A program made the position numbers and the translations under genes. Positions 1 through 64,000 of a stretch of DNA of 64,000 bases are shown piece after piece (positions within the stretch are counted from its first letter, which is position 1; every line of letters starts with the position of its first letter). The DNA lies in the NCBI RefSeq assembly GCF_001553605.1, contig NZ_CP014229.1:351001-415000 (forward strand), given 5' to 3'. The notes below the pieces were generated by a model. That model saw only the letters and a list, made by a program, of their open reading frames with translations, had not been told where the DNA came from and did not search any database. This DNA comes from Desulfovibrio fairfieldensis. Lineage in GTDB: Bacteria > Desulfobacterota > Desulfovibrionia > Desulfovibrionales > Desulfovibrionaceae.

Positions 1-754
1 CTTCGCGCAGTTCCAGCAGTTCCATGGAAGTGTGCTCGCGCGGACGGGGCAGATTGATGGTGTACTCCGTCTTGATGGTGCCGGGCAGCTTGCCTTCCAT
101 CAGCACGATGCGGTCGCCCAGGAAGAGCGCTTCGTCGATGTTGTTGGTGACGAAGAGCACCGTGCGTTTGTCCTGTTCCCAGATGCGGGCGGTTTCCACC
201 TGCATGTACATGCGGGTCTGGGCGTCGAGCTGGCCGAAGGGTTCGTCCAGAAGCATGACCTTGGGCGAGTTGGCATAGGCCCGTGCGATGCCCACGCGCT
301 GCTTCATGCCGCCCGACAACTGGTGGGGGTAGTGGTTTTCAAAACCTTCCAGGCCCACCATCTTGATGTAATGGTTCGCGATGTTGTGACGCTCGGCCGC
401 GGGCACATTGCGCAGCTTGAGGCCCAGCTCCACGTTGTCGCGCACGGTTTTCCAGGCGAAGAGCATGTAGCTCTGGAAGACGATGCCGCGGTCCGGCCCG
501 GGGCCGGTGATCGGCTCGCCGTCCAGGGTGACGTAGCCCTTGTCCGGGATTTCCAGGCCCGCGATGATCTTCAGCAGGGTGGACTTGCCGCTCTGGCCGG
601 GGCCGAGCACCACCAGGAACTCGTTTTCATAGACGTCCAGGGTAATGTCCTTGATGACCGGCACTTCCTGGTTGCCCTTCTGGATGAAGGTCTTGCTGAT
701 GTCCTCGCAGTGGATTTTCAGAACCGGAGGACATTTGGCGTTCTGTTGGCTCAT
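1..754 (-). CDS. TauT/NitT-type ABC importer ATPase, first of two (3' end cut by the window)
   Basis: Cytoplasmic ATPase of a nitrate/sulfonate/taurine-type importer; about 251 residues are visible and the gene runs off the left edge. The ATG at 754 follows the upstream permease gene closely. Walker A is GPGQSGKST (residues 51-59), the signature is a canonical LSGGM (146-150), and Walker B ends in D170-E171. The H-loop, normally VTHD, reads VTNN, so the switch histidine is Asn204. It is the last visible gene of a leftward operon with two permeases and a second, different ATPase (2458-3213) whose own signature is degenerate, so the two probably work as a heterodimer with unequal ATP sites. A sulfonate such as taurine is the likely substrate because tpa lies nearby, but this is inference; no substrate-binding protein is visible. 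Confidence 0.93.
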   Translation of the reverse strand, partial: MSQQNAKCPPVLKIHCEDISKTFIQKGNQEVPVIKDITLDVYENEFLVVLGPGQSGKSTLLKIIAGLEIPDKGYVTLDGEPITGPGPDRGIVFQSYMLFAWKTVRDNVELGLKLRNVPAAERHNIANHYIKMVGLEGFENHYPHQLSGGMKQRVGIARAYANSPKVMLLDEPFGQLDAQTRMYMQVETARIWEQDKRTVLFVTNNIDEALFLGDRIVLMEGKLPGTIKTEYTINLPRPREHTSMELLELRE

Positions 755-773
755 GTGTCTATCCTTCTGTCGC

Positions 774-1619
774 TTAGACGTTGTCGATGCTGCGCTTCCA
801 GGGGCAGAGCTTGCGCTCGAGAAGGGAGACGCCCAGAGAGCTGATCCAGGCCGCCGCCGCGATGAGCAGCATGCCGCTGAGGACCAGGGAGGGATTGTGC
901 GTGTCCATGCCGCGCTTGATCAGGAAGCCCAGACCGTCGCGGGAGTTCATCAGTTCGGCGGCCAGCACGCAGGTCCAGGCCGCGCTGAGCGAGATCTGCA
1001 GGCCCGCGAAAACCGCCGGAAAGGAGGCCGGGAAGCAGACGTGGAAGATTTCGTCCCGGCGCTTGCCGCCGAGCACGCGGATGACGTCGTACAGGTCCGG
1101 GTCCACCAGGCGCACGCCGTTGTAAGCGTTCAGCAGGCAGGGCACGAAGGTGCCGATGATGATGATGAAGACCTTGGAGAATTCGCCGATGCCGAACCAC
1201 AAAATGGCGATGGACACCCAGGCGATGGGCGGCATGGGCTTGAACAGGTCGAAGAGCGGCTTGACGATGCCGTGGACTGTTTTGTTCAAAGCCATGAACA
1301 GGCCCAAGGGCACGGCCACGACGCTGGCCAGGATAAAGCCGATGATGACGCGCTGGAAGCTGGCCCAGATGTGGCCCCAGAGGTTGGTGCCCGCGAATTT
1401 CATGCCGGTCAGGCGGATCATCTGATCCAGCACCTGGGCGGGCGTGGCCAGGGAGTCGCGGAAGATTTTTTCAGCCGCGGTCCAGTGCCAGAGCGAGAAA
1501 AAGGCCACAATGGACACGCAATACAGGAAGTACGTGTTAGTAATCAGTTTATAGAGCGTAAACCGTCCGCGTTCAGCCGCATGGTCGACGGTTTCGTTGG
1601 CAATGGATGAAGACGCCAT
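774..1619 (-). CDS. ABC importer permease (TauC/SsuC/NrtB type), second of two
   Basis: Inner-membrane permease of the binding-protein-dependent type, 281 residues, with about six hydrophobic segments. A cytoplasmic EAA-like loop (IRVLGGKRRDEIFHVCFPAS) contacts the ATPase. The ATG at 1619 has a GGAGGT ribosome-binding site 6 nt upstream and starts 3 nt after the stop of the other permease, so translation is probably coupled. Family and fold are clear. The substrate is not; taurine or another sulfonate is inferred from the taurine aminotransferase 8 kb away. The two permeases are clearly different proteins rather than a recent duplication, implying a heterodimeric channel, whereas TauC and SsuC normally act as homodimers. 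Confidence 0.93.
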   Translation of the reverse strand: MASSSIANETVDHAAERGRFTLYKLITNTYFLYCVSIVAFFSLWHWTAAEKIFRDSLATPAQVLDQMIRLTGMKFAGTNLWGHIWASFQRVIIGFILASVVAVPLGLFMALNKTVHGIVKPLFDLFKPMPPIAWVSIAILWFGIGEFSKVFIIIIGTFVPCLLNAYNGVRLVDPDLYDVIRVLGGKRRDEIFHVCFPASFPAVFAGLQISLSAAWTCVLAAELMNSRDGLGFLIKRGMDTHNPSLVLSGMLLIAAAAWISSLGVSLLERKLCPWKRSIDNV

Positions 1620-1622
1620 GAA

Positions 1623-2417
1623 TTACCTCCTGATGCCGGCCAGCAGCCTCTTTTCGATATAGTCGATGATGATCCCGATGATGGCGCCGGAAACGCCCAC
1701 GCAGATCATGCCGAGCACGATCAGGTCAGGCCGGGCCACGCGTCCGCCCATGGTGATGAGGAAGCCCAGGCCGGAGTCGGCGGCCAGCAGTTCCGCGCCC
1801 ACCAGGTTGGTCCAGCAGTAGGCCAGAGCAAGCTGGAGCGCGCCGAAAACCATGGGCAGCGAGGACGGGATGCACAACTGGGTGAAAATCTGCCAGTCAT
1901 TGGCCCCGTAGGTTCTGGCCATCTGGATCAGCACCGGGCTGGTCATGCGCACGCCCACGTAGGCGTTGATCACGCAGGGCACAATGCCCGCGATCCAGAT
2001 GATGAACACCTTGCCGGTCAGACCGATGCCGAACCAGAACACGGTGAGGGGAATCCACGCGATGGGCGGGATGGGCCGGATGAGTTCGAAAATGGGGCGG
2101 AACAGGCCTTCGGCCACTTTGAACCAGCCCATGGCCAGGCCCAGGGGCAGGCCCACCAGCAGCGCCAGCACGTAGCCGATGGCGGCTTCCTGCAAGCTGG
2201 TCTTGAAGTGGGTCGCCATCACGGCGCCGTCGGGGTTGGGGTTGGTCAGTTTGTCTATGAAGGCGTCGAAAACCTGGCTGGGAGCGGCCAGCAGAGTCTG
2301 GGGAATCATGCCCGAGCGCACCGCGGTTTCCCAGATAAGGAAAAAGGCGATAATGCTGATATAGGGGAGCGCTCGAAGCAGAGGCGGTTCTTTTACAACG
2401 ACAGTCTGATAAGCCAT
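1623..2417 (-). CDS. ABC importer permease (TauC/SsuC/NrtB type), first of two
   Basis: Inner-membrane permease, 264 residues, BPD_transp_1 fold with about six transmembrane segments. The EAA-like loop is ARTYGANDWQIFTQLCIPSS. The ATG at 2417 is preceded by GGAGGA. The gene sits between the ATPase gene at 2458-3213 and the second permease gene, with 40-nt and 3-nt gaps, so all belong to one leftward operon. Pairing of two unlike permeases with two unlike ATPases is seen in some nitrate/sulfonate-type systems. The transported compound cannot be read from the permease sequence. Confidence 0.93.
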   Translation of the reverse strand: MAYQTVVVKEPPLLRALPYISIIAFFLIWETAVRSGMIPQTLLAAPSQVFDAFIDKLTNPNPDGAVMATHFKTSLQEAAIGYVLALLVGLPLGLAMGWFKVAEGLFRPIFELIRPIPPIAWIPLTVFWFGIGLTGKVFIIWIAGIVPCVINAYVGVRMTSPVLIQMARTYGANDWQIFTQLCIPSSLPMVFGALQLALAYCWTNLVGAELLAADSGLGFLITMGGRVARPDLIVLGMICVGVSGAIIGIIIDYIEKRLLAGIRR

Positions 2418-2457
2418 AACATCCTCCGGGCTGCGTTGGTATGGTCAGGCGCGCGCC

Positions 2458-3213
2458 TCACCACCAGCGGATAAGTTCCGTGACCTGCCTGCGCAGCTCC
2501 ACAAATCTGGGATCAATAAGTTTGCGGGGGCGGGGCAGGTCCACCTGGATTTCCGCCTTGACCTTGGTGGGCTTGTTGGTCAGCACCAGAATGCGTTCGG
2601 CCACGTACACGGCCTCCTCGATATTGTGCGTGACGAAGAGGATGGTGCTGTTCAGCTTTTGCCAGAGATTGACCAGCTCGTCTTCAAGGTAGAAACGCAG
2701 CTTCACGTCCAACTGTCCGTATGGCTCGTCCATGAGCAGCAGATCGGGGTTCACGGCGAAAGCGCGCGACACCGCGATGCGCTGCATCATGCTGGCTGAA
2801 ACCTGGTTGGGATAGAGGTCGGCGCAGGAGGAAAGGCCGACAAGATCCATGATGTCCGAGGCGCGCTGTTCGCGCTCAGCTTTGGGAACCCCTTTGACTT
2901 CCATGCCGTAAGCCACATTTTCGCGCACGGTGCGCCAGGGCAGGCAGGTGGGTTCCTGAAAGACGTAGGCGATGTTGTGTTTTTTGGGATTGGCTTCCTG
3001 CCCGTCGATGAGGATATCGCCCTCCGTGGCGGGCATCAGCTTGGACAGGCAGTTCAGAAATGTGGTCTTACCGCAACCGGTGGGACCGACGATGGCCAGT
3101 AACTCCCCTTTTTTGATGGTGAAGTTGATGCCATCAAGAACGGTGAGAGCGCCAAAACGTTTGGTGAGATTATTCACCCGGATTTTGACGTCAGCTTCTT
3201 CCTGACAGGGCAC
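2458..3213 (-). CDS. TauT/NitT-type ABC importer ATPase with degenerate signature, second of two
   Basis: First gene of the importer operon, 251 residues, starting at GTG 3213 with AAGGAG 7 nt upstream. Walker A is GPTGCGKT (43-50), Walker B ends MDEP, and the H-loop histidine is present (VTHN, His196). The ABC signature, normally LSGGQ, reads VSASM (138-142): both glycines that cradle the ATP gamma-phosphate are changed. Combined with the partner ATPase, which keeps LSGGM but lacks the H-loop histidine, this predicts one canonical and one degenerate composite ATP site. Whether the protein hydrolyses ATP alone is unknown. Confidence 0.93.
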   Translation of the reverse strand: MPCQEEADVKIRVNNLTKRFGALTVLDGINFTIKKGELLAIVGPTGCGKTTFLNCLSKLMPATEGDILIDGQEANPKKHNIAYVFQEPTCLPWRTVRENVAYGMEVKGVPKAEREQRASDIMDLVGLSSCADLYPNQVSASMMQRIAVSRAFAVNPDLLLMDEPYGQLDVKLRFYLEDELVNLWQKLNSTILFVTHNIEEAVYVAERILVLTNKPTKVKAEIQVDLPRPRKLIDPRFVELRRQVTELIRWW

Positions 3214-3431
3214 TGGCAGCTCCTTGCGTTGACGTGAGGGACTCCGTGGGACTCCTTTGTGAACCCCGGTTGGGGTTTTGCCTCAAACCGGTAAGCTGTA
3301 AACTAAGAAAGAGTAAAATTTCACTATACGTACTTCTACCGCGTCCATATCCCCGGCATAGGGGGCGCGACGGGCGCGGAAGTGCCCGTTGCAACGCGGC
3401 GATGCCTTTATTTCCCTTGTCAGATGGGAAC

Positions 3432-3460
3432 AACATACGGGTTTATTTGAGCATTGTCAC
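3432..3460 (-). promoter_or_regulatory. Candidate sigma-70 promoter of the ABC importer operon
   Basis: On the minus strand GTGACA and TATGTT are separated by 17 bp, about 220 nt before the GTG of the first ATPase gene. It is the best sigma-70-like match in the 369-bp gap between pntB and the importer (3214-3582). No operator or riboswitch is obvious in the rest of that gap. This is a sequence match only. Confidence 0.4.
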
Positions 3461-3540
3461 CTCTCTTTGGGTTTTTGCAGAAAAATTTGTGAAAGATGGC
3501 ACATGTTTTATGACGCCATTGCGGCCGTGCCAGCCGCGAG

Positions 3541-3566
3541 GGCGGAGCGGCATCTGCCGCTCCGCC
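3541..3566. terminator. Stem-loop after pntB
   Basis: A perfect 11-bp GC-rich stem (GGCGGAGCGGC / GCCGCTCCGCC) with a 4-nt loop lies 16 nt past the pntB stop codon. It has no T-run on either side, so it may be an RNA 3'-end stabiliser or a weak terminator that separates pntB from the importer operon. Confidence 0.45.
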
Positions 3567-3582
3567 ATTGATCCTGTTTGTG

Positions 3583-6500
3583 TCAGCGCGCCATGGCCAG
3601 CAGCTTGTCCAGGCTGGCTCCGGCGTCGCCCAGCAGCAAGGTGACGCCGGGCTTGGTATAGAGGGGGTTGTCCACGCCCGCGTAACCGGGCTTTTCGTCA
3701 TAGTTGCAGATGATCACGGCCTTGGCCCTGTCCGCTTCCAGAATGGGCATGCCGTAAATGGGGGTGCCTTCGGCGGTGTTGGCCGCCGGGTTGACCACGT
3801 CGTTGGCGCCCACAATGATCACCAGATCCGCGTCCGCGAACATGGGATTGACCGTGTCCATTTCCAGCAGATGCTCGTAATCCACATTGGCTTCGGCCAG
3901 AAGCACGTTCATATGGCCGGGCATGCGGCCCGCCACGGGATGGATGGCGTAATTGACCGTGGCGCCGCGTTCCTCCAGCACATCGGCCAGTTGCTTGACC
4001 TTGTGCTGGGCCTGGGCCAGGGCCATGCCGTAGCCGGGCACGATGATCACGTTCTTGGCGGTCTTGAGCGCCTGTGTGGCGTCCTGGGCTTCCGCCTTTT
4101 CCGACGCCGCCTCGGCAGACGCGGCGGGCGCCGCGCCCGATGCGAGCTTGACCAGGTTGCCCACGGTCTGGGCGGCGTCGCCCAGCATCATGATTACGCC
4201 GGGCTTGGTGTAAAGCGGGTTGTCCACGCCCGCGTAACCGGGCTTTTCATCATAGTTGCAGATGATCACGGCCTTGGCCCTGTCCGCTTCCAGAATGGGC
4301 ATGCCGTAAATAGGGGTGCCTTCGGCGGTGTTGGCCGCCGGGTTGACCACGTCGTTTGCGCCCACGATGACCACCAGATCCGCGTCCGCGAACATGGGAT
4401 TGACCGTGTCCATTTCCAGCAGATGCTCGTAATCCACGTTGGCCTCGGCCAGGAGCACGTTCATGTGGCCGGGCATGCGGCCCGCCACGGGATGGATGGC
4501 GTAGTCGACTTCGGCGCCGCGTTCTTCCAGCGCGTCGGCCAGTTGCTTGACCTTGTGCTGGGCCTGGGCCAGGGCCATGCCGTAGCCGGGCACGATGATC
4601 ACCTTCTTGGCCGTGGTCAGCAGGCGGGCGGCCTCCGAGTCGGCGTCTTTGGCGGGCTCGGCCTGGGCGGCGGCAGCGGAAGCGGGAACCTGTCCGGCGG
4701 CGTAACCGGCCAGCGCGCCCACGGTCTGGGCGGCGTCGCCCAGCATCATGATTACGCCGGGCTTGGTGTAAAGCGGGTTGTCCACACCGGCGTAACCGGG
4801 CTTTTCATCGTAGTTGCAGACGATCACGGCCTTGGCCTTGTCCACTTCCAGAATGGGCATGCCGTAAATGGGGGTGCCTTCGGCGGTGTTGGCCGCCGGG
4901 TTGACCACGTCGTTGGCGCCGATGATGATGGCCAGATCGGCATCCGGGAACATGGGATTGACCGTGTCCATTTCCAGCAGGTGCTCGTAATCCACATTGG
5001 CTTCGGCCAGGAGCACGTTCATATGGCCGGGCATGCGGCCCGCCACGGGATGGATGGCGTAATTGACCTTGGCGCCTCTGGCCTCCAGGGCGTCGGCCAG
5101 TTGCTTGACCTTGTGCTGGGCCTGGGCCAGGGCCATGCCGTAGCCGGGCACAATGATCACGTTCTTGGCCGTGGTCAGCAGTCGGGCGGCCTCGGCGGCG
5201 GTATCCGCAGCGCCCGTTTCGGCCGGAGCGGCGGCTGCGGAAGCGGGAGCCTGTCCGGCAGCGTAACCGGCCAGCGCGCCCACGGTCTTGGCCGCGTCGC
5301 CCAGCAGCATGTACACGCCGGGCTTGGTGTAAAGCGGGTTGGGCACCCCGGCGTAGCCGGGCTTTTCATCATAGTTGCAGATGATCACGGCCTTGGCCTT
5401 GTCCGCTTCCAGAATGGGCATGCCGTAAATGGGGGTGCCTTCGGCGGTGTTGGCCGCCGGGTTGACCACGTCGTTTGCGCCCACGATGACCACCAGATCC
5501 GCGTCCGCGAACATGGGATTGACCGTGTCCATTTCCAGCAGGTGCTCGTAATCCACATTGGCTTCGGCCAGAAGCACGTTCATGTGGCCGGGCATGCGGC
5601 CCGCCACGGGATGAATGGCGTAATTGACCTTGGCGCCTCTGGCTTCCAGGGCGTCGGCCAGCTGTTTGACCTTGTGCTGGGCCTGGGCCAGGGCCATGCC
5701 GTAGCCGGGTACGATGATCACGTTCTTGGCCGTGGTCAGCAGCTTGGCGATTTCAGCGTCCTTCTGCGCGGCGGCCTGAGCGGGCTGCGCGGCCTTGGGG
5801 GTCTGGGACGCGGGCGCTTTGGCGGCGGCTGCCGCCCGGACGCCGGATTTGCCGGCCACGGAGGATTGGCCCAGCAGGATGGGCATCAGCTTGCGGTTCA
5901 TGGCCTTGCACATGACGCGGGTGAGCATCAGACCGGCGGAACCCACAATGCCGCCCACGGCGATGAGCAGCGGGTCGGACACGGCGAAACCGGCGATGGC
6001 GCAGGAAATGCCGCCCATGGAGTTGAGCAGGGAAATGGTGATGGGCATGTCCGCGCCGCCTACCCGGATGGTGAAGACGATGCCGAACAGCGCGCCGGTG
6101 GCGAACATCACAAAGATGAAGAACCAGGGAAGGAACGTCGGCGCAATGTTGTAAATGCACAGGGCAACGAGCATGATGCCCAGCAGGATGTTGATGATCC
6201 GGCTGTGGTTGGAGAGCACGATGGGCCGCTGCGGCAGCAGCTGGTGCAGTTTGCCCGCCGCCACAAAGGAGCCCGCGATGGTCGTCATGCCCGAGCAGAG
6301 AGCGAGACAGGCGTCAATGCGATGGAATGCGGAGGGCGTGCCCACATCCGTCAGCATGATCAGGCCCACCAGGGCCGCGGCGCCGCCGCCGAAGCCGTGC
6401 AGGAAGGCCACCAGCTGGGGCATCTGGATCATCTTGACCTTGTTGGACAGGAACAGGCCGAAGGCCGTGCCCAATGCTATCGCCACCCAGAGGGTCGGAG

Positions 6501-6669
6501 AGCCGAGCGAATTGTCCTTGTACATGGTGATGAGAATGGCGCAGGCCATGGCCGCGGCGCTGAGGATATTGCCGCGCACGGCCGTCTTGACGTTGCTCAT
6601 CAGGTTCAGGCCGTACAGGATGGCCAGAGCAAGTACGGCGGCAATGACGTTGTAAAGTAAGGTGCTCAT
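3583..6669 (-). CDS. pntB: NAD(P) transhydrogenase subunit beta with four tandem NADP(H)-binding domains
   Basis: Beta subunit of the proton-translocating transhydrogenase, which couples proton flow to hydride transfer between NAD(H) and NADP(H). It has 1028 residues; ordinary PntB has about 460-480. Residues 1 to about 285 are the membrane domain II, with multiple hydrophobic helices. Then follow four consecutive copies of the NADP(H)-binding domain III. Each has the Rossmann-type motif VPGYGMALAQAQ (first Gly at 322, 509, 695 and 879), the GANDVVNPAA segment and the YAGV-NPLY segment. Copies repeat every 184-187 residues and are joined by Ala/Pro-rich linkers of about 20-30 residues. All four keep the nucleotide-binding motifs; the linkers have diverged while the domains stay almost identical. 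It is the last gene of pntAA-pntAB-pntB. An artefact is unlikely because the linkers differ in length and sequence. Confidence 0.96.
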   Translation of the reverse strand: MSTLLYNVIAAVLALAILYGLNLMSNVKTAVRGNILSAAAMACAILITMYKDNSLGSPTLWVAIALGTAFGLFLSNKVKMIQMPQLVAFLHGFGGGAAALVGLIMLTDVGTPSAFHRIDACLALCSGMTTIAGSFVAAGKLHQLLPQRPIVLSNHSRIINILLGIMLVALCIYNIAPTFLPWFFIFVMFATGALFGIVFTIRVGGADMPITISLLNSMGGISCAIAGFAVSDPLLIAVGGIVGSAGLMLTRVMCKAMNRKLMPILLGQSSVAGKSGVRAAAAAKAPASQTPKAAQPAQAAAQKDAEIAKLLTTAKNVIIVPGYGMALAQAQHKVKQLADALEARGAKVNYAIHPVAGRMPGHMNVLLAEANVDYEHLLEMDTVNPMFADADLVVIVGANDVVNPAANTAEGTPIYGMPILEADKAKAVIICNYDEKPGYAGVPNPLYTKPGVYMLLGDAAKTVGALAGYAAGQAPASAAAAPAETGAADTAAEAARLLTTAKNVIIVPGYGMALAQAQHKVKQLADALEARGAKVNYAIHPVAGRMPGHMNVLLAEANVDYEHLLEMDTVNPMFPDADLAIIIGANDVVNPAANTAEGTPIYGMPILEVDKAKAVIVCNYDEKPGYAGVDNPLYTKPGVIMMLGDAAQTVGALAGYAAGQVPASAAAAQAEPAKDADSEAARLLTTAKKVIIVPGYGMALAQAQHKVKQLADALEERGAEVDYAIHPVAGRMPGHMNVLLAEANVDYEHLLEMDTVNPMFADADLVVIVGANDVVNPAANTAEGTPIYGMPILEADRAKAVIICNYDEKPGYAGVDNPLYTKPGVIMMLGDAAQTVGNLVKLASGAAPAASAEAASEKAEAQDATQALKTAKNVIIVPGYGMALAQAQHKVKQLADVLEERGATVNYAIHPVAGRMPGHMNVLLAEANVDYEHLLEMDTVNPMFADADLVIIVGANDVVNPAANTAEGTPIYGMPILEADRAKAVIICNYDEKPGYAGVDNPLYTKPGVTLLLGDAGASLDKLLAMAR

Positions 6670-6727
6670 TTCGCAGACAACTCTCTATTTTTCAGGGGTC
6701 ATTCGGGACGGCGGCGAAAAGAGTCCG

Positions 6728-7003
6728 CTAGCGCTTTTTCCCCGCGATCATCTTCAACATCTTGTGGGTGATGTCGAAGCCGCCAAAAACGTTGGTGACG
6801 GCCAGCGCGATGCCGCAGCCGCCCAGGAACGCGCCCAGGGGGGTGGTGGCAAGATGGGTGGCCGTCAGGGCGCCCAGAATGATGACCCCGTCGAGCGCAT
6901 TCATGCTGGACATCAACGGCGTATGCAAAAGGCTGGGAATATGGCTGAGTACCTTGTAGCCGATGACCAGCGCGGCAACAAAGACCAGTAAAAGAATGAA
7001 CAT
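6728..7003 (-). CDS. pntAB: NAD(P) transhydrogenase subunit alpha, membrane part
   Basis: Small membrane subunit of 91 residues that supplies the alpha-side helices of domain II. Segments such as MFILLLVFVAALVIGYKVL and the conserved GVIILGALTATHLA / LGGCGIALAVTNVFGGF stretches form about three transmembrane helices. The ATG at 7003 is preferred over an in-frame TTG two codons earlier. It lies between pntAA and pntB in the order typical of bacteria whose alpha subunit is split in two. It is present once, in contrast to the four domain III copies of PntB. Confidence 0.93.
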   Translation of the reverse strand: MFILLLVFVAALVIGYKVLSHIPSLLHTPLMSSMNALDGVIILGALTATHLATTPLGAFLGGCGIALAVTNVFGGFDITHKMLKMIAGKKR

Positions 7004-7097
7004 GCTCAAGAGGGCTGCCTCCGCAAGTTAAAAATCTCACCGTAAACGCGGATCAGGGGAGCGCGCGGCCAAGGGGCCGCGCGCTCCTCCGCAATGC

Positions 7098-8267
7098 CTA
7101 CAGACCGGCTTCTTTGGCGCCGGCGTGGACGATTTCCTTGTTGATCGTGGTCAGCGAGGAAGCCACGATGGGATCGTTGCGATCCAGCACGATCTTGCCG
7201 TCCTTGGCCAGGAAGGCAAGCAGGTTGTAGATGTTGTGGGCGAACATCCAGGTGGAGCTGGTGGGCATCATGCCGGGGATGTTCTTGATGCCGCTGATGG
7301 TCACGCCGTAGGCCGTGATTTCCTCGCCGGCCTTGGTCAGGGCGCAGTTGCCGCCCTGGTCGATGGCCACGTCCACGATGACGGAACCGGGGGCCATGGA
7401 TTTGACCATTTCCTCGGTGATCAGCACCGGGGCCAGCTTGCCGGGGATCAGCGCGGTGAGGATCACCATGTCGGCGTCCTTGATGACCGGCTTGATGGCC
7501 TCGATTTCCTTGGCCAGCCATTCGTCGGGCAGGCGCTGGGCGTAGCCGCCCTCGCCGACGGCCACGTTGGCGGGCACGCCGGTGTCGAAAGCCTTGGCGC
7601 CCAGCGACTTGGCCTGTTCGGCGGCGTCGGGACGGATGTCGATGGCGGTGACCACGGCGCCCAGGCGTTTGGCGGTGGCCACGGCCTGCAGGCCGGCCAC
7701 GCCGGTGCCGATGACCACGACGTTGGCGGGCTTGATCACGCCCACGGCGGTGCCGACCATGGGCATGAACTTGCTCATGTAGTTGGCGGCCATGAGCACG
7801 CTCTTATATCCGGCCACGGTGCTCATGGAGGTCAGGGCGTCCATGCTCTGGGCGCGGGAAATACGCGGAATGCCGTCGAGGGTCAGGCTGATGCAGCCGG
7901 TGTCGCGAAGCTTTTTCATGGGTTCGCGGTTCACCGGGGCGGCGGGATGCAGGAAGGTGATCAGGTACTGCCCGTCGCGCAGCATGTCGCTTTCGTGCTT
8001 GTTCACGTCCTTGTTGAACAGGGGCTCCTTCACCTTGAGGATGACGTCGGCTTTGGCGAAGACTTCTTCCGCGCCGTCAACCATGGTCGCGCCGGCGGCC
8101 ACATATTCGTCATCGGAGAAGAACGAGCCGTCGCCGGCCGTTTTCTGCACGAGCACGGTGGCGCCTTCGGCGACCATCTTTTTCACAGTCTCGGGGGTGG
8201 AGGAAACGCGGCCTTCGCCGGGCATGATTTCTTTGGGAACACCGATGGTCATACCTGAAAATTTCAT
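7098..8267 (-). CDS. pntAA: NAD(P) transhydrogenase subunit alpha, NAD(H)-binding part
   Basis: Soluble domain I of the transhydrogenase, 389 residues, which binds NAD(H) and exchanges hydride with domain III of PntB. It starts IGVPKEIMPGEGRVSSTPETV as in the alanine dehydrogenase/PntA family and carries a GTGVAGLQAVATAKRLGA dinucleotide fold near the middle. The ATG at 8267 has AAGGAG 9 nt upstream. Alanine dehydrogenase is related, and would suit a taurine pathway that makes alanine, but the adjacent pntAB and pntB genes make the transhydrogenase assignment firm. There is one copy only, so four domain III modules would share each domain I. Confidence 0.95.
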   Translation of the reverse strand: MKFSGMTIGVPKEIMPGEGRVSSTPETVKKMVAEGATVLVQKTAGDGSFFSDDEYVAAGATMVDGAEEVFAKADVILKVKEPLFNKDVNKHESDMLRDGQYLITFLHPAAPVNREPMKKLRDTGCISLTLDGIPRISRAQSMDALTSMSTVAGYKSVLMAANYMSKFMPMVGTAVGVIKPANVVVIGTGVAGLQAVATAKRLGAVVTAIDIRPDAAEQAKSLGAKAFDTGVPANVAVGEGGYAQRLPDEWLAKEIEAIKPVIKDADMVILTALIPGKLAPVLITEEMVKSMAPGSVIVDVAIDQGGNCALTKAGEEITAYGVTISGIKNIPGMMPTSSTWMFAHNIYNLLAFLAKDGKIVLDRNDPIVASSLTTINKEIVHAGAKEAGL

Positions 8268-8416
8268 GGATGCTACTCCTTAATACGTTGGAAGTGCTGA
8301 TGGTATGGAGCTTCCCTACAGGCCGCCTCGGGCCAGGGCGGGGCACACTTCCGCCTGAACCTGTGGAGGCTGCCGCAAGACAACCGGGCGAATCGCCGGC
8401 TTGTTGCCGATGTTGC

Positions 8417-8463
8417 AAAAAAGGGGACATGCCGGGCGGGGATGAACTCCCGGGCATGTCCCC
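8417..8463 (-). terminator. Rho-independent terminator of tpa
   Basis: On the minus strand an 11-bp GC-rich stem (GGGGACATGCC / GGCATGTCCCC) is followed by TTTTTT. It lies about 95 nt beyond the tpa stop and before pntAA, so tpa is probably transcribed separately from pntAA, which would then have its own promoter between 8268 and 8416. Confidence 0.8.
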
Positions 8464-8556
8464 CGTTTCAGGACGGTTCCGCGCCTGGCGGCGGGAACGG
8501 CCTTCTACGCTGCTCCGCGCTCCGTGAGGAACGCGGCGGACATGCGATAATCCGTG

Positions 8557-9933
8557 TTAGGCCTTCACCACCTGGAAGGCCTTGTCCAGAGCCTTCAGGA
8601 TTTCGTCGATCTCGGCCGTGCCGGCGATCAGCGCCGGGGCCAGGCAAAGGGTGTTGTTCAGTTCGCGGAAGCAGCGGCTGGTCTTGCCGATGATCACGCC
8701 CTGCTTCATGCATTCGCCCACCACGGCTCCGGCCGTGGCTTCGGACACGGGCTCCTTGGTGGTGCGGCTCTTGACCAGTTCGAGCCCGCAGAACAGGCCC
8801 TTGCCGCGCACGTCGCCGATGATTTCGTACTTCTTTTCCAGAGCCTTCAGGCCGTCCATGAGGTAATCGCCCATCTTGACGACGTTTTCGAGAACCTTGT
8901 GCTCTTCCATGTAGTTGATGTTGGCGTAACCGGCGGCGGGACCGGCGGTGCAGCCGCCGAAGGTGCTGATGTCGCGGAAGTAGCTGTCGCGGTCAGAGGG
9001 ATCGGCCAGGAAGTCCTGGAAGACCTGCTCGGTGGTCACGGTGCAGGAAATGGGCGCGTAACCGGCGGCCACGCCCTTGGCCATGGTCACGATGTCGGGC
9101 TGGACGTTGAAGTGCTGGTAGCCGAACCATTTGCCGGTTCTGCCGAGGCCGCAGACCACTTCGTCGATGATCAGCAGCAGGCCGTACTTCTTGCAGATTT
9201 CGGTCAGGGTTTCGTAGTAGCCTTCGGGCGGCACGATGACGCCGCCGCCAGCGGTGATGGGCTCGATGATCACGGCGCCCACGGTGTCCGGATCTTCCTT
9301 CTGCACCACGGCTTCAAGCTCGCGGGCGAATTTTTCGCCCAGGTTGGTGGTGCCGGCGGGGTAGGGCGAACGGTATTCGGAGCAGGCCGGGAATTCCACG
9401 AAGCCGGGGGTGAAGGGGCCGTACTGGTTCTTGCGTTCTTCCTGGCCGCAGGCGCTCAGCGTGGTGATGGTGGTGCCGTGGTAGTCGCGGTTGCGGTAGA
9501 CGATCTTGTATTTCTTGCCGCCGTGCTTGAGCTGGGAAATCTGGCGGACGATCTTGAAGGCCTTTTCATTGGCTTCGGAACCGGAGTTGGAAAGATACAC
9601 GCGGCTCATGCCGGGCATCTTCTCAATCAGTTTTTTGGAGAACTGGATGGTGGGGATGTTGCCGAAGCCGTTGGCAAAGTAGCAGAGCTGCATGAGCTGG
9701 TCGCTCACGGCCTTGACCAGGGTTTCGTTGCCGTAACCGAGGTTGACCGTCCAGACGCCGCCGGAAACGGCATCCAGATACTCTTTGCCGTAGATGTCCT
9801 TGATCCGCATGCCCTTGCCTTCGACAAAAACAGTGGGATCGGATTTTTCAAAGACTTTGTGCTGGGTGAGGTGATGCCAGACGTATTTCTTGTCGTCGGC
9901 GATCAGTTCAGCGGCATTAAAGGACTGGGCCAT
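8557..9933 (-). CDS. tpa: Taurine:pyruvate aminotransferase (class III)
   Basis: PLP enzyme of 458 residues that moves the amino group of taurine to pyruvate, giving sulfoacetaldehyde and L-alanine; this is the entry step of anaerobic taurine dissimilation in Bilophila and relatives. Class III features are visible: the SNSGSEANEKA cofactor segment, IIDEVVCGLGRTG, and the Schiff-base lysine in TMAKGV (Lys286). Overall length and motifs fit Tpa better than generic omega-aminotransferases. The ATG at 9933 is chosen because GGAGGA precedes it by 5 nt; a TTG four codons earlier overlaps that site. It is expressed from a sigma-54 promoter about 335 nt upstream and followed by its own terminator. 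No sulfoacetaldehyde acetyltransferase or isethionate lyase gene is in the window. Confidence 0.88.
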   Translation of the reverse strand: MAQSFNAAELIADDKKYVWHHLTQHKVFEKSDPTVFVEGKGMRIKDIYGKEYLDAVSGGVWTVNLGYGNETLVKAVSDQLMQLCYFANGFGNIPTIQFSKKLIEKMPGMSRVYLSNSGSEANEKAFKIVRQISQLKHGGKKYKIVYRNRDYHGTTITTLSACGQEERKNQYGPFTPGFVEFPACSEYRSPYPAGTTNLGEKFARELEAVVQKEDPDTVGAVIIEPITAGGGVIVPPEGYYETLTEICKKYGLLLIIDEVVCGLGRTGKWFGYQHFNVQPDIVTMAKGVAAGYAPISCTVTTEQVFQDFLADPSDRDSYFRDISTFGGCTAGPAAGYANINYMEEHKVLENVVKMGDYLMDGLKALEKKYEIIGDVRGKGLFCGLELVKSRTTKEPVSEATAGAVVGECMKQGVIIGKTSRCFRELNNTLCLAPALIAGTAEIDEILKALDKAFQVVKA

Positions 9934-10009
9934 GATTTCCTCCAAAGAAAAGGTTTCCGGAATGGTTGCCTTCCCCTCCGCGACGCGGCGAAGAAGGGCG
10001 ACGGTCAGC

Positions 10010-10198
10010 TCAACACCCCGGCGGCCATGCGGCCGGGGACGCCGCTTGCGGGAATATCCGCGCGGCTGTGCCGCCGGGGCCGAAACCGCTTGCGCCGGTC
10101 TTCGTGCTCCCGCGGCCGGGAAGAACCCTGAAGCCGGCGGGCATGCGCCTCGCGCGGCATTCGGTGTTTTCGTTTTCTTTGGCAGGGCCGGAACTCAT
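10010..10198 (-). CDS. Candidate small protein in the tpa leader
   Basis: A 62-codon ORF inside the predicted tpa transcript leader. Its ATG at 10198 has a strong GGGAGGT ribosome-binding site 6 nt upstream. The product begins MSSGPAKENENTEC and is otherwise rich in Gly, Ala, Pro and Arg, with no recognisable domain. It ends about 75 nt before the tpa start. The good ribosome-binding site and placement favour translation; the skewed composition and lack of a known family argue for caution. It may be a leader peptide or chance. Confidence 0.3.
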   Translation of the reverse strand: MSSGPAKENENTECRARRMPAGFRVLPGRGSTKTGASGFGPGGTAARIFPQAASPAAWPPGC

Positions 10199-10267
10199 GG
10201 CGACCTCCCGGAATGCTGCCGGAACTGGCAATGAGGGTCTGACGGCGGCCACTTGCATTTCTATATA

Positions 10268-10283
10268 AGCAATCCTTGTGCCA
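10268..10283 (-). promoter_or_regulatory. Sigma-54 promoter of tpa
   Basis: The minus strand reads TGGCACAAGGATTGCT, matching the sigma-54 -24/-12 consensus (TGGCAC-N5-TTGC) at every key base, including the invariant GG and GC. The predicted start is near 10257, giving a leader of about 325 nt before the tpa ATG. Sigma-54 use implies an ATP-dependent enhancer-binding activator, none of which is encoded in the window. Confidence 0.75.
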
Positions 10284-10368
10284 AATCGAACGTGAACCGG
10301 ATGCCGTGCAATAGCAGCGGGTTATTCCGCCGGGCCCGCGCGGCGCGCAAAGTTCTTCAGTCAAGAGT

Positions 10369-10428
10369 AAGTCGATTGCGACTTGTGTCCGTTCAACCTC
10401 CCGTTTTCATGTAAGTCCATATCGACTT
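10369..10428. promoter_or_regulatory. Two 16-bp dyads upstream of the tpa sigma-54 promoter
   Basis: AAGTCGATTGCGACTT (10369-10384) and AAGTCCATATCGACTT (10413-10428) are two copies of an AAGTCG-N4-CGACTT inverted repeat, the second with one mismatch. They are 44 bp apart centre to centre, about four helical turns, and 90-150 bp upstream of the sigma-54 element. That is the usual place for activator-binding enhancer sites. The remaining sequence to 10661 shows nothing I can name. Confidence 0.55.
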
Positions 10429-10661
10429 ATGATGCATAAATGACTTGTTGCCGGGGGCGGCCTGGGGAGGGATGCCTATAAACGCCCCCAGAAAGCCGCA
10501 CCAGACGTTTTTTTCTTTGTCCGTGTGTCCCCATAGCGGCTTTGGAAATACGTCGGTCGTGATATGGCCTGGCGTTACGGCTCTGTCCGCTCCTCTTCTC
10601 GCGATGGGCGGACCTGTGCCCGGCGTGTGTGGCTTTTTTCCCAAAGCGCCGCCCCGTATTT

Positions 10662-11756
10662 TCAGAGGCAGTCGCAGAGGGTGCGGGCCCGCAGGGATTT
10701 GAGGCGGATGGAGCCGCTCAGCAGCTCCGCGCGCAATTCCTTGAGGCGGCGTTCCAGGTCCGGCGGCGCGTTCTGGCCCGCCGCAGCCGTGAAGGCGCGC
10801 GGGTCCGTAATTCCCACGCCATCGTTGCTCAGGTCGTAGGTGATGATTTTTTTGCCCTGAAAGTTGCCACGGGACGCGTCGGCCACGATTTCGTACACGG
10901 CCCTATCCGCCCGTTTCAGGATGGAGGTCAGCACATGGCCGGGCAGAACTTGGGCCTGGTCCGTATCCAGGCCAACAATATATATGCCGCGCTCCCGCGC
11001 TTCCGCCAGCGCCCCCTCGTTGCCCGCGCCGGCGGCCAGCGCCAGCACGTCCGCGCCCTGGTCCAGCAGGCGGCGCGCCTCCCCCCGGGCGGCCCGGGCA
11101 TCGGTGAAGGAACCGGCCACGGCGTTGATGACCCGGATTTCCGGATCAATGAGTTGCGCGCCCCCGCTGAAGCCGCTGAACAGGGAGCGCAGCGCGGGCG
11201 TGTCCTCGCCGGAAAGCCAGCCCACGGTCTTGTCCCGATTGATGCCGGGCAGGCCGGTCCGGCCGGTCAGCATGGCCGCCGCGGCCCCTGCCAGATAGGC
11301 TGCCTGCTCGTCGGCAAAGGTGACGGACATGATGTTGGGCGCGCGTATGCCCGCGTCAATGCAGCCGAACATGGTCTTGCGGAAGTTGGCGGCATTGTTG
11401 CGCAGAATTTCGTGCAGCCGGTCGGACGCCACTAGGACCAGATCCGACTCCCGCGCGGCCTGGCGGAAGGTTTCCTGCTGGTCGCTTTCCGGCGGGGCGA
11501 CAAGCACCTTGGTCTGGAGAGGGAAATCACGCTCCGCTTTGGCCAGACCGGCGCGCAGCAAATCCGTCCAGGGTTGGCCGCCGTCGTGTTCCAGCAGCAG
11601 GGTCACGCGCAGGGGAGAGGCCGCGGACGCGTTCTCGCCGGACTGCGCAGATTGCGCGGGCGGCCCGGCCAGGGCCGTTCCGGCGGCAAAAACAAGGACG
11701 GCAAGCAACAGCCCGAACAGGCGGGCAACGGCCCTTTGCTGGTAAAAAAGCGGCAT
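10662..11756 (-). CDS. Periplasmic BMP/Med-family substrate-binding protein
   Basis: Periplasmic-binding-protein-like protein of 364 residues in the family of Med and PnrA (BMP), which bind nucleosides or related small molecules for ABC importers. The N-terminus has a signal peptide (LLLAVLVFAAGTALAGPP) with no lipobox cysteine, so it is probably a soluble periplasmic form rather than the usual lipoprotein. Typical features are VGWLSGEDTPALRSLFSGFSGG and the VIVGLDTDQ-like segment (YIVGLDTDQAQVLPGHVLTS). The C-terminus has an extra Arg/Leu-rich helix. The ATG at 11756 follows GAGGAG. No permease or ATPase partner is adjacent, so the ligand is unknown; it is divergent from hydG. Confidence 0.8.
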   Translation of the reverse strand: MPLFYQQRAVARLFGLLLAVLVFAAGTALAGPPAQSAQSGENASAASPLRVTLLLEHDGGQPWTDLLRAGLAKAERDFPLQTKVLVAPPESDQQETFRQAARESDLVLVASDRLHEILRNNAANFRKTMFGCIDAGIRAPNIMSVTFADEQAAYLAGAAAAMLTGRTGLPGINRDKTVGWLSGEDTPALRSLFSGFSGGAQLIDPEIRVINAVAGSFTDARAARGEARRLLDQGADVLALAAGAGNEGALAEARERGIYIVGLDTDQAQVLPGHVLTSILKRADRAVYEIVADASRGNFQGKKIITYDLSNDGVGITDPRAFTAAAGQNAPPDLERRLKELRAELLSGSIRLKSLRARTLCDCL

Positions 11757-12015
11757 AGTCTATTCTCCTCGGCGGCCGGAAATGGCGGGCACGGCGGCAT
11801 CGTGCCGGACGTGCCGCCCGGCGCGCCCTATGGCAACGGATGCAGTGTAGGACCGCGCGGCGCGTCCGGCAAGCCACCAGATGGAGAGGGCATGGGCTGT
11901 GAAATAAATAACTAGTATTTTTTCCCGCCCCATGCTAGATATCGTCGCACGCGAGGAAGGCCGGCCATAAAGGCCGCGCCGCCTGTTGTTATTTCTGCCT
12001 GTAAGGATGGTCAGC

Positions 12016-13407
12016 ATGCCCACGGATACGTTGCCCCCCTGGTTGGACACACAAGCGATTGAAAAAGCCCTGAGCCGAGAAAGCGCGCCGGACAGCGCCG
12101 AGCTGCGGGATATCCTGGATAAATCGCTGGCCCTGGAGTCCCTGGGCATCCAGGAAGCCGTCGCCCTGATGCGGGTCAGCGACGCCGAACATCTGGCGCT
12201 GCTGCTGCACACGGCGGATCAGGTCAAACAGAAAGTCTACGGCGACCGCATTGTGCTTTCCGCGCCGCTGCACATTTCCAACTACTGCGGCAGCGAGTGT
12301 CTCTATTGCGCCAACCGCCGCGGCAATACGGCGGTGGAGCGCAAATATATGACCCCGCCGGAAATGCGCGAGGCCGGACGCAAGCTGATCCGCCAGGGAC
12401 ACAAGCGGGTTTTTCTGGTCAGCGGCCAGCTGCCCAATGCGGACGTTGAATATCTTGAGGAAGCCGTCAGCGTGCTGTACACCGCCTTTGACGGCGTGGG
12501 CGAGATCCGCCGGGTCAACATCAATGTGGGCCCGCTGAAGGCTGAGGAGTATGCCCTCCTGCAGGCCGCGGACGTGGGCACGGTGCTGATTTATCAGGAC
12601 ACCTACCATGAGGCGAGTTATCGCGCCGCGCATGTGAGCGGCCCCAAGAGCGATTACCTGGCCCGCCTGCACGCCCCGGACACGGCTTTTCAGGCCGGGG
12701 TAGGGGATGTCGGCCTGGGACTGTTGCTGGGCCTGGGGCCCTGGCGGTACGACCTGCTGGCCGTCATGCTGCACGCCGCGCATCTCACGCGGGTCTATGA
12801 CGCGGGCAGCCGCACCGTGAGCATGCACCGCCTGCGCCCCACGCCCGGCGGCCGGTTCAAGACGCCCTATCCGCTCAGCGACGGGGAATATCTGCGTTGC
12901 GTGGCCATCACCCGTCTGGCCGTGCCGTATACCGGCATCGTGCTGACTACCAAGGAGCCCGCCGGGCTCTGGCGCGACGGCTGCAACGCGGGCTGCTCGC
13001 AACTGCTCACCGGCAGCGTGGCCAACCCGTATGAGAGCTGGGTTGAAGCGCCGGGCGAAAAAACGCCCTTTCCCATCGGCGAGGATTGCCATGTGGACGA
13101 GGTGGTGCGCTTCCTGCTGGAAGAGGCCCGGCACCTGCCTTCTTTCTGTACGGCCTGTCCGCGTCTGGGCCGCAGCGGCCATGAATTCCTCTCCATGGTG
13201 CAGGAATGCGGCATGAAGAGCCAGTGCGGGCCCAATTCCATGGCCTCGTTCATGGAGTTCCTGCTCAATTACGCCACGCCCTATACCCGCCGGATGGGGG
13301 AAAAGCTGATTTCCGAAAAGCTGGACGGCCTGCCGGAGCATGAGCGCGGCGCTGCGGAACGCCTGTTGCAGAAGGTCAGGTCCGGGCGCATGGACGAGTT
13401 TATTTAG
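12016..13407 (+). CDS. hydG: [FeFe]-hydrogenase maturase HydG (radical SAM tyrosine lyase)
   Basis: Cleaves tyrosine to make the CO and CN ligands for the [FeFe]-hydrogenase H-cluster. It has 463 residues from the ATG at 12016, which has AAGGA about 8 nt upstream; earlier in-frame GTG/TTG starts lack a site. The radical SAM cluster ligands form C91-x3-C95-x2-C98 (YCGSECLYC). The C-terminal auxiliary-cluster motif specific to HydG is present: C378-x2-C381 in FCTACPRLGRSG and C404 in SQCGPNSMASFMEFLLNYA. ThiH, the related enzyme, would have a different C-terminal motif. The partner genes hydE and hydF and the hydrogenase itself are not in the window. Confidence 0.95.
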   Translation: MPTDTLPPWLDTQAIEKALSRESAPDSAELRDILDKSLALESLGIQEAVALMRVSDAEHLALLLHTADQVKQKVYGDRIVLSAPLHISNYCGSECLYCANRRGNTAVERKYMTPPEMREAGRKLIRQGHKRVFLVSGQLPNADVEYLEEAVSVLYTAFDGVGEIRRVNINVGPLKAEEYALLQAADVGTVLIYQDTYHEASYRAAHVSGPKSDYLARLHAPDTAFQAGVGDVGLGLLLGLGPWRYDLLAVMLHAAHLTRVYDAGSRTVSMHRLRPTPGGRFKTPYPLSDGEYLRCVAITRLAVPYTGIVLTTKEPAGLWRDGCNAGCSQLLTGSVANPYESWVEAPGEKTPFPIGEDCHVDEVVRFLLEEARHLPSFCTACPRLGRSGHEFLSMVQECGMKSQCGPNSMASFMEFLLNYATPYTRRMGEKLISEKLDGLPEHERGAAERLLQKVRSGRMDEFI

Positions 13408-13432
13408 AGTAATTTCAAAGTGAAATTGCTCT
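13406..13432. repeat. Palindrome overlapping the hydG stop
   Basis: A 12-bp inverted repeat (AGAGTAATTTCA / TGAAATTGCTCT, one mismatch, 3-nt loop) begins inside the stop codon. It has no T-tail. AT-rich palindromes of this sort look like dispersed intergenic repeats rather than terminators. Confidence 0.6.
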
Positions 13433-14082
13433 AACGCCGCACACGGTGCGGCGCGCCGCGAAGACCGACCCGACGGGCGGCCCGTAGGGCCGTGCCTGTA
13501 GCCTAAAGGGCGTACAGGCATCGAGAGCAACGCGGCGTGGATTCCGGCAAAGCGACCAAAGGGAGCCCGGAGGGCTGTCCCCGTTGGCGGCAACGGAGCC
13601 ATACGGGGGTCGACAGCAGCGAGAACCGCGTTTTTTACCGGAATGACCCCTTTGAAACGGGTAGCGCTTCAAACGTAATCTGCTCTGGGGCGGTTCACGA
13701 AGGGGCGTCAGCCGTAGGCGCGGCATCGGTCGACGCCCTCGGCAACGACAAAAAACGTATTGCTCAGCGCTTCCCTGGAGCTTTTCACACTGCTTTCGAC
13801 AACCGCCGCCGCTGCCTCCACGGAAAATCCGTCCGGAGCCGCGGCGGCGGCGACGTTCGGAGAAACGGCGGTATTCGGATTTCCGGGAGAGGACGCCGGG
13901 GGATTTGACGCCGGGCCGCGCGCGGGGTAACTCCCAGAAAAATGACCCGCGCGGGGGAAGATCTTAGGCCGAGAGGGTTTGGAGCGGTGCCGTGCAACAG
14001 TGGAGTGCCGCTTCCGCGTCTCCGGCCGGGGCGGGCCCGCCGAGCGTCAGCGTTGCGGATGTGGGGTCACAGCATTGACCTG
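13433..14082. other. Non-coding stretch after hydG
   Basis: About 650 bp with no ORF I would call. Short GC-rich inverted and direct repeats recur (for example GCGGTTCACG near 13692 and again at 14087, and imperfect copies of CGTCAGCCGTAGGCG-like words). It shows no tRNA or rRNA features. The base composition matches the genome. It may be an accumulation of decayed intergenic repeats. Confidence 0.5.
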
Positions 14083-14200
14083 GAGCGGTTCACGCATGAA
14101 ATGCGTCAACCGCTCTGCAAGAGTTTGCAGACAAATCCTTGCCGCGAAATGCGGGCAGGCGGGCTTTGCCCGCCGTAAACGAGCATTTCAGTGGAAATGC
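14083..14200. repeat. Composite stem-loop repeat, copy 1
   Basis: Four consecutive hairpins: GAGCGGTT/AACCGCTC (14083-14115), an imperfect GCAAGAGTTTG/CAAATCCTTGC (14117-14142), a GAAATGC/GCATTTC stem enclosing GGCGGGC/GCCCGCC (14146-14189), and GCATTTC/GAAATGC (14183-14200). The middle two closely resemble the ilvB-ilvN spacer at 34106-34179 (shared words include ACAAATCCTTGCCGC and TTGCCCGCCGTA), so this is a dispersed, probably transcribed, structured repeat. Confidence 0.7.
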
Positions 14201-14204
14201 CCTG

Positions 14205-14544
14205 GGGGCTGTTTCTAAATTAGAATTTTCATTCTCTGCCAAGGGCGCTGGCCGTTGGCGCGTCGGCGGCTTGCTTGAGCCGTTCACGGCGAAGCCGTGT
14301 TATACGGATCAAGACAGCATCGCTACGGATAGAGACAGCAATTTCCCTGGATCACATTTTGCGTAACCAATTGCTGTCTTTATCCGTACGGCTCACAAGG
14401 TTTGCCTACGGCTAAAGCTCCTTCGTCGCAACGACTAAAGCAAGGCGAGTCCTGGGCGGAGGGAGTATATTCAACATGTTCGACATTCGCACGGGGCGAG
14501 CCTGACACAGGCAGAGGGTGAAAGGACAATTTAGAAACAGCCCC
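14205..14544. repeat. 340-bp element with 17-bp terminal inverted repeats
   Basis: Both ends carry the same 17 nt, GGGGCTGTTTCTAAATT, in opposite orientation (14205-14221 and 14528-14544), with partial pairing continuing inwards. At the centre is a 20-bp near-perfect hairpin (14324-14343 with 14369-14388, one G-T pair), and one arm is also direct-repeated near 14303. There is no transposase and no credible ORF. The architecture resembles a MITE or a long structured RNA. No clear target duplication is visible. Confidence 0.6.
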
Positions 14545-14588
14545 TAGTGAGATATCACGCCTCACCTGTCGGTTCAGCGTGAAGATAA

Positions 14589-14616
14589 CACAGCAAAAAA
14601 CGTGGTTTTTGCTGTG
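14589..14616. repeat. Hairpin upstream of the 1001-residue protein gene
   Basis: ACAGCAAAAAAC and GTTTTTGCTGT pair around a 3-5 nt loop, about 90 nt before the GTG start at 14703. It could be a terminator for anything entering from the left, or an RNA control element. Function unassigned. Confidence 0.4.
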
Positions 14617-14702
14617 CTTACGCCGCCTGCGGCGGCGCGCAACCCCTTGCGGATTTGCGACATGTGTCGCGTCAAGCGACACCAGCCTGAAGGGAGCAAA
14701 GC

Positions 14703-17700
14703 GTGGCGGAACGATGGAGCGACATATATTTCGACAAACAGGACAGGGATATCCTGGCTCTGGTCAACCGGATTCTGGAATCCCATTGCGGAGCTTCCGA
14801 AGATTGCCTGTTTGATCCCAATCTGCATCCGCACGGCATCAAGGAAATGGTCGCCACGCCGGTGTCGCGCATGGCCTACGCGGTCATCAACCTGCTGCGC
14901 AACCTGGAGGCCGGGGGCACCCAGGCCAGGGATCGTCTGCTGGCCTTGCAGACCCTCTACGACGAGGTGCTCAACAGCGCGCATTCGGCCCTGCGCCGCA
15001 ATACGGCCCGCGTGCTCATGCAGATCATGAAAAGCATGGTGCGCGCTCACGGCCAGCGGCTGGCCCAGCTCAAGCTGGCGCATGATTTCCGCCGCGTGGT
15101 CCAGGGCACGCCCCGGGTGGTGCGGCGCATGCTGGCCCGCTACCATTTGCCGGAAATGCCTGAAACCTGGAACCAGCTGGCTTTTGACGACCACGTTTAC
15201 GACGCCAACACCAAGGGCCGCAAAACCCCTACCCACCTGATCATGGACGCCTGGATCAAGGGCCTGCGGACCCTCACCGTGGCCTATGAGTACTGGGTGG
15301 ACCCGGAGGCGGCCAGGGAAATCCTGCGTGCGGCGGAAATCACCGGCATTGCCGTGCGTATCGGCCTGGAATTCCAGGTGCCGTTTTACGACCGCTTCGC
15401 CAGCCTGTTCTGGATTCCGCGCGGCTTCAGTTCCAATGAGGATTTTCTGGAATTCCTGCACAGTCCCAAGGTGGCCGCCATGATGGCGCAGGGGCGGGAA
15501 GTGCTGCGCTGGCGGCGGGAGCGCGTGCTGCGGGTGCTGGCCGCCTGGAACGAGCTCCAGCGTCCCCAACTGGCCGAGGCCTGGGGCGTGCCCGTGCCGG
15601 AACTCACGGTGGAGGATTTCCTGCGTTTTGTGGGCCGGGGCCAGCCGTCCGCCCTGCATCTGGCCGAATGCCTGCACCGGCATGTGCTGCCCTCGGCCAG
15701 AGAGCGCGCCGCCAAGCTGGCCGGGCAGGAGGGCGAAGCCGTCCGCGCCGAACTGGAGACTCTGGAAAACCTGGGCCCGGACGCGATTACCGACAACTGG
15801 CTCTCGCCCGCCAAGCATCCGGAGCTGCCGGACCTGAACCGGCCCGCGCCGACGGAGGAGATGCCCGCGCTGCTGCGTCTTTCGCCCTATGAGCTGACGC
15901 GCGAACTTCAGGAGCTCAATCCCGGCTACCGCCTGGTGCTCGGCACCGCCGGTCTGAACGTCGAGGATGTGGCCGAACTGCTCTGGGATTGCCGGGGTGC
16001 CGTCACCCATCTGGAAATCTTCAATATGAAGGGCTGGATGGAAGGCAAGATGACCGACATCGGGGCCATCGGCGAATTGCAGCGGGCCCTTAATCTGGGT
16101 CTGGGGCCGCGTGTAAAGCAGATGGTGCGCCAGATGATCCGGCATACGGAGCAGCGGGGCGACGACGCCCGCGCCGTGAAACTCCGGGAGATTCTGCGCA
16201 ATCTGCCCAAGCTGTGGGAGCACTACCGCCATAACCCGCTCAAGTCGCGCCTGGGCACCAGCTCGGCCAGCCGCCGCTCCTTCGGCATGGGCCTGGTGCT
16301 CAAGGAAACCCTGCCCCGGCGCTCGCTGGCCGAACTGAAACGCAAACAGCGGCACACGCGGCCCATCCCCATCTGTTCGCCGGTGGAGGAGCGCCTGACC
16401 TTCCGCGCGCCGGAGAACCCCACGTTCTGGCAGCGCCTGGGAGCGCGCCTGCGCCGTCTGCCGGGCTGCCGCCACCTGGGCATGGAACGGCGCCGTGAGT
16501 GGAAGACCGCCAGCGAGGACTGCCGGGTCTGCGCCAACGGCAATGTTGCCAATCTGGGCGGCCTGAACCTGGTCACGGGCAACAACCTGCTGGGTAAAAA
16601 CGGAGCCTGCGATACGGCCCGGCCCGGATTCGCCTATCTGAACAGCGCGGTCAGCAATTGGCTCAAGGTGCTGCTGGGCTTCATTCCGGCGTTTTTTTCC
16701 TTTCTCTATACCCAGGACTGGTGGTTTCTGGCCTGGTTCGGCACCTTCATCTGGTTCGGCATCACCGGCGTGCGCAATGTGGTCCAGATGGTCCTGGCGG
16801 CCAAGGGGGCCACGCGCGGCACGCTCATCCACTGGAAGGAGCAGGTCAGCATCAGCCGCTTGTGTGATTCGCTGATGTATACCGGCATTTCCGTGCTGCT
16901 GCTGGAAGTGATGGTGCGCGTCTGGCTGCTGGAGGACGGTCTGGGCGTGACCGTGGACGGCAATCCCACCCTGGTCTTCACCGTGCTGAACATCGTCAAC
17001 GGCTTTTATATCTTTGCCCATAATGTGTTCCGGGGCTTCCCCAAGGAAGCAGCCATCGGCAATCTGTTCCGCAGCGCTCTGGCCATTCCGGTTTCCTCGC
17101 TTTACGACTTTCTGATGTATGAAGGCATGCTGGGCATCGGGGTGGAAAATCCCGAACTCTATCTGGTGCCCAGCGCGGCCGTGATTTCCAAGATGGCTTC
17201 GGATACGGTGGCGGCTCTGATCGAAGGCTATGCCGACAGTCAGGTCAACCTGCGCATGCGCCGCTGGGACTACAAGAGCAAGGTGAGCAATGTCTTTGCC
17301 TGCTATACCCGGCTGGAGCTGCTCTTTCCCCAGGAAGAGGCCCTGATCAAGCTGGCCCGGCCCGGCGGCCTTGAAGGGCGCGGCGGGGCGAGAGGCCGGG
17401 AGCTGGAGAGGGCTTTCATCATCAATGCCCTGGATTTCATGTATTTCTGGTTTTACCAGCCGCGCGCGCAGGACGCCTTCCGCCTGATGGTGCGCAATAT
17501 GCCCGAAGCCGACCGCAATGTGCTGGCCCGCGCCCAACTGGTGCTCACCCGTGAGCGCGAGATCAGCCAGATGCTGGTGGACGGCCTGTTGGGACGCAAT
17601 TTTTCGCGGCCTTTGGCCTTTTTTCTGGACAAGCGCAAGCAGTATCTGCGCAGCCTGACCAGGCTCTGCCGTCCGGGCAGGATGCGCGAGCCCGGCTGCT

Positions 17701-17708
17701 TCCATTGA
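14703..17708 (+). CDS. Large membrane protein of unknown function (1001 residues)
   Basis: I do not recognise a named family. The GTG start at 14703 has AAGGGAG 6 nt upstream. Residues 1 to about 600 are soluble, with alternating helix-rich Arg/Leu segments. A stretch around residues 175-245 (HLIMDAWIKGLRTLTVAYEY, then GIAVRIGLEFQ) has the look of a TIM-barrel/PHP-like fold, but I cannot identify a metal-binding set. A short Cys pair (CRVCANG) precedes the membrane part. Residues about 655-850 contain four or five hydrophobic segments rich in Trp and Phe. The last 150 residues are soluble and basic. It stands alone on its strand, followed by a strong hairpin. High GC and codon use match neighbouring genes, so it looks native. 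Confidence 0.85.
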   Translation: MAERWSDIYFDKQDRDILALVNRILESHCGASEDCLFDPNLHPHGIKEMVATPVSRMAYAVINLLRNLEAGGTQARDRLLALQTLYDEVLNSAHSALRRNTARVLMQIMKSMVRAHGQRLAQLKLAHDFRRVVQGTPRVVRRMLARYHLPEMPETWNQLAFDDHVYDANTKGRKTPTHLIMDAWIKGLRTLTVAYEYWVDPEAAREILRAAEITGIAVRIGLEFQVPFYDRFASLFWIPRGFSSNEDFLEFLHSPKVAAMMAQGREVLRWRRERVLRVLAAWNELQRPQLAEAWGVPVPELTVEDFLRFVGRGQPSALHLAECLHRHVLPSARERAAKLAGQEGEAVRAELETLENLGPDAITDNWLSPAKHPELPDLNRPAPTEEMPALLRLSPYELTRELQELNPGYRLVLGTAGLNVEDVAELLWDCRGAVTHLEIFNMKGWMEGKMTDIGAIGELQRALNLGLGPRVKQMVRQMIRHTEQRGDDARAVKLREILRNLPKLWEHYRHNPLKSRLGTSSASRRSFGMGLVLKETLPRRSLAELKRKQRHTRPIPICSPVEERLTFRAPENPTFWQRLGARLRRLPGCRHLGMERRREWKTASEDCRVCANGNVANLGGLNLVTGNNLLGKNGACDTARPGFAYLNSAVSNWLKVLLGFIPAFFSFLYTQDWWFLAWFGTFIWFGITGVRNVVQMVLAAKGATRGTLIHWKEQVSISRLCDSLMYTGISVLLLEVMVRVWLLEDGLGVTVDGNPTLVFTVLNIVNGFYIFAHNVFRGFPKEAAIGNLFRSALAIPVSSLYDFLMYEGMLGIGVENPELYLVPSAAVISKMASDTVAALIEGYADSQVNLRMRRWDYKSKVSNVFACYTRLELLFPQEEALIKLARPGGLEGRGGARGRELERAFIINALDFMYFWFYQPRAQDAFRLMVRNMPEADRNVLARAQLVLTREREISQMLVDGLLGRNFSRPLAFFLDKRKQYLRSLTRLCRPGRMREPGCFH

Positions 17709-17762
17709 TTACATCCGCCTGAATCGCGCGGCGCCGCAACGGCGCGCGGGCGTTACTCGGCC

Positions 17763-17791
17763 GGAGACCGGGACGCTTTGTCCCGGTCTCC
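17763..17791. terminator. Strong hairpin after the 1001-residue protein gene
   Basis: A perfect 12-bp stem (GGAGACCGGGAC / GTCCCGGTCTCC) with a 5-nt loop lies 55 nt past the stop. The tail is only CTTT, so termination is plausible but not ideal. Confidence 0.6.
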
Positions 17792-17921
17792 AGCCTTTAC
17801 GTGAAAAAAAATTCTTTCTCCCCGTTACGCCAACACGTCAGCTTTGTTGAAACAATTTATTGTTTGTTTGAACATTCCATGCTTGTACCAAAAAGAACAC
17901 GACTTTTTCGCAAGAGACGCC

Positions 17922-17950
17922 TTGCCACGTTGTTTTGCATGAGGTATTCT
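17922..17950 (+). promoter_or_regulatory. Candidate sigma-70 promoter of the iron alcohol dehydrogenase
   Basis: TTGCCA and TATTCT are separated by 17 bp, about 75 nt before the ATG at 18025. The AT-rich sequence from 17800 to 18020 contrasts with the flanking genes, as expected for a strong promoter. The rest of the 17709-18024 gap contains only the preceding hairpin. Confidence 0.5.
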
Positions 17951-18024
17951 TCTTACAAGATATCTTTCTTATTATTACAGGTTTTCCCAGTGTGGGAGAA
18001 CCGTGCAACATTAAGGAGTCGTAG

Positions 18025-19224
18025 ATGAGCACCGATGTCAAAAGCATGCACATGGGGCAGATTACCTCCTTCTTCATCCCTAACGTCACCTTGGTGGGCG
18101 AGGGCTGTTCCAAGGAAATTCCCGCGCGCCTGAAAAGCATCGGCGGTACCAAACCGCTGATCGTCACTGACCAGGGCATCGTTAAAGCCGGTATTCTGAA
18201 GCAGATCACGGATATTCTTGACAATGCGAAGATGCCCTACGCCGTTTTCGACCAGACCGTGCCGAATCCGCAGGATAAAAACGTGGATGCGGCCTTTGAA
18301 GTGTATAAAAAGGAAAAGTGCGACAGCCTGATCACCTTGGGCGGCGGCAGCTCGCACGACTGCGGCAAGGGCGTGGGCTTCCTGGCCGGCAACGGCGGCA
18401 GAATCCATGACTATGAAGGCGTGGACAAATCCACCAAGCCCTTCCCCCCCTATGTGGCCGTGAACACCACCGCCGGAACGGCTTCGGAAATGACGCGCTT
18501 CTGCATCATTACCGATACCTCCCGCAAGGTGAAAATGTGCATCGTCGACTGGCGCTGCACCCCCAGCGTCGCCATTGACGACCCGCTGCTGATGATGGGC
18601 ATGCCCCCGGCCCTGACCGCCTCCACCGGCATGGACGCGCTGACCCACGCCGTGGAAGCCTACGTCTCCACCGCCGCCACGCCCATGACCGACGCCTGCG
18701 CTGAAAAAGCCATTGAATACATCAACCGCTATCTGCGCCGCGCCGTGGCCAACGGCAGAGACAAGGAAGCCCGCGAAGGCATGTGTTATGCCCAGTATCT
18801 GGCCGGTATGGCCTTCAACAACGCCAGTCTCGGCCATGTGCATGCCATGGCCCACCAGCTGGGCGGTTTCTACGACCTGCCGCACGGCGAATGCAACGCC
18901 ATTCTGCTGCCCCATGTCTGCCAGTACAACCTGATCTCCAGCCGCCGCCGTTTCGCGCGTGTGGCGCGCCTGCTGGGCGAGCGCACCGACGGCCTCAGTT
19001 CCACGGACGCTTCGCAGAAAGCCATCACCGCCATCAACATCCTGTCCAAGGACGTGGGCATTCCCGAAGGCCTCGTGGCTTTGGGCAAGAAATACGGCAA
19101 GGACGTGCGTGAGGAAGATATCCCGATCATGACCGGCAACGCGCAGAAGGACGCCTGCACCCTGACCAACCCGCGCATCATGACTGACGAGGCTGTGGCC
19201 GCCATTTACAAGGCCGCCCTGTAG
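18025..19224 (+). CDS. Iron-containing alcohol dehydrogenase, candidate sulfoacetaldehyde reductase
   Basis: Group III (iron-dependent) NAD(P)-linked alcohol dehydrogenase of 399 residues. It has the GGGSSHDCGKGVG nucleotide-binding segment, the NTTAGTASEMTRF motif and metal ligands in MDALTHAVEAY and HAMAHQLGGFYDLPHGECNA. The ATG has AGGAG 8 nt upstream and the gene ends in a strong terminator, so it is monocistronic. In Bilophila a related enzyme, SarD, reduces sulfoacetaldehyde to isethionate after Tpa. Presence of tpa 8 kb away makes that a reasonable hypothesis here, but ethanol or other aldehyde reduction is equally compatible with the sequence, since Desulfovibrio carries several such enzymes. 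Confidence 0.93.
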   Translation: MSTDVKSMHMGQITSFFIPNVTLVGEGCSKEIPARLKSIGGTKPLIVTDQGIVKAGILKQITDILDNAKMPYAVFDQTVPNPQDKNVDAAFEVYKKEKCDSLITLGGGSSHDCGKGVGFLAGNGGRIHDYEGVDKSTKPFPPYVAVNTTAGTASEMTRFCIITDTSRKVKMCIVDWRCTPSVAIDDPLLMMGMPPALTASTGMDALTHAVEAYVSTAATPMTDACAEKAIEYINRYLRRAVANGRDKEAREGMCYAQYLAGMAFNNASLGHVHAMAHQLGGFYDLPHGECNAILLPHVCQYNLISSRRRFARVARLLGERTDGLSSTDASQKAITAINILSKDVGIPEGLVALGKKYGKDVREEDIPIMTGNAQKDACTLTNPRIMTDEAVAAIYKAAL

Positions 19225-19257
19225 CGTTTCCGGCGGTAACGCCTGACCTTGAATAAC

Positions 19258-19292
19258 AAAACGGCATAGCTCTGTGAGCTATGCCGTTTTTT
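19258..19292. terminator. Bidirectional terminator between the iron ADH and yedF
   Basis: A stem AAAACGGCATAGCTC / GAGCTATGCCGTTTT with a 3-nt loop ends in TTTTTT on the plus strand and AAAA on the other side. It can therefore stop both the rightward ADH transcript and the leftward yedF transcript. Confidence 0.88.
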
Positions 19293-19324
19293 CGCACCCG
19301 CGTCCCGCGCCGCAAAAGGAGCGC

Positions 19325-19933
19325 TCAGGGCCGGATGATCTTGTCCGCCAGGTCCAGGCTGGTGACGATATCCAGCATATTGGAGGTTTCGCCCACGGCC
19401 TTGGCCTCCAGCAGGCCGTAGTGGGCCAGGCAGGTACCGCAGACCAGCACCGAAACGCCGCTTTGGGCCAGGCTTTGCAGCGCCTCCAGGGCCGGGCCCG
19501 GCCGCGCCGCCAGCTTTACGCCGCCGTTGAGCAGGACCAGACGCCAGAGGCGCGATCCCAGTTCCGGCAGGGTGGCGAGGAAATTGGTCATCAATTTTTC
19601 CCCCAGGCCCTCGTCGCCCCGCCCCAGGCTTTCCGTGGTTATCAGTATCAGAGTTCCGGCCTCGCGCCCCAGGCCGGAAGCCGTTTCCGCCCTTACGGGA
19701 TTCGCTCCCACAGCGGCTCCCTCTCCGGCGCGGGCCGTAAGCCGCCAGAGGCCGTCGCCTTCTTTCGCCCGGTCCACGGCATAACCCCGGCCACGCAGAA
19801 AACGTTCCACGTTTTCCGCGGCCGGTTCGTTGTCCACCAGAACTTCCAGTTCCGCTGTCCCGGCATCCACAAGCTCCCGGCTGCGGATGACCGGCTGCGG
19901 GCAGGCCATGCCCCGGCAATTCAGCAATTTCAT
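19325..19933 (-). CDS. yedF: YedF-type sulfurtransferase-like protein (TusA plus DsrE-like domains)
   Basis: Cytoplasmic protein of 202 residues: an N-terminal TusA/SirA domain with the CPxP motif (CRGMACPQPVIRSREL, first 20-30 residues) and a C-terminal DsrE-like domain containing VLVCGTCLAHYGL. This pairing is the YedF family linked to selenium metabolism; the CPQP cysteine is the expected persulfide/selenopersulfide carrier. The ATG at 19933 is chosen for its GGAGA site; in-frame starts further upstream would overlap the divergent chemoreceptor promoter region. No selD or selenoprotein gene is adjacent. Confidence 0.85.
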   Translation of the reverse strand: MKLLNCRGMACPQPVIRSRELVDAGTAELEVLVDNEPAAENVERFLRGRGYAVDRAKEGDGLWRLTARAGEGAAVGANPVRAETASGLGREAGTLILITTESLGRGDEGLGEKLMTNFLATLPELGSRLWRLVLLNGGVKLAARPGPALEALQSLAQSGVSVLVCGTCLAHYGLLEAKAVGETSNMLDIVTSLDLADKIIRP

Positions 19934-19982
19934 AGCGGTCTCCATATTGTTGAGAATTATTGCCATTTAAGAAAAATAAGGC

Positions 19983-20009
19983 TAAGCCTATTTTCAAAGC
20001 AGTCGATAA
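19983..20009 (+). promoter_or_regulatory. Sigma-28 (FliA) promoter of the hemerythrin chemoreceptor
   Basis: TAAG-N15-GTCGATAA matches the flagellar sigma-28 consensus TAAA-N15-GCCGATAA at 10 of 12 positions and lies about 30 nt before the ATG at 20041. It supports that ATG over the upstream in-frame TTG. Confidence 0.65.
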
Positions 20010-20040
20010 GCAAGGTAAACTTGGAGAGGATGGTGGGCGT

Positions 20041-21717
20041 ATGGGGATTCTGCTGCAAGCCGTGATTCTTCTGCTGGCGGGGGGGCTGGCCGCTGCGCGG
20101 CCGGAAGGCGCGTTGTTCTGGATATTGCTGGCGATTCTGGCCGCATGCGCCGCGGCGGACCTGGGGCTCTGGCTGGCCGCCGGGCGAAAGCAGGCCGCTT
20201 TGTCCGCGTTTGTCGACAGCCTGCGCGACGAGGGAAGCCCGGCGCCGCAAGGGAGCGGCCTGGAACGCGTGCACCGGGCCTTGGAGGCGATGAACGAGGC
20301 CCGCCACAAGGAGCGGGAAGCCGCGGCAAGCGAGGCCCGGACCTTGGGCGAGGCAGCGGAGGCCCTGCGGGCCGAGCTGGACGCCGCGCGCGGGCATGAG
20401 CGCGAACTGGCCGACCAGCTGGCCCAGAGCGCTCCTGTGCTGGACAAGGCCCACAGCGTCTGCGCCAAATTGTCCACGGATGTGGGGCATCTTTCGCAAC
20501 TGGTTTCCGATGTGGACAAGGGTGTGGAAGTGCAACGCGTGCGTTTGGGCGAAACCGGCGGCGCCATGGAGCGCGTGGCCGAAGCCGCGCGGGAATCCTC
20601 CAGCCGCGTGCGTGAAGTCTCCGACAATGCCGAGACCTCGCGCGGTCAGGCCGTCACCGGTGAAAAGGAAGTGCACGGCGCCGTGGATGCCATCGAAACG
20701 GTCAAGAGCACCATTCTGCATCTCAAGGAGGCCATGGCCGGACTGGGCGAAAAGGCCCGTGACATCGGCCAGGTCATGAACGTCATCAACGAAGTGGCGG
20801 ACCAGACCAACCTTCTGGCGCTCAACGCGGCCATTGAGGCGGCCCGCGCGGGCGAGGCCGGGCGCGGCTTTGCCGTGGTGGCCGACGAGGTGCGCAAGCT
20901 GGCCGAAAAGACCATGGGTGCCACCAAGGAAGTGGAAGAGGCGGTCCACGCCATTCAGGAAGAAACCCGCCTCAATGTGGAAACCGTGGACGAGGCCGCC
21001 CGGCTGACCGTAGAGAGCGCGGAGCGGGCCTCCCGCGCCGGGGATTTCATGCGCGAGATCGTGGGCGGCATGGAAGAGACCGCCGGACATCTGAAAATCA
21101 TCGCCCAGGGCGCGGCTGAACAGTCCGAAAGCAGCACCCAGACTAACGAGGCCCTGGAAGAGATCCGCCACGTGGCCGAACGCACAGCGGCCAACATGGA
21201 AACATTCACGGCGGCCCTGCTTTCTTTCAAGAGCGGCATGGAAGAGCTGGATATGATCGTCAATGCCCTGGTAACGGGCGATTACGCCCAGGCCGCCGCC
21301 TCGGACAAATTCGTCCAGTGGACGCCCAAGCTGGATCTGCGCGTACCGGCCATCGACCGCCAGCACCGCCGCCTCTGCGACTACATCAATGATTTGTACC
21401 GGGCCATGAAGAACAACCGCACCGGCGTGGAGCTTCAGGCCATTGTAAAGAAATTGCGGGACTACACGGCTTCGCATTTCAGCGACGAGGAAAAGATTTT
21501 CGTGCCTTCGCAGTACCCCGGCACCAAGGAACACAAGGCCATCCACCGGAAGTTCGTGGCAAAGCTGGACGAGTTCGAGGCCCAGCTCAAGAACGGCACC
21601 GCCACGGTGAGCATGGATCTGCTGAGTTTCCTCAAGGACTGGCTCATCAACCACATCGCGGGCACGGACCCCACCTATCTGCCCTATATTCAGGATATGG
21701 TCGAAAAGGATAGGTAG
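20041..21717 (+). CDS. Methyl-accepting chemotaxis protein with C-terminal hemerythrin domain
   Basis: Chemoreceptor of 558 residues resembling DcrH of Desulfovibrio: two N-terminal hydrophobic segments (residues about 3-45) with almost no periplasmic loop, then a coiled-coil region. The signalling hairpin is [24 protein letters not shown], followed by a hemerythrin domain from about 430. The complete di-iron ligand set is present: His442, His479, Glu483, His498, His502, His538 and Asp543, with the HFSDE and EHKAIH motifs. It should bind O2 on the cytoplasmic side and control flagellar behaviour. It is monocistronic, with a sigma-28 promoter and a downstream terminator. Unlike the five receptors at 36-48 kb it lacks a periplasmic sensor. 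Confidence 0.95.
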
Positions 21718-21745
21718 GCGGCCGCACCTCTCGGAATTTTTCAGT

Positions 21746-21789
21746 AACGCCCAAGCGCTCGGATATGGATTCGGGCGCTTGGGCGTTTT
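21746..21789 (+). terminator. Rho-independent terminator of the hemerythrin chemoreceptor
   Basis: An 11-bp stem CGCCCAAGCGC / GCGCTTGGGCG is followed by TTTTA, 30 nt past the stop codon. Between it and the radical SAM gene (21790-21975) the sequence becomes AT-richer and shows no gene. Confidence 0.85.
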
Positions 21790-21975
21790 ATCAGGAGCGG
21801 TTGAGAATGAGCCTGCTTCTTGTAAGAAAAGGGGCTGGTTGCCGGTAGCCGGGTCTGAAACATATCGGAAATTGTCACAGACAGGCAGAGCTGAATACTG
21901 CCGGTCAAATGGAAAAGTCAGGTTTAAAGCACGGTCGCGTTATTTGGCGGAATATTCATCAGCTGGGGATACGCA

Positions 21976-22896
21976 ATGCATTTTGTTGCTGCCAAGGGGA
22001 TTCTGTCGGCAAAAAACGGGATGAATCTGTATCGTGGTTGCTCTCATGGCTGCATATACTGCGACTCAAGGAGCAAATGCTACCATCTGGAACATGATTT
22101 TGCAGATATTGAAGTCAAGTCAAATGCCCTTGAATTATTAGAAAATTCTCTTAAACGGAAACGTTCAAAATGCATGCTGGCTACCGGCTCCATGACAGAC
22201 CCCTATATTCCGCTTGAAAATGAACTCGGGAATGTCAGAGAAGCCTTGTCATTGGCCTATCAATACGGTTTCGGATTCACACTGATAACAAAATCAAATC
22301 GCGTTTTGAGAGACTTAGACCTGCTGACAGGTATAAATGAAAGAACAAAATGCGTTGTTCAGATGACCTTAACTACCTATGATGAGGGCTTGTGCAAAAA
22401 ACTTGAACCAAACGTCAGTACGACGCGTGAACGCTTTGAAGTGCTAAAGCGGCTACGCAATGCTGGTATCCCGACGGTTGTATGGCTTTGTCCTGTTCTT
22501 CCCTTCATCAACGACACTGAAGAAAATATAACAGGTATTTTAGAGTATTGTATCGAGGCAAAGGTTTACGGCATTATTTGTTTTGGTATGGGGATGACGC
22601 TCCGTGAGGGAAGCCGGGAATATTTTTACAGTCAATTGGACCGGCTGTTTCCGTGTATGAAAGAAAAATATATACAGGAGTACGGCACGCGATATGTACT
22701 TGCCAGCCCCGATAATAAAATTCTGATGCAATTATTTCATCAGATTTGCGAAAAAAACGGCATTGTGCATGATAACAAGAAGATATTTGAATATCTGAAT
22801 GCGTTTGAGGAAAAACAAGGCAATGCGCAACTAAGCCTGTACAGTATGCTGAACGCGGCTTCCCCGGGTACGGCCTTGCCTATCGGAGGGAAATAA
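21976..22896 (+). CDS. Radical SAM protein of the spore-photoproduct-lyase-like family, probably acquired
   Basis: Protein of 306 residues with the radical SAM cluster motif in NLYRGCSHGCIYCDSR (CxxxCxxC). The N-terminal KGILSAKNGMNLYRG context and the MTDPYIPLE segment are typical of small SplB-related radical SAM proteins whose reaction is not established. The start at 21976 fits the family but has only a weak ribosome-binding site. Base composition is far more AT-rich than the flanking genes, with codons such as AAA, ATA and TTA common, pointing to transfer from a low-GC donor, possibly a Firmicute. It stands alone, between two terminator-like hairpins. The specific function is unknown. 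Confidence 0.85.
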   Translation: MHFVAAKGILSAKNGMNLYRGCSHGCIYCDSRSKCYHLEHDFADIEVKSNALELLENSLKRKRSKCMLATGSMTDPYIPLENELGNVREALSLAYQYGFGFTLITKSNRVLRDLDLLTGINERTKCVVQMTLTTYDEGLCKKLEPNVSTTRERFEVLKRLRNAGIPTVVWLCPVLPFINDTEENITGILEYCIEAKVYGIICFGMGMTLREGSREYFYSQLDRLFPCMKEKYIQEYGTRYVLASPDNKILMQLFHQICEKNGIVHDNKKIFEYLNAFEEKQGNAQLSLYSMLNAASPGTALPIGGK

Positions 22897-22977
22897 AAAC
22901 CTCCTGCACGGGCGGCTCTCCCAATCCGGCCGCAGGCAGGCTCGCATTTTCGGCAAGGCGATTTTTTCGCGCGGCCC

Positions 22978-23010
22978 GGCAGACCGCCGGGGCATACGGC
23001 GGTCTGCCGG
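22978..23010. terminator. Hairpin between the radical SAM gene and the acyltransferase gene
   Basis: A perfect 13-bp inverted repeat CGGCAGACCGCCG / CGGCGGTCTGCCG with a 7-nt loop lies between two convergent genes. It lacks a T-run but is well placed as a two-way transcript end. Confidence 0.6.
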
Positions 23011-23021
23011 AGAATCAATGC

Positions 23022-24776
23022 TTATGCGTACCACATGCGGTCACGCAGGCGTTGCAGGCCCTCATCGCCCACGTAGCGGCGCAGCAGTTTGTCCGGGGCG
23101 TTGAGCAGGTCCACCACCAACAGGGCGTCCAGAGTGCCGAAGCGCCGGTCTTCATGGAAGGCCGCGATGCGCCCGCCGAGTTGAAGATAGTGTTTGAAGA
23201 GAATGGGCAGGGCGCGTCCGCCCTCCATCTGGCGCACCAGGTTGTTCACCGCGGCGTAGTCCAGACCGCGCGCGAAGGGCAGCTCTTCACGCAGGGCGCG
23301 GGGCCGCCGTCCCTCCACCAGATCCGCCAGTGGGGCGTGCCAGTGGCGCAGGCGCAGATGCCGCCAGAGCAGGTCCACGGATTGGGGCCGGTAGTTGAGG
23401 CCTATGCTGGACGGCCCGAAGAGCGTCCGCACGCCGTAGCGCAGGACCAGCTGTCCGATGCCTTTCCAGAGCAGAAGCAGGGGCGCGTAGTCGCGCTGAT
23501 ATTCATTGCTCACAAAGGCCCGGCCCAATTCCAGGGCAGTGCCGCACTGGCGGAAAAATTCCGCTTTGAAGCGGAAAAGCGAGGCCGTGTAGAGCGTGTC
23601 TTGCGTGCAGGTCCGCGCCTGCTCCGGCCGCACCAGGCGCGTGCGGTAAGCTCCGGCCAGAGCCTGCCTCTTCTCGTCCACCAGCAGAAGATGCTCGTAT
23701 TGAGCATCGTAGCGGTCCTGATCCCGCTCCCGGCCGCAGCCTTCGCCCAGAGCGCGGAAGGCTTCCTCGCGCCGCCGGGTCAGAACGTCCAGGAGCGGCG
23801 GCGATTCGTGTCCCTGCAAAAGATATACGCCGTAGCGACCGTCGTCCGCCAATCGGCGGTTGGAGGGCAGGGCGGCCAATGCGGCCATGAACGCCGCCGG
23901 GCCCTGGGCCGGAGCCAGGGGCCTGCATCGGGCGGCCCGCGCCGGACGGCCCGCATCCGCCAGAGCTGCCTGGCAAAGACGCAGGCATTGACTGCGCTGG
24001 GCGTTGTCCAGACCGGCCAGACCGGAGGCGCTGATCGGCAGGCCCACACGCATACCGGCCCGGCTGCGGCGCTGACCGCAAAGCACGCGGGGCAGCAGCG
24101 CGCCGGCCAGCGCATCGTTGCAGTGGGCCGTCGCCAGGAACAGCGGGCTGACGCGGACCTTGAAGCTCAGCGGCAAAAGACGCAAGCCGTCCGGCGCGTG
24201 TGACCCGGCGCAACGGCTCAGGCGTCCCAGCAGCGGCCGCCAGGGCTCTTCAGTCAGCCCGCGTCCCGGCCGCCAGCGGGCCACCCGTCCCGCCGGAAAC
24301 AGGCCCAGGGCTCCACCCCGGCGCAGATGCAGCACGGCCTGGCGCAGCACGGTCGCGTTCCGGTTTTTGTCTCGGCCGGTGAGGTCCAGGGGCAGAAGCA
24401 TGGGCGCAAGTTGGGGCAAAGCCAACAGGGCGTCGTTGGCGAGAATTTTCAGGTCGGGCCGGACGTCGCCGCACAGGGCGGCCATGATCAGGCCTTCCAG
24501 TGCGCCCGAAGGGTGGTTGGCGTAAAGCAGCAGCGGCCCGTGCGGCGGGATGCGCGCCAAATGCTCCGGCGGGCAGTCCACGCGTGTTTCCAGGACTTCC
24601 AGGCAGGCTGCGGCGTAGGCCGTGGACGTTGGACGACAGGGGACGCGGCGAGCTATTTTTTCCAGGCGGGTCAGGCCCGAGGCCCGCCGCCCCAGGCCGT
24701 CGGCCAGGCGTTTCAGAATCTTGTCCAGAGGGTTGCGCCACCCCGGCAGGGGCAGCGCGGCGGCATTGCTTGTCAT
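23022..24776 (-). CDS. OlsF-like two-domain acyltransferase (PlsC-type plus OlsB-type)
   Basis: Protein of 584 residues with two acyltransferase domains. The N-terminal part (about 75-300) is PlsC-like, with ANHPSGALEGLIM as the NHxxxxD-type block and an FPAGRVA block. The C-terminal half resembles the ornithine N-acyltransferase OlsB / GNAT-like hemolysin family (YEHLLLVDEKRQALAGAYRTR, then LYTASLFRFKAEFFRQCGTALELGRAFV). This order matches OlsF, a bifunctional enzyme making ornithine lipids from ornithine and two acyl donors. The true start is the ATG at 24776, with GGGAGAA 7 nt upstream; the open frame further upstream is only the shadow of the adjacent DksA-like gene. The PlsC block has Glu where Asp is usual, so N-terminal activity needs care. 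Confidence 0.82.
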   Translation of the reverse strand: MTSNAAALPLPGWRNPLDKILKRLADGLGRRASGLTRLEKIARRVPCRPTSTAYAAACLEVLETRVDCPPEHLARIPPHGPLLLYANHPSGALEGLIMAALCGDVRPDLKILANDALLALPQLAPMLLPLDLTGRDKNRNATVLRQAVLHLRRGGALGLFPAGRVARWRPGRGLTEEPWRPLLGRLSRCAGSHAPDGLRLLPLSFKVRVSPLFLATAHCNDALAGALLPRVLCGQRRSRAGMRVGLPISASGLAGLDNAQRSQCLRLCQAALADAGRPARAARCRPLAPAQGPAAFMAALAALPSNRRLADDGRYGVYLLQGHESPPLLDVLTRRREEAFRALGEGCGRERDQDRYDAQYEHLLLVDEKRQALAGAYRTRLVRPEQARTCTQDTLYTASLFRFKAEFFRQCGTALELGRAFVSNEYQRDYAPLLLLWKGIGQLVLRYGVRTLFGPSSIGLNYRPQSVDLLWRHLRLRHWHAPLADLVEGRRPRALREELPFARGLDYAAVNNLVRQMEGGRALPILFKHYLQLGGRIAAFHEDRRFGTLDALLVVDLLNAPDKLLRRYVGDEGLQRLRDRMWYA

Positions 24777-24819
24777 ACTATTCTCCCGCGAATGAAAAGA
24801 AAAAGGCCCGGCGGGGATG

Positions 24820-25209
24820 TCAGTAATTCCCGGCGAGGCCGTGCATGGAGCTGGTTTCAGCCACAAGCCCCGTTGCCGGACCGCCTTCCCCGTCCTCCAG
24901 CATCTGCTGGCATTCGCGGCAGCGCGTGGCGCCGGGAGCGGCCAGCAGGCGAACCAGGGGGATTTCCTCCCCGCAGTCCTCGCAGAGCGGGCGACCGCCG
25001 TGGCGCAGAAAGTCCAGCAGGCTTTGCAGGCCGCGAATGCGCTCCGCGCTGTGGGCTGCCCGGCTTTGGGCCAGATGCGCCGTGGCCAGAAGCCCGGCTG
25101 CGTCCAGTTCGTCGGCGCAATACTGGACCTGAAAGGCTTCGCGCAGATGCGCCAGGCGCTGCTGTTCCTCGGCCAGTTTTGTTTGGACATCTTTGAGGGT
25201 GTGCTCCAT
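24820..25209 (-). CDS. DksA/TraR-family zinc-finger protein
   Basis: Small protein of 129 residues starting at ATG 25209, with GGAGGCGG upstream. An N-terminal coiled coil (KDVQTKLAEEQQRLAHLREAF) leads to a C4 zinc finger, CEDC-x(n)-CREC, the DksA/TraR signature. DksA-like proteins enter the RNA polymerase secondary channel; short TraR-like versions act without ppGpp. The catalytic-tip acidic residues of DksA cannot be identified with confidence. It lies 43 nt upstream of the OlsF-like gene on the same strand and may be co-transcribed with it. Confidence 0.82.
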   Translation of the reverse strand: MEHTLKDVQTKLAEEQQRLAHLREAFQVQYCADELDAAGLLATAHLAQSRAAHSAERIRGLQSLLDFLRHGGRPLCEDCGEEIPLVRLLAAPGATRCRECQQMLEDGEGGPATGLVAETSSMHGLAGNY

Positions 25210-25429
25210 GATCCGCCTCCGTCGCGCATGTGGTTTATGGATGATCCACATCTACCCGAGCTGTTTGGCGGAACGGTGACGGTCAGGTGAATTCGCGCGG
25301 ACATGAAATATCATGTTGGCCAGGGACTAGATTGCTAGAAGGATCTCTTCGGCTGTAACTTGGTTCATAAGTATAAAGAGGCCGACATAGGAAAGAAGAA
25401 GATATCCAGTTTGAGTCAGTTTTATCCGA

Positions 25430-26433
25430 GTGTTCAGGAAGAAAGGTGTGGGTTGGGGGGATGTCCACAAGCGCAACTATTCCGTGGCCGTGTGTCAAGA
25501 GGACGGCCAAACGGCATCTTGGCGAATCGGATCAGACAACGACTCCTTGATGTATCAATGCGCTTATCAGCGGATGAGGATTCAAGCTCTGGTCTATGAG
25601 TCAGGACCGGCCGGATTCGGTTGGGCTTGGTGTTGCCGGCAAGCCGGAATACCGTTCATGGTGGCAGCACCAAGTGCATCATTCGACCCGTATCACCGGC
25701 TGCCGACGGACAGCCTGGATTACCGTAAGCTGGCGGTTCTAGCGTCAAGAGACATGATCCGCTCCATCACCATCCCAACCTGACAGGAAGAGGCTCTCCG
25801 TGCTCTTGAACGCGGACGCCATCAGGTGGGCGACAGTCTCCGTAAGGTCAAGCAGAGGATAAAGGCATTCCTTCTTTTCCACGGTTTGGAAGAGCCGGTC
25901 GGCCTGGAACGGTGGACATTATCAGCCGTTGATGCGCTGACAACCTGCGAGATAAATCTCATTCTCCGCGACGTGCTGGACGACTGCCTCGGGGAATTAC
26001 GCCACTTACGAGTCAACCTCTCCGTTCTTGAGAAGAAAATGGCCGCGCACACCCCAAGCGTTCATCAGGAAAGGCTCGCGGCATTGCGGAGTATGCCGGG
26101 GGTTGGCCGGATAGTGCCTGTTCATTTCTTACGGAACGTTTTCGCCCTGAACGATTTGAACGAGGGGGAGAAGTAACGGCCTACCTTGGGCTTGCGCCTT
26201 TCGTGCGGCACAGTGGAGAGAAGACACCGGCTGCGAAGATACGTCCAATCGGCCAGATTCGTCTACGAAGCTTGTTGGTTGAAGCGGCGAGACAGTGGTA
26301 TACAAGCCTTTTACAACAGAATGCTCCGAAATACCGGAGTTGTTCAAAAGGCCATAACCGCCGTTGCCAGGAAACTGTCGATTATCCTTTGGCGCTTGGC
26401 TTTGGAAAAACGCGCTTACAGACCAGCCTAAGA
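25430..26433 (+). pseudogene. Decayed IS110-family transposase
   Basis: Three frame-broken pieces reconstruct an IS110-type (DEDD) transposase. The N-terminal part (25430-25783) ends at an in-frame TGA after IRSITIPT. The middle (to 26176) contains FLLFHGLEEP and ALRSMPGVGRIVPVHFL, the Transposase_20 motif. After a frameshift near 26172 the C-terminal part continues as AYLGLAPFVRHSGEKTPA and LRSLLVEAARQW. At least one nonsense and one frameshift mutation make it inactive. No IS ends are clear. It lies between the DksA-like gene and the OYE gene, and sequence to 26587 is residual. Confidence 0.85.
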
Positions 26434-26587
26434 AATCTAGACGCGAGGGATTTTTTGTTGCTTGGCAGCGACAAAAAATGGCGTTCTTTCTGGTACCGAG
26501 TGGTACTTTGCGCGACAGCCGCGAATAAGAAAAGGGATTTATCGCCAGTACCCGAGCCAATCGCTCAGGCACTGGCGCAAATTCAGG

Positions 26588-27658
26588 CTAAGAAGCATTA
26601 CTGAACGGGATGCACTTCAATTCCGGGTTGAAACACTTGCTGCAAGATATGCAGCGGGCTTTCCGCATGTCTCCGCGCTCCCAACGGCCTACGAGGTCGG
26701 GCTCGGATATGAGTGGGCGGCACAAGGAAATGGCTTCAATTTTGCCCTTGTTCAGCCACTGCTCTATCACGTCCGGGGTACGGTAGCCGCAAACGCTTAT
26801 CACGGAGGCTGTTACTTTTTCTGCCACTTTCAAGGCTTCCCGCGCAAAATACCCCTCGTCCGCTTCTTTTTTGATGAGCGGAGTCGAGGCTGATTCAGGG
26901 CTGATCATAGCGCCGCCGCTGACCTCAATGGCGGCAATGCCGCGCTTATCCAACTCGGCGCACACCCACTGGAATTCTTCCGGGCTTATGGACGGGTCGG
27001 TCAAGTCCTTGGAGTTGATTTTTATCCAGACGGGGTAGTCCTTGCCCACGGCTTCCCGTACCGCGTCGTAGACTTCCAGAACAATCCTTGCCCGCCCCTC
27101 GATGCTCCCACCGTATTCGTCGGTACGTTTGTTGAAATACGGGTTGAGAAACTCGCTCAAAAGATAGCCGTGCGCGGCGTGTATCTGCACAGCGTCGGCC
27201 CCGGCTTCTTTGCAACGGGCGGCTATATCCGCAAAGCTGGCAACCAAGGAACGGATTTGGTCACGGCTCATGCCCTTTGCGTTTTCCGTGTCACTCGGGC
27301 CAAGAGGGGAACCGTCGCCGTCAATTTGCCGCGCCTTTTGTCCACAGTGATTGATCTGCACTATCAGCTTCGTGCCGAGCGCGTGAACACCATCGACCAG
27401 TCTTGCCAGTTCCGGCACAAAGGATTGTCCGTAAGCCTTGACCATGACGGAAGCGGCCCTGGAATTTTCGTCCACGCCGACCATGCCGGTGATGATGGCC
27501 GCAACGCCGTTGCCCGCAAGCTTTTCATACATGGGCAGGAGCCTGTCGGCAAAAACCTCATTTTCATTGTCATAGACGTATTCAAAGGTTGCGCTTCTGA
27601 TAAAGCGATTTCTGAGAGAAAGACCACCCACGATTGCGGGTTCAAACAATTTTTTCAT
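26588..27658 (-). CDS. NADH:flavin oxidoreductase / Old Yellow Enzyme family
   Basis: FMN-dependent TIM-barrel oxidoreductase of 356 residues. OYE features: the N-terminal LFEPAIVGGLSLRNRFIRSAT, the substrate-binding pair in AAHGYLLSEFLNPYFNKRTDEYGGSIEGRARI, and VSGG near the phosphate site. The C-terminus has a Cys-rich run (CISCSKCFN, then KC) like the tail of many anaerobe OYEs, but without the long 4Fe-4S/FAD extension of 2,4-dienoyl-CoA reductase. The ATG follows AAGGAG. The upstream Rrf2 gene on the same strand shares an 11-bp motif with its promoter region. The substrate (an enone or other electrophile) is unknown. Confidence 0.9.
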   Translation of the reverse strand: MKKLFEPAIVGGLSLRNRFIRSATFEYVYDNENEVFADRLLPMYEKLAGNGVAAIITGMVGVDENSRAASVMVKAYGQSFVPELARLVDGVHALGTKLIVQINHCGQKARQIDGDGSPLGPSDTENAKGMSRDQIRSLVASFADIAARCKEAGADAVQIHAAHGYLLSEFLNPYFNKRTDEYGGSIEGRARIVLEVYDAVREAVGKDYPVWIKINSKDLTDPSISPEEFQWVCAELDKRGIAAIEVSGGAMISPESASTPLIKKEADEGYFAREALKVAEKVTASVISVCGYRTPDVIEQWLNKGKIEAISLCRPLISEPDLVGRWERGDMRKARCISCSKCFNPELKCIPFSNAS

Positions 27659-27677
27659 GATTGGCTCCTTGATTTAT

Positions 27678-27688
27678 TGTAACTTTTG
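27678..27688. promoter_or_regulatory. Candidate Rrf2 operator before the OYE gene
   Basis: TGTAACTTTTG is found here and again at 28224 upstream of the rrf2 gene. Here a second GTAACT half lies 15 bp away, giving a direct repeat, about 20 nt before the OYE start. Confidence 0.4.
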
Positions 27689-27772
27689 TTGTTGTAACTG
27701 TTGGCAAAAAAAATGGCCTACAATAGACCGACCCCTGCTGCATGGCGCTTGAAAGATACACAAATTCAGATG

Positions 27773-28210
27773 TTACCCCTCCTTGAATTCCCGCTTCCTG
27801 ATGAATTCGGCTATCTCGGCAATCGTGGTCTTTGCCATACCTTCCCGCATAGCCTCGTTCACCTTGGCGAAAGGGGCCTCCAGGGCGTCATGGATATTTC
27901 TGCCGATAAAGCAATCACAGCAAGGATTTTGGTGCAAATAAAACGGTGTGGCCTTGGGATTCGGAACCACCGCCTTGTAAACATCAAGCAAGGTAATATC
28001 CTCCGGCCTCCGGTTCAGCGTAGTGCCGCCCATCCCGCGCCGGATATCCACAATTCCGGCTTTTTTTAGCTGGCCGGTCAAACGCCGAACAACCACGGCG
28101 TTTGTATTGACGCTCCGAGCCAACAGGACGGAAGACCTGTATTCCTTTCCGGCAAAGGAAAGGAGAGCAAGGATGTGCGCGGCAACGGCAAGTCTGGTAT
28201 CGTTGTTCAT
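27773..28210 (-). CDS. Rrf2-family transcriptional regulator (YwnA-like)
   Basis: Regulator of 145 residues with the winged helix-turn-helix typical of Rrf2 proteins: ILALLSFAGKEYRSSVLLARSVNTNAVVVRRLTGQLKKAGIVDIRRG, and GGTTLNRRPEDITLLDVYKAV as the wing. A short cysteine cluster, CCDC (in NPCCDCFIGRNIH), is at the dimer helix and might sense redox or electrophiles, although the IscR/NsrR Fe-S ligand spacing is not seen. The ATG at 28210 has AGGTGA upstream. It is 114 nt upstream of the OYE gene on the same strand, so it probably regulates itself and that gene. Confidence 0.88.
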   Translation of the reverse strand: MNNDTRLAVAAHILALLSFAGKEYRSSVLLARSVNTNAVVVRRLTGQLKKAGIVDIRRGMGGTTLNRRPEDITLLDVYKAVVPNPKATPFYLHQNPCCDCFIGRNIHDALEAPFAKVNEAMREGMAKTTIAEIAEFIRKREFKEG

Positions 28211-28223
28211 TGAATCACCTGGA

Positions 28224-28258
28224 TGTAACTTTTGCAGGTATGACTCAAAGAGTCAAGA
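28224..28258. promoter_or_regulatory. Candidate autoregulatory site before rrf2
   Basis: TGTAACTTTTG (28224-28234) repeats the motif in front of the OYE gene; next to it is a perfect GACTC-N3-GAGTC dyad (28246-28258). Both lie within 50 nt of the rrf2 ATG. Confidence 0.35.
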
Positions 28259-28295
28259 GGATTGCCGGATGTTTCTTGATGGGAGGTCACATAAC

Positions 28296-28326
28296 AAAGC
28301 CCCCGTGCCATTGGCGCGGGGGCTTT
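28296..28326 (-). terminator. Terminator after pdxT
   Basis: A 10-bp stem (AAAGCCCCCG / CGGGGGCTTT) with an 11-nt loop lies about 20 nt past the pdxT stop; on the minus strand it ends in CTTTGTTAT. Confidence 0.75.
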
Positions 28327-28346
28327 TCAGTTCAGGGAAGGGCGGT

Positions 28347-28925
28347 TCAGTTTCCGCACATTTCAAGGAAATAGCGGTGCAACCGCGTATCGGGAGTCAG
28401 CTCGGGATGGAAGGAGGTAGCCAGCACATTGTCCTGGCGCACGGCCACGGCCTGGCCGTTGACCTGGGCCAGCACACGCGCCCGCGGGCCCACGCCGGTC
28501 AGCACGGGGGCGCGGATGAACACCGCCGGAATGGGCGATTGCCCCAGCTCCGGAATGTCCAGCTCGGTTTCAAAGCTGTCCACCTGGCGGCCGAAGGCGT
28601 TGCGGCGCACAACGGCGTCAAGCACGCCCAGGCGGGGCTGGTCGGAGTTTTCGATCTCGCGGCAGAGCAGGATCAGACCCGCGCAGCTGCCGTAGACCGG
28701 CATGCCCTTTTCAATGCGCTGCCGCAAGGGGTCGAGCATGCCCCATTCCACCAGCAGCTTGCCCATGGTGGTGCTCTCGCCGCCGGGGATGATCATGGCG
28801 TCGATGCCGTCCATGTCCTTGAGCTGGCGCACTTCGCGCGTCTCGGCTCCCAGGCGGGCCACCGAGGCCGCATGCTCGCGGAAGGCCCCTTGCAGAGCCA
28901 GAACGCCCACGCAGGGTTTGCCCAT
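28347..28925 (-). CDS. pdxT: PdxT, glutaminase subunit of pyridoxal 5'-phosphate synthase
   Basis: Class I glutamine amidotransferase of 192 residues that feeds ammonia to PdxS. The nucleophile Cys is in YGSCAGLILL, the oxyanion GGEST motif is near residue 47, and the catalytic His is in SFHPEL near the C-terminus. The ATG at 28925 begins one base after the pdxS stop (TAAGATG), so translation is coupled. It is the second gene of a pdxS-pdxT operon and the only PLP biosynthesis visible. PLP is the cofactor of Tpa. Confidence 0.95.
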   Translation of the reverse strand: MGKPCVGVLALQGAFREHAASVARLGAETREVRQLKDMDGIDAMIIPGGESTTMGKLLVEWGMLDPLRQRIEKGMPVYGSCAGLILLCREIENSDQPRLGVLDAVVRRNAFGRQVDSFETELDIPELGQSPIPAVFIRAPVLTGVGPRARVLAQVNGQAVAVRQDNVLATSFHPELTPDTRLHRYFLEMCGN

Positions 28926-28926
28926 C

Positions 28927-29808
28927 TTACCAGCCCCGTTCCTGCATGCGCTCTGCATCCGGAATGGAGGAAATCTCGATGCCCACCATGGGTTCGCCCA
29001 GGTCGCGGGAGATTTCGGCCAGTACGGCGTAATCCTTGTAGTTGGTCACGGCCTGCACGATGGCCTTGGCGCGCTTGGCCGGGTCGCCGGACTTGAAGAT
29101 GCCCGAGCCCACGAACACGCCGTCGCAGCCCAGGTGCATCATCAGGGCCGCGTCGGCCGGGGTGGCGATGCCGCCGGCCGCGAAGTTGACCACGGGCAGG
29201 CGGCCTTCCTTGCGCACGATCAGGCAGATTTCCAGGGGCGCGCCGCATTCCTTGGCGAAGTTGGGCACCTCGGCGTCGGGCAGGGCGCAGAGCATGCGGA
29301 TTTCGTCCATGACCTGGCGGCAGTGGCGCACGGCTTCCACCACGTTGCCGGTGCCGGGCTCGCCCTTGGTGCGGATCATGGCCGCGCCTTCGGCGATGCG
29401 GCGCAGGGCTTCGCCCAGGTTGCGGCAGCCGCAGACAAAGGGCACGGTAAAGTCGCGCTTGTCGATATGGTAACGGTCGTCGGCGGGAGTCAGCACTTCA
29501 CTTTCGTCAATGTAGTCCACGCCCAGGGCTTCCAGAATGCGGGCTTCCACAAAGTGGCCGATGCGCGCCTTGGCCATGACCGGAATGCTGGCCACTTCCA
29601 TGATCTTTTTGACGATAGTGGGGTCGGCCATGCGGGCCACGCCGCCGGCGGCGCGGATGTCGGCCGGCACGCGTTCCAGGGCCATGACGGCGCAGGCGCC
29701 CGCTTCCTCGGCGATTTTCGCCTGTTCCGGGGTGGTGACGTCCATGATGACGCCGCCCTTGAGCATTTCGGCAAGGCCGGTCTTGAGGCGGATGGTGCCC
29801 TGTTCCAT
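28927..29808 (-). CDS. pdxS: PdxS, synthase subunit of pyridoxal 5'-phosphate synthase
   Basis: TIM-barrel enzyme of 293 residues that assembles PLP from ribose 5-phosphate, glyceraldehyde 3-phosphate and ammonia. Conserved blocks include [41 protein letters not shown] and [12 protein letters not shown] (catalytic lysine), then [17 protein letters not shown]. The ATG at 29808 has AAGGAG about 9 nt upstream; open frame further upstream is non-coding. It is divergent from the gene at 30052. Confidence 0.96.
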
Positions 29809-30051
29809 AGCTGTACTCCTTCTATGCCGGGCGTGGGACCCGGCTGGTGATTTGGCTGGCGCCGCGCGTGCCCGCGGCGGTGCTGGCGTGTATATATGCG
29901 ATATTCCTCCAGCTGACAATAGATGCCGGAAGCGCCGCCGCGCCGGGCCGCCAAGCATTGGCGGGCTTTCGCGGGCCGTGCCGGAGAGCGCGTTCCCGCT
30001 TGCGCTCGGGCCCGGCAACGGCTATGCTGATAAACTTCGAAGGAAAAAAGT

Positions 30052-30951
30052 ATGAATGTGACCTTGTGCCTCAGATTGCCGTTTCTGCGTGGGCCGCTGC
30101 CCCGTGGGCTGGACCGGAGCGCTTCCGGTCCGGACGGTATTGATACTGCCGATGCGCCGCTCTGGCCGGGGGCCCTGCGCCTCTGGCCCGGCCTGCCGGA
30201 CGATCCCGGTTTCCCGGCCGCTGGCTGGTACCGCCCCGCGAACTATCCTTTCAATGAGCGCGAGGCCGTGGCCTGTCTGGCGGATCTGCGCCGGATGGAT
30301 GTGGCTGCCCTTTCCGGCCTGCCTGTGGGCGCGGCTGCCGCGGACAACGCCCGCGCCGCGCGCTGGATGGCCGAAATGGCCGTGGTGGAGGGCCTGGGCG
30401 GGCTTGCCGGAACGGACAGCCCGGATGCCGCGAAGAGGGCGGCCCTTCAGGCGGCGGAAGCCGCCCGCCGGGAGCGGCTGGAGCGTGAACAGGCCCAGAA
30501 GACCCTGCTCTGGCTCTGGCTGCAGGAAGAACGGCTGGCCGAACTGGATGAGCTGGCCCGGCGCTACGCGACAAATGCGGGCAGCCTGACCGCCGCTCTG
30601 GGCGTGGAAGAGGACGAAGGCCCGCGCGGCCTGCCTTTTCTCGGCGCTCCCATCGCTCTGGACCCGGCCCTGGTGCCGCCCTGGCGGCTGGCGGCGGCCA
30701 ATGCCGCATATTTTCTGCCCGAGGACGCGGCCCTGGCCGTGGAAGGCCCCATGCGCGAAGACCTGCTGGAGCGGCTTGAGTTCAGCCCCGCGCCCCGGCG
30801 GGCGGAGCTGCTGGGCTGTCCCGCGGAACGGGCCGGGGAGATTGTGGAAGCCCGCGCGCCGCTCTGGCGCGCGCTGGGGCATTCGCGCCCGGCCAGGGCG
30901 GACGGCCCGCTGGTTGAGGAACGCCTCTGGCTGACCTGGGGGCGGGCATGA
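30052..30951 (+). CDS. Conserved-looking protein of unknown function
   Basis: Protein of 299 residues without a family I recognise. It is rich in Ala, Leu, Arg and Pro, with a central helical stretch (AAEAARRERLEREQAQKT) that may form a coiled coil. No signal peptide or transmembrane segment is evident. The ATG at 30052 has AAGGAA upstream. Its last codons overlap the start of the HAD hydrolase gene (ATGA), so the two are translationally coupled. Codon use is native and the frame is long, which supports a real gene. Confidence 0.75.
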   Translation: MNVTLCLRLPFLRGPLPRGLDRSASGPDGIDTADAPLWPGALRLWPGLPDDPGFPAAGWYRPANYPFNEREAVACLADLRRMDVAALSGLPVGAAAADNARAARWMAEMAVVEGLGGLAGTDSPDAAKRAALQAAEAARRERLEREQAQKTLLWLWLQEERLAELDELARRYATNAGSLTAALGVEEDEGPRGLPFLGAPIALDPALVPPWRLAAANAAYFLPEDAALAVEGPMREDLLERLEFSPAPRRAELLGCPAERAGEIVEARAPLWRALGHSRPARADGPLVEERLWLTWGRA

Positions 30952-31604
30952 GCGGCGCGCTTTTCTCCCACGGTCTGGGCGGCGTGATTTTCGATTGCGA
31001 CGGCGTGATGATCAACTCCCGCGCGGCCAATGACGAATTCTACAATCGTGTGCTGGCCTATTTCGGCCTGCCGCCCATGACGCCGGAGCAGGAAGCCTAT
31101 TCCTTCATGGCGACGGCGGGCCAGGCCCTGCGGCACATCCTGCCGAAGCGTCTGCACGGCGAGATCGACCGCGTGACCAGGGACGAGATCAATTACCAGC
31201 GCGACATCCTGCCCCTGTTGCGCCTCATGCCCGGTTTCCGCGAGTTCGCGGACGAACTGCACGACAAGGGCGTGCGCATGGCCATCGCCACCAACCGCAC
31301 GGACCAGGGCGTCCAAAGGGTTCTGGACTTTTTCTCCTTGCCCTCCTATTTTGATCCTGTGGTGACGGCGAGCAATGCCGCGCCCAAGCCGTCGCCCGAA
31401 GGCGCATTGCGCATTTGTTCGGCCTGGGGAATGGAGCCCCGGAATGCCCTTTTTGTGGGCGACAGCGTCCATGACAAGGAAGCCGCCGAGGCGGCCGGCG
31501 TGACATTCGCGGCTTTCAACGGCGGCGGCCTGCGGGGCCGGATCACCGCGCCTGATTTCGCCGTGTTGCGCGACGCGCTGGCTCCGGCCCTGGCAGCGCG
31601 TTGA
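30948..31604 (+). CDS. HAD-family phosphatase (phosphoglycolate phosphatase-like)
   Basis: Hydrolase of 218 residues. HAD motif I is FDCDGVMINSR, motif II the TNR of MAIATNRTDQG, motif III the lysine in AAPKPSPEG, and motif IV GDSVHDKEAAEAAG. The helical cap between motifs I and II is the PGP/beta-phosphoglucomutase type. The substrate is unknown. It overlaps the preceding gene by 4 nt and is followed 38 nt later by a yggT gene. Confidence 0.9.
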   Translation: MSGALFSHGLGGVIFDCDGVMINSRAANDEFYNRVLAYFGLPPMTPEQEAYSFMATAGQALRHILPKRLHGEIDRVTRDEINYQRDILPLLRLMPGFREFADELHDKGVRMAIATNRTDQGVQRVLDFFSLPSYFDPVVTASNAAPKPSPEGALRICSAWGMEPRNALFVGDSVHDKEAAEAAGVTFAAFNGGGLRGRITAPDFAVLRDALAPALAAR

Positions 31605-31642
31605 TACATTCACGTTTCTATTAAGGGTATCTCGGAGAACGC

Positions 31643-31945
31643 ATGATTGTGCTTGCCAATACATTGAGCGCCATAGCCCTGGTGCTGGGTTCGCTCCTGA
31701 ACATCTATTTCTGGATTGTGGTCATCGCCGCCGTGCTGACCTGGGTGCGGCCCGATCCTTACAATCCCATCGTGCGGACCCTGCGGCTCCTCACCGAGCC
31801 GGTTTTTTACCGGGTGCGCAAATGGCTGCCCTTCACCTATACGAGCGGCCTGGATTTCTCACCGGTGGTGGTGTTGCTGGCTATCGAGCTGATCAACCGC
31901 ATTGTGATCGCCTCGTTGGCCCAGTACGCCCTTGCCCTGCATTAG
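31643..31945 (+). CDS. YggT-family membrane protein
   Basis: Small protein of 100 residues with two hydrophobic halves separated by the characteristic WVRPDPYNPIVRTLRLLTEPV segment, which defines the YggT family. In other bacteria yggT often lies near cell-division or osmotic-stress genes; the biochemical role is not established. The start has GGAGA 6 nt upstream. The 193-nt gap to the next gene contains a weak CCGGAATTTTT-type hairpin and nothing else clear. Confidence 0.9.
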   Translation: MIVLANTLSAIALVLGSLLNIYFWIVVIAAVLTWVRPDPYNPIVRTLRLLTEPVFYRVRKWLPFTYTSGLDFSPVVVLLAIELINRIVIASLAQYALALH

Positions 31946-32138
31946 GCTGTTTCTGTTGGTCCTTTTGGCTTCCGGCCGTCTTGACGCGTTTTTTGCCGGA
32001 AAGCCGGAATTTTTCAATCCGGAAACAGCCCACGGGCCGAGCGGCGTTGAAACTCCCATGTTTCAAGGCCGGGACGCCCCGATACGGGCTTTTTGCGCGG
32101 ATTGTCCGCGCTGAAACATCTAACACTGGAGATTTCTT

Positions 32139-32369
32139 ATGGATCAGCATGAAATTGACCTGCTGGAAAAGTATGCGCCCACTGATCCGGAGCTGAAATC
32201 CCTTTGGGAAGACCACGTGCTCTACGAAAAACAGGTGGGAAAGCTGGAAGGCAAGGCCTTCCGTACGCCTACCGAAGAGCAGACCCTCAAGCAGCTCAAG
32301 AAGCAGAAGCTGGAGGGCAAGACCAAAATGATGGACATCCTGGATCGTCTGAAAAAAGAAAGCAAATAA
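32139..32369 (+). CDS. Small DUF465/YdcH-like protein
   Basis: Basic, fully helical protein of 76 residues (DHVLYEKQVGKLEGKAF, EEQTLKQLKKQKLEGKTKM). Length and the helix-turn-helix-hairpin pattern fit the DUF465/YdcH group, whose role is unknown. The ATG follows GGAG. It ends 18 nt before ilvB and may be co-transcribed with the ilv genes. Confidence 0.8.
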   Translation: MDQHEIDLLEKYAPTDPELKSLWEDHVLYEKQVGKLEGKAFRTPTEEQTLKQLKKQKLEGKTKMMDILDRLKKESK

Positions 32370-32387
32370 GCGGTTGAGGTGCCGGTC

Positions 32388-34079
32388 ATGGAATGCACAG
32401 GTGCGCAGATTCTCCTTGAATCCCTGAAGCGTGAAGGCGTGGACGTGCTGTTCGGCTATCCGGGCGGCGCGGTAATCGATATTTATGACGAACTGCCGCG
32501 ACATCCCGAGATCCGCCATGTGCTGGTCCGCCATGAGCAGGGAGCTGTGCACGCGGCTGACGGCTATGCCCGCGCCTCCGGCAAGGTGGGCGCCTGCCTG
32601 GTGACTTCCGGACCGGGCGCCACCAACACGGTGACGGGCATAGCCACAGCCAACAGCGATTCCATTCCTCTGGTGGTGATCACGGGCCAGGTGCCCACCA
32701 AGCTGATCGGCAACGACGCCTTTCAGGAAGTGGATATTGTGGGCATTACCCGCTCGTGCACCAAGCACAACTTCCTGGTCAAGGATGTGAGCAAGCTGGC
32801 CCTGACCATCCGCCAGGCCTTTTATCTGGCCCGCTCGGGCCGCCCCGGCCCGGTGCTGGTGGACCTGCCCAAGGACGTGGTCCAGGCCAGGGCGGAATTC
32901 GTCTGGCCGGAAGACATCTACATGCGCAGCTACAACCCCACCTACAAGCCCAATCTCAACCAGTTGCGGCGCACGGTGGAGGAGCTGGCCCAGGCCAGGC
33001 GGCCGGTGCTCCTGGCGGGCGGCGGCGTGATCATGGCCGATGCCGCCGAAGAACTGACCGCGCTGGCGCACAAGCTGCAAATCCCCGTGGCCTGCACGCT
33101 CATGGGCCTGGGCGGCTTTCCGGCCACGGACCCGCTGTCGCTGGGCATGGTGGGCATGCACGGCACCTACGCCGCCAACCTGGCCATCAACAACGCGGAT
33201 CTGCTGGTCTGCGTGGGCGCGCGCTTCGACGACCGCGTGACCGGCAAGCTGACGGCCTTCGCCTCCAAGGCGCGCATCGTGCATATCGACATCGACCCCA
33301 CCTCCATCCGTAAAAACGTGGAAGTGGACGTGCCGGTGGTGGGCGATTGCCGACAGGCTCTGTCCGGCATCATGGAAATCTGTGAGGCCAAGCTGGCGGA
33401 CAAGGACTGGGCCGGCGAGCATGCCGAGTGGATTCGCGCCGTGTCCGAGTGGAAGGAAAGCAAGCCCCTTTCCTACCAGCAAAACGGCAACATCAAGCCC
33501 CAGCAGGTGGTGGAAGCCCTGCGTCACCTCACCCGCGGGGACGCCATCATCGCCACGGAAGTGGGGCAGCACCAGATGTGGGCCGCCCAATTCTATTCTT
33601 TCACCAAGCCGCGCACCCTGCTGACCAGCGGCGGCCTGGGCACCATGGGCTTCGGTTTTCCGGCGGCCATCGGCGCGCAGTTCGCTTTTCCGGACAAGCT
33701 GGTCATCGCCGTGGCCGGCGACGGCTCGCTGCAGATGAATATTCAGGAGCTGGCCACGGCCGTGGCCTACAAGCTGCCGGTCAAGGTGGTCATTCTGAAC
33801 AACCGCCATCTCGGCATGGTTCGCCAGTGGCAGGAGCTTTTTTACAACCATAACTACAGCTCCACCAACATGGAGGCCCAACCCGACTTTGTGAAGCTGG
33901 CCGAAGCCTACGGCGCCGAGGGCTACCGCATTGAAAAGCCCGAGGACCTTCTGCCCGAGCTGGAAAAGGCCCTGGCCTCGCCTAACCCCGCTTTTATCGA
34001 CGTGGTGGTGGAGCGCGAGGAAAACGTCTATCCCATTGTGCCCGCCGGCGCGGCGCTGGATGAAATGCTGCTGGTGTAG
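32388..34079 (+). CDS. ilvB: Acetolactate synthase, large subunit
   Basis: ThDP-dependent enzyme of 563 residues that makes acetolactate or acetohydroxybutyrate, the first step of valine/leucine/isoleucine synthesis. It shows the FGYPGGAVIDIYDEL N-terminus with the catalytic Glu in RHEQGAVHAADGYAR, the ThDP motif GDGSLQMNIQELATA and the FAD-binding VCVGARFDDRVTGK. The ATG at 32388 has GAGGTG 6 nt upstream, better than the GTG three codons earlier. It is followed by a structured repeat and then the regulatory subunit gene. Confidence 0.96.
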   Translation: MECTGAQILLESLKREGVDVLFGYPGGAVIDIYDELPRHPEIRHVLVRHEQGAVHAADGYARASGKVGACLVTSGPGATNTVTGIATANSDSIPLVVITGQVPTKLIGNDAFQEVDIVGITRSCTKHNFLVKDVSKLALTIRQAFYLARSGRPGPVLVDLPKDVVQARAEFVWPEDIYMRSYNPTYKPNLNQLRRTVEELAQARRPVLLAGGGVIMADAAEELTALAHKLQIPVACTLMGLGGFPATDPLSLGMVGMHGTYAANLAINNADLLVCVGARFDDRVTGKLTAFASKARIVHIDIDPTSIRKNVEVDVPVVGDCRQALSGIMEICEAKLADKDWAGEHAEWIRAVSEWKESKPLSYQQNGNIKPQQVVEALRHLTRGDAIIATEVGQHQMWAAQFYSFTKPRTLLTSGGLGTMGFGFPAAIGAQFAFPDKLVIAVAGDGSLQMNIQELATAVAYKLPVKVVILNNRHLGMVRQWQELFYNHNYSSTNMEAQPDFVKLAEAYGAEGYRIEKPEDLLPELEKALASPNPAFIDVVVEREENVYPIVPAGAALDEMLLV

Positions 34080-34179
34080 GGCATTTCATACGACATGAAA
34101 TGCCCGCAAGGATTTGCGGACAAATCCTTGCCGCCCAAACAGGCGCGGGCGGGCGTTGCCCGCCGTACAGCGGCTGTTT
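34079..34179. repeat. Composite stem-loop repeat, copy 2, in the ilvB-ilvN spacer
   Basis: Three stem-loops in series: GGGCATTTCAT/ATGAAATGCCC (34079-34105), GCAAGGATTTG/CAAATCCTTGC (34106-34131) and AAACAG/CTGTTT enclosing GGCGGGC/GCCCGCC. The second and third match the element at 14117-14189. Sitting between two co-transcribed genes, it may affect mRNA processing or the ratio of the two subunits. Confidence 0.7.
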
Positions 34180-34210
34180 GAAGCGTTAATTGCTCTATGG
34201 AGAGTTGGCT

Positions 34211-34699
34211 ATGCAACGACACGTGCTTTCCGTGCTGGTGGAAAACGAACCCGGCGTGCTTTCCCGCGTGGTGGGCCTGTTCAGCGGGCGCGGCTTCAAC
34301 ATTGATTCGCTCAACGTGGCTCCTGCCCTTGAGGAAGGCGTCTCGCACATGACCATCACGACCTATGGCGACAGTATGATTTTGGAGCAGATCATGAAAC
34401 AGCTGCACAAAATCGTGTCCGTCATCAAGGTGATGGATTTTGCGGACATCGCCGCTGTGGAGCGGGAAATGATGTTCGTCAAGGTTCAGGCCGAAGGCCC
34501 CATGCGCGGCGAAATCCTGCGCACCGTGGAGATCTTCCGCTGCAAGGTGGTGGATGTCAGCACCAATGAGATGACCATCGAGGCCACGGGCGACCATGGC
34601 AAGCTGGAGGCCATCATCAGCCTGCTGCAACGTTTCGGCATCAAGGAACTGGCGCGCACCGGCTCGGTGGCCATGCGCCGCTCCAAGAAGGTGGATTGA
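34211..34699 (+). CDS. ilvN: Acetolactate synthase, small regulatory subunit
   Basis: ACT-domain regulatory subunit of 162 residues (IlvN/IlvH type). The N-terminal ACT domain has HVLSVLVENEPGVLSRVVGLFSGRGFNIDSLNVAP, where valine binds. The second half (MMFVKVQAEGPMRGEILRTVEIFRCKVVDVS) is the C-terminal ACT-like domain. The ATG at 34211 has GGAGAG upstream; an in-frame TTG seven codons earlier has none. Confidence 0.95.
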   Translation: MQRHVLSVLVENEPGVLSRVVGLFSGRGFNIDSLNVAPALEEGVSHMTITTYGDSMILEQIMKQLHKIVSVIKVMDFADIAAVEREMMFVKVQAEGPMRGEILRTVEIFRCKVVDVSTNEMTIEATGDHGKLEAIISLLQRFGIKELARTGSVAMRRSKKVD

Positions 34700-34849
34700 C
34701 GCGCCGCCCGCAAAGGAGCATGGGTAGCCGGTAAGCGGTTCCGTTCCCCGGCGGAATGGGCCGAGGCGGTTTCGTCCGCGGGCCCGTTGCCTTTGTCCCT
34801 CATTTCCCCGCCGCGTGTGCGGCCAGGGATGTATTTTGTTTAACCGTGA

Positions 34850-35872
<1,023 letters not shown>

Positions 35873-35896
35873 GCGGACGGCCCGTGGCTTTTTTCA

Positions 35897-35923
35897 GGGA
35901 GCGCCTCTGGCGCTCCCTTTTTT
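35897..35923 (+). terminator. Rho-independent terminator of the ilv operon
   Basis: A perfect 9-bp stem GGGAGCGCC / GGCGCTCCC with a 3-nt loop is followed by TTTTTT, 25 nt after the ilvC stop. The IS200 element begins just behind it. Confidence 0.92.
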
Positions 35924-35991
35924 GTATGGAGAAAACCCCCCGCTAGGCGGGGGGTTCTAAAAAGCTTACAGCTTTGCCCATGTCAGTAAAA

Positions 35992-36054
35992 CTCCTTTTG
36001 ATTTGTTAAAAAGTCTCGCGGTCTGGCAACTGCGAGTCAACAAATCAAAAGGAG
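35992..36054 (+). promoter_or_regulatory. Stem-loop hiding the tnpA ribosome-binding site
   Basis: A perfect 16-bp inverted repeat, CTCCTTTTGATTTGTT (35992-36007) and its complement (36039-36054), brackets a second small stem (CTCGC/GCGAG). The right arm contains the GGAG of the tnpA ribosome-binding site, 7 nt before the ATG. Sequestration of this site is the known way IS200 keeps transposase synthesis low. Confidence 0.85.
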
Positions 36055-36060
36055 GTCACG

Positions 36061-36519
36061 ATGGGTGACGCCAAAAGTTTAGCCCACACAAGGTGGAACT
36101 GCAAATATCACATTGTTTTTGCGCCTAAATATCGCCGCCAGGTGTTCTATGGTGAAAAGAAGCGCGCCATTGGCGAAATTCTGCGCAAGTTGTGCGAATG
36201 GAAGGATGTAAAAATAGTGGAGGCAGAATGTTGCCCAGACCACATCCACATGCTGCTTGAGATTCCCCCCAAAATGAGTGTGTCGAGTTTTATGGGCTAT
36301 CTAAAGGGTAAGAGTAGTCTCATGATCTATGAACAATTTGGGGATTTGAAGTTCAAATACCGCAATCGAGAATTTTGGTGCCGTGGGTATTACGTCGATA
36401 CAGTGGGCAAGAATAAGGCCAAGATTCAGGATTACATCAAGCATCAGCTGGAGTCGGATAAACTTGGCGATCAGTTGAGCCTACCCTACCCAAGGAGCCC
36501 GTTTACGGGCCGCAAGTAA
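36061..36519 (+). CDS. tnpA: IS200 family Y1 transposase
   Basis: HUH single-strand transposase of 152 residues. The metal-binding HUH motif is in CCPDHIHMLLEIPP, and the catalytic tyrosine region is YYVDTVGKNKAKIQDYI. The N-terminus HTRWNCKYHIVFAPKYRRQVF is diagnostic of TnpA of IS200. It is full length without frameshifts, and translation is predicted to be repressed by the upstream stem-loop. Codon use is slightly AT-richer than that of its neighbours. Confidence 0.95.
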   Translation: MGDAKSLAHTRWNCKYHIVFAPKYRRQVFYGEKKRAIGEILRKLCEWKDVKIVEAECCPDHIHMLLEIPPKMSVSSFMGYLKGKSSLMIYEQFGDLKFKYRNREFWCRGYYVDTVGKNKAKIQDYIKHQLESDKLGDQLSLPYPRSPFTGRK

Positions 36520-36641
36520 CAGAAATGCAAATGTCAGATCGCAAGAGCGCCTGCTAGGGCGCAGCTGGTAAGAAAGCCTTACAGGCGCATATGAAGAACC
36601 CCCGGCTATGCCGGGGGGTTCCTTTTTCATGCTCAAAATGA

Positions 36642-36675
36642 GGGGGGAACCAGAGGCATGCCCCCGGTTCCCCGG
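36642..36675 (-). terminator. Terminator of chemoreceptor 1
   Basis: GGGGAACC and GGTTCCCC pair about 75 nt beyond the stop of the receptor gene. On the minus strand the stem is followed by CCTCATTTTG. The sequence between (36676-36750) is otherwise plain. Confidence 0.6.
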
Positions 36676-36750
36676 ACGGGCGCGTACTGTCCAAAACGCG
36701 CCCGCGTGCGACCGGGGAGGAGATGCGCTGTCCCCGGCCGCAACTTGCTG

Positions 36751-38490
36751 TTACGCTTCTTTCAATTCCTGGATCAGATTGGTGAGCCCTTGGGCCTGGG
36801 CGGCCAGGTCGGACACGGCCTTGGCGGCCTCTGCCATGGCCTCGGCGGTCTGGCGGGACATGTCGTTGACCTGGACGATGGACTGGTTGATCTCCTCGCT
36901 GGCGGCGGACTGTTCCTCGCTGGCCGTGGCGATGGCGTTGACCTGGTCGCCGGTGGCTTCCACAGTGGCCACGATTTCCTGCAAAGCCTGACCGGACTGG
37001 TTGGCCAGTTCCGTGGCTTCGCCGATGCGCTCCACGGCATTGTCCACGCCGGTCATGCTCTTGGCCGTGCTTTCCTGGATGGCCTTGATGGCGTTGCCCA
37101 CGTCATTGGTGGAGGCCATGGTTTTTTCAGCCAGTTTGCGCACCTCGTCGGCCACCACGGCAAAGCCCCGCCCGGCCTCGCCCGCGCGGGCGGCCTCAAT
37201 GGCGGCGTTGAGGGCCAGGAGGTTGGTCTGGTCCGCGATGTCCGAGATCACGCCCATGATCCGGGTGATGTCCTGGGCGTGCTCGTTGAGCTGGGTCATG
37301 TCGTCCTTGAGCTCCAGGGACATCTGGTGGACCTGATCAATGCTGCGCACAGCCTTTGCCACCACCTGGGCCCCGGCTTCGGCCTTTTCCCTGGTTTCGG
37401 CGGAGGCGGTGGAGGCGGAACCGGCGTTCCTGGCCACTTCCTGGACCGTGGCGTTCATTTCATTCATGGCCGTGGCCGCCTCGGAGAGGCGCTGGGCGGA
37501 CTCGGCCGCGCCCCGGTCGGACTGCTCGATCTGGGCGGAAAGTTCGGTGGAGGCGGAGGAGACCACACTGCCCACCTGTTCCAGCTTGTCGGCGGCCACC
37601 AGCATGGCCTCGGTCTTGCTTTGCGCTTCCCTGCTCGCCGCTTCGGCCTGCTGCATGGCCTCCTGGGCTTTGCGGGACTGTTCTTTGGCGTTTTCCGACT
37701 CGCGTTGGGCGTTTTCAATGTTGGTTTTCAGGGCGTTGACCATTTCCACAATGGAACCATAGACGCCCATCTTTTTGCCGCCGTCGTCCACGTTGTAGTC
37801 GCCGTCCACCACGCGGTGGGCGATGGCGTTCAGCTCGCCGGGGTCCTTGCCGAGTTGGCGCACGGTGTTGCGCACGATCAGCCAGGTCAGCGCAAGGGCG
37901 ATAAATATGGCGGCCAGGGTCAGGATGATGCCGATGGCCCGGGATCTCTCGTACTTCTCGTCGCCGTCCTTGCTGGTCTGCCGTGCATTGGCCAGGGTGA
38001 CGTCCGACAGTTCCTTGAGAATCGCGCTGAAGGCATCAAATTTTTGGCGTGACTCGTCATTGAGCAGGACCACGGCCTGTTCGGTATGGTTTTGACGCGA
38101 AAGGTCAAGCAGGCGTGCGGAGACTTCACGATAGGCTCCACGCGCGGCTTTCAGGCGGTTGAAAATTGCGCGGGCGTTTGGCACATAGATGGCCTTGTCG
38201 AGTTCTTCCATTTCATCGTTGACCGTTTCCCGCCATTTTTCGAGGGTTTTTTCCTCCGCAGCCATTACGGCATTGTCCGTGCTGTAAATATGACGGATTT
38301 CCACAATGCGTTGCTGGGGCACGTCGCCGTTGAGTTTGCCTATCAGGTCGAGAATGGGCATCTTTTGGTCAGCCAGTTCCGTGACGTTTTCATTGATCTC
38401 GTCCATCTGCACCAGAAGGTAACAGGCCAGGATGCCCGCCAGTATCGTCAGCACCCCCATGCCCAAAGAAATTTTACTGGACAGCTTCAT
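36751..38490 (-). CDS. Methyl-accepting chemotaxis protein 1 of the five-gene array
   Basis: Transmembrane chemoreceptor of 579 residues starting MKLSSKI at 38490. Layout: TM1 (about 8-30), a four-helix-bundle type periplasmic sensor (30-185), TM2 (about 190-212), HAMP, then a long methylation and signalling coiled coil. The kinase-contact tip is [39 protein letters not shown] (from about 418). It ends LIQELKEA with no CheR-tether pentapeptide. The start overlaps the stop of a 41-codon ORF (ATGA). It has its own sigma-28-type promoter and terminator. The signalling half is almost identical to the other four receptors; the sensor half is not. The ligand is unknown. Confidence 0.95.
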
Positions 38491-38612
38491 CTCCTCACTC
38501 CTTTTGCGTTTGTAAATTGCCGATGCGGTTCCTTGCGAAGCCAATGGCGGAGAGACTTCCGGCATTGGCTTCGTGGACATGGAACCCTCCCCACGGCAGG
38601 CGTTTGACTCAT
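38487..38612 (-). CDS. Small ORF translationally coupled to chemoreceptor 1
   Basis: A 41-codon ORF beginning [20 protein letters not shown], rich in Arg. It has a strong GGAGGA ribosome-binding site 5 nt before its ATG (38612), and its TGA overlaps the ATG of the receptor gene. Chemoreceptor 3 is preceded by a decayed copy of the same ORF (43539-43616). The overlap suggests that translating it sets receptor translation; the peptide itself has no known family. Confidence 0.55.
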
Positions 38613-38765
38613 GACATCCTCCTTCACACGAAAAACGGTGTATGCCGCCGCTCCAGTTGCCCGGGCCAGAGTATGTTTGGTTGAAAAAACACAAAATTGC
38701 CTTTCACGTTCTCCATAGATACCTGAATCGGGCATCAGGAGAGAGTTGATTCGTGTATGATCTAT

Positions 38766-38792
38766 ATATCGGGATAAATGAACATATCTTTA
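38766..38792 (-). promoter_or_regulatory. Sigma-28 promoter of chemoreceptor 1
   Basis: TAAA-N15-CCCGATAT, 10 of 12 matches to the flagellar sigma-28 consensus, about 275 nt upstream of the receptor ATG. The leader contains the coupled ORF and a GAAGCCAATG/CATTGGCTTC hairpin (about 38535-38571). Sequence from 38793 to 38975 is extremely AT-rich and shows no gene. Confidence 0.72.
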
Positions 38793-38977
38793 TGCAGCAT
38801 GCAAGAATTTATCATAAAAATTTATCAAGACACATAATTACGATATAATTTTATTATTGTATGATTGATTGCAAAATTATATATGATATACAAAATAATT
38901 ATATTTATTTTTCTAAATATAATAAAAAATACATTTTTTTACTATAATTAGTTATAAACACCGAAATAAAATAAAAA

Positions 38978-39004
38978 CGCACCCCGCCATTAGGACGGGG
39001 CGCG
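38978..39004 (-). terminator. Terminator of chemoreceptor 2
   Basis: On the minus strand a GC-rich stem (CGCGCCCCGTC with CGGGGTGCG, two wobble or mismatched pairs) is followed by TTTTTATTTTATTT, about 70 nt past the receptor stop. Confidence 0.8.
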
Positions 39005-39075
39005 CCTGGTATATGATCGCCGTCAAAGAAGTTCGCGCGCGCCGGGGACATGCCTCCCCGGCCGCAATCCCACGC

Positions 39076-40815
39076 TTAGGCCTCTTTCAGCTCCCGGATC
39101 AGCTCCGTGAGCGTCTGGGCCTGTGCGGCCAGGTCGGATACGGCCTTGGCGGCCTCGCCCATGGCTTCGGCGGTCTGGCGGGACATGTCGTTGACCTGGA
39201 CGATGGACTGGTTGATTTCTTCGGAAGCGGCGGACTGCTCCTCGCTGGCCGTGGCAATGGCGTTGACCTGGTCGCCGGTGGCCTCCACGGTGGCCACGAT
39301 TTCCTCCAGGGCCGCGCCGGAGCGGCTAGCCAGTTCATTGGCCTCGCCGATGCGCTCCACGGCGTTATCCACGCCGGTCATGCTCTTTGCCGTGCTTTCC
39401 TGAATGGACTTGATGGCGTTGCCCACGTCGTTGGTGGAGGCCATGGTCTTTTCGGCCAGTTTGCGCACCTCGTCGGCCACCACGGCAAAGCCGCGTCCGG
39501 CCTCGCCCGCGCGGGCGGCCTCAATGGCCGCGTTGAGGGCCAGGAGGTTGGTCTGGTCCGCGATGTCCGAGATCACATTCATGATCCGGGTGATGTCCTG
39601 GGCGTGCTCGTTGAGCTGGACCATATCCCCCTTGAGTTCCAGAGACATCTGATGGACCTGCTCAATGCTCTGCACGGCCTTTGCCACCACTTCGGCTCCG
39701 GCTTCGGCCTTCTGTTTGGTTTCAGCGGAGGCGGCCGAAGCGGAACCCGCATTCTTGGCCACTTCCTGGACTGTGGCGTTCATTTCGTTCATGGCCGTGG
39801 CCGCTTCGGAGAGACGCTGTGCTGACTCGGCCGCGCCCCGGTCGGACTGCTCGATCTGGGCGGAAAGCTGGGTGGAGGCGGAGGAGACCACGCTGCCCAC
39901 CTGTTCCAGCTTGTCGGCGGCCGCCAGCATGGCCTCGGTCTTGCTTTGCGCTTCCGTGCCCGCCGCTTCGGCCTGTTCCATGGCCTCCTGGGCTTTGCGG
40001 GACTGCTCTCTGGCGTTTTCCGACTCACGCCGGGCGTTTTCAATATGTTGCTTCAGGGCATTGACCATTTCCACAGTGGCCCCGTACACCCCCATCTTTT
40101 TGCTGCCGTCGTCGATGTCGTAGTCGCCGTCCACCACGCGGTGGGCGATGGCGTTCAGTTCGCCGGGGTCCTTGCCCAGCTGTCGCAGAACATTGCGTAC
40201 CAGCAGCAGGGTCAGGAGCACAGCGACGCCGACCGCGAGAATCACAAGGACTATGCCGGTGGCGCGTGAATTGCCGTACATCACGTCGGCCTCCGCGTTG
40301 GCCTTGTCGGTATCTTGCATAACCGCCTTAATGGCGACGTCCAGAGCGTCGCTCAGATGCTGATATTGCTCACGCGATTCACCCATCAGCAGCACCGCGG
40401 CCTCTCCGGCATTGTTGTCGCGGGAAAGTTTGAGAACTTTCTGCATCTCGGCGCGATATTTCGCTCTGGCTTCCAGATAGGTGTTGAAGGCCCGTTTTGT
40501 GTCAGGGTTGCGGATCAGTTTTGCCGCCTGCTCCGCGTTATCACCGACAGATTTTATCCATTTGTCCATGCGCTCTTCATATTTCTGTTTGTCAGCGGCG
40601 GAAGCGGCGTAAACATGCAGGACTTCGGCCAGGCGGAATTCCGATGAGGCGTTACTGATCACCCCGAGATGCGCCACAAGCGGTAAGCGGTCATCGGCTA
40701 TGAGGGTGGCTGTATCATTGATTTTTGTCATCTGCATAAGCAGGTACAGGCCCAGTATCCCTATTAACACAGCCAGGAAGCCCATACTGGAAGCAATTTT
40801 CGTGGACAGTTTCAT
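39076..40815 (-). CDS. Methyl-accepting chemotaxis protein 2 of the five-gene array
   Basis: Receptor of 579 residues beginning [12 protein letters not shown] at 40815, with GAGGAG 7 nt upstream. Same TM-sensor-TM-HAMP-signalling layout as its neighbours, but the periplasmic sensor (about 30-185; for example [38 protein letters not shown]) is distinct. The signalling hairpin and C-terminus (LIRELKEA) are near identical to receptor 3. The leader of about 440 nt contains a (GA)27 tract inside a 40-codon ORF, followed by two hairpins, of which the second looks like a terminator. Expression may therefore be switched by repeat length. Confidence 0.95.
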
Positions 40816-40902
40816 GCCGAATCTCCTCTCTGTTGAAGTATGTGCGGGCCCCGCCGCTGATCCGCTACGTCCGATTGGACGCCCCTGTACCCGTAAATAC
40901 AA

Positions 40903-40943
40903 AAAGGGTTGCATTCCTCATCTCAGAAGGAATGCAATCCTTT
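40903..40943 (-). terminator. Terminator-like hairpin in the leader of chemoreceptor 2
   Basis: Arms of 16 nt (AGGAATGCAACCCTTT and its partner, one mismatch) with a 9-nt loop, ending in TTTTTG on the minus strand, lie 88 nt upstream of the receptor ATG and downstream of the (GA)n tract. A smaller hairpin (CCGCT/AGCGG, then TTTTTT) precedes it at about 40966-40981. If functional it would stop the transcript before the receptor gene. Confidence 0.6.
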
Positions 40944-40974
40944 AAAAAAATATACGAAAAAAGATCCGCTTCGC

Positions 40975-41097
<123 letters not shown>

Positions 41098-41254
41098 GAA
41101 CAACATTCCTTCATACGAAAAAAAGGCATGTCCCGCCGCTCAGTTGCCCAGGCCAAAGCATGGTTTGTTGAGAGTTCACAAAATATCCTCTCAGCTTCTC
41201 TATCGGCATTTGAATCCGGCGTGCAGGAGAAAATGAATCATGTATATAATACAT

Positions 41255-41281
41255 GTATCGTGATAAAAGAAGATGTCTTTA
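41255..41281 (-). promoter_or_regulatory. Sigma-28-like promoter of chemoreceptor 2
   Basis: TAAA-N15-CACGATAC: perfect -35 and spacing, 5 of 8 in the -10. It is the weakest of the set but at the position equivalent to the others. AT-rich DNA (41282-41440) lies upstream. Confidence 0.5.
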
Positions 41282-41458
41282 GGGGGAATTCATGATTTAT
41301 CATAAATGTTTATGGAGATAAATAATTACTATATATTGTTATTATATTATGCATGATTTCGAGTTGTATACGATACATGAAATAATAAGGTTTATTTTAT
41401 TAAAATTAGAATAAGATATGCTGTTTTACGTTAAATAGCGATAAATGTCCCAAAAAAG

Positions 41459-41489
41459 GACGCGCCCCGTCTTAATACCGGGGCGCGTC
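41459..41489 (-). terminator. Terminator of chemoreceptor 3
   Basis: A perfect 11-bp stem GACGCGCCCCG / CGGGGCGCGTC followed on the minus strand by CTTTTTTGG, about 70 nt past the receptor stop. Confidence 0.9.
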
Positions 41490-41557
41490 TGATATATGAT
41501 CACCGTCAAAGAAGTTTGCGCGCGCTAGGGGCATGCCTCCCGGCCGCAATCCCACAC

Positions 41558-43297
41558 TTACGCCTGTTTCAGCTCCCGGATCAGCTCCGTGAGCGTTTGG
41601 GCCTGTGCGGCCAGTTCGGACACGGCCTTGGCCGCCTCGCCCATGGCCTCGGCGGTCTGCCGGGACATGTCGTTGACCTGGACGATGGACTGGTTGATTT
41701 CTTCGGAAGCGGCGGACTGTTCCTCGCTGGCCGTGGCAATGGCATTGACCTGGTCGCCGGTGGCTTCCACGGTGGCCACGATTTCCTCTAGGGCCGCGCC
41801 GGACCGGCTGGCCAGTTCATTGGCTTCGCCGATGCGCTCCACGGCGTTGTCCACGCCGGTCATGCTCTTGGCCGTGCTTTCCTGAATGGCCTTGATGGCG
41901 TTGCCCACATCCTGGGTGGAGGCCATGGTCTTTTCAGCCAGTTTGCGCACTTCGTCGGCCACCACGGCGAAACCGCGCCCGGCCTCGCCCGCGCGGGCGG
42001 CCTCGATGGCCGCGTTCAGAGCCAGGAGGTTGGTCTGGTCCGCGATGTCCGAAATCACATTCATGATCCGGGTGATGTCCTGGGCGTGCTCGTTGAGCTG
42101 GGCCATATCCCCTTTGAGTTCCAGAGACATCTGATGGACCTGCTCAATGCTGTGCACGGCCTTTGCCACCACTTCGGCTCCAGCTTCGGCCTTCTGCTTG
42201 GTCTCGGCGGAGGCTGTGGAGGCGGAACCCGCATTCCTGGCCACTTCCTGGACCGTGGCGTTCATTTCGTTCATGGCCGTGGCCGCCTCGGACAGGCGCT
42301 GGGCGGACTCGACCGCGCCCCGGTCGGATTGCTCGATCTGGGCGGAAAGCTGGGTGGAGGCGGAGGAGACCACGCCGCCCACCTGTTCCAGCTTGTCGGC
42401 GGCCGTCAGCATGGCCTCGGTCTTGCTTTGCGCTTCCCTGCTCGCCGCTTCGGCCTGTTCCATGGCCTCTTGGGCTTTGCGGGACTGCTCTTTGGCGTTT
42501 CCAGATTCACGTTGAGCGTTTTCAATATTCCGCTTCAAGGCGTTGACCATTTCCACAATGGCCCCGTAAACGCCCATCTTCTTGCCGCCGTCGTCGATGT
42601 TATAGTCGCCGTCCACCACGCGGTGGGCGATGGCGTTCAGTTCGCCGGGATCCTTGCCGAGCTGGCGCAGGGTGTTGCGGATGATGAAGGCCATCAGCAC
42701 AACGCTGATAAGCAGCACCACAATGAGCATGCCGATGACCATGCTCCGGGAGTCGTTGAAGACCTTGTCGCCGGAGTCGCTGGTCTTTTTGCTGCCTTCC
42801 ACGTTGAAATCCACGATGGCCCCGAGGCTCTCGGAGGTTTTATGGTACAGCTCTTTGGAGGTGGTGTTGAGTATGCCTATGGCTTTTTCGGTCTGCTCGT
42901 CCCGGGAGAGCCTCTGAATCCGTGCATGCATCTCCATGTACTCTTTCCATTCTCCCTCGAATTTTTCCCAGAGTCCCCGCTCCGCGTCAGTGTCGAGCAG
43001 GGCGGCGTATTTCGTCTCGGCATCCTTGATTGCCGTAAGCAGCTCATTCATCTGTTTTTCATACCCGGCCATCACGTCCTGTTCCGTGGCATAAATGTGC
43101 CGGATTTCCGCGATGCGGAAGTCTGATACCAGGGTGTCGAGGCGCATGGCATAGCGGGTGGACGGAAACCACCCATCAATGATTTCCACGGCCACATCAT
43201 TGATGCGGCTCATCTGTGTCAGGCTGAAGACGCCCAGCCCGCAAAGCATGACCAGCAGAAAGCCGGTGGCAAGAGTGAGTTTGGTCCGCAGTGTCAC
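41558..43297 (-). CDS. Methyl-accepting chemotaxis protein 3 of the five-gene array
   Basis: Receptor of 579 residues from the GTG at 43297 ([20 protein letters not shown]); this start gives exactly the length of the other four and has GGGGGA 5 nt upstream. Its TM1 and sensor (30-185; for example DDVAVEI-like [23 protein letters not shown]) are the most divergent of the five, whereas HAMP and signalling parts match. About 200 nt upstream lies the fossil start of a receptor-1-like gene, showing that this gene replaced or recombined with another receptor. The sensor's ligand is unknown. Confidence 0.94.
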
Positions 43298-43440
43298 GAG
43301 TTCCCCCAAAATCTATGTTTTTCCATTGCAATAATTCAAAATGTGAAGAAGAAACGGTATGCCGCCGAACAACAGCATGCCGCGAGCGCCATGCAAGATG
43401 CAGTTGCTGAGAGTGGAGCGTGAATCGGGCCGGGGCCTGG

Positions 43441-43496
43441 GTTTCCCGCCAGTATTGTCAGCACCCCCAGGCTCAAATTTTACTGGACAGCTTCAT
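43441..43496 (-). pseudogene. Fossil receptor N-terminus upstream of chemoreceptor 3
   Basis: From the ATG at 43496 the sequence matches the first codons of receptor 1 (MKLSSKI) with its GGAGAGAGGAG site, then an 11-base deletion creates a TGA. The DNA similarity continues (GGGGTGCTGACAATACTGGCGG) before being lost. It is a recombination scar in the leader of receptor 3. Confidence 0.8.
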
Positions 43497-43538
43497 CTCC
43501 TCTCTCCTTTTGCGTTTGCAAATTGCCGATGCGGTTCC

Positions 43539-43616
43539 TCACAAAGCCAATGGCGAAGACTTCCGGCATTGGCTTTGTGGACATGGAACTCTCCCCGCGG
43601 CAGGCGTTTGACTCAT
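43539..43616 (-). pseudogene. Decayed copy of the small coupled ORF
   Basis: Begins MSQTPAAGRVPCPQSQCRKS like the ORF before receptor 1, but a small deletion shifts the frame and it stops after 25 codons. The ORF upstream of receptor 1 is intact and overlaps the receptor start. Confidence 0.65.
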
Positions 43617-43768
43617 GGCAGCCCCCTTCACATCGAAAAACGGCGCATGCCGCCGCTCAGTTGCCCGGCCAGAATATGATTGGTTGAAAAATCACAAAAT
43701 TGCCTTTCAGGTTCTCCACAGATGCCTGAATCCGGCGTGCGGGGGAGAGTGGGCCATGTATTATCTAT

Positions 43769-43795
43769 ATATCGGGATAAATGAACATATCTTTA
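43769..43795 (-). promoter_or_regulatory. Sigma-28 promoter of chemoreceptor 3
   Basis: TAAA-N15-CCCGATAT, identical in both boxes and spacer to the receptor 1 promoter, about 470 nt upstream of the receptor start. Sequence from 43796 to 43975 is very AT-rich. Confidence 0.72.
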
Positions 43796-43980
43796 TGCAG
43801 AATACAAGAATTTATCATAAATATTTATTGAGACAGATAATCACGGTATAATTTTATTAGGATATGCTTAATTGAAAAATTATATATGTTATATAAAATA
43901 ATAATATTTATATTACTAATAATAGTATAGTAGTACATTATTTACTGTAAATACTGATAAACACCAAAATAAAATAAAAA

Positions 43981-44007
43981 CGCGCCCCGTCCTCATGACG
44001 GGGCGCG
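43981..44007 (-). terminator. Terminator of chemoreceptor 4
   Basis: A perfect 11-bp stem CGCGCCCCGTC / GACGGGGCGCG, ending on the minus strand in TTTTTATTTTATTTT, about 70 nt past the receptor stop. Confidence 0.92.
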
Positions 44008-44078
44008 TTTGATATATGATCGCCGTCAAAGAAGTTTGCGCGCGCCAGGGGCATGCCTCCCCGGTCGCAATCCCACGC

Positions 44079-45818
44079 TTACGCCTCTTTCAGCTCCTGG
44101 ATCAAGGCGGTGAGCCCCTGGGCCTGGGCGGCCAGGTCGGACACGGCCTTGGCGGCCTCTGCCATGGCTTCGGCGGTCTGGCGGGACATGTCGTTGACCT
44201 GGACGATGGACTGGTTGATCTCCTCGCTGGCGGCGGACTGCTCCTCGCTGGCCGTGGCAATGGCGTTGACCTGGTCGGCCGTGACTTCCACAGTGGCCAC
44301 GATTTCTTCCAATGCCTGACCTGACCGGCTGGCCAGCTCATTGGCCTCGCCGATGCGCTCCACGGCATTGTCCACGCCGGTCATGCTCTTGGCCGTGCTT
44401 TCCTGGATGGCCTTGATGGCGTTGCCCACGTCATTGGTGGAGGCCATGGTCTTTTCGGCCAGTTTGCGCACCTCGTCGGCCACCACGGCGAAGCCGCGCC
44501 CGGCTTCGCCCGCGCGGGCGGCCTCAATGGCGGCGTTGAGGGCCAGGAGGTTGGTCTGGTCCGCGATATCCGAGATGACGCCCATGATCCGGGTGATGTC
44601 CTGGGCGTGCTCGTTGAGCTGGGTCATGTCGTCCTTGAGCTCCAGGGACATCTGGTGGACCTGCTCAATGCTGTGCACGGCCTTTGCCACCACCTGCGCG
44701 CCCGCCTCGGCCTTTTCCTTGGTATCGGCGGAGGCCGTGGAGGCCGAACCGGCGTTCTTGGCCACTTCCTGGACCGTGGCGTTCATTTCGTTCATGGCCG
44801 TGGCCGCTTCTGAGAGGCGCTGGGCGGATTCGGCCGCGCCCCGGTCGGACTGCTCGATCTGGGCGGAAAGTTCAGTGGAAGCGGAGGAAACCACGCCGCC
44901 CACCTGTTCCAGTTTGTCGGCGGCCACCAGCATGGCCTCGGTCTTGCTTTGTGCTTCCCTGCTCGCGGCCTCGGCCTGCTGCATGGCTTCCCGGGCCTTG
45001 GCTGATTGTTCCCTGGCGTTTTCCGACTCGCGCCGGGCGTTCTCAATATGGGTTTTCAGGGCGTTGACCATTTCCACAATGGCCCCGTACACCCCCATCT
45101 TTTTGCCGCCGTCGTCGATGTTATAGTCGCCGTCCACCACACGGTGGGCAATGGCGTTCAGTTCGCCGGGGTCCTTGCCCAACTGATGCACGGTATTGCG
45201 CACGATCAGCACGGTGAGCAGCACGGCGATGAGAATGGCCAGCACGGCCAGGGCGGTGCCGATCATATTGCTGTTGTCGTACATGGCGTCGCCTTGGGCG
45301 CTCATGGCTTGGGCGTTGTTCTTGGCTGCGGCGGAAAGGGCTGTGAGCTTGTCGCTCAACTCGCGGTAAACTGTCTCCGAATTGCCGAGCATAAGGGCTT
45401 TCGCCTTTTCCAGTTCATTCCGCCGGGAAAAGTCCAGCAGATTCTCGGAAATGTCAAAAAAGGTTTTTTGCGCCGCGTTGACCTCTGCCAGAGCTTTTTT
45501 GACGGCTGCCACTTTTACGCGATTGGTCAGTTCGGAGAGATAGGAACCAATTTTCTCCTTCCAGTCCGCCATCGCTTTTTCATTCCGCTCCCTGTAGGCC
45601 GGGTCCGGATTGAGAACATAACGGGTTTCCGCGATGCGGTATTCCGATACGTCATTGTTCAGCTTGCCAGCCAGATCAATGACCGGAATATTCCGCCCCG
45701 CCAGGGTGGTGGACATCTCGTTGACGCTCTTCATCTGCACCAGCAGATAGACCGCCAGAATGGCGATCAGTACGGTCAATGCCCCCATGCTGAACGAAAT
45801 TTTCGTAGACAGTTTCAT
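44079..45818 (-). CDS. Methyl-accepting chemotaxis protein 4 of the five-gene array
   Basis: Receptor of 579 residues, [12 protein letters not shown] at 45818. The periplasmic sensor (about 30-185, with [42 protein letters not shown]) is specific to this copy. The HAMP and signalling regions are nearly the same as in receptors 1 and 5, ending LIQELKEA. The leader, homologous to that of receptor 2, holds a 69-nt GA tract, a leader ORF and a perfect 16-bp terminator-like hairpin, so it may be subject to the same repeat-length switch. Confidence 0.95.
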
Positions 45819-45903
45819 GCCGAATCTCCTCTCTTGAAGTATGTGCGGGCGCCGCCGCTGATCCGATACGTCCGGTTGAACGCGCCTGTATCCGTAAATA
45901 CAA

Positions 45904-45942
45904 AAAGGGTTGCATTCCTCATCTCAGAAGGAATGCAACCCT

Positions 45943-45944
<2 letters not shown>
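45904..45944 (-). terminator. Terminator-like hairpin in the leader of chemoreceptor 4
   Basis: A perfect 16-bp stem AAAGGGTTGCATTCCT / AGGAATGCAACCCTTT with a 9-nt loop, ending in TTTTTG on the minus strand, 85 nt before the receptor ATG. The smaller CCGCT/AGCGG hairpin followed by TTTTTT is at 45957-45981. The leader ORF ends exactly at the base of the larger stem. Confidence 0.65.
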
Positions 45945-46101
<157 letters not shown>

Positions 46102-46211
46102 GGGGACTCCGGGATGCGGATGTAAAACTGGTTTCTCCTTCATAAGCAGCGGGAAGCCGCATGAAGCAACGCTCGATCCTGATCGCTCTACATAATACGT
46201 GCCACTTTACA

Positions 46212-46238
46212 TAATCGGACGTAAGAAATATTTCTTTA
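46212..46238 (-). promoter_or_regulatory. Sigma-28 promoter of chemoreceptor 4
   Basis: TAAA-N15-TCCGATTA, 10 of 12 matches, about 390 nt upstream of the receptor ATG and 110 nt upstream of the leader ORF start. Confidence 0.68.
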
Positions 46239-46385
46239 GCGATTATACATATATTTTCTTTTTGCAATGATTTTGATCAGCACGTGACCGGTTTGATACG
46301 GTGAATATCGGCATAACGCTACGTTATTTTTGCTGAAAATGGCCATGAGCAGTGGGGGAGAGGTTGCGTCGCCGGGAATAAAGCA

Positions 46386-46416
46386 ACAGGCCGGACGTCG
46401 GGGACGTCCGGCCTGT
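46386..46416 (-). terminator. Terminator of chemoreceptor 5
   Basis: A perfect 14-bp stem ACAGGCCGGACGTC / GACGTCCGGCCTGT followed by TGCTTTATTCC on the minus strand, about 50 nt past the receptor stop. Confidence 0.75.
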
Positions 46417-46463
46417 CGTGGATAGCCAGGCGCACGCTCCAAGCCGCGCCCGCAACATTGCGT

Positions 46464-48203
46464 TTATGCCTGTTTCAACTCCTGAATCAGGGTGGTGAGC
46501 CCCTGGGCCTGGGCGGCCAGGTCGGACACGGCTTTGGCGGCCTCTGCCATGGCCTCGGCGGTCTGGCGGGACATGTCGTTGACCTGGACGATGGACTGGT
46601 TGATCTCCTCGCTGGCGGCGGACTGCTCCTCGCTGGCCGTGGCAATGGCATTGACCTGGTCGCCGGTGGCCTCCACGGTGGCCACGATTTCCTCCAGGGC
46701 CGCGCCGGACTGGTTGGCCAGTTCCGTGGCCTCGCCGATACGTTCCACGGCGTTGTCCACGCCGGTCATGCTCTTGGCCGTGCTTTCCTGAATGGACTTG
46801 ATGGCGTTGCCCACGTCATTGGTGGAGGCCATGGTCTTTTCGGCCAGTTTGCGCACTTCGTCGGCCACCACGGCGAAGCCGCGCCCGGCCTCGCCCGCGC
46901 GGGCGGCCTCAATGGCCGCGTTCAGGGCCAGCAGGTTGGTCTGGTCCGCGATATCCGAGATGACGCCCATGATCCGGGTGATGTCCTGGGCATGCTCGTT
47001 GAGCTGGACCATGTCTTCCTTGAGGACCAGGGACATCTGGTGGACCTGGTCAATGCTGTGCACGGCTTTTTCCACCACCTGGGCTCCGGCTTCGGCCTTT
47101 TGCTTGGTTTCGGCGGAGGCGGCGGAGGCGGAACCGGCGTTTTTGGCCACTTCCTGGACCGTGGCGTTCATCTCGTTCATGGCCGTGGCCGCCTCGGACA
47201 GGCGCTGGGCGGATTCGGCCGCGCCCCGGTCGGACTGCTCGATCTGGGCGGACAACTGGGTGGAGGCGGAGGAGACCACATTGCCCACGGCTTCCAGTTT
47301 GTCGGCGGCTGCCAGCATGGCTTCGGTCTTAGACTGAGCCTCCTTGCTCGCGGCCTCGGCCTGGCTCATGGCCTCCTGGGCTTTGCGGGACTGCTCCCTG
47401 GCGTTTTCCGATTCGCGTTGCGCGTTTTCAATGTGGTTTTTCAGGGCGCCGACCATTTCCACGATATTGCCGTAGACGCCCATTTTTTTACCGCCGTCGT
47501 CAATATTGTAGTCGCCGTCCACCACACGGCGGGCAATGGCATTCAGCTCACCGGGGTCCTTGCCGAGCTGGCGGATGGTGTTGCGCACGGTCAGCACTGT
47601 CAGCAGCACGGCGATGAAAATGGCGGCAAGGGTCATGCCGATGCCGATCATCCGGCTGCGCTCGTACATGGCGTCGCCCTCGTGGCTGACGGCCACGGAA
47701 TTTTTCATGGCGGAGTCCGACAGCTCCACAAGCGCGTCGCTCAAGGCCTGGTAGGCGTGGCGCGAATCGCCGAGGATGATGGATATGGCCTTTTCCGTCT
47801 CCATATTGCGGGAGAGGGCCAGAATGCGCTCTGAAATGCTGTGGTAGGCATCCCGCGCCTTGACCAGACGGTCAAAAATTTCGCGGACATTGGGCACGTA
47901 GATGCGCTTGTCCAGATTGCCCACGATGTCGGAGATCTTTGCGCGCTGCTGGTCGAGCTCCTTGTCATCTTCGGCCATGGCCTTGGGGTCCGTGGCATAG
48001 ATGTGGCGCATTTCTATGACGCGATACTGGGTGACCTCGGCGTTCAGCCTCCCGGCAAGATCGACGATGGGCATTTTCTGATCGGCAATTTCCGTGGATG
48101 CGCCGTTGATCGCCGCCATCTGGATCAGCAGATAGCTTGTGAGAATGGCCATGAGGAGCGTTAAAAGTCCCATACTGACGCAGATTTTTGTGGACAGCTT
48201 CAT
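46464..48203 (-). CDS. Methyl-accepting chemotaxis protein 5 of the five-gene array
   Basis: Receptor of 579 residues, [12 protein letters not shown] at 48203, with GGGGGA 5 nt upstream. Sensor region about 30-185 (for example [45 protein letters not shown]) resembles that of receptor 1 more than the others. TM2, HAMP and signalling domain follow, ending LIQELKQA. It is the first and probably founding gene on the upstream side of the array, with the best sigma-28 promoter and a simple leader without repeats. Confidence 0.95.
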
Positions 48204-48395
48204 TGTTTCCCCCATTCTACAGTGAGGCGTGGTTGATAGGCATGAGTAATGCTGTAACCCCGCACGAAGGTCGCCGAAAGGATGACGCACGCCGAGACAG
48301 CGGCCTCCAGATCCCCCAAGGCCTGGAGCGCGGAAAACGGCTGCCGGCTGCCCTGGCATCCGGGTAACAGCCGGAACTGCATCTATTGTTTTTTC

Positions 48396-48422
48396 TTATC
48401 GGTTTTTCCCGCCTATGTTTTA
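48396..48422 (-). promoter_or_regulatory. Sigma-28 promoter of chemoreceptor 5
   Basis: TAAA-N15-ACCGATAA, 11 of 12 matches to consensus, about 195 nt upstream of the receptor ATG. The rest of the 48204-48572 gap holds no other feature I can support. Confidence 0.78.
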
Positions 48423-48572
48423 TGCGTGGCGGCAAAAAAAGGACGTTCAGAGTGATTTCAGCTTGAATTTGCCCTGGCGGGGGGGCTATGCCGTCCTGTT
48501 CGTCACGCAGGCGCGGATGGAGTTTCTTTTCGTTGTGGAGCGCCGAAGCAAGCGTCTCAAAAGCAAAATGCT

Positions 48573-49586
48573 CTATGGCGCGGAGGATTCAGCCAGCCAG
48601 CAGGCCACGGCATGCTCGCCCCGCACGAATGACGGGGGCATGGCTTCGGTGCAACGGGGCATGGCCTCGGGGCAGCGGGGTTGAAAAGGGCAGCCCGGCG
48701 GCATGTTCTGGAGCGAGGGCACGCTGCCCGGAATGGTGGGCAGACGGCTGAGACCCATGGAGCGGCGGCTGGGCGCGGAATGCATCAGTCCCCTGGTGTA
48801 GGGGTGGCGGGGATCGGCGAAAAGCTCGCGCGCCGGGGCGCGTTCCACCAGACGCCCGGCGTACATGACGCCCACCACGTCAGCCACTTCGGCCACCACG
48901 CCCAGATCGTGGGTGATCAGCAGCACAGCCATGCCGCGTTCCCGGCTCTGGTCCAGGATCAGGCGCAGGATCTGGCCCTGGATGGTGGCGTCCAGGGCGG
49001 TGGTGGGTTCGTCGGCCAGCAGCAGTTCGGGGCGGCAGGCCAGAGCCATGGCGATCATCACCCGCTGGCGCATGCCGCCGGAAAGCTGGTGGGGGTAGTC
49101 GTCATAGCGGCTGTGCGGCGAGGGAATGCCCACGTCCGCGAAGAGGCGTTCCGCCTCGCGGCGGGCTTCGGCCCGGCCCATGCCCAGGTGCAGGCGCAGG
49201 GGCTCGGCCACCTGTTCGCCCACGCGCAGAACGGGATTGAGCGAGGTCATGGGCTCCTGGAAGATCATGCCCACGCGGCGGCCCCGGATGCCGCGCAGCT
49301 CCTTTTCCGGCAGGCTGAGCAGGTCTTCGCCGCGCAGCAGCGCCCGGCCGCCGAGCACGGCGGTTTCCGGCGTGAGGCGCAACACGGCGCGGGCCGTGAG
49401 GCTTTTGCCGCAGCCGGATTCGCCCACCAGGCAGGTGATGGCCGCCGGGGGCAGCTCAAGATGCACGTCGCGCACGGCGGGCAGCAGACGTCCCTCAAAG
49501 GGGAAGTGCACGGAAAGGTCTTCCAGCCGGAGCAGGGGAGCGGCGTCAGGAGGGGCGCTGAAAAAATTTCTGGAGGGTGTCGCCAT
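48573..49586 (-). CDS. Orphan oligopeptide/dipeptide-type ABC ATPase (OppD/DppD)
   Basis: ATPase of 337 residues: Walker A GESGCGKS, signature LSGGMRQR, Walker [12 protein letters not shown] and H-loop THDLG. The C-terminal OppD extension has the Cys-containing [15 protein letters not shown] segment typical of oligopeptide ATPases that bind an Fe-S cluster. No permease, OppF or binding protein is adjacent. It is 70 nt after mlaA on the same strand, with a weak ribosome-binding site. Either it serves a transporter encoded elsewhere or it is a remnant. Confidence 0.9.
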
Positions 49587-49656
49587 GAGTATCTTTTATG
49601 TAACCGGGACGCGCCGCGAAATTTGACGCCGCCAATGAACGGGCAAATACCGACGT

Positions 49657-50529
49657 TCAGTGTTTGACCTGGGAATTGCGGAAGTTGATATACGCTTCAC
49701 GCATGGCGATATAAGGATCCACGGCGGCGTTGTTCAGATCCTCATACAGCGGCAACACGTCGCCCAGCGCGTTGAAACGCAGGGAAAGTTCCGAACTCGT
49801 GGCCAGTTCCCAAGGGTAAACGTAGAAAAAGGGATCCGTGAACAGGTCGCCCGCCCGGCCCACGGTGTCGCGCGCGGAACTGGGACCGATAAAAGGCCAG
49901 ACCACGTAAAAGCCGTGGCCGATACCCCAGCGCCCGAGGGTCTGGCCGAAGTCCTCGCCCGAGGGGTCCACGGGCACAATGGTTTTCTTGCCCTTGGCCA
50001 CGTCCGCGAAACCCAGGCTGGATGTGGTGTTGATGAAAAAGCGCCCGAACTCCACCCCGGCTTCCAGAAAACGGAACTGAAGGATATTGTTCACGAAACG
50101 CATGGGGAACATCACGTTGGAAAAAAAGTTCTTCAGGCCGCTGCGGAGCTGGTGGGGGGTTATGAAGACCCAGGCGTCATACGCGGGTCTGGCGACGTGG
50201 AGATAAAAAATGTCGTTGAAGCGGAACCAGAAGCGGTTCCAGGGTTCCAGGGGGTCCGAGATGCTGTCCACCGGGGCCGTATCGTAGTCGTCCAGGCTGT
50301 CGGACTGCTGCATCTGGCCGTAGGGATGCACGGTAATGGCCCCCGGCGCCAGGGACGGGCTGTTGGCGTAAACCGTTGAGGGCGCGCGGGGCGGGTCCGC
50401 CGGAGCGGCCGAAACGGCCCAAGGACAAGACCAGGCCAGAAGCAGGAGGAAACAGAGGGCCGGGCCGATGCGGCGGCCCGCCGGAAAGGGCAGGCCGCCA
50501 AAGCGGAATACGGACGTGTTATTGGGCAT
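49657..50529 (-). CDS. mlaA: MlaA-family outer-membrane phospholipid-removal protein
   Basis: Protein of 290 residues, MlaA/VacJ family: DPLEPWNRFWFRFNDIFYLHVARPAYD, then the ring-forming amphipathic helices and SLGFADVAK, and GEDFGQTLGRWGIGHGFYVVWPFIGPSSARDTVG. Extracts misplaced phospholipids from the outer leaflet and passes them to MlaC. The N-terminus has a signal peptide; the LAWSC run is a poor lipobox, so lipidation is uncertain. The ATG at 50529 overlaps the end of mlaC by 11 nt, and the gene closes the mlaE-F-D-C-A operon. Confidence 0.93.
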   Translation of the reverse strand: MPNNTSVFRFGGLPFPAGRRIGPALCFLLLLAWSCPWAVSAAPADPPRAPSTVYANSPSLAPGAITVHPYGQMQQSDSLDDYDTAPVDSISDPLEPWNRFWFRFNDIFYLHVARPAYDAWVFITPHQLRSGLKNFFSNVMFPMRFVNNILQFRFLEAGVEFGRFFINTTSSLGFADVAKGKKTIVPVDPSGEDFGQTLGRWGIGHGFYVVWPFIGPSSARDTVGRAGDLFTDPFFYVYPWELATSSELSLRFNALGDVLPLYEDLNNAAVDPYIAMREAYINFRNSQVKH

Positions 50530-51175
50530 GTTGCTGGCGTACTTCCCGCGCTTTGGCCCGCACCCGCTCAATAAGCTGGTCCGGACTCGCGCTGTTCAGA
50601 ATGTCCTGAAACTGGGTGCGGTAATTCTTTACCAGGCTGATATTTTCGATCAGCACGTCATAGACGCGCCAGCCGCCGTCCTTGGGCAGCATGCGATAGG
50701 CCACGGGCACTTTTTTGCCGTCCTTCATGGTGATGACGGTGCGCACTTCCGTGCGGTCGCCCGAAGCCGAGGAGAGCTCGCCCACATAGACGACCTGCTC
50801 GCCGTTGTAGCCGTCGATCTTGTTCACATAGGTGCTGATCAGCAGATCCGCGAAGGCGTCGCTGAACTGCTTTTGCTGCTGGGGCGTGAAAGAGCGCCAG
50901 CGCGCGCCCACCGTGCGGGAGGAAAATTCTCCGAAATCGAAGATATGCAGCACCTCGTCCTCAATCTGCTGGCGCAGGGGGCCGCGTGTTGCCGGATTGA
51001 CGTAGTCGGGATTCTTGATGCTGGCGAGAATGCGATTGGTGGCTGTTTCCAGCGCCTGGCGGGCAGGCGAGGAGGGCGCGGGCGCGGCCTGGACCGCGAC
51101 GGAGAACGCGGCCAAGCCCAGAGCCAGGCCGCAGAACAGAACAAGAACGCGTGAAAACGCGGGTATACGGGGCAT
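50519..51175 (-). CDS. mlaC: MlaC-family periplasmic phospholipid carrier
   Basis: Periplasmic protein of 218 residues (Tol_Tol_Ttg2 family) with a cleavable signal peptide (LVLFCGLALGLAAFSVAVQAA). Characteristic segments are FDFGEFSSRTVGARWRSFTPQQQKQFSDAFADLL and GGWRVYDVLIENISLVKNYRTQF. It shuttles lipid between MlaA and the MlaFED complex. The ATG lies one base after the mlaD stop, with GGAGGTG upstream. Confidence 0.94.
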   Translation of the reverse strand: MPRIPAFSRVLVLFCGLALGLAAFSVAVQAAPAPSSPARQALETATNRILASIKNPDYVNPATRGPLRQQIEDEVLHIFDFGEFSSRTVGARWRSFTPQQQKQFSDAFADLLISTYVNKIDGYNGEQVVYVGELSSASGDRTEVRTVITMKDGKKVPVAYRMLPKDGGWRVYDVLIENISLVKNYRTQFQDILNSASPDQLIERVRAKAREVRQQHAQ

Positions 51176-51176
51176 A

Positions 51177-51626
51177 TTACACACCTCCGAAGGCGTATTT
51201 GCCGATCAGCGTTTCCAGATCCACCGGAGATTCCGTCTCCGTGATGGTGCCGCCGGGCGGGATCGTTTTTTCTGAGCCGCCCCGCGAGAGGCTGACGTAT
51301 TTGTCGCCGATCAGGCCGCTGGTTTTAATGGAAGCGATGCTGTCGTCGGAAAGATGCAGGTTTTTGTCCAGGCGCAGATGGACCACTGCCTGGGTGCGCA
51401 GGGGATCGGGGTCAAGGCTGATGGCCACCACCCGGCCCACGGGCACGCCCGCCAGCTCCACATCCGCGCCCACCCGCAGGCCCGAGGCGGAATCAAAGCG
51501 GGCGGAAAGCTCGAAGCCCTGGTTGGCGAAGAATTCCATGCGGCCCAGTTTGATGGCCAGGTAGGCCACACAGATCAGGCCCAGCAGCACAAAGATGCCC
51601 ACGGCGGTTTCACGGACGCTGTTCAT
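51177..51626 (-). CDS. mlaD: MlaD-family MCE-domain protein
   Basis: Single-helix inner-membrane protein of 149 residues with one MCE domain: TM at about 8-27 (TAVGIFVLLGLICVAYLAIKLG), then ELSARFDSASGLRVGADVELAGVPVGRV. It forms the periplasmic hexameric ring of the Mla transporter. The ATG at 51626 follows a 174-nt gap after mlaF, the only sizeable gap in the operon. Confidence 0.94.
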   Translation of the reverse strand: MNSVRETAVGIFVLLGLICVAYLAIKLGRMEFFANQGFELSARFDSASGLRVGADVELAGVPVGRVVAISLDPDPLRTQAVVHLRLDKNLHLSDDSIASIKTSGLIGDKYVSLSRGGSEKTIPPGGTITETESPVDLETLIGKYAFGGV

Positions 51627-51800
51627 GCGTTTTTCAGACTCCAGACTGCGGCATAACAGAACATGACATTTTTTAGTATATCTGCCCGGCGGCAAAGTTT
51701 CAAGCCCGCAGGACGCCGGGCGGTTCAATCAGATCCGTGGTTCAGCGCCTTTCAATGCCGCGACAGCCGCGTCTTCCGCGGGGTGGGGGCGAAGGGGCCG

Positions 51801-52616
51801 TCATGACGCCAGCCATTTGTCCAGGGCCGCCCGCACCACGGGATCAGCCGGTTGGTGCAGGGTCAGGCGCTGGTCCCCGGCCTCGCGGCTGAGGAATTGC
51901 CGCAGATAGGGGTCCGGACTGGCCTCCAGTTCGGCCAGGCTGCCCGCGAATACCGCGCCGCCGTCCCGCAGCACCAGCACGTAGTCGGCAATGGCGCGCA
52001 GGCTCGCCAGGTCGTGGCTGACCACCACCAGGGTCATTTCGGCGTACTGCTCGTGCATGGAGCGCAGCAGTTCGTCCATGCGGGCGGCGGTGATCGGGTC
52101 CAGGCCGGACGTGGGTTCGTCGCAGAGCAGAATGCGCGGCTCGGCGATGATGGCCCTGGCCAGACCCGCGCGCTTGCGCATGCCGCCGGAAAGCTGGTTG
52201 GGGTAAAAGTCGGCGAAGTCCTCCAGGCCCACCATGCGCAGCACGCGCAGGGCCGCCTCGCGGATCAGGGGCCTGGGCAGGCGCAGATGCTCGCTCAGGG
52301 GCAGGGCCACGTTCTGGGCCAGGGAGAGCGCGCCCAGCAGCGCGCCGTCCTGGAACAGCACGCCCATCTGGCGGCGCACGCGGCGGAATTCCGCGCGGTT
52401 CAGGGCGAAAAGATCCCGGCCGCCCAGATACACGCTGCCGGACAGCGGCCGCGAAAGGCCGATGATATGCCGCAGCAGGGTGGATTTGCCGCCGCCCGAG
52501 CCGCCCAGAATGACGGAAACCTTGCCTGCGGGCAGCGCGGCGTTGATGTCGCGCAGCACCACATGCTCGCCGTAGCCCACGCTCAGGTCGCGAAATTCAA
52601 TGTCCCAAGCCTGCAT
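51801..52616 (-). CDS. mlaF: MlaF-family ABC ATPase of the lipid transporter
   Basis: Cytoplasmic ATPase of 271 residues: Walker A GGSGGGKST, signature LSGGMRKRAGLARA, Walker B LLCDEPTSGLDP and H-loop SHDLA, in the MlaF/Ttg2A style (FQDGALLGALSLAQNVALPL). It powers lipid movement with MlaE and MlaD. It starts 9 nt after mlaE. No MlaB (STAS) gene is present in this operon. Confidence 0.95.
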   Translation of the reverse strand: MQAWDIEFRDLSVGYGEHVVLRDINAALPAGKVSVILGGSGGGKSTLLRHIIGLSRPLSGSVYLGGRDLFALNRAEFRRVRRQMGVLFQDGALLGALSLAQNVALPLSEHLRLPRPLIREAALRVLRMVGLEDFADFYPNQLSGGMRKRAGLARAIIAEPRILLCDEPTSGLDPITAARMDELLRSMHEQYAEMTLVVVSHDLASLRAIADYVLVLRDGGAVFAGSLAELEASPDPYLRQFLSREAGDQRLTLHQPADPVVRAALDKWLAS

Positions 52617-52624
52617 ATTTCCGC

Positions 52625-53428
52625 CTACAATAAGAATGATGTCAGCACATAGTCCGCGGCCAGGATCAGCACGCAGGAAATGACCACCGCCGAGGTGGTG
52701 GCGTTGCCCACGGCCTCGGGGCCGACGCTGTCGCGGCGGCGGTGGGTGTAGTAGCCCTGGTGGCAGCAGACAGTGGTGACCAGCAGGCCGAAAACAAGGG
52801 CTTTGACAAAGCCGCCGGATATGTCGGTCATGGTCACGGAACTGGCGATGCGGTAAAAATAGGCGCCCTCGTTGATGCCCAGCATGAGCACGCCGGTGAG
52901 ATAGCCGCCGAGAATGCCGATGACGTCGAAAATGGCCGTGAGCAGGGGAAAGGAAATCAGCGCGGCCACCAGGCGCGGGCTGACCAGATAGCCCAGGGAG
53001 TTGATGTCCATGACGTCCAGGGCGTCGATCTGGTCCGTGATGCGCATGACCCCGATTTCGGCGGCCATGGACGATCCCGCCCGCCCGGTGAGCATGATGG
53101 CCGTGAGCACCGGCCCCAGCTCGCGGATCAGGGTCAGGGACACGGCCGAGCCCAGCATGCCCACCGATCCGAACTGGATCAGGGTGTAGTAGCCTTGCAG
53201 GCCCAGCACCATGCCGCAGAAGATGCCGATCAGCAGAATCACGAACAGCGATTTGTAGCCGATCACATAGATCTGTTGCAGGCTGCGCGGAAAAATCCTG
53301 GCGCTGGTGAAGATCTGGCCCAGCCCGGCCAGCATGAACAGGGTCATGCCGCCCACGGCGTCAATGCCGCGCAGGCAGGGACGGCCCAGAAGACGCAAAA
53401 AGCCCGGCTTGGCGCTGTGCCCGTCCAC
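52625..53428 (-). CDS. mlaE: MlaE-family permease of the lipid transporter
   Basis: Inner-membrane permease of 267 residues, five or so transmembrane helices, with the MlaE hallmark ELGPVLTAIMLTGRAGSSMAAEIGVMRITDQIDALDVM. The GTG start at 53428 overlaps the ribosome-binding zone after the SPOR gene stop (TGAGGCGGACCGTG). First gene of the mla part of a leftward operon downstream of argS. Confidence 0.95.
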   Translation of the reverse strand: MDGHSAKPGFLRLLGRPCLRGIDAVGGMTLFMLAGLGQIFTSARIFPRSLQQIYVIGYKSLFVILLIGIFCGMVLGLQGYYTLIQFGSVGMLGSAVSLTLIRELGPVLTAIMLTGRAGSSMAAEIGVMRITDQIDALDVMDINSLGYLVSPRLVAALISFPLLTAIFDVIGILGGYLTGVLMLGINEGAYFYRIASSVTMTDISGGFVKALVFGLLVTTVCCHQGYYTHRRRDSVGPEAVGNATTSAVVISCVLILAADYVLTSFLL

Positions 53429-53436
53429 GGTCCGCC

Positions 53437-54297
53437 TCAGCGTCCGGTCTTCCGGCTCTTGCCGGAAACCGCTTTTTTGGAAGCCAGAATGGGCTTGCCC
53501 AGTTTCATACGTTGCAGCTCCTCGCGCAGATTGGCGGCATCCAGCTCCGTGCCGCGCAGATTGACCAGCACCAGCAGCACCTTGCCGCTCTTCTGCTGGC
53601 GGCTGCGCAGGCCTTTGCTTTCCAGGCGGGCGCGCAGCTTGTCCGCGTCGGCCTTGTCCTTGAACGCGGCCACCTGAAAACTGTAGTCGAACAGGGGTTC
53701 GGCCTGCGCTGCCTTGGGTTGCGCCGCCGGTGCGCGCTGGGCCTGGCGCGGGTCAGCCCGCTGGCCCTGAGGGGGCGAGGACGGCGCGGCGGCCGCTCCC
53801 GGCGCGGGCGTGGCCGGGCTGATGCCCCAGGCGGCCAGACCCGCGCCCTGCGGGCGGCTGAACGGAAAGGCTGACCCCTCCTGCGGGGCGGCCTGCGGGG
53901 CGGCCTGGGGAGATTGTTGGGCCTGCGTCGCGTGCGCCGCGTCGGCCGGGGAAGCCGGGACTTCGGCCGCGCTCCCCGCCTGTTCCGGCTGTTCCGCCCG
54001 CTCCGGCTGAGCCGTCGGCGCGCTCTGCGCGCCTGGGGCGGCCGGGGCTGTTTGCGGCGCGGGCGCGGCGGGTTGCGCCTGCTCATCCCGGAGCATGCCG
54101 GTCATCTGCTCCACGCTTTTTTCCGGATTCTGGCCGCGTCCGACCATGAAACCCATGAAAAAGGCCCAGCCCACGGCGGCTACCAGCACCAGACCCAGCG
54201 CGGCAACGGCCACACCGGACAGACTGAAGGTAAAGCGGCGGGGCTTGCCGCCGGAAGCGGCGCTTTTCTGAAAACTTTTACGTAGGGGCTGGGGCAT
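53437..54297 (-). CDS. SPOR-domain membrane protein
   Basis: Protein of 286 residues: a cytoplasmic basic N-terminus, one transmembrane helix (about 24-48, VAVAALGLVLVAAVGWAFFMGFMVG), a long Ala/Pro/Gln-rich linker, and a C-terminal SPOR domain (YSFQVAAFKDKADADKLRARLESKGL, then VLVNLRG). SPOR domains bind denuded peptidoglycan glycans at division sites. It sits between argS and mlaE with short gaps, so it is probably co-transcribed; link to lipid transport is only positional. Confidence 0.88.
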   Translation of the reverse strand: MPQPLRKSFQKSAASGGKPRRFTFSLSGVAVAALGLVLVAAVGWAFFMGFMVGRGQNPEKSVEQMTGMLRDEQAQPAAPAPQTAPAAPGAQSAPTAQPERAEQPEQAGSAAEVPASPADAAHATQAQQSPQAAPQAAPQEGSAFPFSRPQGAGLAAWGISPATPAPGAAAAPSSPPQGQRADPRQAQRAPAAQPKAAQAEPLFDYSFQVAAFKDKADADKLRARLESKGLRSRQQKSGKVLLVLVNLRGTELDAANLREELQRMKLGKPILASKKAVSGKSRKTGR

Positions 54298-54336
54298 GCT
54301 TTTACCTGATATGCAACACGATTTGGACGGCATTCA

Positions 54337-55992
54337 TTACATGGCCTCCGGCGCGCTGACGCCCAGCACGTCCAGGCCGTTGCGCAGCACCTGGGCCACG
54401 GCGCGCAACAGGGCCAGACGGGCCAGGGTGCGCGGCTGATCGTCGGCGAGCAGCACCTGATGCCTGGCGTAGTAGCTGTGCAGCAGGCCCGCCAGCTCGG
54501 TCAGATAGTGGCTCACGTGGTGGACGGCCAGGGCCCGGGCCGCTGCGGCCAGCATATCCTGGAACGCGGCGGCCTTGCGCAGCAGGGCCATGTCTTCGGG
54601 CGTGTCCAGGCCGGCCAGCATCTCTTCCGTGACGGTTTCCGGCAGGCCGACGCCGCGCTCTCCGGCGCGGCGCAGCACGGCGCAGATGCGGGCGTGGGCG
54701 TACTGCACGTAATAGACCGGGTTGTCCAGGCTGCGCTGCTTGGCCAGCTCCAGATCAAAATCCAGGGGGCTGTCGCTCTTGCGCGAGAGGAACATGAAAC
54801 GCGCCGCGTCCGCGCCCACTTCGCGCAGCACGTCGGCCAGGGTTTCAAAGGTGCCCGCGCGGGTGGACATGCTCACGGGCTTGCCGTCCCGCAGCAGATT
54901 GACCAGCTGGATCAGGACCACGTCGAAACTGTCGCGCGGCCTGCCCATGGCCGTAATGGCCGCGCGCATGCGCGGCACGTAGCCGTGGTGGTCCGCGCCC
55001 CAGATGTCGATGAGCCAGTCGTAGCCGCGTTCGAATTTGTCATGGTGGTAGGCGATGTCCGTGGCGAAATAGGTCAGGCTGCCGTCGGACTTTTTCAGCA
55101 CGCGGTCCTTGTCGTCGCCCAACTGTTCCGTGGCGAACCAGAAGGCGTTTTCCTTCTCATAAGTGTACCCGGACCGGCCCAGGGCGGTAAAGGCCGCGTC
55201 CACAGCGCCGCGCTCCACCAGGGTTTTTTCCGAAAACCAGCGCTGGTGCTCCACCCGGAATTCGTTGAGATCCGCCTTGATGCCCGTCAGAATTTCGTTC
55301 ATGGCCCGCTGGTAACAGCACTCCTGACCCTCGGCTTCGGGCAGGTCCGGCAGATGGGGATCGTCCGCCAGCATCTCGCGCGCGATGTCGATGATGTACT
55401 CGCCCCGGTAGTAATCCTCGGGCCAGTCCACCGGACGCCCGGCCAGCTCCAGCACGCGCAGCCAGACCGAAAGGCCCAGCAGGCGCATCTGGCGGCCCGC
55501 GTCGTTGATGTAATATTCCGTATCCACGGCATATCCGGCCTTGCGCAGCAGCCGGGCCAGGCTGTCGCCCACGGCCGCGCCCCGGCCGTGTCCCACATGC
55601 AGGGGTCCGGTGGGATTGGCCGAGACGTATTCCAGCAGCACCTTGCGGCCCGCGCCCGTGCCGCTCGCGCCGTAGGCTTTGCCCGCAGCCTCCACATCCA
55701 GCACCGTGCGCCGCCAGAACGCCTGGCTGAAGGTCACGTTGCAGAAGCCCGGTCCGGCGGCCTCGGCCTTTTCCAGGTCCGGACAGCGCTCCAGCAGCCG
55801 CGCCGCGAACTTCTGGGCCAGTTCGCGGGGATTGCACTTGGCTTCCTTGGCCAGCAGCATGGCCGCGTTGGTGGAGAGATCCCCGTGTTTGGGATCGCGC
55901 GGGGGCTCAATCACGGTTTTGACCGGCCAGGCCAGTCCTTCTTCTTCCAGAATGGCCGCGAGGGCCGTGCGCAGGGTGTCGGTGGCGCGCAT
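54337..55992 (-). CDS. argS: Arginyl-tRNA synthetase
   Basis: Class I synthetase of 551 residues. The N-terminal Add-1 domain is present, then the HIGH motif as HVGHGRGAAVGDSL within SANPTGPLHVGHGRG, and the degenerate KMSKS as SMSTRAGTF. The C-terminal anticodon-binding DALR domain ends the protein (VLRNGLDVLGVSAPEAM). The ATG at 55992 lies 24 nt after the fabD stop. Confidence 0.96.
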   Translation of the reverse strand: MRATDTLRTALAAILEEEGLAWPVKTVIEPPRDPKHGDLSTNAAMLLAKEAKCNPRELAQKFAARLLERCPDLEKAEAAGPGFCNVTFSQAFWRRTVLDVEAAGKAYGASGTGAGRKVLLEYVSANPTGPLHVGHGRGAAVGDSLARLLRKAGYAVDTEYYINDAGRQMRLLGLSVWLRVLELAGRPVDWPEDYYRGEYIIDIAREMLADDPHLPDLPEAEGQECCYQRAMNEILTGIKADLNEFRVEHQRWFSEKTLVERGAVDAAFTALGRSGYTYEKENAFWFATEQLGDDKDRVLKKSDGSLTYFATDIAYHHDKFERGYDWLIDIWGADHHGYVPRMRAAITAMGRPRDSFDVVLIQLVNLLRDGKPVSMSTRAGTFETLADVLREVGADAARFMFLSRKSDSPLDFDLELAKQRSLDNPVYYVQYAHARICAVLRRAGERGVGLPETVTEEMLAGLDTPEDMALLRKAAAFQDMLAAAARALAVHHVSHYLTELAGLLHSYYARHQVLLADDQPRTLARLALLRAVAQVLRNGLDVLGVSAPEAM

Positions 55993-56016
55993 ATCTTTTC
56001 CGTATCCTTAAAAATA

Positions 56017-56961
56017 TTACAGGCTGAATGCCGTGAGGCTTTCCAGAGTGCTGACCAGTTCCACGCGCAACGCGTCGCTCCCGACGGCGATGCCGTTCAG
56101 GCAGGGGGCGACCATCTTGCCCAGTACGGCCTTGGGGCCCAGCTCCAGCCAGAAGCGCGCGCCGTTCGCGTATTGGTTGCGGACGGTTTCAATCCAGCGC
56201 ACGGGCGAAACCATCTGCCGCAGCAGGCTTTCCCTGGCGCTTTCGCCGTCGTGCACGGCTTTGCCGTGCTGATTGCAGTAAACCGGAAAACGCGGCTTCC
56301 GCCAGACGGCCTTGCGCAGCAGGGGGGCCAGCTCTTTATTGGCCTCTTCCATCATGGGGCTGTGGAACGCGCCGCTGACCTTGAGTTCAATGCCGCGCCC
56401 CTTGCGCTCCTTGGCCTTTTGGCAGGCCAGGGCCACGGCGGACTTGGCGCCGCTGACAACCAGCTGGGCCGGAGTGTTGTAATTGGCGGTGAGCAGCATT
56501 TCGCCGCTTTCGGCGGCGGCCTCGGCCACGATTTCCGCCACGCGCGGCTCATCCAGCTTGAGCAGGGCGGCCATGCCTCCCTTGCCCTCCGGGTCGGCCT
56601 CGGCCATCAAGCGGCCGCGCAGGGCCGTGATTTCCAGCACGTTTTCCGGCGAGAGCACGCCCGCCGCCGCCAGGGCGCTGAACTCGCCCAGGCTGTGTCC
56701 GGCGGCCCCACAGGGGCTGACGCGCCCGGCCGCTTCCCGCCAGAGATTGCAGTTGACCACGGTCAGGGCCGGTTGCAGGGCGCGGGTGTCGCTCATGGCG
56801 GCCTCGTCGCCCTCCCAGTAAATTTCGCGCAGGGGCAGGCCGCTGATGCGCTCGGCCTGCTTCCAGAGGTTCATGGCTTCGGTCGAGGCCTCGGCCAGGT
56901 CGCGGCCCATGCCGGACTCCTGCGAGCCCTGGCCGGGAAAAAGCAGAACAGGTTGCGTCAT
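56017..56961 (-). CDS. fabD: Malonyl-CoA:ACP transacylase
   Basis: Fatty-acid synthesis enzyme of 314 residues: the N-terminal LLFPGQGSQESGMG, the nucleophile serine in GHSLGEFSALAA, and the catalytic histidine in SGAFHSPMM. The arginine of the QPALTVVNC/ALRGRLM region positions malonate. It is first in the leftward fabD-argS-SPOR-mla operon. The ATG at 56961 follows GGAGAG. It is divergent from rsmG. Confidence 0.95.
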   Translation of the reverse strand: MTQPVLLFPGQGSQESGMGRDLAEASTEAMNLWKQAERISGLPLREIYWEGDEAAMSDTRALQPALTVVNCNLWREAAGRVSPCGAAGHSLGEFSALAAAGVLSPENVLEITALRGRLMAEADPEGKGGMAALLKLDEPRVAEIVAEAAAESGEMLLTANYNTPAQLVVSGAKSAVALACQKAKERKGRGIELKVSGAFHSPMMEEANKELAPLLRKAVWRKPRFPVYCNQHGKAVHDGESARESLLRQMVSPVRWIETVRNQYANGARFWLELGPKAVLGKMVAPCLNGIAVGSDALRVELVSTLESLTAFSL

Positions 56962-57245
56962 AAGTGCGTTCTCTCCAAAAGGCGTGTGAACTCAAATAGT
57001 GCCGGCGTCAACACGACTGAAAACCAGGAGCGGGCCGCGCTTGGCCGCGCCGTCAACCGCTGGTTTTTGCGCCTCTCCGCCCGGCGGCTCCGCCGTCGCG
57101 GGCGGCGCAAAACCCGTGAAGCGGGATGCGCATCGGGCTGCCGAATTGCTTTTTTTACGTTATCGGGGCGGGGCTTGCAAGTCCCGCTTGCCGGGGATAT
57201 GACTGAAAGCCCGGCGCATCCGCCGGAGAATGCGGAGAGAGGATC

Positions 57246-57983
57246 ATGCAAGAGCAGCAGACGGTGGACAGAAAGGAATTGGCCCGGCTCGCGGCGGCCA
57301 CGGGCGCGGACGTACCCTCGGCGGCTCTGGAGCCGCTGGCCGTCTATCTGGAAATGTTGTGCCGGTGGAACGCGGCCATGAACCTGGTGGGCGCGCGCTC
57401 CTGGCAGGACATCCTGGCCCGCCTGGTGGCCGACAGCTTTCATCTGGCGTCCTTTCTGGAGGAACTGCCCCTGCCGGAAGAGCCCTTGAGCTGGGATCTG
57501 GGTTCCGGCGCGGGTTTGCCCGGCGTTCCCCTGCGCATGGCCTGGACCAGGGGCGGCTATTATATGGTGGAAGTGCGCGAAAAGCGCGCCCTGTTTCTGT
57601 CCAGCGTCCTTGCCCGCCTGCAGTTGTCCGCCACCCATGTATTTCGCGGTTCGGTGGAGCATTTTTTTCAGGGCCAGTATTATCAGGCGGACTGCATTGT
57701 GAGCCGGGCCTTCATGCCCTGGCCCGAATTGCTTGAGCTGACCCTGCCCCGGCTGCGGCCCGAGGGAGTGCTGGTCATCCTGGCGCTGACTCCCGCGCCC
57801 GAACGTCTGCCCGCGCCCTGGCGGCTGGCGGGCGTGCGCTCCTATGCGGCGGCGGGCAGCGGACGCTGGTTCTGGGCGCTGAGCCCGTCGGGGGACATCT
57901 CCGGCGGGACAGGAAAAGCCGTTGAACCCGTATTGGCCGAGCGGACCGAACGGGCCGGGGAAGACGGGCCGTGCCTGGGGTAG
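57246..57983 (+). CDS. rsmG: 16S rRNA (guanine-527-N7) methyltransferase
   Basis: Rossmann-fold methyltransferase of 245 residues with the SAM motif WDLGSGAGLPGVPLR and the N-terminal CRWNAAMNLVGARSWQDILARLVADS, characteristic of RsmG/GidB. The C-terminal tail (after about 210) is unlike the family and may be an artefact of overlap with the next gene. The ATG at 57246 has AGAGGA upstream. It is the first gene of a two-gene rightward unit with pglB, overlapping it by 13 nt. Confidence 0.88.
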   Translation: MQEQQTVDRKELARLAAATGADVPSAALEPLAVYLEMLCRWNAAMNLVGARSWQDILARLVADSFHLASFLEELPLPEEPLSWDLGSGAGLPGVPLRMAWTRGGYYMVEVREKRALFLSSVLARLQLSATHVFRGSVEHFFQGQYYQADCIVSRAFMPWPELLELTLPRLRPEGVLVILALTPAPERLPAPWRLAGVRSYAAAGSGRWFWALSPSGDISGGTGKAVEPVLAERTERAGEDGPCLG

Positions 57984-60229
57984 GCGCGTCCGGCGCGCGG
58001 CAGGACGCGCCTCACTACTGGCTGCGGGGCCTGTTCTGGGGCCTGCTGACCTTGGGCTTGGCTTTCGGCCTGCGCATGATGGAGTGGCCCTGCTGGCAGA
58101 ATCCGGAATACCGTCTGGGCAGCGAATGGCTGCTGGCAACCCACGACGCCTACCATTGGGTGGCCGCCGCCGAGGGTTTCGGTCTGGGCGTGGGGCATCC
58201 CATGGCCGAGATGCTGCGGCTCATGGCCCAAACCCTGCATACCTATCCGGCCGCCGTGGCCTTCTGGTTCCCGGCGGTGCTGGCAAGCCTGGTGGCGGTG
58301 ATCGTCTTCGCCTGGGTCTGGGCCCTGGGCAGCATGGAGGCGGGCGTGGCCGCCGGGCTGATCACCTCTCTGGCTCCCGGTTTTCTGGCCCGCACCCTGC
58401 TGGGCTATTATGATACCGACCTGGTGACCCTGTTTTTTCCGCTCCTGATGACCCTGGCTCCGGCCTGCTGGGCCATGCGCTACATGCTGTTGCCGCGGAT
58501 GATCCTGCGGCGGCTGGCCCTGGGATCCGGCCTCAAGGCGGCGCAACGCCTCTGGGGCGAGCGCGGCGCGGATGAGGCGCACCTGGAGCGCCTGGGAAAT
58601 CCCCTGCGCTGGCAGTGGGTGCTCTTGCTGGGCGCGTCGGGCGTCATTTCCTGGTGGACCCAGGAATGGCATTCGGTTTTTCCCTATCTGATCCGTTACA
58701 ATGTGGTGCTGCTGGCCTTGATGGCCCTGATCATGGCCCCGCGCGGTCGGCGCGGCATTCTGCTGCTGGGCGGGCTGGCTTACGCGCTGCCCACCCTGGG
58801 CGGACCGGCGGGCTTCGGTTTCAGCCTGATTCTGCTCCTGGCCGGAAGCAAGGCCGGGCGCGGGCTGCGCCATTTGCTCTGCCGTCCTCTGGTTCTGGTC
58901 CTGCTCTGGCTGGGCGCGGCGGTCCTGCTGGTGCAGGGCGAAATCCTGACCACCCTGATCAATCATGCCAACGCCTATCTCAAGCACAGCGGCGACGTGA
59001 GGAGCACGGGCGAGGGCATGAGTCTGGTCTATCCCTCGGTGGCCCAGTCCATTATTGAAGTGCAGGATCTGAGCTTCGCGGCGCTCTTCCCCTATTTCCA
59101 TCCCTGGATGGAAGCCGCCGTCGTTGGCCTGGCCGGTTTTGTCCTGGTGCTTTTCCGGCGGCCCGGCGCGCTTTTTCTGCTGCCCCTGGCGGCCTTGGGC
59201 CTGCTGAGCACCAAGCTGGGCGGCCGGATGGTCATGTTCGGCGCGCCGGTGGTGGCCGTGGGCCTGACCCTGCCCCTGTACTGGCTGCTGCAGCGCCTGC
59301 TGCGCGCCGATCTGCGCGGGGCCGTGGCGGGCGCGGCGACCTCCTGTATTCTGCTGGCCCTGCTGGTGGCTCCTTTCGCGGATATGATCCAGGCCATCTC
59401 CCAGGGGCCCATAATCAACCGCCGCCACGCCGAGGCGCTGACCCGCGCCCGGACCATGACCCCCGAGGACGCCAAGCTCTGGCTCTGGTGGGACTGGGGC
59501 TATGCGGCCCACCATTTCGCGCGGCGCTCGACCATCGCGGACGGCGCGCAGCACGCCGGGCCTTCGCTCTACCTGCCCGCCGCGGTCTTTGCCACGGACA
59601 ACGCGCGCTTCGCCCGGCAGCTGATCCGCTACACAGCCAAGATGGGCAACGAGCCGGGCAACGTCTTTGAAGGCCTGGACGGCCGGGCGGCCCAGGCTCT
59701 CATGGACAAGCTGCGCTCGTCGGAGACCCCGCTGGTGGAAGCCAAGGGGCGGCTTTTTGTGGTGGTCAGCTTTGAAATGCTGCGTCTGGGCTTCTGGATC
59801 AGCAATTTCGGCAACTGGAATTTCGTGACCCGCCAGGGCGAGGGCGGGGCGCTGTCCATTGTGCCGCAGGCCCTGGCCTACCGCCTGGACACGGGCGAAG
59901 TGCGCCTGGAGGGCAGCACCAGCACCATTTACGCTTCGTCCATCAGCGTGTTCGAGGAAACGGGCGTGACCCGCCGCAATTACGTGCAGGAATGGTTCGA
60001 CGCCCACCCCAAGGCCACGCCCGAGGAGCAGAAGGAATTTCTGTCCGGGCGGCGGAACGTGAACTTCCTCTTTAATCGGGTCACGGACGAAAAACTGGCC
60101 GTGGATCAGGGCCTGTACAATTCGCTGATGGTCCAGCTGCTGGTGGGCGACCCGCAGGATCCGCGCTTCTCGCCCTACTTCAAGCTGGTTTACGACAATG
60201 TCTTTGCCCGGATTTACGAGGTGCTCTGA
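57971..60229 (+). CDS. pglB: PglB/STT3-type oligosaccharyltransferase
   Basis: Membrane enzyme of 752 residues that transfers a lipid-linked glycan to asparagine in periplasmic sequons. About a dozen hydrophobic helices precede a periplasmic domain. Conserved active-site residues are present: Asp59 (THDAYHW), Asp148 and Asp150 (YYDTD), Glu363 of external loop 5 (SIIEVQ), and the WWDWG sequon-binding motif (506-510; WWDYG in Campylobacter). The GTG start at 57971 is inside the end of rsmG. No glycosyltransferase genes are in the window, so the glycan pathway must lie elsewhere. Confidence 0.93.
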   Translation: MPGVGASGARQDAPHYWLRGLFWGLLTLGLAFGLRMMEWPCWQNPEYRLGSEWLLATHDAYHWVAAAEGFGLGVGHPMAEMLRLMAQTLHTYPAAVAFWFPAVLASLVAVIVFAWVWALGSMEAGVAAGLITSLAPGFLARTLLGYYDTDLVTLFFPLLMTLAPACWAMRYMLLPRMILRRLALGSGLKAAQRLWGERGADEAHLERLGNPLRWQWVLLLGASGVISWWTQEWHSVFPYLIRYNVVLLALMALIMAPRGRRGILLLGGLAYALPTLGGPAGFGFSLILLLAGSKAGRGLRHLLCRPLVLVLLWLGAAVLLVQGEILTTLINHANAYLKHSGDVRSTGEGMSLVYPSVAQSIIEVQDLSFAALFPYFHPWMEAAVVGLAGFVLVLFRRPGALFLLPLAALGLLSTKLGGRMVMFGAPVVAVGLTLPLYWLLQRLLRADLRGAVAGAATSCILLALLVAPFADMIQAISQGPIINRRHAEALTRARTMTPEDAKLWLWWDWGYAAHHFARRSTIADGAQHAGPSLYLPAAVFATDNARFARQLIRYTAKMGNEPGNVFEGLDGRAAQALMDKLRSSETPLVEAKGRLFVVVSFEMLRLGFWISNFGNWNFVTRQGEGGALSIVPQALAYRLDTGEVRLEGSTSTIYASSISVFEETGVTRRNYVQEWFDAHPKATPEEQKEFLSGRRNVNFLFNRVTDEKLAVDQGLYNSLMVQLLVGDPQDPRFSPYFKLVYDNVFARIYEVL

Positions 60230-60305
60230 GGTCGTCCGGAAACTACTTTCGCGCGGAAGGCGCTTGACGCGGGCAGAGGACGAAAGGACGAGCCGGAAAC
60301 AGATC

Positions 60306-61256
60306 CTAGCGCAGGCGGAAGGCGAACGGCAGCAATACCAGGGTTCTCACCGGCCGTCCGTTTTTTTTGCCGGGGATAAAGCGCGTTTTGCGCGCGGCGC
60401 CGAGCGCGGCTTCCTCAAAGTAGCCTGACGGTTCGGCGGCATGGACGGCGCATTCCGTCGGGCGGCCCGTGCTGTCCACAATCAGGCGCACGACCACGCG
60501 GCCTTCAATCCTTTTCTTTTTGGCGTCCGGAGGATAGTCCGGTTTGACGGGCCGCAGCACGGACGGCAGATGGTCCAGTTGTCCCGGCATGTAAAGCCCG
60601 GAACCTCCGCTTCCGCCTGTGCCCGCCCTGCTGGCCGCCGTGTCGTGCCGCGTACCCGTCCCGGCGGAACCTGTCGGCACGGTCGCGGCTTGGCCGCCTG
60701 ATGCCTGCGGCGTCAACGGCCCGGCGGGAGATGGCATCCGTTCCTGGGAGGGCGCTGTGGGCCTTTTTTTGTTTTTCCCGGCGGCCTTTCCGGGAGAGCG
60801 TGTTTTTGCGGGCGCAACCGGGTGCGGCGCATCCGCGCTTTTATGCGTCACTGCGTTTTTACCGGCGGCGGGTTCGGCCGCCGGAGCGGGCGGGGGACCG
60901 GGGGCCTGGACAGGTGCGGTGTCCGGCGCGCCGCCTCTTGTGCCACCCGGCAGTCCCGCGCCTGTTCCCGCCGGGCTCATGTCGCCGAGGGCGACCAGAG
61001 CAACCCGATAGACCGGTTCTTCTTTCTCCACCTGATATGCGGCGAAGGCCAGAATGCCGCCCAGCAGGCAGAAATGCAGGCAGCAGGAAAGCAGCCAGCC
61101 TTTCCAGGCGCGGCCCGGACCGCGCGGCCGGGCGGGCGGGAACGCAAACGCCGCGTTTCGCGTGCCCGGAACCGGCGCGGGTGCCTGATGTCCGTCCCAG
61201 ACTGGGGGCAGACCGTCCCGGCTGACTTGTGCCGCCTGGATTTCCCCGTGTTTCAC
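60306..61256 (-). CDS. tonB: TonB-family energy transducer
   Basis: Protein of 316 residues with a single TM helix (about 55-77), a long Pro/Ala/Gly/Thr-rich periplasmic spacer, and a C-terminal TonB domain (SVLRPVKPDYPPDAKKKRIEGRVVVRLIVDSTGRP) ending at the C-terminus. It couples proton motive force from ExbBD (not in the window) to outer-membrane receptors. Its GTG start overlaps the permease stop (GTGTGA), so it is translated with the metal ABC transporter, implying the same substrate route. Confidence 0.9.
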   Translation of the reverse strand: MKHGEIQAAQVSRDGLPPVWDGHQAPAPVPGTRNAAFAFPPARPRGPGRAWKGWLLSCCLHFCLLGGILAFAAYQVEKEEPVYRVALVALGDMSPAGTGAGLPGGTRGGAPDTAPVQAPGPPPAPAAEPAAGKNAVTHKSADAPHPVAPAKTRSPGKAAGKNKKRPTAPSQERMPSPAGPLTPQASGGQAATVPTGSAGTGTRHDTAASRAGTGGSGGSGLYMPGQLDHLPSVLRPVKPDYPPDAKKKRIEGRVVVRLIVDSTGRPTECAVHAAEPSGYFEEAALGAARKTRFIPGKKNGRPVRTLVLLPFAFRLR

Positions 61257-62068
61257 ACCGTTTTTCCGCGTTTTTTGGGAGAGAGCAGGATGGCGGCCAG
61301 CAGAAAAGCGGCGGCAGTCAGCACAATGGCCGCACCGGGCGGCACGGAAAAATGGAAGGAGAACCAGAGCCCCGCCGCCGAAGCCGCCGCGCCCAGCAGG
61401 GCCGCCAGAATGAACATGCGGCGCAGGCTGTAGGTCAGTTGCAGGGCCGTGGCCGCCGGAGTGACGATAAGCGAGAAGATCAGCAGGCCGCCGATGGCCT
61501 TGAGGGCAAAGGCCACCACCAGCCCCATGAGAATCAGGCTGGCGTAGCGGATTTTACGGACCGGAATGCCGGAGGCCAGCGCCGCCTGTTTCTGGCCGAT
61601 GATGGCCTGGATTTCTTTGAAAAATACAAAGATGAAGGCAAAGAGCAGCAAGGCCGTGCCGCCCATAAGCGCCAGATCAAGGCGGGTTACGGTGAGCAGG
61701 CTGCCCCAGATCAGGCTCAAGCCCTCGGTCCGCGCGCCGGGCAGCAGGCCCAGGGCCAGCATGGCCAGGCTCATGACCACGGAAAAGATCACGCCCATGG
61801 CCGTATCCAGACTGAAGCCGGGACGCTCGGCCAGCGGACCCACGGCTGAGGCCGCGCCCAGGCTGGCGGCCAGGCCCCCGGCCAGGGGCGGCAGCCCTAG
61901 CCAGAGGCCCAGCAGAGCTCCGGCAAAGGCCGCGTGGGATATGCACATGCCCACAAGGCTCATGCGCCAGAGCACCACAAAGACGCCCATGGCCCCGCAC
62001 ACGCCGCCGCCCAGCAGGGCCATGAGCAGGGCCCGTTGCAGGAATTCATAGCTCAGGAAGGATTCCAA
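61253..62068 (-). CDS. Metal ABC transporter permease (ZnuB/TroC family)
   Basis: Inner-membrane permease of the ABC-3 type, 271 residues from a TTG at 62068 chosen for its GGAGG site 4 nt upstream (an in-frame GTG at 62092 has none). Family signatures: GGGVCGAMGVFVVLWRMSLVGMCISHAAFAGALLG near the N-terminus and LKAIGGLLIFSLIVTPAATA. Usual substrates of the family are zinc, manganese or iron. The ATPase lies 178 nt upstream and the TonB gene is coupled downstream. Confidence 0.92.
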   Translation of the reverse strand: MESFLSYEFLQRALLMALLGGGVCGAMGVFVVLWRMSLVGMCISHAAFAGALLGLWLGLPPLAGGLAASLGAASAVGPLAERPGFSLDTAMGVIFSVVMSLAMLALGLLPGARTEGLSLIWGSLLTVTRLDLALMGGTALLLFAFIFVFFKEIQAIIGQKQAALASGIPVRKIRYASLILMGLVVAFALKAIGGLLIFSLIVTPAATALQLTYSLRRMFILAALLGAAASAAGLWFSFHFSVPPGAAIVLTAAAFLLAAILLSPKKRGKTV

Positions 62069-62212
62069 AGCGCCTCCAACAGCAATCAACACTTCAAATG
62101 GGCTTAACGGCGAGTAATGCCGCCTCCGGCTGCTCGGGCAAGGATTTGCCTGAACGCCTTGTAAGGTATTTCAAATGTTACGTCGGCCGCATGCTTCGGC
62201 TCTCGCGACCGC

Positions 62213-62250
62213 CAGGGCAATTCGCCTGCTTAACGGTGAATTGCCCTAAA
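62213..62250. repeat. Hairpin between the metal ABC ATPase and permease genes
   Basis: AGGGCAATTCGCC and GGTGAATTGCCCT pair around an 8-nt loop, starting within the ATPase stop codon. In the same spacer (62093-62212) the words GGCAAGGATTTGCC and TTTCAAATG recall the other intergenic repeats. It may tune relative expression of the two genes. Confidence 0.55.
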
Positions 62251-63064
62251 AAAGCGCTGCCTTGCGGCCGTTGCAGTCGGCGATGGCGATGGGCACGCCG
62301 TACAGGGAGCTGAGCAGTTCCGGCTGCATGGCGTCCTTGACGTCGCCTTGCCAGATCAGCCGCCCTTCGCGCAGCATGGCGACCTTTCGGGCCAGATTGA
62401 AGACCGCGTTGAGGTCATGGGTCACCATAAAGACAGTCAGCGCAAAGTCCCGTCGCAGGGCGGCAACGGCGTTGAGGATATCCCTCTGGGCCTGCCAGTC
62501 CAGGGCGGCGGTGGGCTCATCCAGCAAAATCAATTCCGGCTCCTGGGCCAGAGCGCGGGCCAGGGCCGTACGCTGGCGCTCGCCGCCGGACAGGTGGCCG
62601 ATGGGACGGCCCGCCAGATCGGCCAGCCCCACGGTTTCCAGGGCGTGCATGGCCAGGTCCTTTTCCCTCGGGCCGGGTCGCCTGAACAGGCCGAGGCGGC
62701 CGTAGGTGCCGCCCAGCACGGATTCAAAGACCGAGAGCGGCATCTTGGGGTCAAGGTCCGAGGTCTGGAAAACGTGGGCGATTTTCAGACGGACGGCGGG
62801 CGCGGTTTTGGGCGTCACCGGCAGACCCGCATACTCCGCGCGGCCTGTGGAGCAGGGTGTCAGGCCGTTGAACAGCCCCAGCAGGGTGGACTTGCCCGCG
62901 CCGTTGGGGCCGATCAGAGTCCAGAAGTCGCCGGGCGCGACTTCGAGTGTGATGTCGCGCAGCACACGGCGCGGGCCGAATCTGACGTCCACCCCGATCA
63001 GACGGGCCAGAGCGCGGGGCCGGGCGGCGGCTGCCGTGTTACAGCCGGGCGAGCTGTTCCGCAT
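62246..63064 (-). CDS. Metal ABC transporter ATPase (ZnuC/TroB family)
   Basis: ATPase of 272 residues: Walker A GPNGAGKST, signature LSGGERQRTALARA, Walker B LILLDEPTAALD and H-loop THDLN. Similar to the ATPases of zinc/manganese/iron uptake systems. Its start overlaps the end of the binding-protein gene by 26 nt, indicating tight coupling. Confidence 0.94.
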   Translation of the reverse strand: MRNSSPGCNTAAAARPRALARLIGVDVRFGPRRVLRDITLEVAPGDFWTLIGPNGAGKSTLLGLFNGLTPCSTGRAEYAGLPVTPKTAPAVRLKIAHVFQTSDLDPKMPLSVFESVLGGTYGRLGLFRRPGPREKDLAMHALETVGLADLAGRPIGHLSGGERQRTALARALAQEPELILLDEPTAALDWQAQRDILNAVAALRRDFALTVFMVTHDLNAVFNLARKVAMLREGRLIWQGDVKDAMQPELLSSLYGVPIAIADCNGRKAALF

Positions 63065-63869
63065 TGGCGCGCAGCAGGCTGAAGTAATCCGGCACGTCCG
63101 GGGCGGAGCCGGGGAAATTGGACAGCACGAGATGCGGCACCTTCAGCTCCAGTGCCAGGGGCAGGCCCGCGTCCGCGCCGCTCTGCAGGTTGTCGATCAC
63201 GCCGCGCACGTTTTTGTCACGCACGTTGTCCAGCAGTCCGGCCAGATCACCGGCGCTGAGGTCTTCGGTCCGGCCGTAGGTCCGCAGCACGTCCAGCCCG
63301 GCCCAGCGGGCGAATTCCGCCTGCATTTCAGCGGCCAGCACGGCCTTGCCCCGTACGGGCGCGAGCATGCGCCCGCATGCGGCGGCAGCGCCATCCACCC
63401 GCTCCAGGCGTCGGCGCATGCGCTGTTCCACCGCAGGGGCCTGATCCGGGGCAATGTCGATCAGCGCGGCGGCAATGCGGCGCACGGCCTCCTTTTGGTT
63501 TTCCGGCACCAGCCAGCTCCCGTGCGGACCCAGCGCCGTCACGCGCAGTCGCCGGTTGTCGATGGCCTCCAGCATGCCCGTGATCTGCGGCATGCGGCTC
63601 TGAAAAGTATGGATCAGCAGAAGGTCGGCCTTGGCCGCGAAAACGAAGTCCGAGGTTTTGGCGTTTTCATGGCCGGGACAGCTGGAACCCTGGATAATGG
63701 TGAGGATTTCGCTTTCTCCGGCCGTGAGATCTCTGGCGATGTCCTCAATGAGCGACGTACCGGCGATGATTTTCAGTGACCGGGCCTGCGGGGACGCAGC
63801 CGTCGCCAGAAAGACGGCCAGGGTCGCGCACAGCAGGAAAACCGGGGAAAGAATGGAAGTGACCCGCAT
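63039..63869 (-). CDS. Metal-type periplasmic substrate-binding protein (ZnuA/TroA fold) with altered ligands
   Basis: Periplasmic protein of 276 residues with a signal peptide (SPVFLLCATLAVFLATAASPQA). Cluster A-I features: an early GHENAKTSDF segment preceded by a Cys (SSCPGHENA) where ZnuA has a DPH-type ligand, and GPHGSWLVPENQKEA with the second His. The usual third His segment (V-x-H-x-A-x-x-Y-F) reads VLAAEMQAEFARWAG, without His, and the last acidic position falls in VIDNLQSG. The specificity may therefore differ from zinc. The ATG at 63869 uses AGGAGTGA, which overlaps the stop of the upstream gene. Confidence 0.88.
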   Translation of the reverse strand: MRVTSILSPVFLLCATLAVFLATAASPQARSLKIIAGTSLIEDIARDLTAGESEILTIIQGSSCPGHENAKTSDFVFAAKADLLLIHTFQSRMPQITGMLEAIDNRRLRVTALGPHGSWLVPENQKEAVRRIAAALIDIAPDQAPAVEQRMRRRLERVDGAAAACGRMLAPVRGKAVLAAEMQAEFARWAGLDVLRTYGRTEDLSAGDLAGLLDNVRDKNVRGVIDNLQSGADAGLPLALELKVPHLVLSNFPGSAPDVPDYFSLLRANAEQLARL

Positions 63870-63872
63870 GTC

Positions 63873-64000
63873 TCACTCCTGTTTGCAAGCGGCAAAATAA
63901 TAGTGCTCCGCGCTTTCATCCGCCCGCATCTTCGAAAAACCCGCCTGGCTGAAGATTTTCTTCATCCCGTGCGGGCAGGGCAAATGGTCGCCGCATACCG
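63873..64000 (-). CDS. C-terminal end of an unidentified gene at the right edge
   Basis: The last 42 codons of a leftward gene are visible, ending FSKMRADESAEHYYFAACKQE with the stop at 63873. It contains CGDHLPCPHGMKKIF, with Cys and His residues that could bind metal, but this is too little to identify a family. Its stop overlaps the ribosome-binding site of the metal-binding protein gene, so it belongs to the same operon. Confidence 0.75.
   Translation of the reverse strand, partial: VCGDHLPCPHGMKKIFSQAGFSKMRADESAEHYYFAACKQE

Follow-up and report, generated by a model that had tools for sequence, protein, structure and literature searches.

What reaction is carried out by a transhydrogenase-like enzyme whose membrane subunit bears four nucleotide-binding domains instead of one? 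Transhydrogenase is a model for the manner in which a soluble redox reaction drives a proton channel, and the question is raised by an operon in a 64,000-nucleotide stretch of the Desulfovibrio fairfieldensis genome (hereafter the window, meaning the whole stretch analysed). An initial annotation of the locus had read it as a PntB with one membrane domain (dII) and four copies of domain III (dIII), acting as several mobile arms or as an NADP(H) store, and knew of no described transhydrogenase with this layout. The last statement holds for the open-access literature, in which no published description of tandem dIII, of an NAD-type dIII or of a hybrid between alanine dehydrogenase (AlaDH) and transhydrogenase was found. 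The operon (8267-3583) is best explained as encoding an alanine dehydrogenase that is coupled to protons and linked to NAD(H), with the build of a transhydrogenase and with its NAD(H) arms in tandem, a reading considered probable but well short of certain.

Organisation of the operon and of the dIII array

The genes of the operon are read from the minus strand in the order dI, 4-TM subunit and PntB (Table 1). The Pfam models PNTB, PNTB_4TM and AlaDh_PNT are all matched, the dI, dII and dIII architecture thus being present, and the window Pnt conforms to the transhydrogenase architecture of NCBIfam PRK09444 (917 bits against 689). The subunit split, the dI fold, the RQD loop and the NAD-binding Asp are the same as in the PntAA/PntAB/PntB enzymes of Rhodospirillum rubrum and of the Thermus thermophilus three-subunit type; dII likewise carries GGADMP and, at the channel position of TM9, the same choice of His or Asn, and the dIII fold is common to both. 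The window operon belongs to a new class, which differs from these enzymes in having one to four dIII rather than one, N-[YFL]-D in place of the KRS motif of dIII, and an AlaDH residue set in dI.

Table 1. Positions of the operon and of its neighbours in the window
Feature	Position	Strand	Description
Taurine/sulfonate-type ABC transporter	774..3213	-	ATPase 2458-3213; permeases 1623-2417 and 774-1619
pntB-like gene, 1028 aa	3583..6669	-	ATG start; membrane domain dII (about residues 1-268) and four dIII
dIII copy 4	3586..4066 (approximate)	-	about residues 868-1027; NYDEKPGYAGVDN
dIII copy 3	4145..4618 (approximate)	-	about residues 684-841; NYDEKPGYAGVDN
dIII copy 2	4703..5176 (approximate)	-	about residues 498-655; NYDEKPGYAGVDN
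dIII copy 1	5264..5737 (approximate)	-	about residues 311-468; NYDEKPGYAGVPN
PntAB-like 4-TM subunit, 93 aa	6728..7009	-	Pfam PNTB_4TM, E 1e-24
PntAA-like dI, 389 aa	7098..8267	-	AlaDH-type residues R20, K80, H107, M148, S149, D303, N329; RQD loop and NAD Asp210 kept; transhydrogenase dI fold
Class-III aminotransferase, candidate taurine:pyruvate aminotransferase (Tpa-like)	8557..9945	-	just upstream of the operon; Pfam Aminotran_3, E 5e-97; putative substrate

The span first annotated, 3583-5790, covers the dIII half of a gene that in its entirety extends from 6669 to 3583. Within it, four separate stretches match the Pfam PNTB model. The copies share 86-93% identity in protein and 89-92% in DNA over at least 300 aligned nucleotides; they are spaced at 552/558/561 nt in the DNA and at 187, 186 and 184 residues in the protein, with the first Gly of PGYG at residues 322, 509, 695 and 879. 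The layout of one membrane domain and four dIII spaced by 184-187 residues was thus confirmed by DNA repeats, Pfam matches and residue spacing. Tandem Repeats Finder gave no match to the array, the period of which exceeds the 500-nt limit of the program.

The linkers between the copies are divergent and rich in Ala and Pro, as had been described, and are predicted to be disordered (AlphaFold2 pLDDT below 50 at residues 269-298, 477-488, 664-674 and 846-861). In the model of the 1028-residue PntB, the dIII-like units are predicted without a fixed arrangement (mean pLDDT 72, pTM 0.35). The idea of several mobile arms to each membrane domain, each a separately folded dIII on a flexible linker, is supported. 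Repeated carriers on flexible Ala/Pro-rich linkers recall, in their manner of working, the tandem lipoyl domains of the E2 component of 2-oxoacid dehydrogenases, although the dIII fold and cofactor are unrelated to these and dIII carriers must in addition couple to a proton channel.

An assembly artefact was ruled out by the source genome being one complete contig of 3.70 Mb, by the same layout in many genomes and by copy-by-copy orthology, each window copy being closest to the copy of the same number in a sister species (94-99% amino acid identity). A second PntB was not found in the source genome. A plus-strand ORF of 1030 residues (3568-6660), antisense to PntB, was rejected as a spurious mirror of the GC-rich repeated gene. 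Plasmid searches with the repeated query, which is unable to show copy number, returned matches below 60% identity, the annotated ones being ordinary transhydrogenases.

The nucleotide site of dIII

The KRS motif of loop E (K424-R425-S426 in E. coli PntB) is reported to help define the preference for NADP(H) over NAD(H) (PMC9529548). In an alignment of 299 dIII, these three adjacent columns read K-R-[SG] in 67/67 canonical and N-[YFLM]-D in 232/232 new-class domains, and are the only fully class-fixed sites. Both classes have PGYG, HPVAGR.PGHMNVLL, GA.D and PI.GMP in common. The nucleotide motifs of the window copies, previously described as intact, are so for PGYG, HPVAGRMPGH and GAND, but KRS reads NYDEKP in all four. 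A swap of NADP for NAD is usually marked by loss of the Lys and Arg that bind the 2'-phosphate together with gain of an Asp, and the new-class dIII would accordingly be expected to bind NAD(H) in place of NADP(H). With N-Y-D in place of KRS throughout the four copies, the proposed NADP(H) arms or NADP(H) store are not supported, while the flexible and separately folded nature of the arms stands.

A Lys occupies motif position 5 (NxDxKP) in 210 of the 232 new-class dIII, and a positive charge at position 4 or 5 is almost universal. This conserved Lys might meet a phosphate, which leaves some doubt on the NAD reading. It could serve a different explanation, regarded here as unlikely, namely that the enzyme is an ordinary NADH:NADP+ transhydrogenase in which the 2'-phosphate is held by other residues such as this Lys, the AlaDH-like residues of dI are ancestral, and the extra dIII raise turnover or NADP(H) occupancy. 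The very strong homology with PntAA/PntAB/PntB, with all the catalytic dI loops and dII kept, agrees with that explanation; the class-fixed Asp for Ser at the 2'-phosphate position disagrees with it, as does Mobiluncus, where the new class and a canonical Pnt coexist.

In six loci (L060, L070, L119, L122, L138 and L143) the arrays are mixed, their first copies reading NYDTKP or NFDTKP and the last NLDRSP or NLDRAP, which suggests a division of labour between the arms.

Taxonomic spread and evolution of the array

A PntB is present in 20 of 121 related genomes and belongs to the new class in all but one (G110), with three or four dIII wherever the gene is complete. Each of two genomes, G021 (L319, L320) and G151 (L321, L322), has both a four-dIII and a three-dIII operon, and an amino-acid permease lies upstream of the four-copy operon in both. 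The motif N[YF]DxKPGYAG was sought in 84,980 species genomes and found in at least 120 stretches; among the matches listed are Bacteroidales, Clostridia, other Bacillota, Riflebacteria, Anaerolineae, Mobiluncus and Desulfovibrio, and the named organisms are mostly anaerobes. In Mobiluncus porci, the canonical KRS transhydrogenase (L290) is found along with a new-class member (L291) that adjoins a fumarase gene.

Canonical PntB sequences for comparison were obtained from Pfam-model surveys of Bacteroidota, Actinobacteriota and Bacillota, many of the genomes analysed being draft assemblies. All 65 complete canonical PntB have one dIII, whereas the complete new-class PntB comprise 68 with one, 19 with two, 13 with three and eight with four. 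Tandem dIII were seen in the new class only (0/68 canonical PntB of the tree). On the membrane-domain tree, single or multiple dIII status switched at least about 20 times, and the dIII copies of several lineages form clades of their own; the arrays thus appear to be repeatedly gained and lost, a pattern that gene conversion can mimic.

Such frequent changes could mean that unequal crossing-over between homogenised repeats gave rise to the four dIII neutrally, without any mechanistic advantage, whatever the chemistry of the enzyme. This possibility is rather unlikely. The dS values between copies are 0.17-0.27 within the gene against 0.27-0.44 between species, so that the synonymous sites, for which a check on homogenisation had been suggested earlier, are partly homogenised, as the neutral explanation expects; about 70 sampled class members have a single dIII, which leaves the benefit of several arms unexplained. 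Sequence constraint points the other way: copy-specific residues persist between species despite the homogenised synonymous sites, every window copy retains the class-conserved residues (59/59), and dN/dS between orthologous copies is 0.04-0.07. Arrays also arose separately in several lineages. Judged from these substitution patterns, all four copies are under purifying selection, and the extra arms are kept by selection. The simplest idea for their benefit is a larger number of carriers per membrane domain.

The alanine dehydrogenase-type site of dI

Transhydrogenase dI and L-alanine dehydrogenase (Ald) are homologous. Overall, new-class dI resembles transhydrogenase dI far more than AlaDH: the predicted fold of the window dI is that of transhydrogenase dI (the model matches 1f8g), it has the transhydrogenase RQD loop and an operon with membrane and dIII subunits, and it scores about 136 bits with the Ald model, below the 392-bit cut-off. 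The likeness to Ald lies in the residues of the active site. The equivalents of Ald R15, K75, H96, M133, S134, D270 and N300 in the window are R20, K80, H107, M148, S149, D303 and N329, and all seven are invariant in new-class dI, among them the four that Ald is known to need (R15, K75, H96 and D270; 76/76). The new-class residues align with the Ald motifs KVKEP, T.LH.A and VD.AIDQGG, and K80, H107, D303 and Q304 are invariant in 76/76 new-class dI. In canonical dI (n=56), the Lys occurs in none, the Asp in one and a His near the H96 column in six, and the full set never. AlaDH activity is lost on replacement of R15, K75, H96 and D269 (PMC10401832; also PMC4691113).

The hydride-transfer loop (R135, Q140, D143) and the NAD-binding Asp210 are invariant in the same 76 sequences, so that new-class dI still fits a dIII partner; it seems equipped to act on an amino acid as well as to pass hydride to dIII. 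With an AlaDH active site in dI, the new-class enzyme probably does not function as a transhydrogenase. A reversed transhydrogenase with NADP-swapped dI was also considered and is ruled out by the invariant NAD Asp.

The AlaDH residues could instead be ancestral remnants, or serve another 2-oxo or amino acid. In a dI tree rooted with Ald, new-class dI falls with transhydrogenase dI; the canonical dI are grouped (support 98) and the new class is basal, with its own branch unresolved and a long outgroup branch. The basal position is what the ancestral state invoked for an ordinary transhydrogenase predicts; the strict invariance of the Lys, His and Asp across many phyla (76/76) counts against that explanation. 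Further invariant residues of the pocket region in new-class dI, such as an HPAxP stretch, are absent from Ald, and would be in keeping with the same energy-coupled dehydrogenase acting on another amino or 2-oxo acid, or on a lineage-dependent substrate (alanine in Desulfovibrio and others elsewhere), an alternative that seems quite improbable in view of the genomic distribution described below.

A second, separate Ald-like protein with Asn for the catalytic Asp (VNQGG, ANQGG) occurs in two Parabacteroides loci, L300 and L301, the former adjoining a shikimate kinase gene.

Genomic distribution and gene neighbourhood

Among the 121 related genomes, new-class Pnt is present in 19 and classical Ald (above the curated cut-off) in 54, and no genome has both (Fisher 4e-6 overall and about 8e-4 within the genus, counted as 74 members, values overstated by the non-independence of species). 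Ald above the cut-off was not found in the source genome; it is present in two Desulfovibrionaceae with canonical Pnt (G143 and G154). By genome distribution, new-class Pnt replaces classical Ald and is the only Ald candidate of the taurine users that carry it, a pattern that supports replacement rather than activity.

Xsc is the desulfonating enzyme of taurine degradation. It is present in the source genome (780 bits) and in 17 of the 19 genomes with new-class Pnt, against 8 of the 102 without (Fisher 7e-13, again overstated since the species are not independent); one of the two new-class genomes lacking Xsc is 63% complete. Exactly one of Ald and new-class Pnt occurs in 24 of the 25 Xsc genomes (17 with Pnt and seven with Ald), the single genome with neither (G005) being 98% complete. 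The exclusion of classical Ald and the tie to Xsc count against an ordinary transhydrogenase, and within the Desulfovibrionaceae the Ald/Xsc distribution points to alanine rather than to another substrate. The family is described as degrading taurine through Tpa, Ald and Xsc or through Tpa, Ald, SarD and IslAB, Ald regenerating pyruvate (PMC10507020, PMC8667426), and Ald is the enzyme employed by a related organism that uses taurine by way of Tpa and Xsc (PMC10507020). A thiamine-diphosphate enzyme encoded in the window (32397-34019, plus strand) scores 365 bits with the Xsc model, below the cut-off, the true Xsc lying elsewhere in the genome.

The window operon is flanked by the Tpa-like aminotransferase and by the taurine-type ABC transporter, after whose permeases a second ABC ATPase (at the window start) and a substrate-binding protein (just outside the window) follow on the same strand. 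A class-III aminotransferase also adjoins new-class Pnt in L326, L336, L323 and L125, and a symporter of the Na+:alanine family lies beside the new-class operon of Anaerococcus (L096), which again favours alanine over another substrate. Elsewhere the neighbours include amino-acid permeases, class-III aminotransferases, AsnC/Lrp regulators (8/52) and diaminopimelate (DAP) dehydrogenase (5/52); their variation by phylum, which extends to fumarase, would suit a lineage-dependent substrate. An AsnC neighbour, a further likeness to Ald, is also found at a classical ald; the few canonical pnt operons scanned, a small control, have neither this regulator nor the other neighbours named. Also in the window are a gene for a Bmp/PnrA-like substrate-binding lipoprotein (10662-11756, minus strand), two genes upstream of dI, and a 473-residue radical-SAM ORF (11986-13407, plus strand), HydG/ThiH-like by eye.

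Proposed mechanism

In the proton-coupled alanine dehydrogenase proposed here, dI would bind NAD as an ordinary transhydrogenase does and, at the AlaDH-type substrate site formed by R20, K80, H107 and D303, would oxidise an amino acid, of which L-alanine is the most likely candidate, giving the 2-oxo acid and ammonia and leaving NADH on dI. The hydride would then pass to NAD+, rather than NADP+, on a dIII arm, as the N-Y-D motif suggests. By analogy with transhydrogenase, dIII would swing between dI and dII and so tie the hydride step to the passage of protons through dII. An exchange between two domains that both hold NAD could not by itself do work; the substrate site on dI would provide a net reaction, alanine + NAD+ + H2O = pyruvate + NH4+ + NADH, coupled to proton movement. 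If, as in the known enzyme, protons enter while hydride moves from dI to dIII, alanine deamination, itself unfavourable, would be drawn forward by the proton gradient, and in fermenters the reverse, alanine formation, could pump protons. Two to four dIII on Ala/Pro linkers would represent several NAD(H) carriers per dI/dII. In the source genome, the enzyme would stand in for classical Ald, regenerating pyruvate for taurine degradation in the sequence Tpa, new-class Pnt and Xsc.

Significance

The chances appear evenly balanced that these proteins constitute a widespread, undescribed enzyme class of anaerobes in which proton translocation is directly linked to the oxidation or synthesis of alanine, both nucleotide domains carry NAD and the arms number one to four, and which may represent the ancestral state before an NADPH-making transhydrogenase arose from alanine dehydrogenase. 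With its two substrate sites altered and its number of arms varying, such a sister class would make the coupling rules of transhydrogenase testable apart from NADPH. If a proton-coupled alanine dehydrogenase is indeed encoded, it would rank as a novel type of energy-coupled enzyme among anaerobes and would add an energy-conserving site to taurine respiration and to the amino acid fermentation of gut, rumen and digester anaerobes, and the genes now annotated in these organisms as NADPH-producing transhydrogenase would be misassigned in metabolic models.
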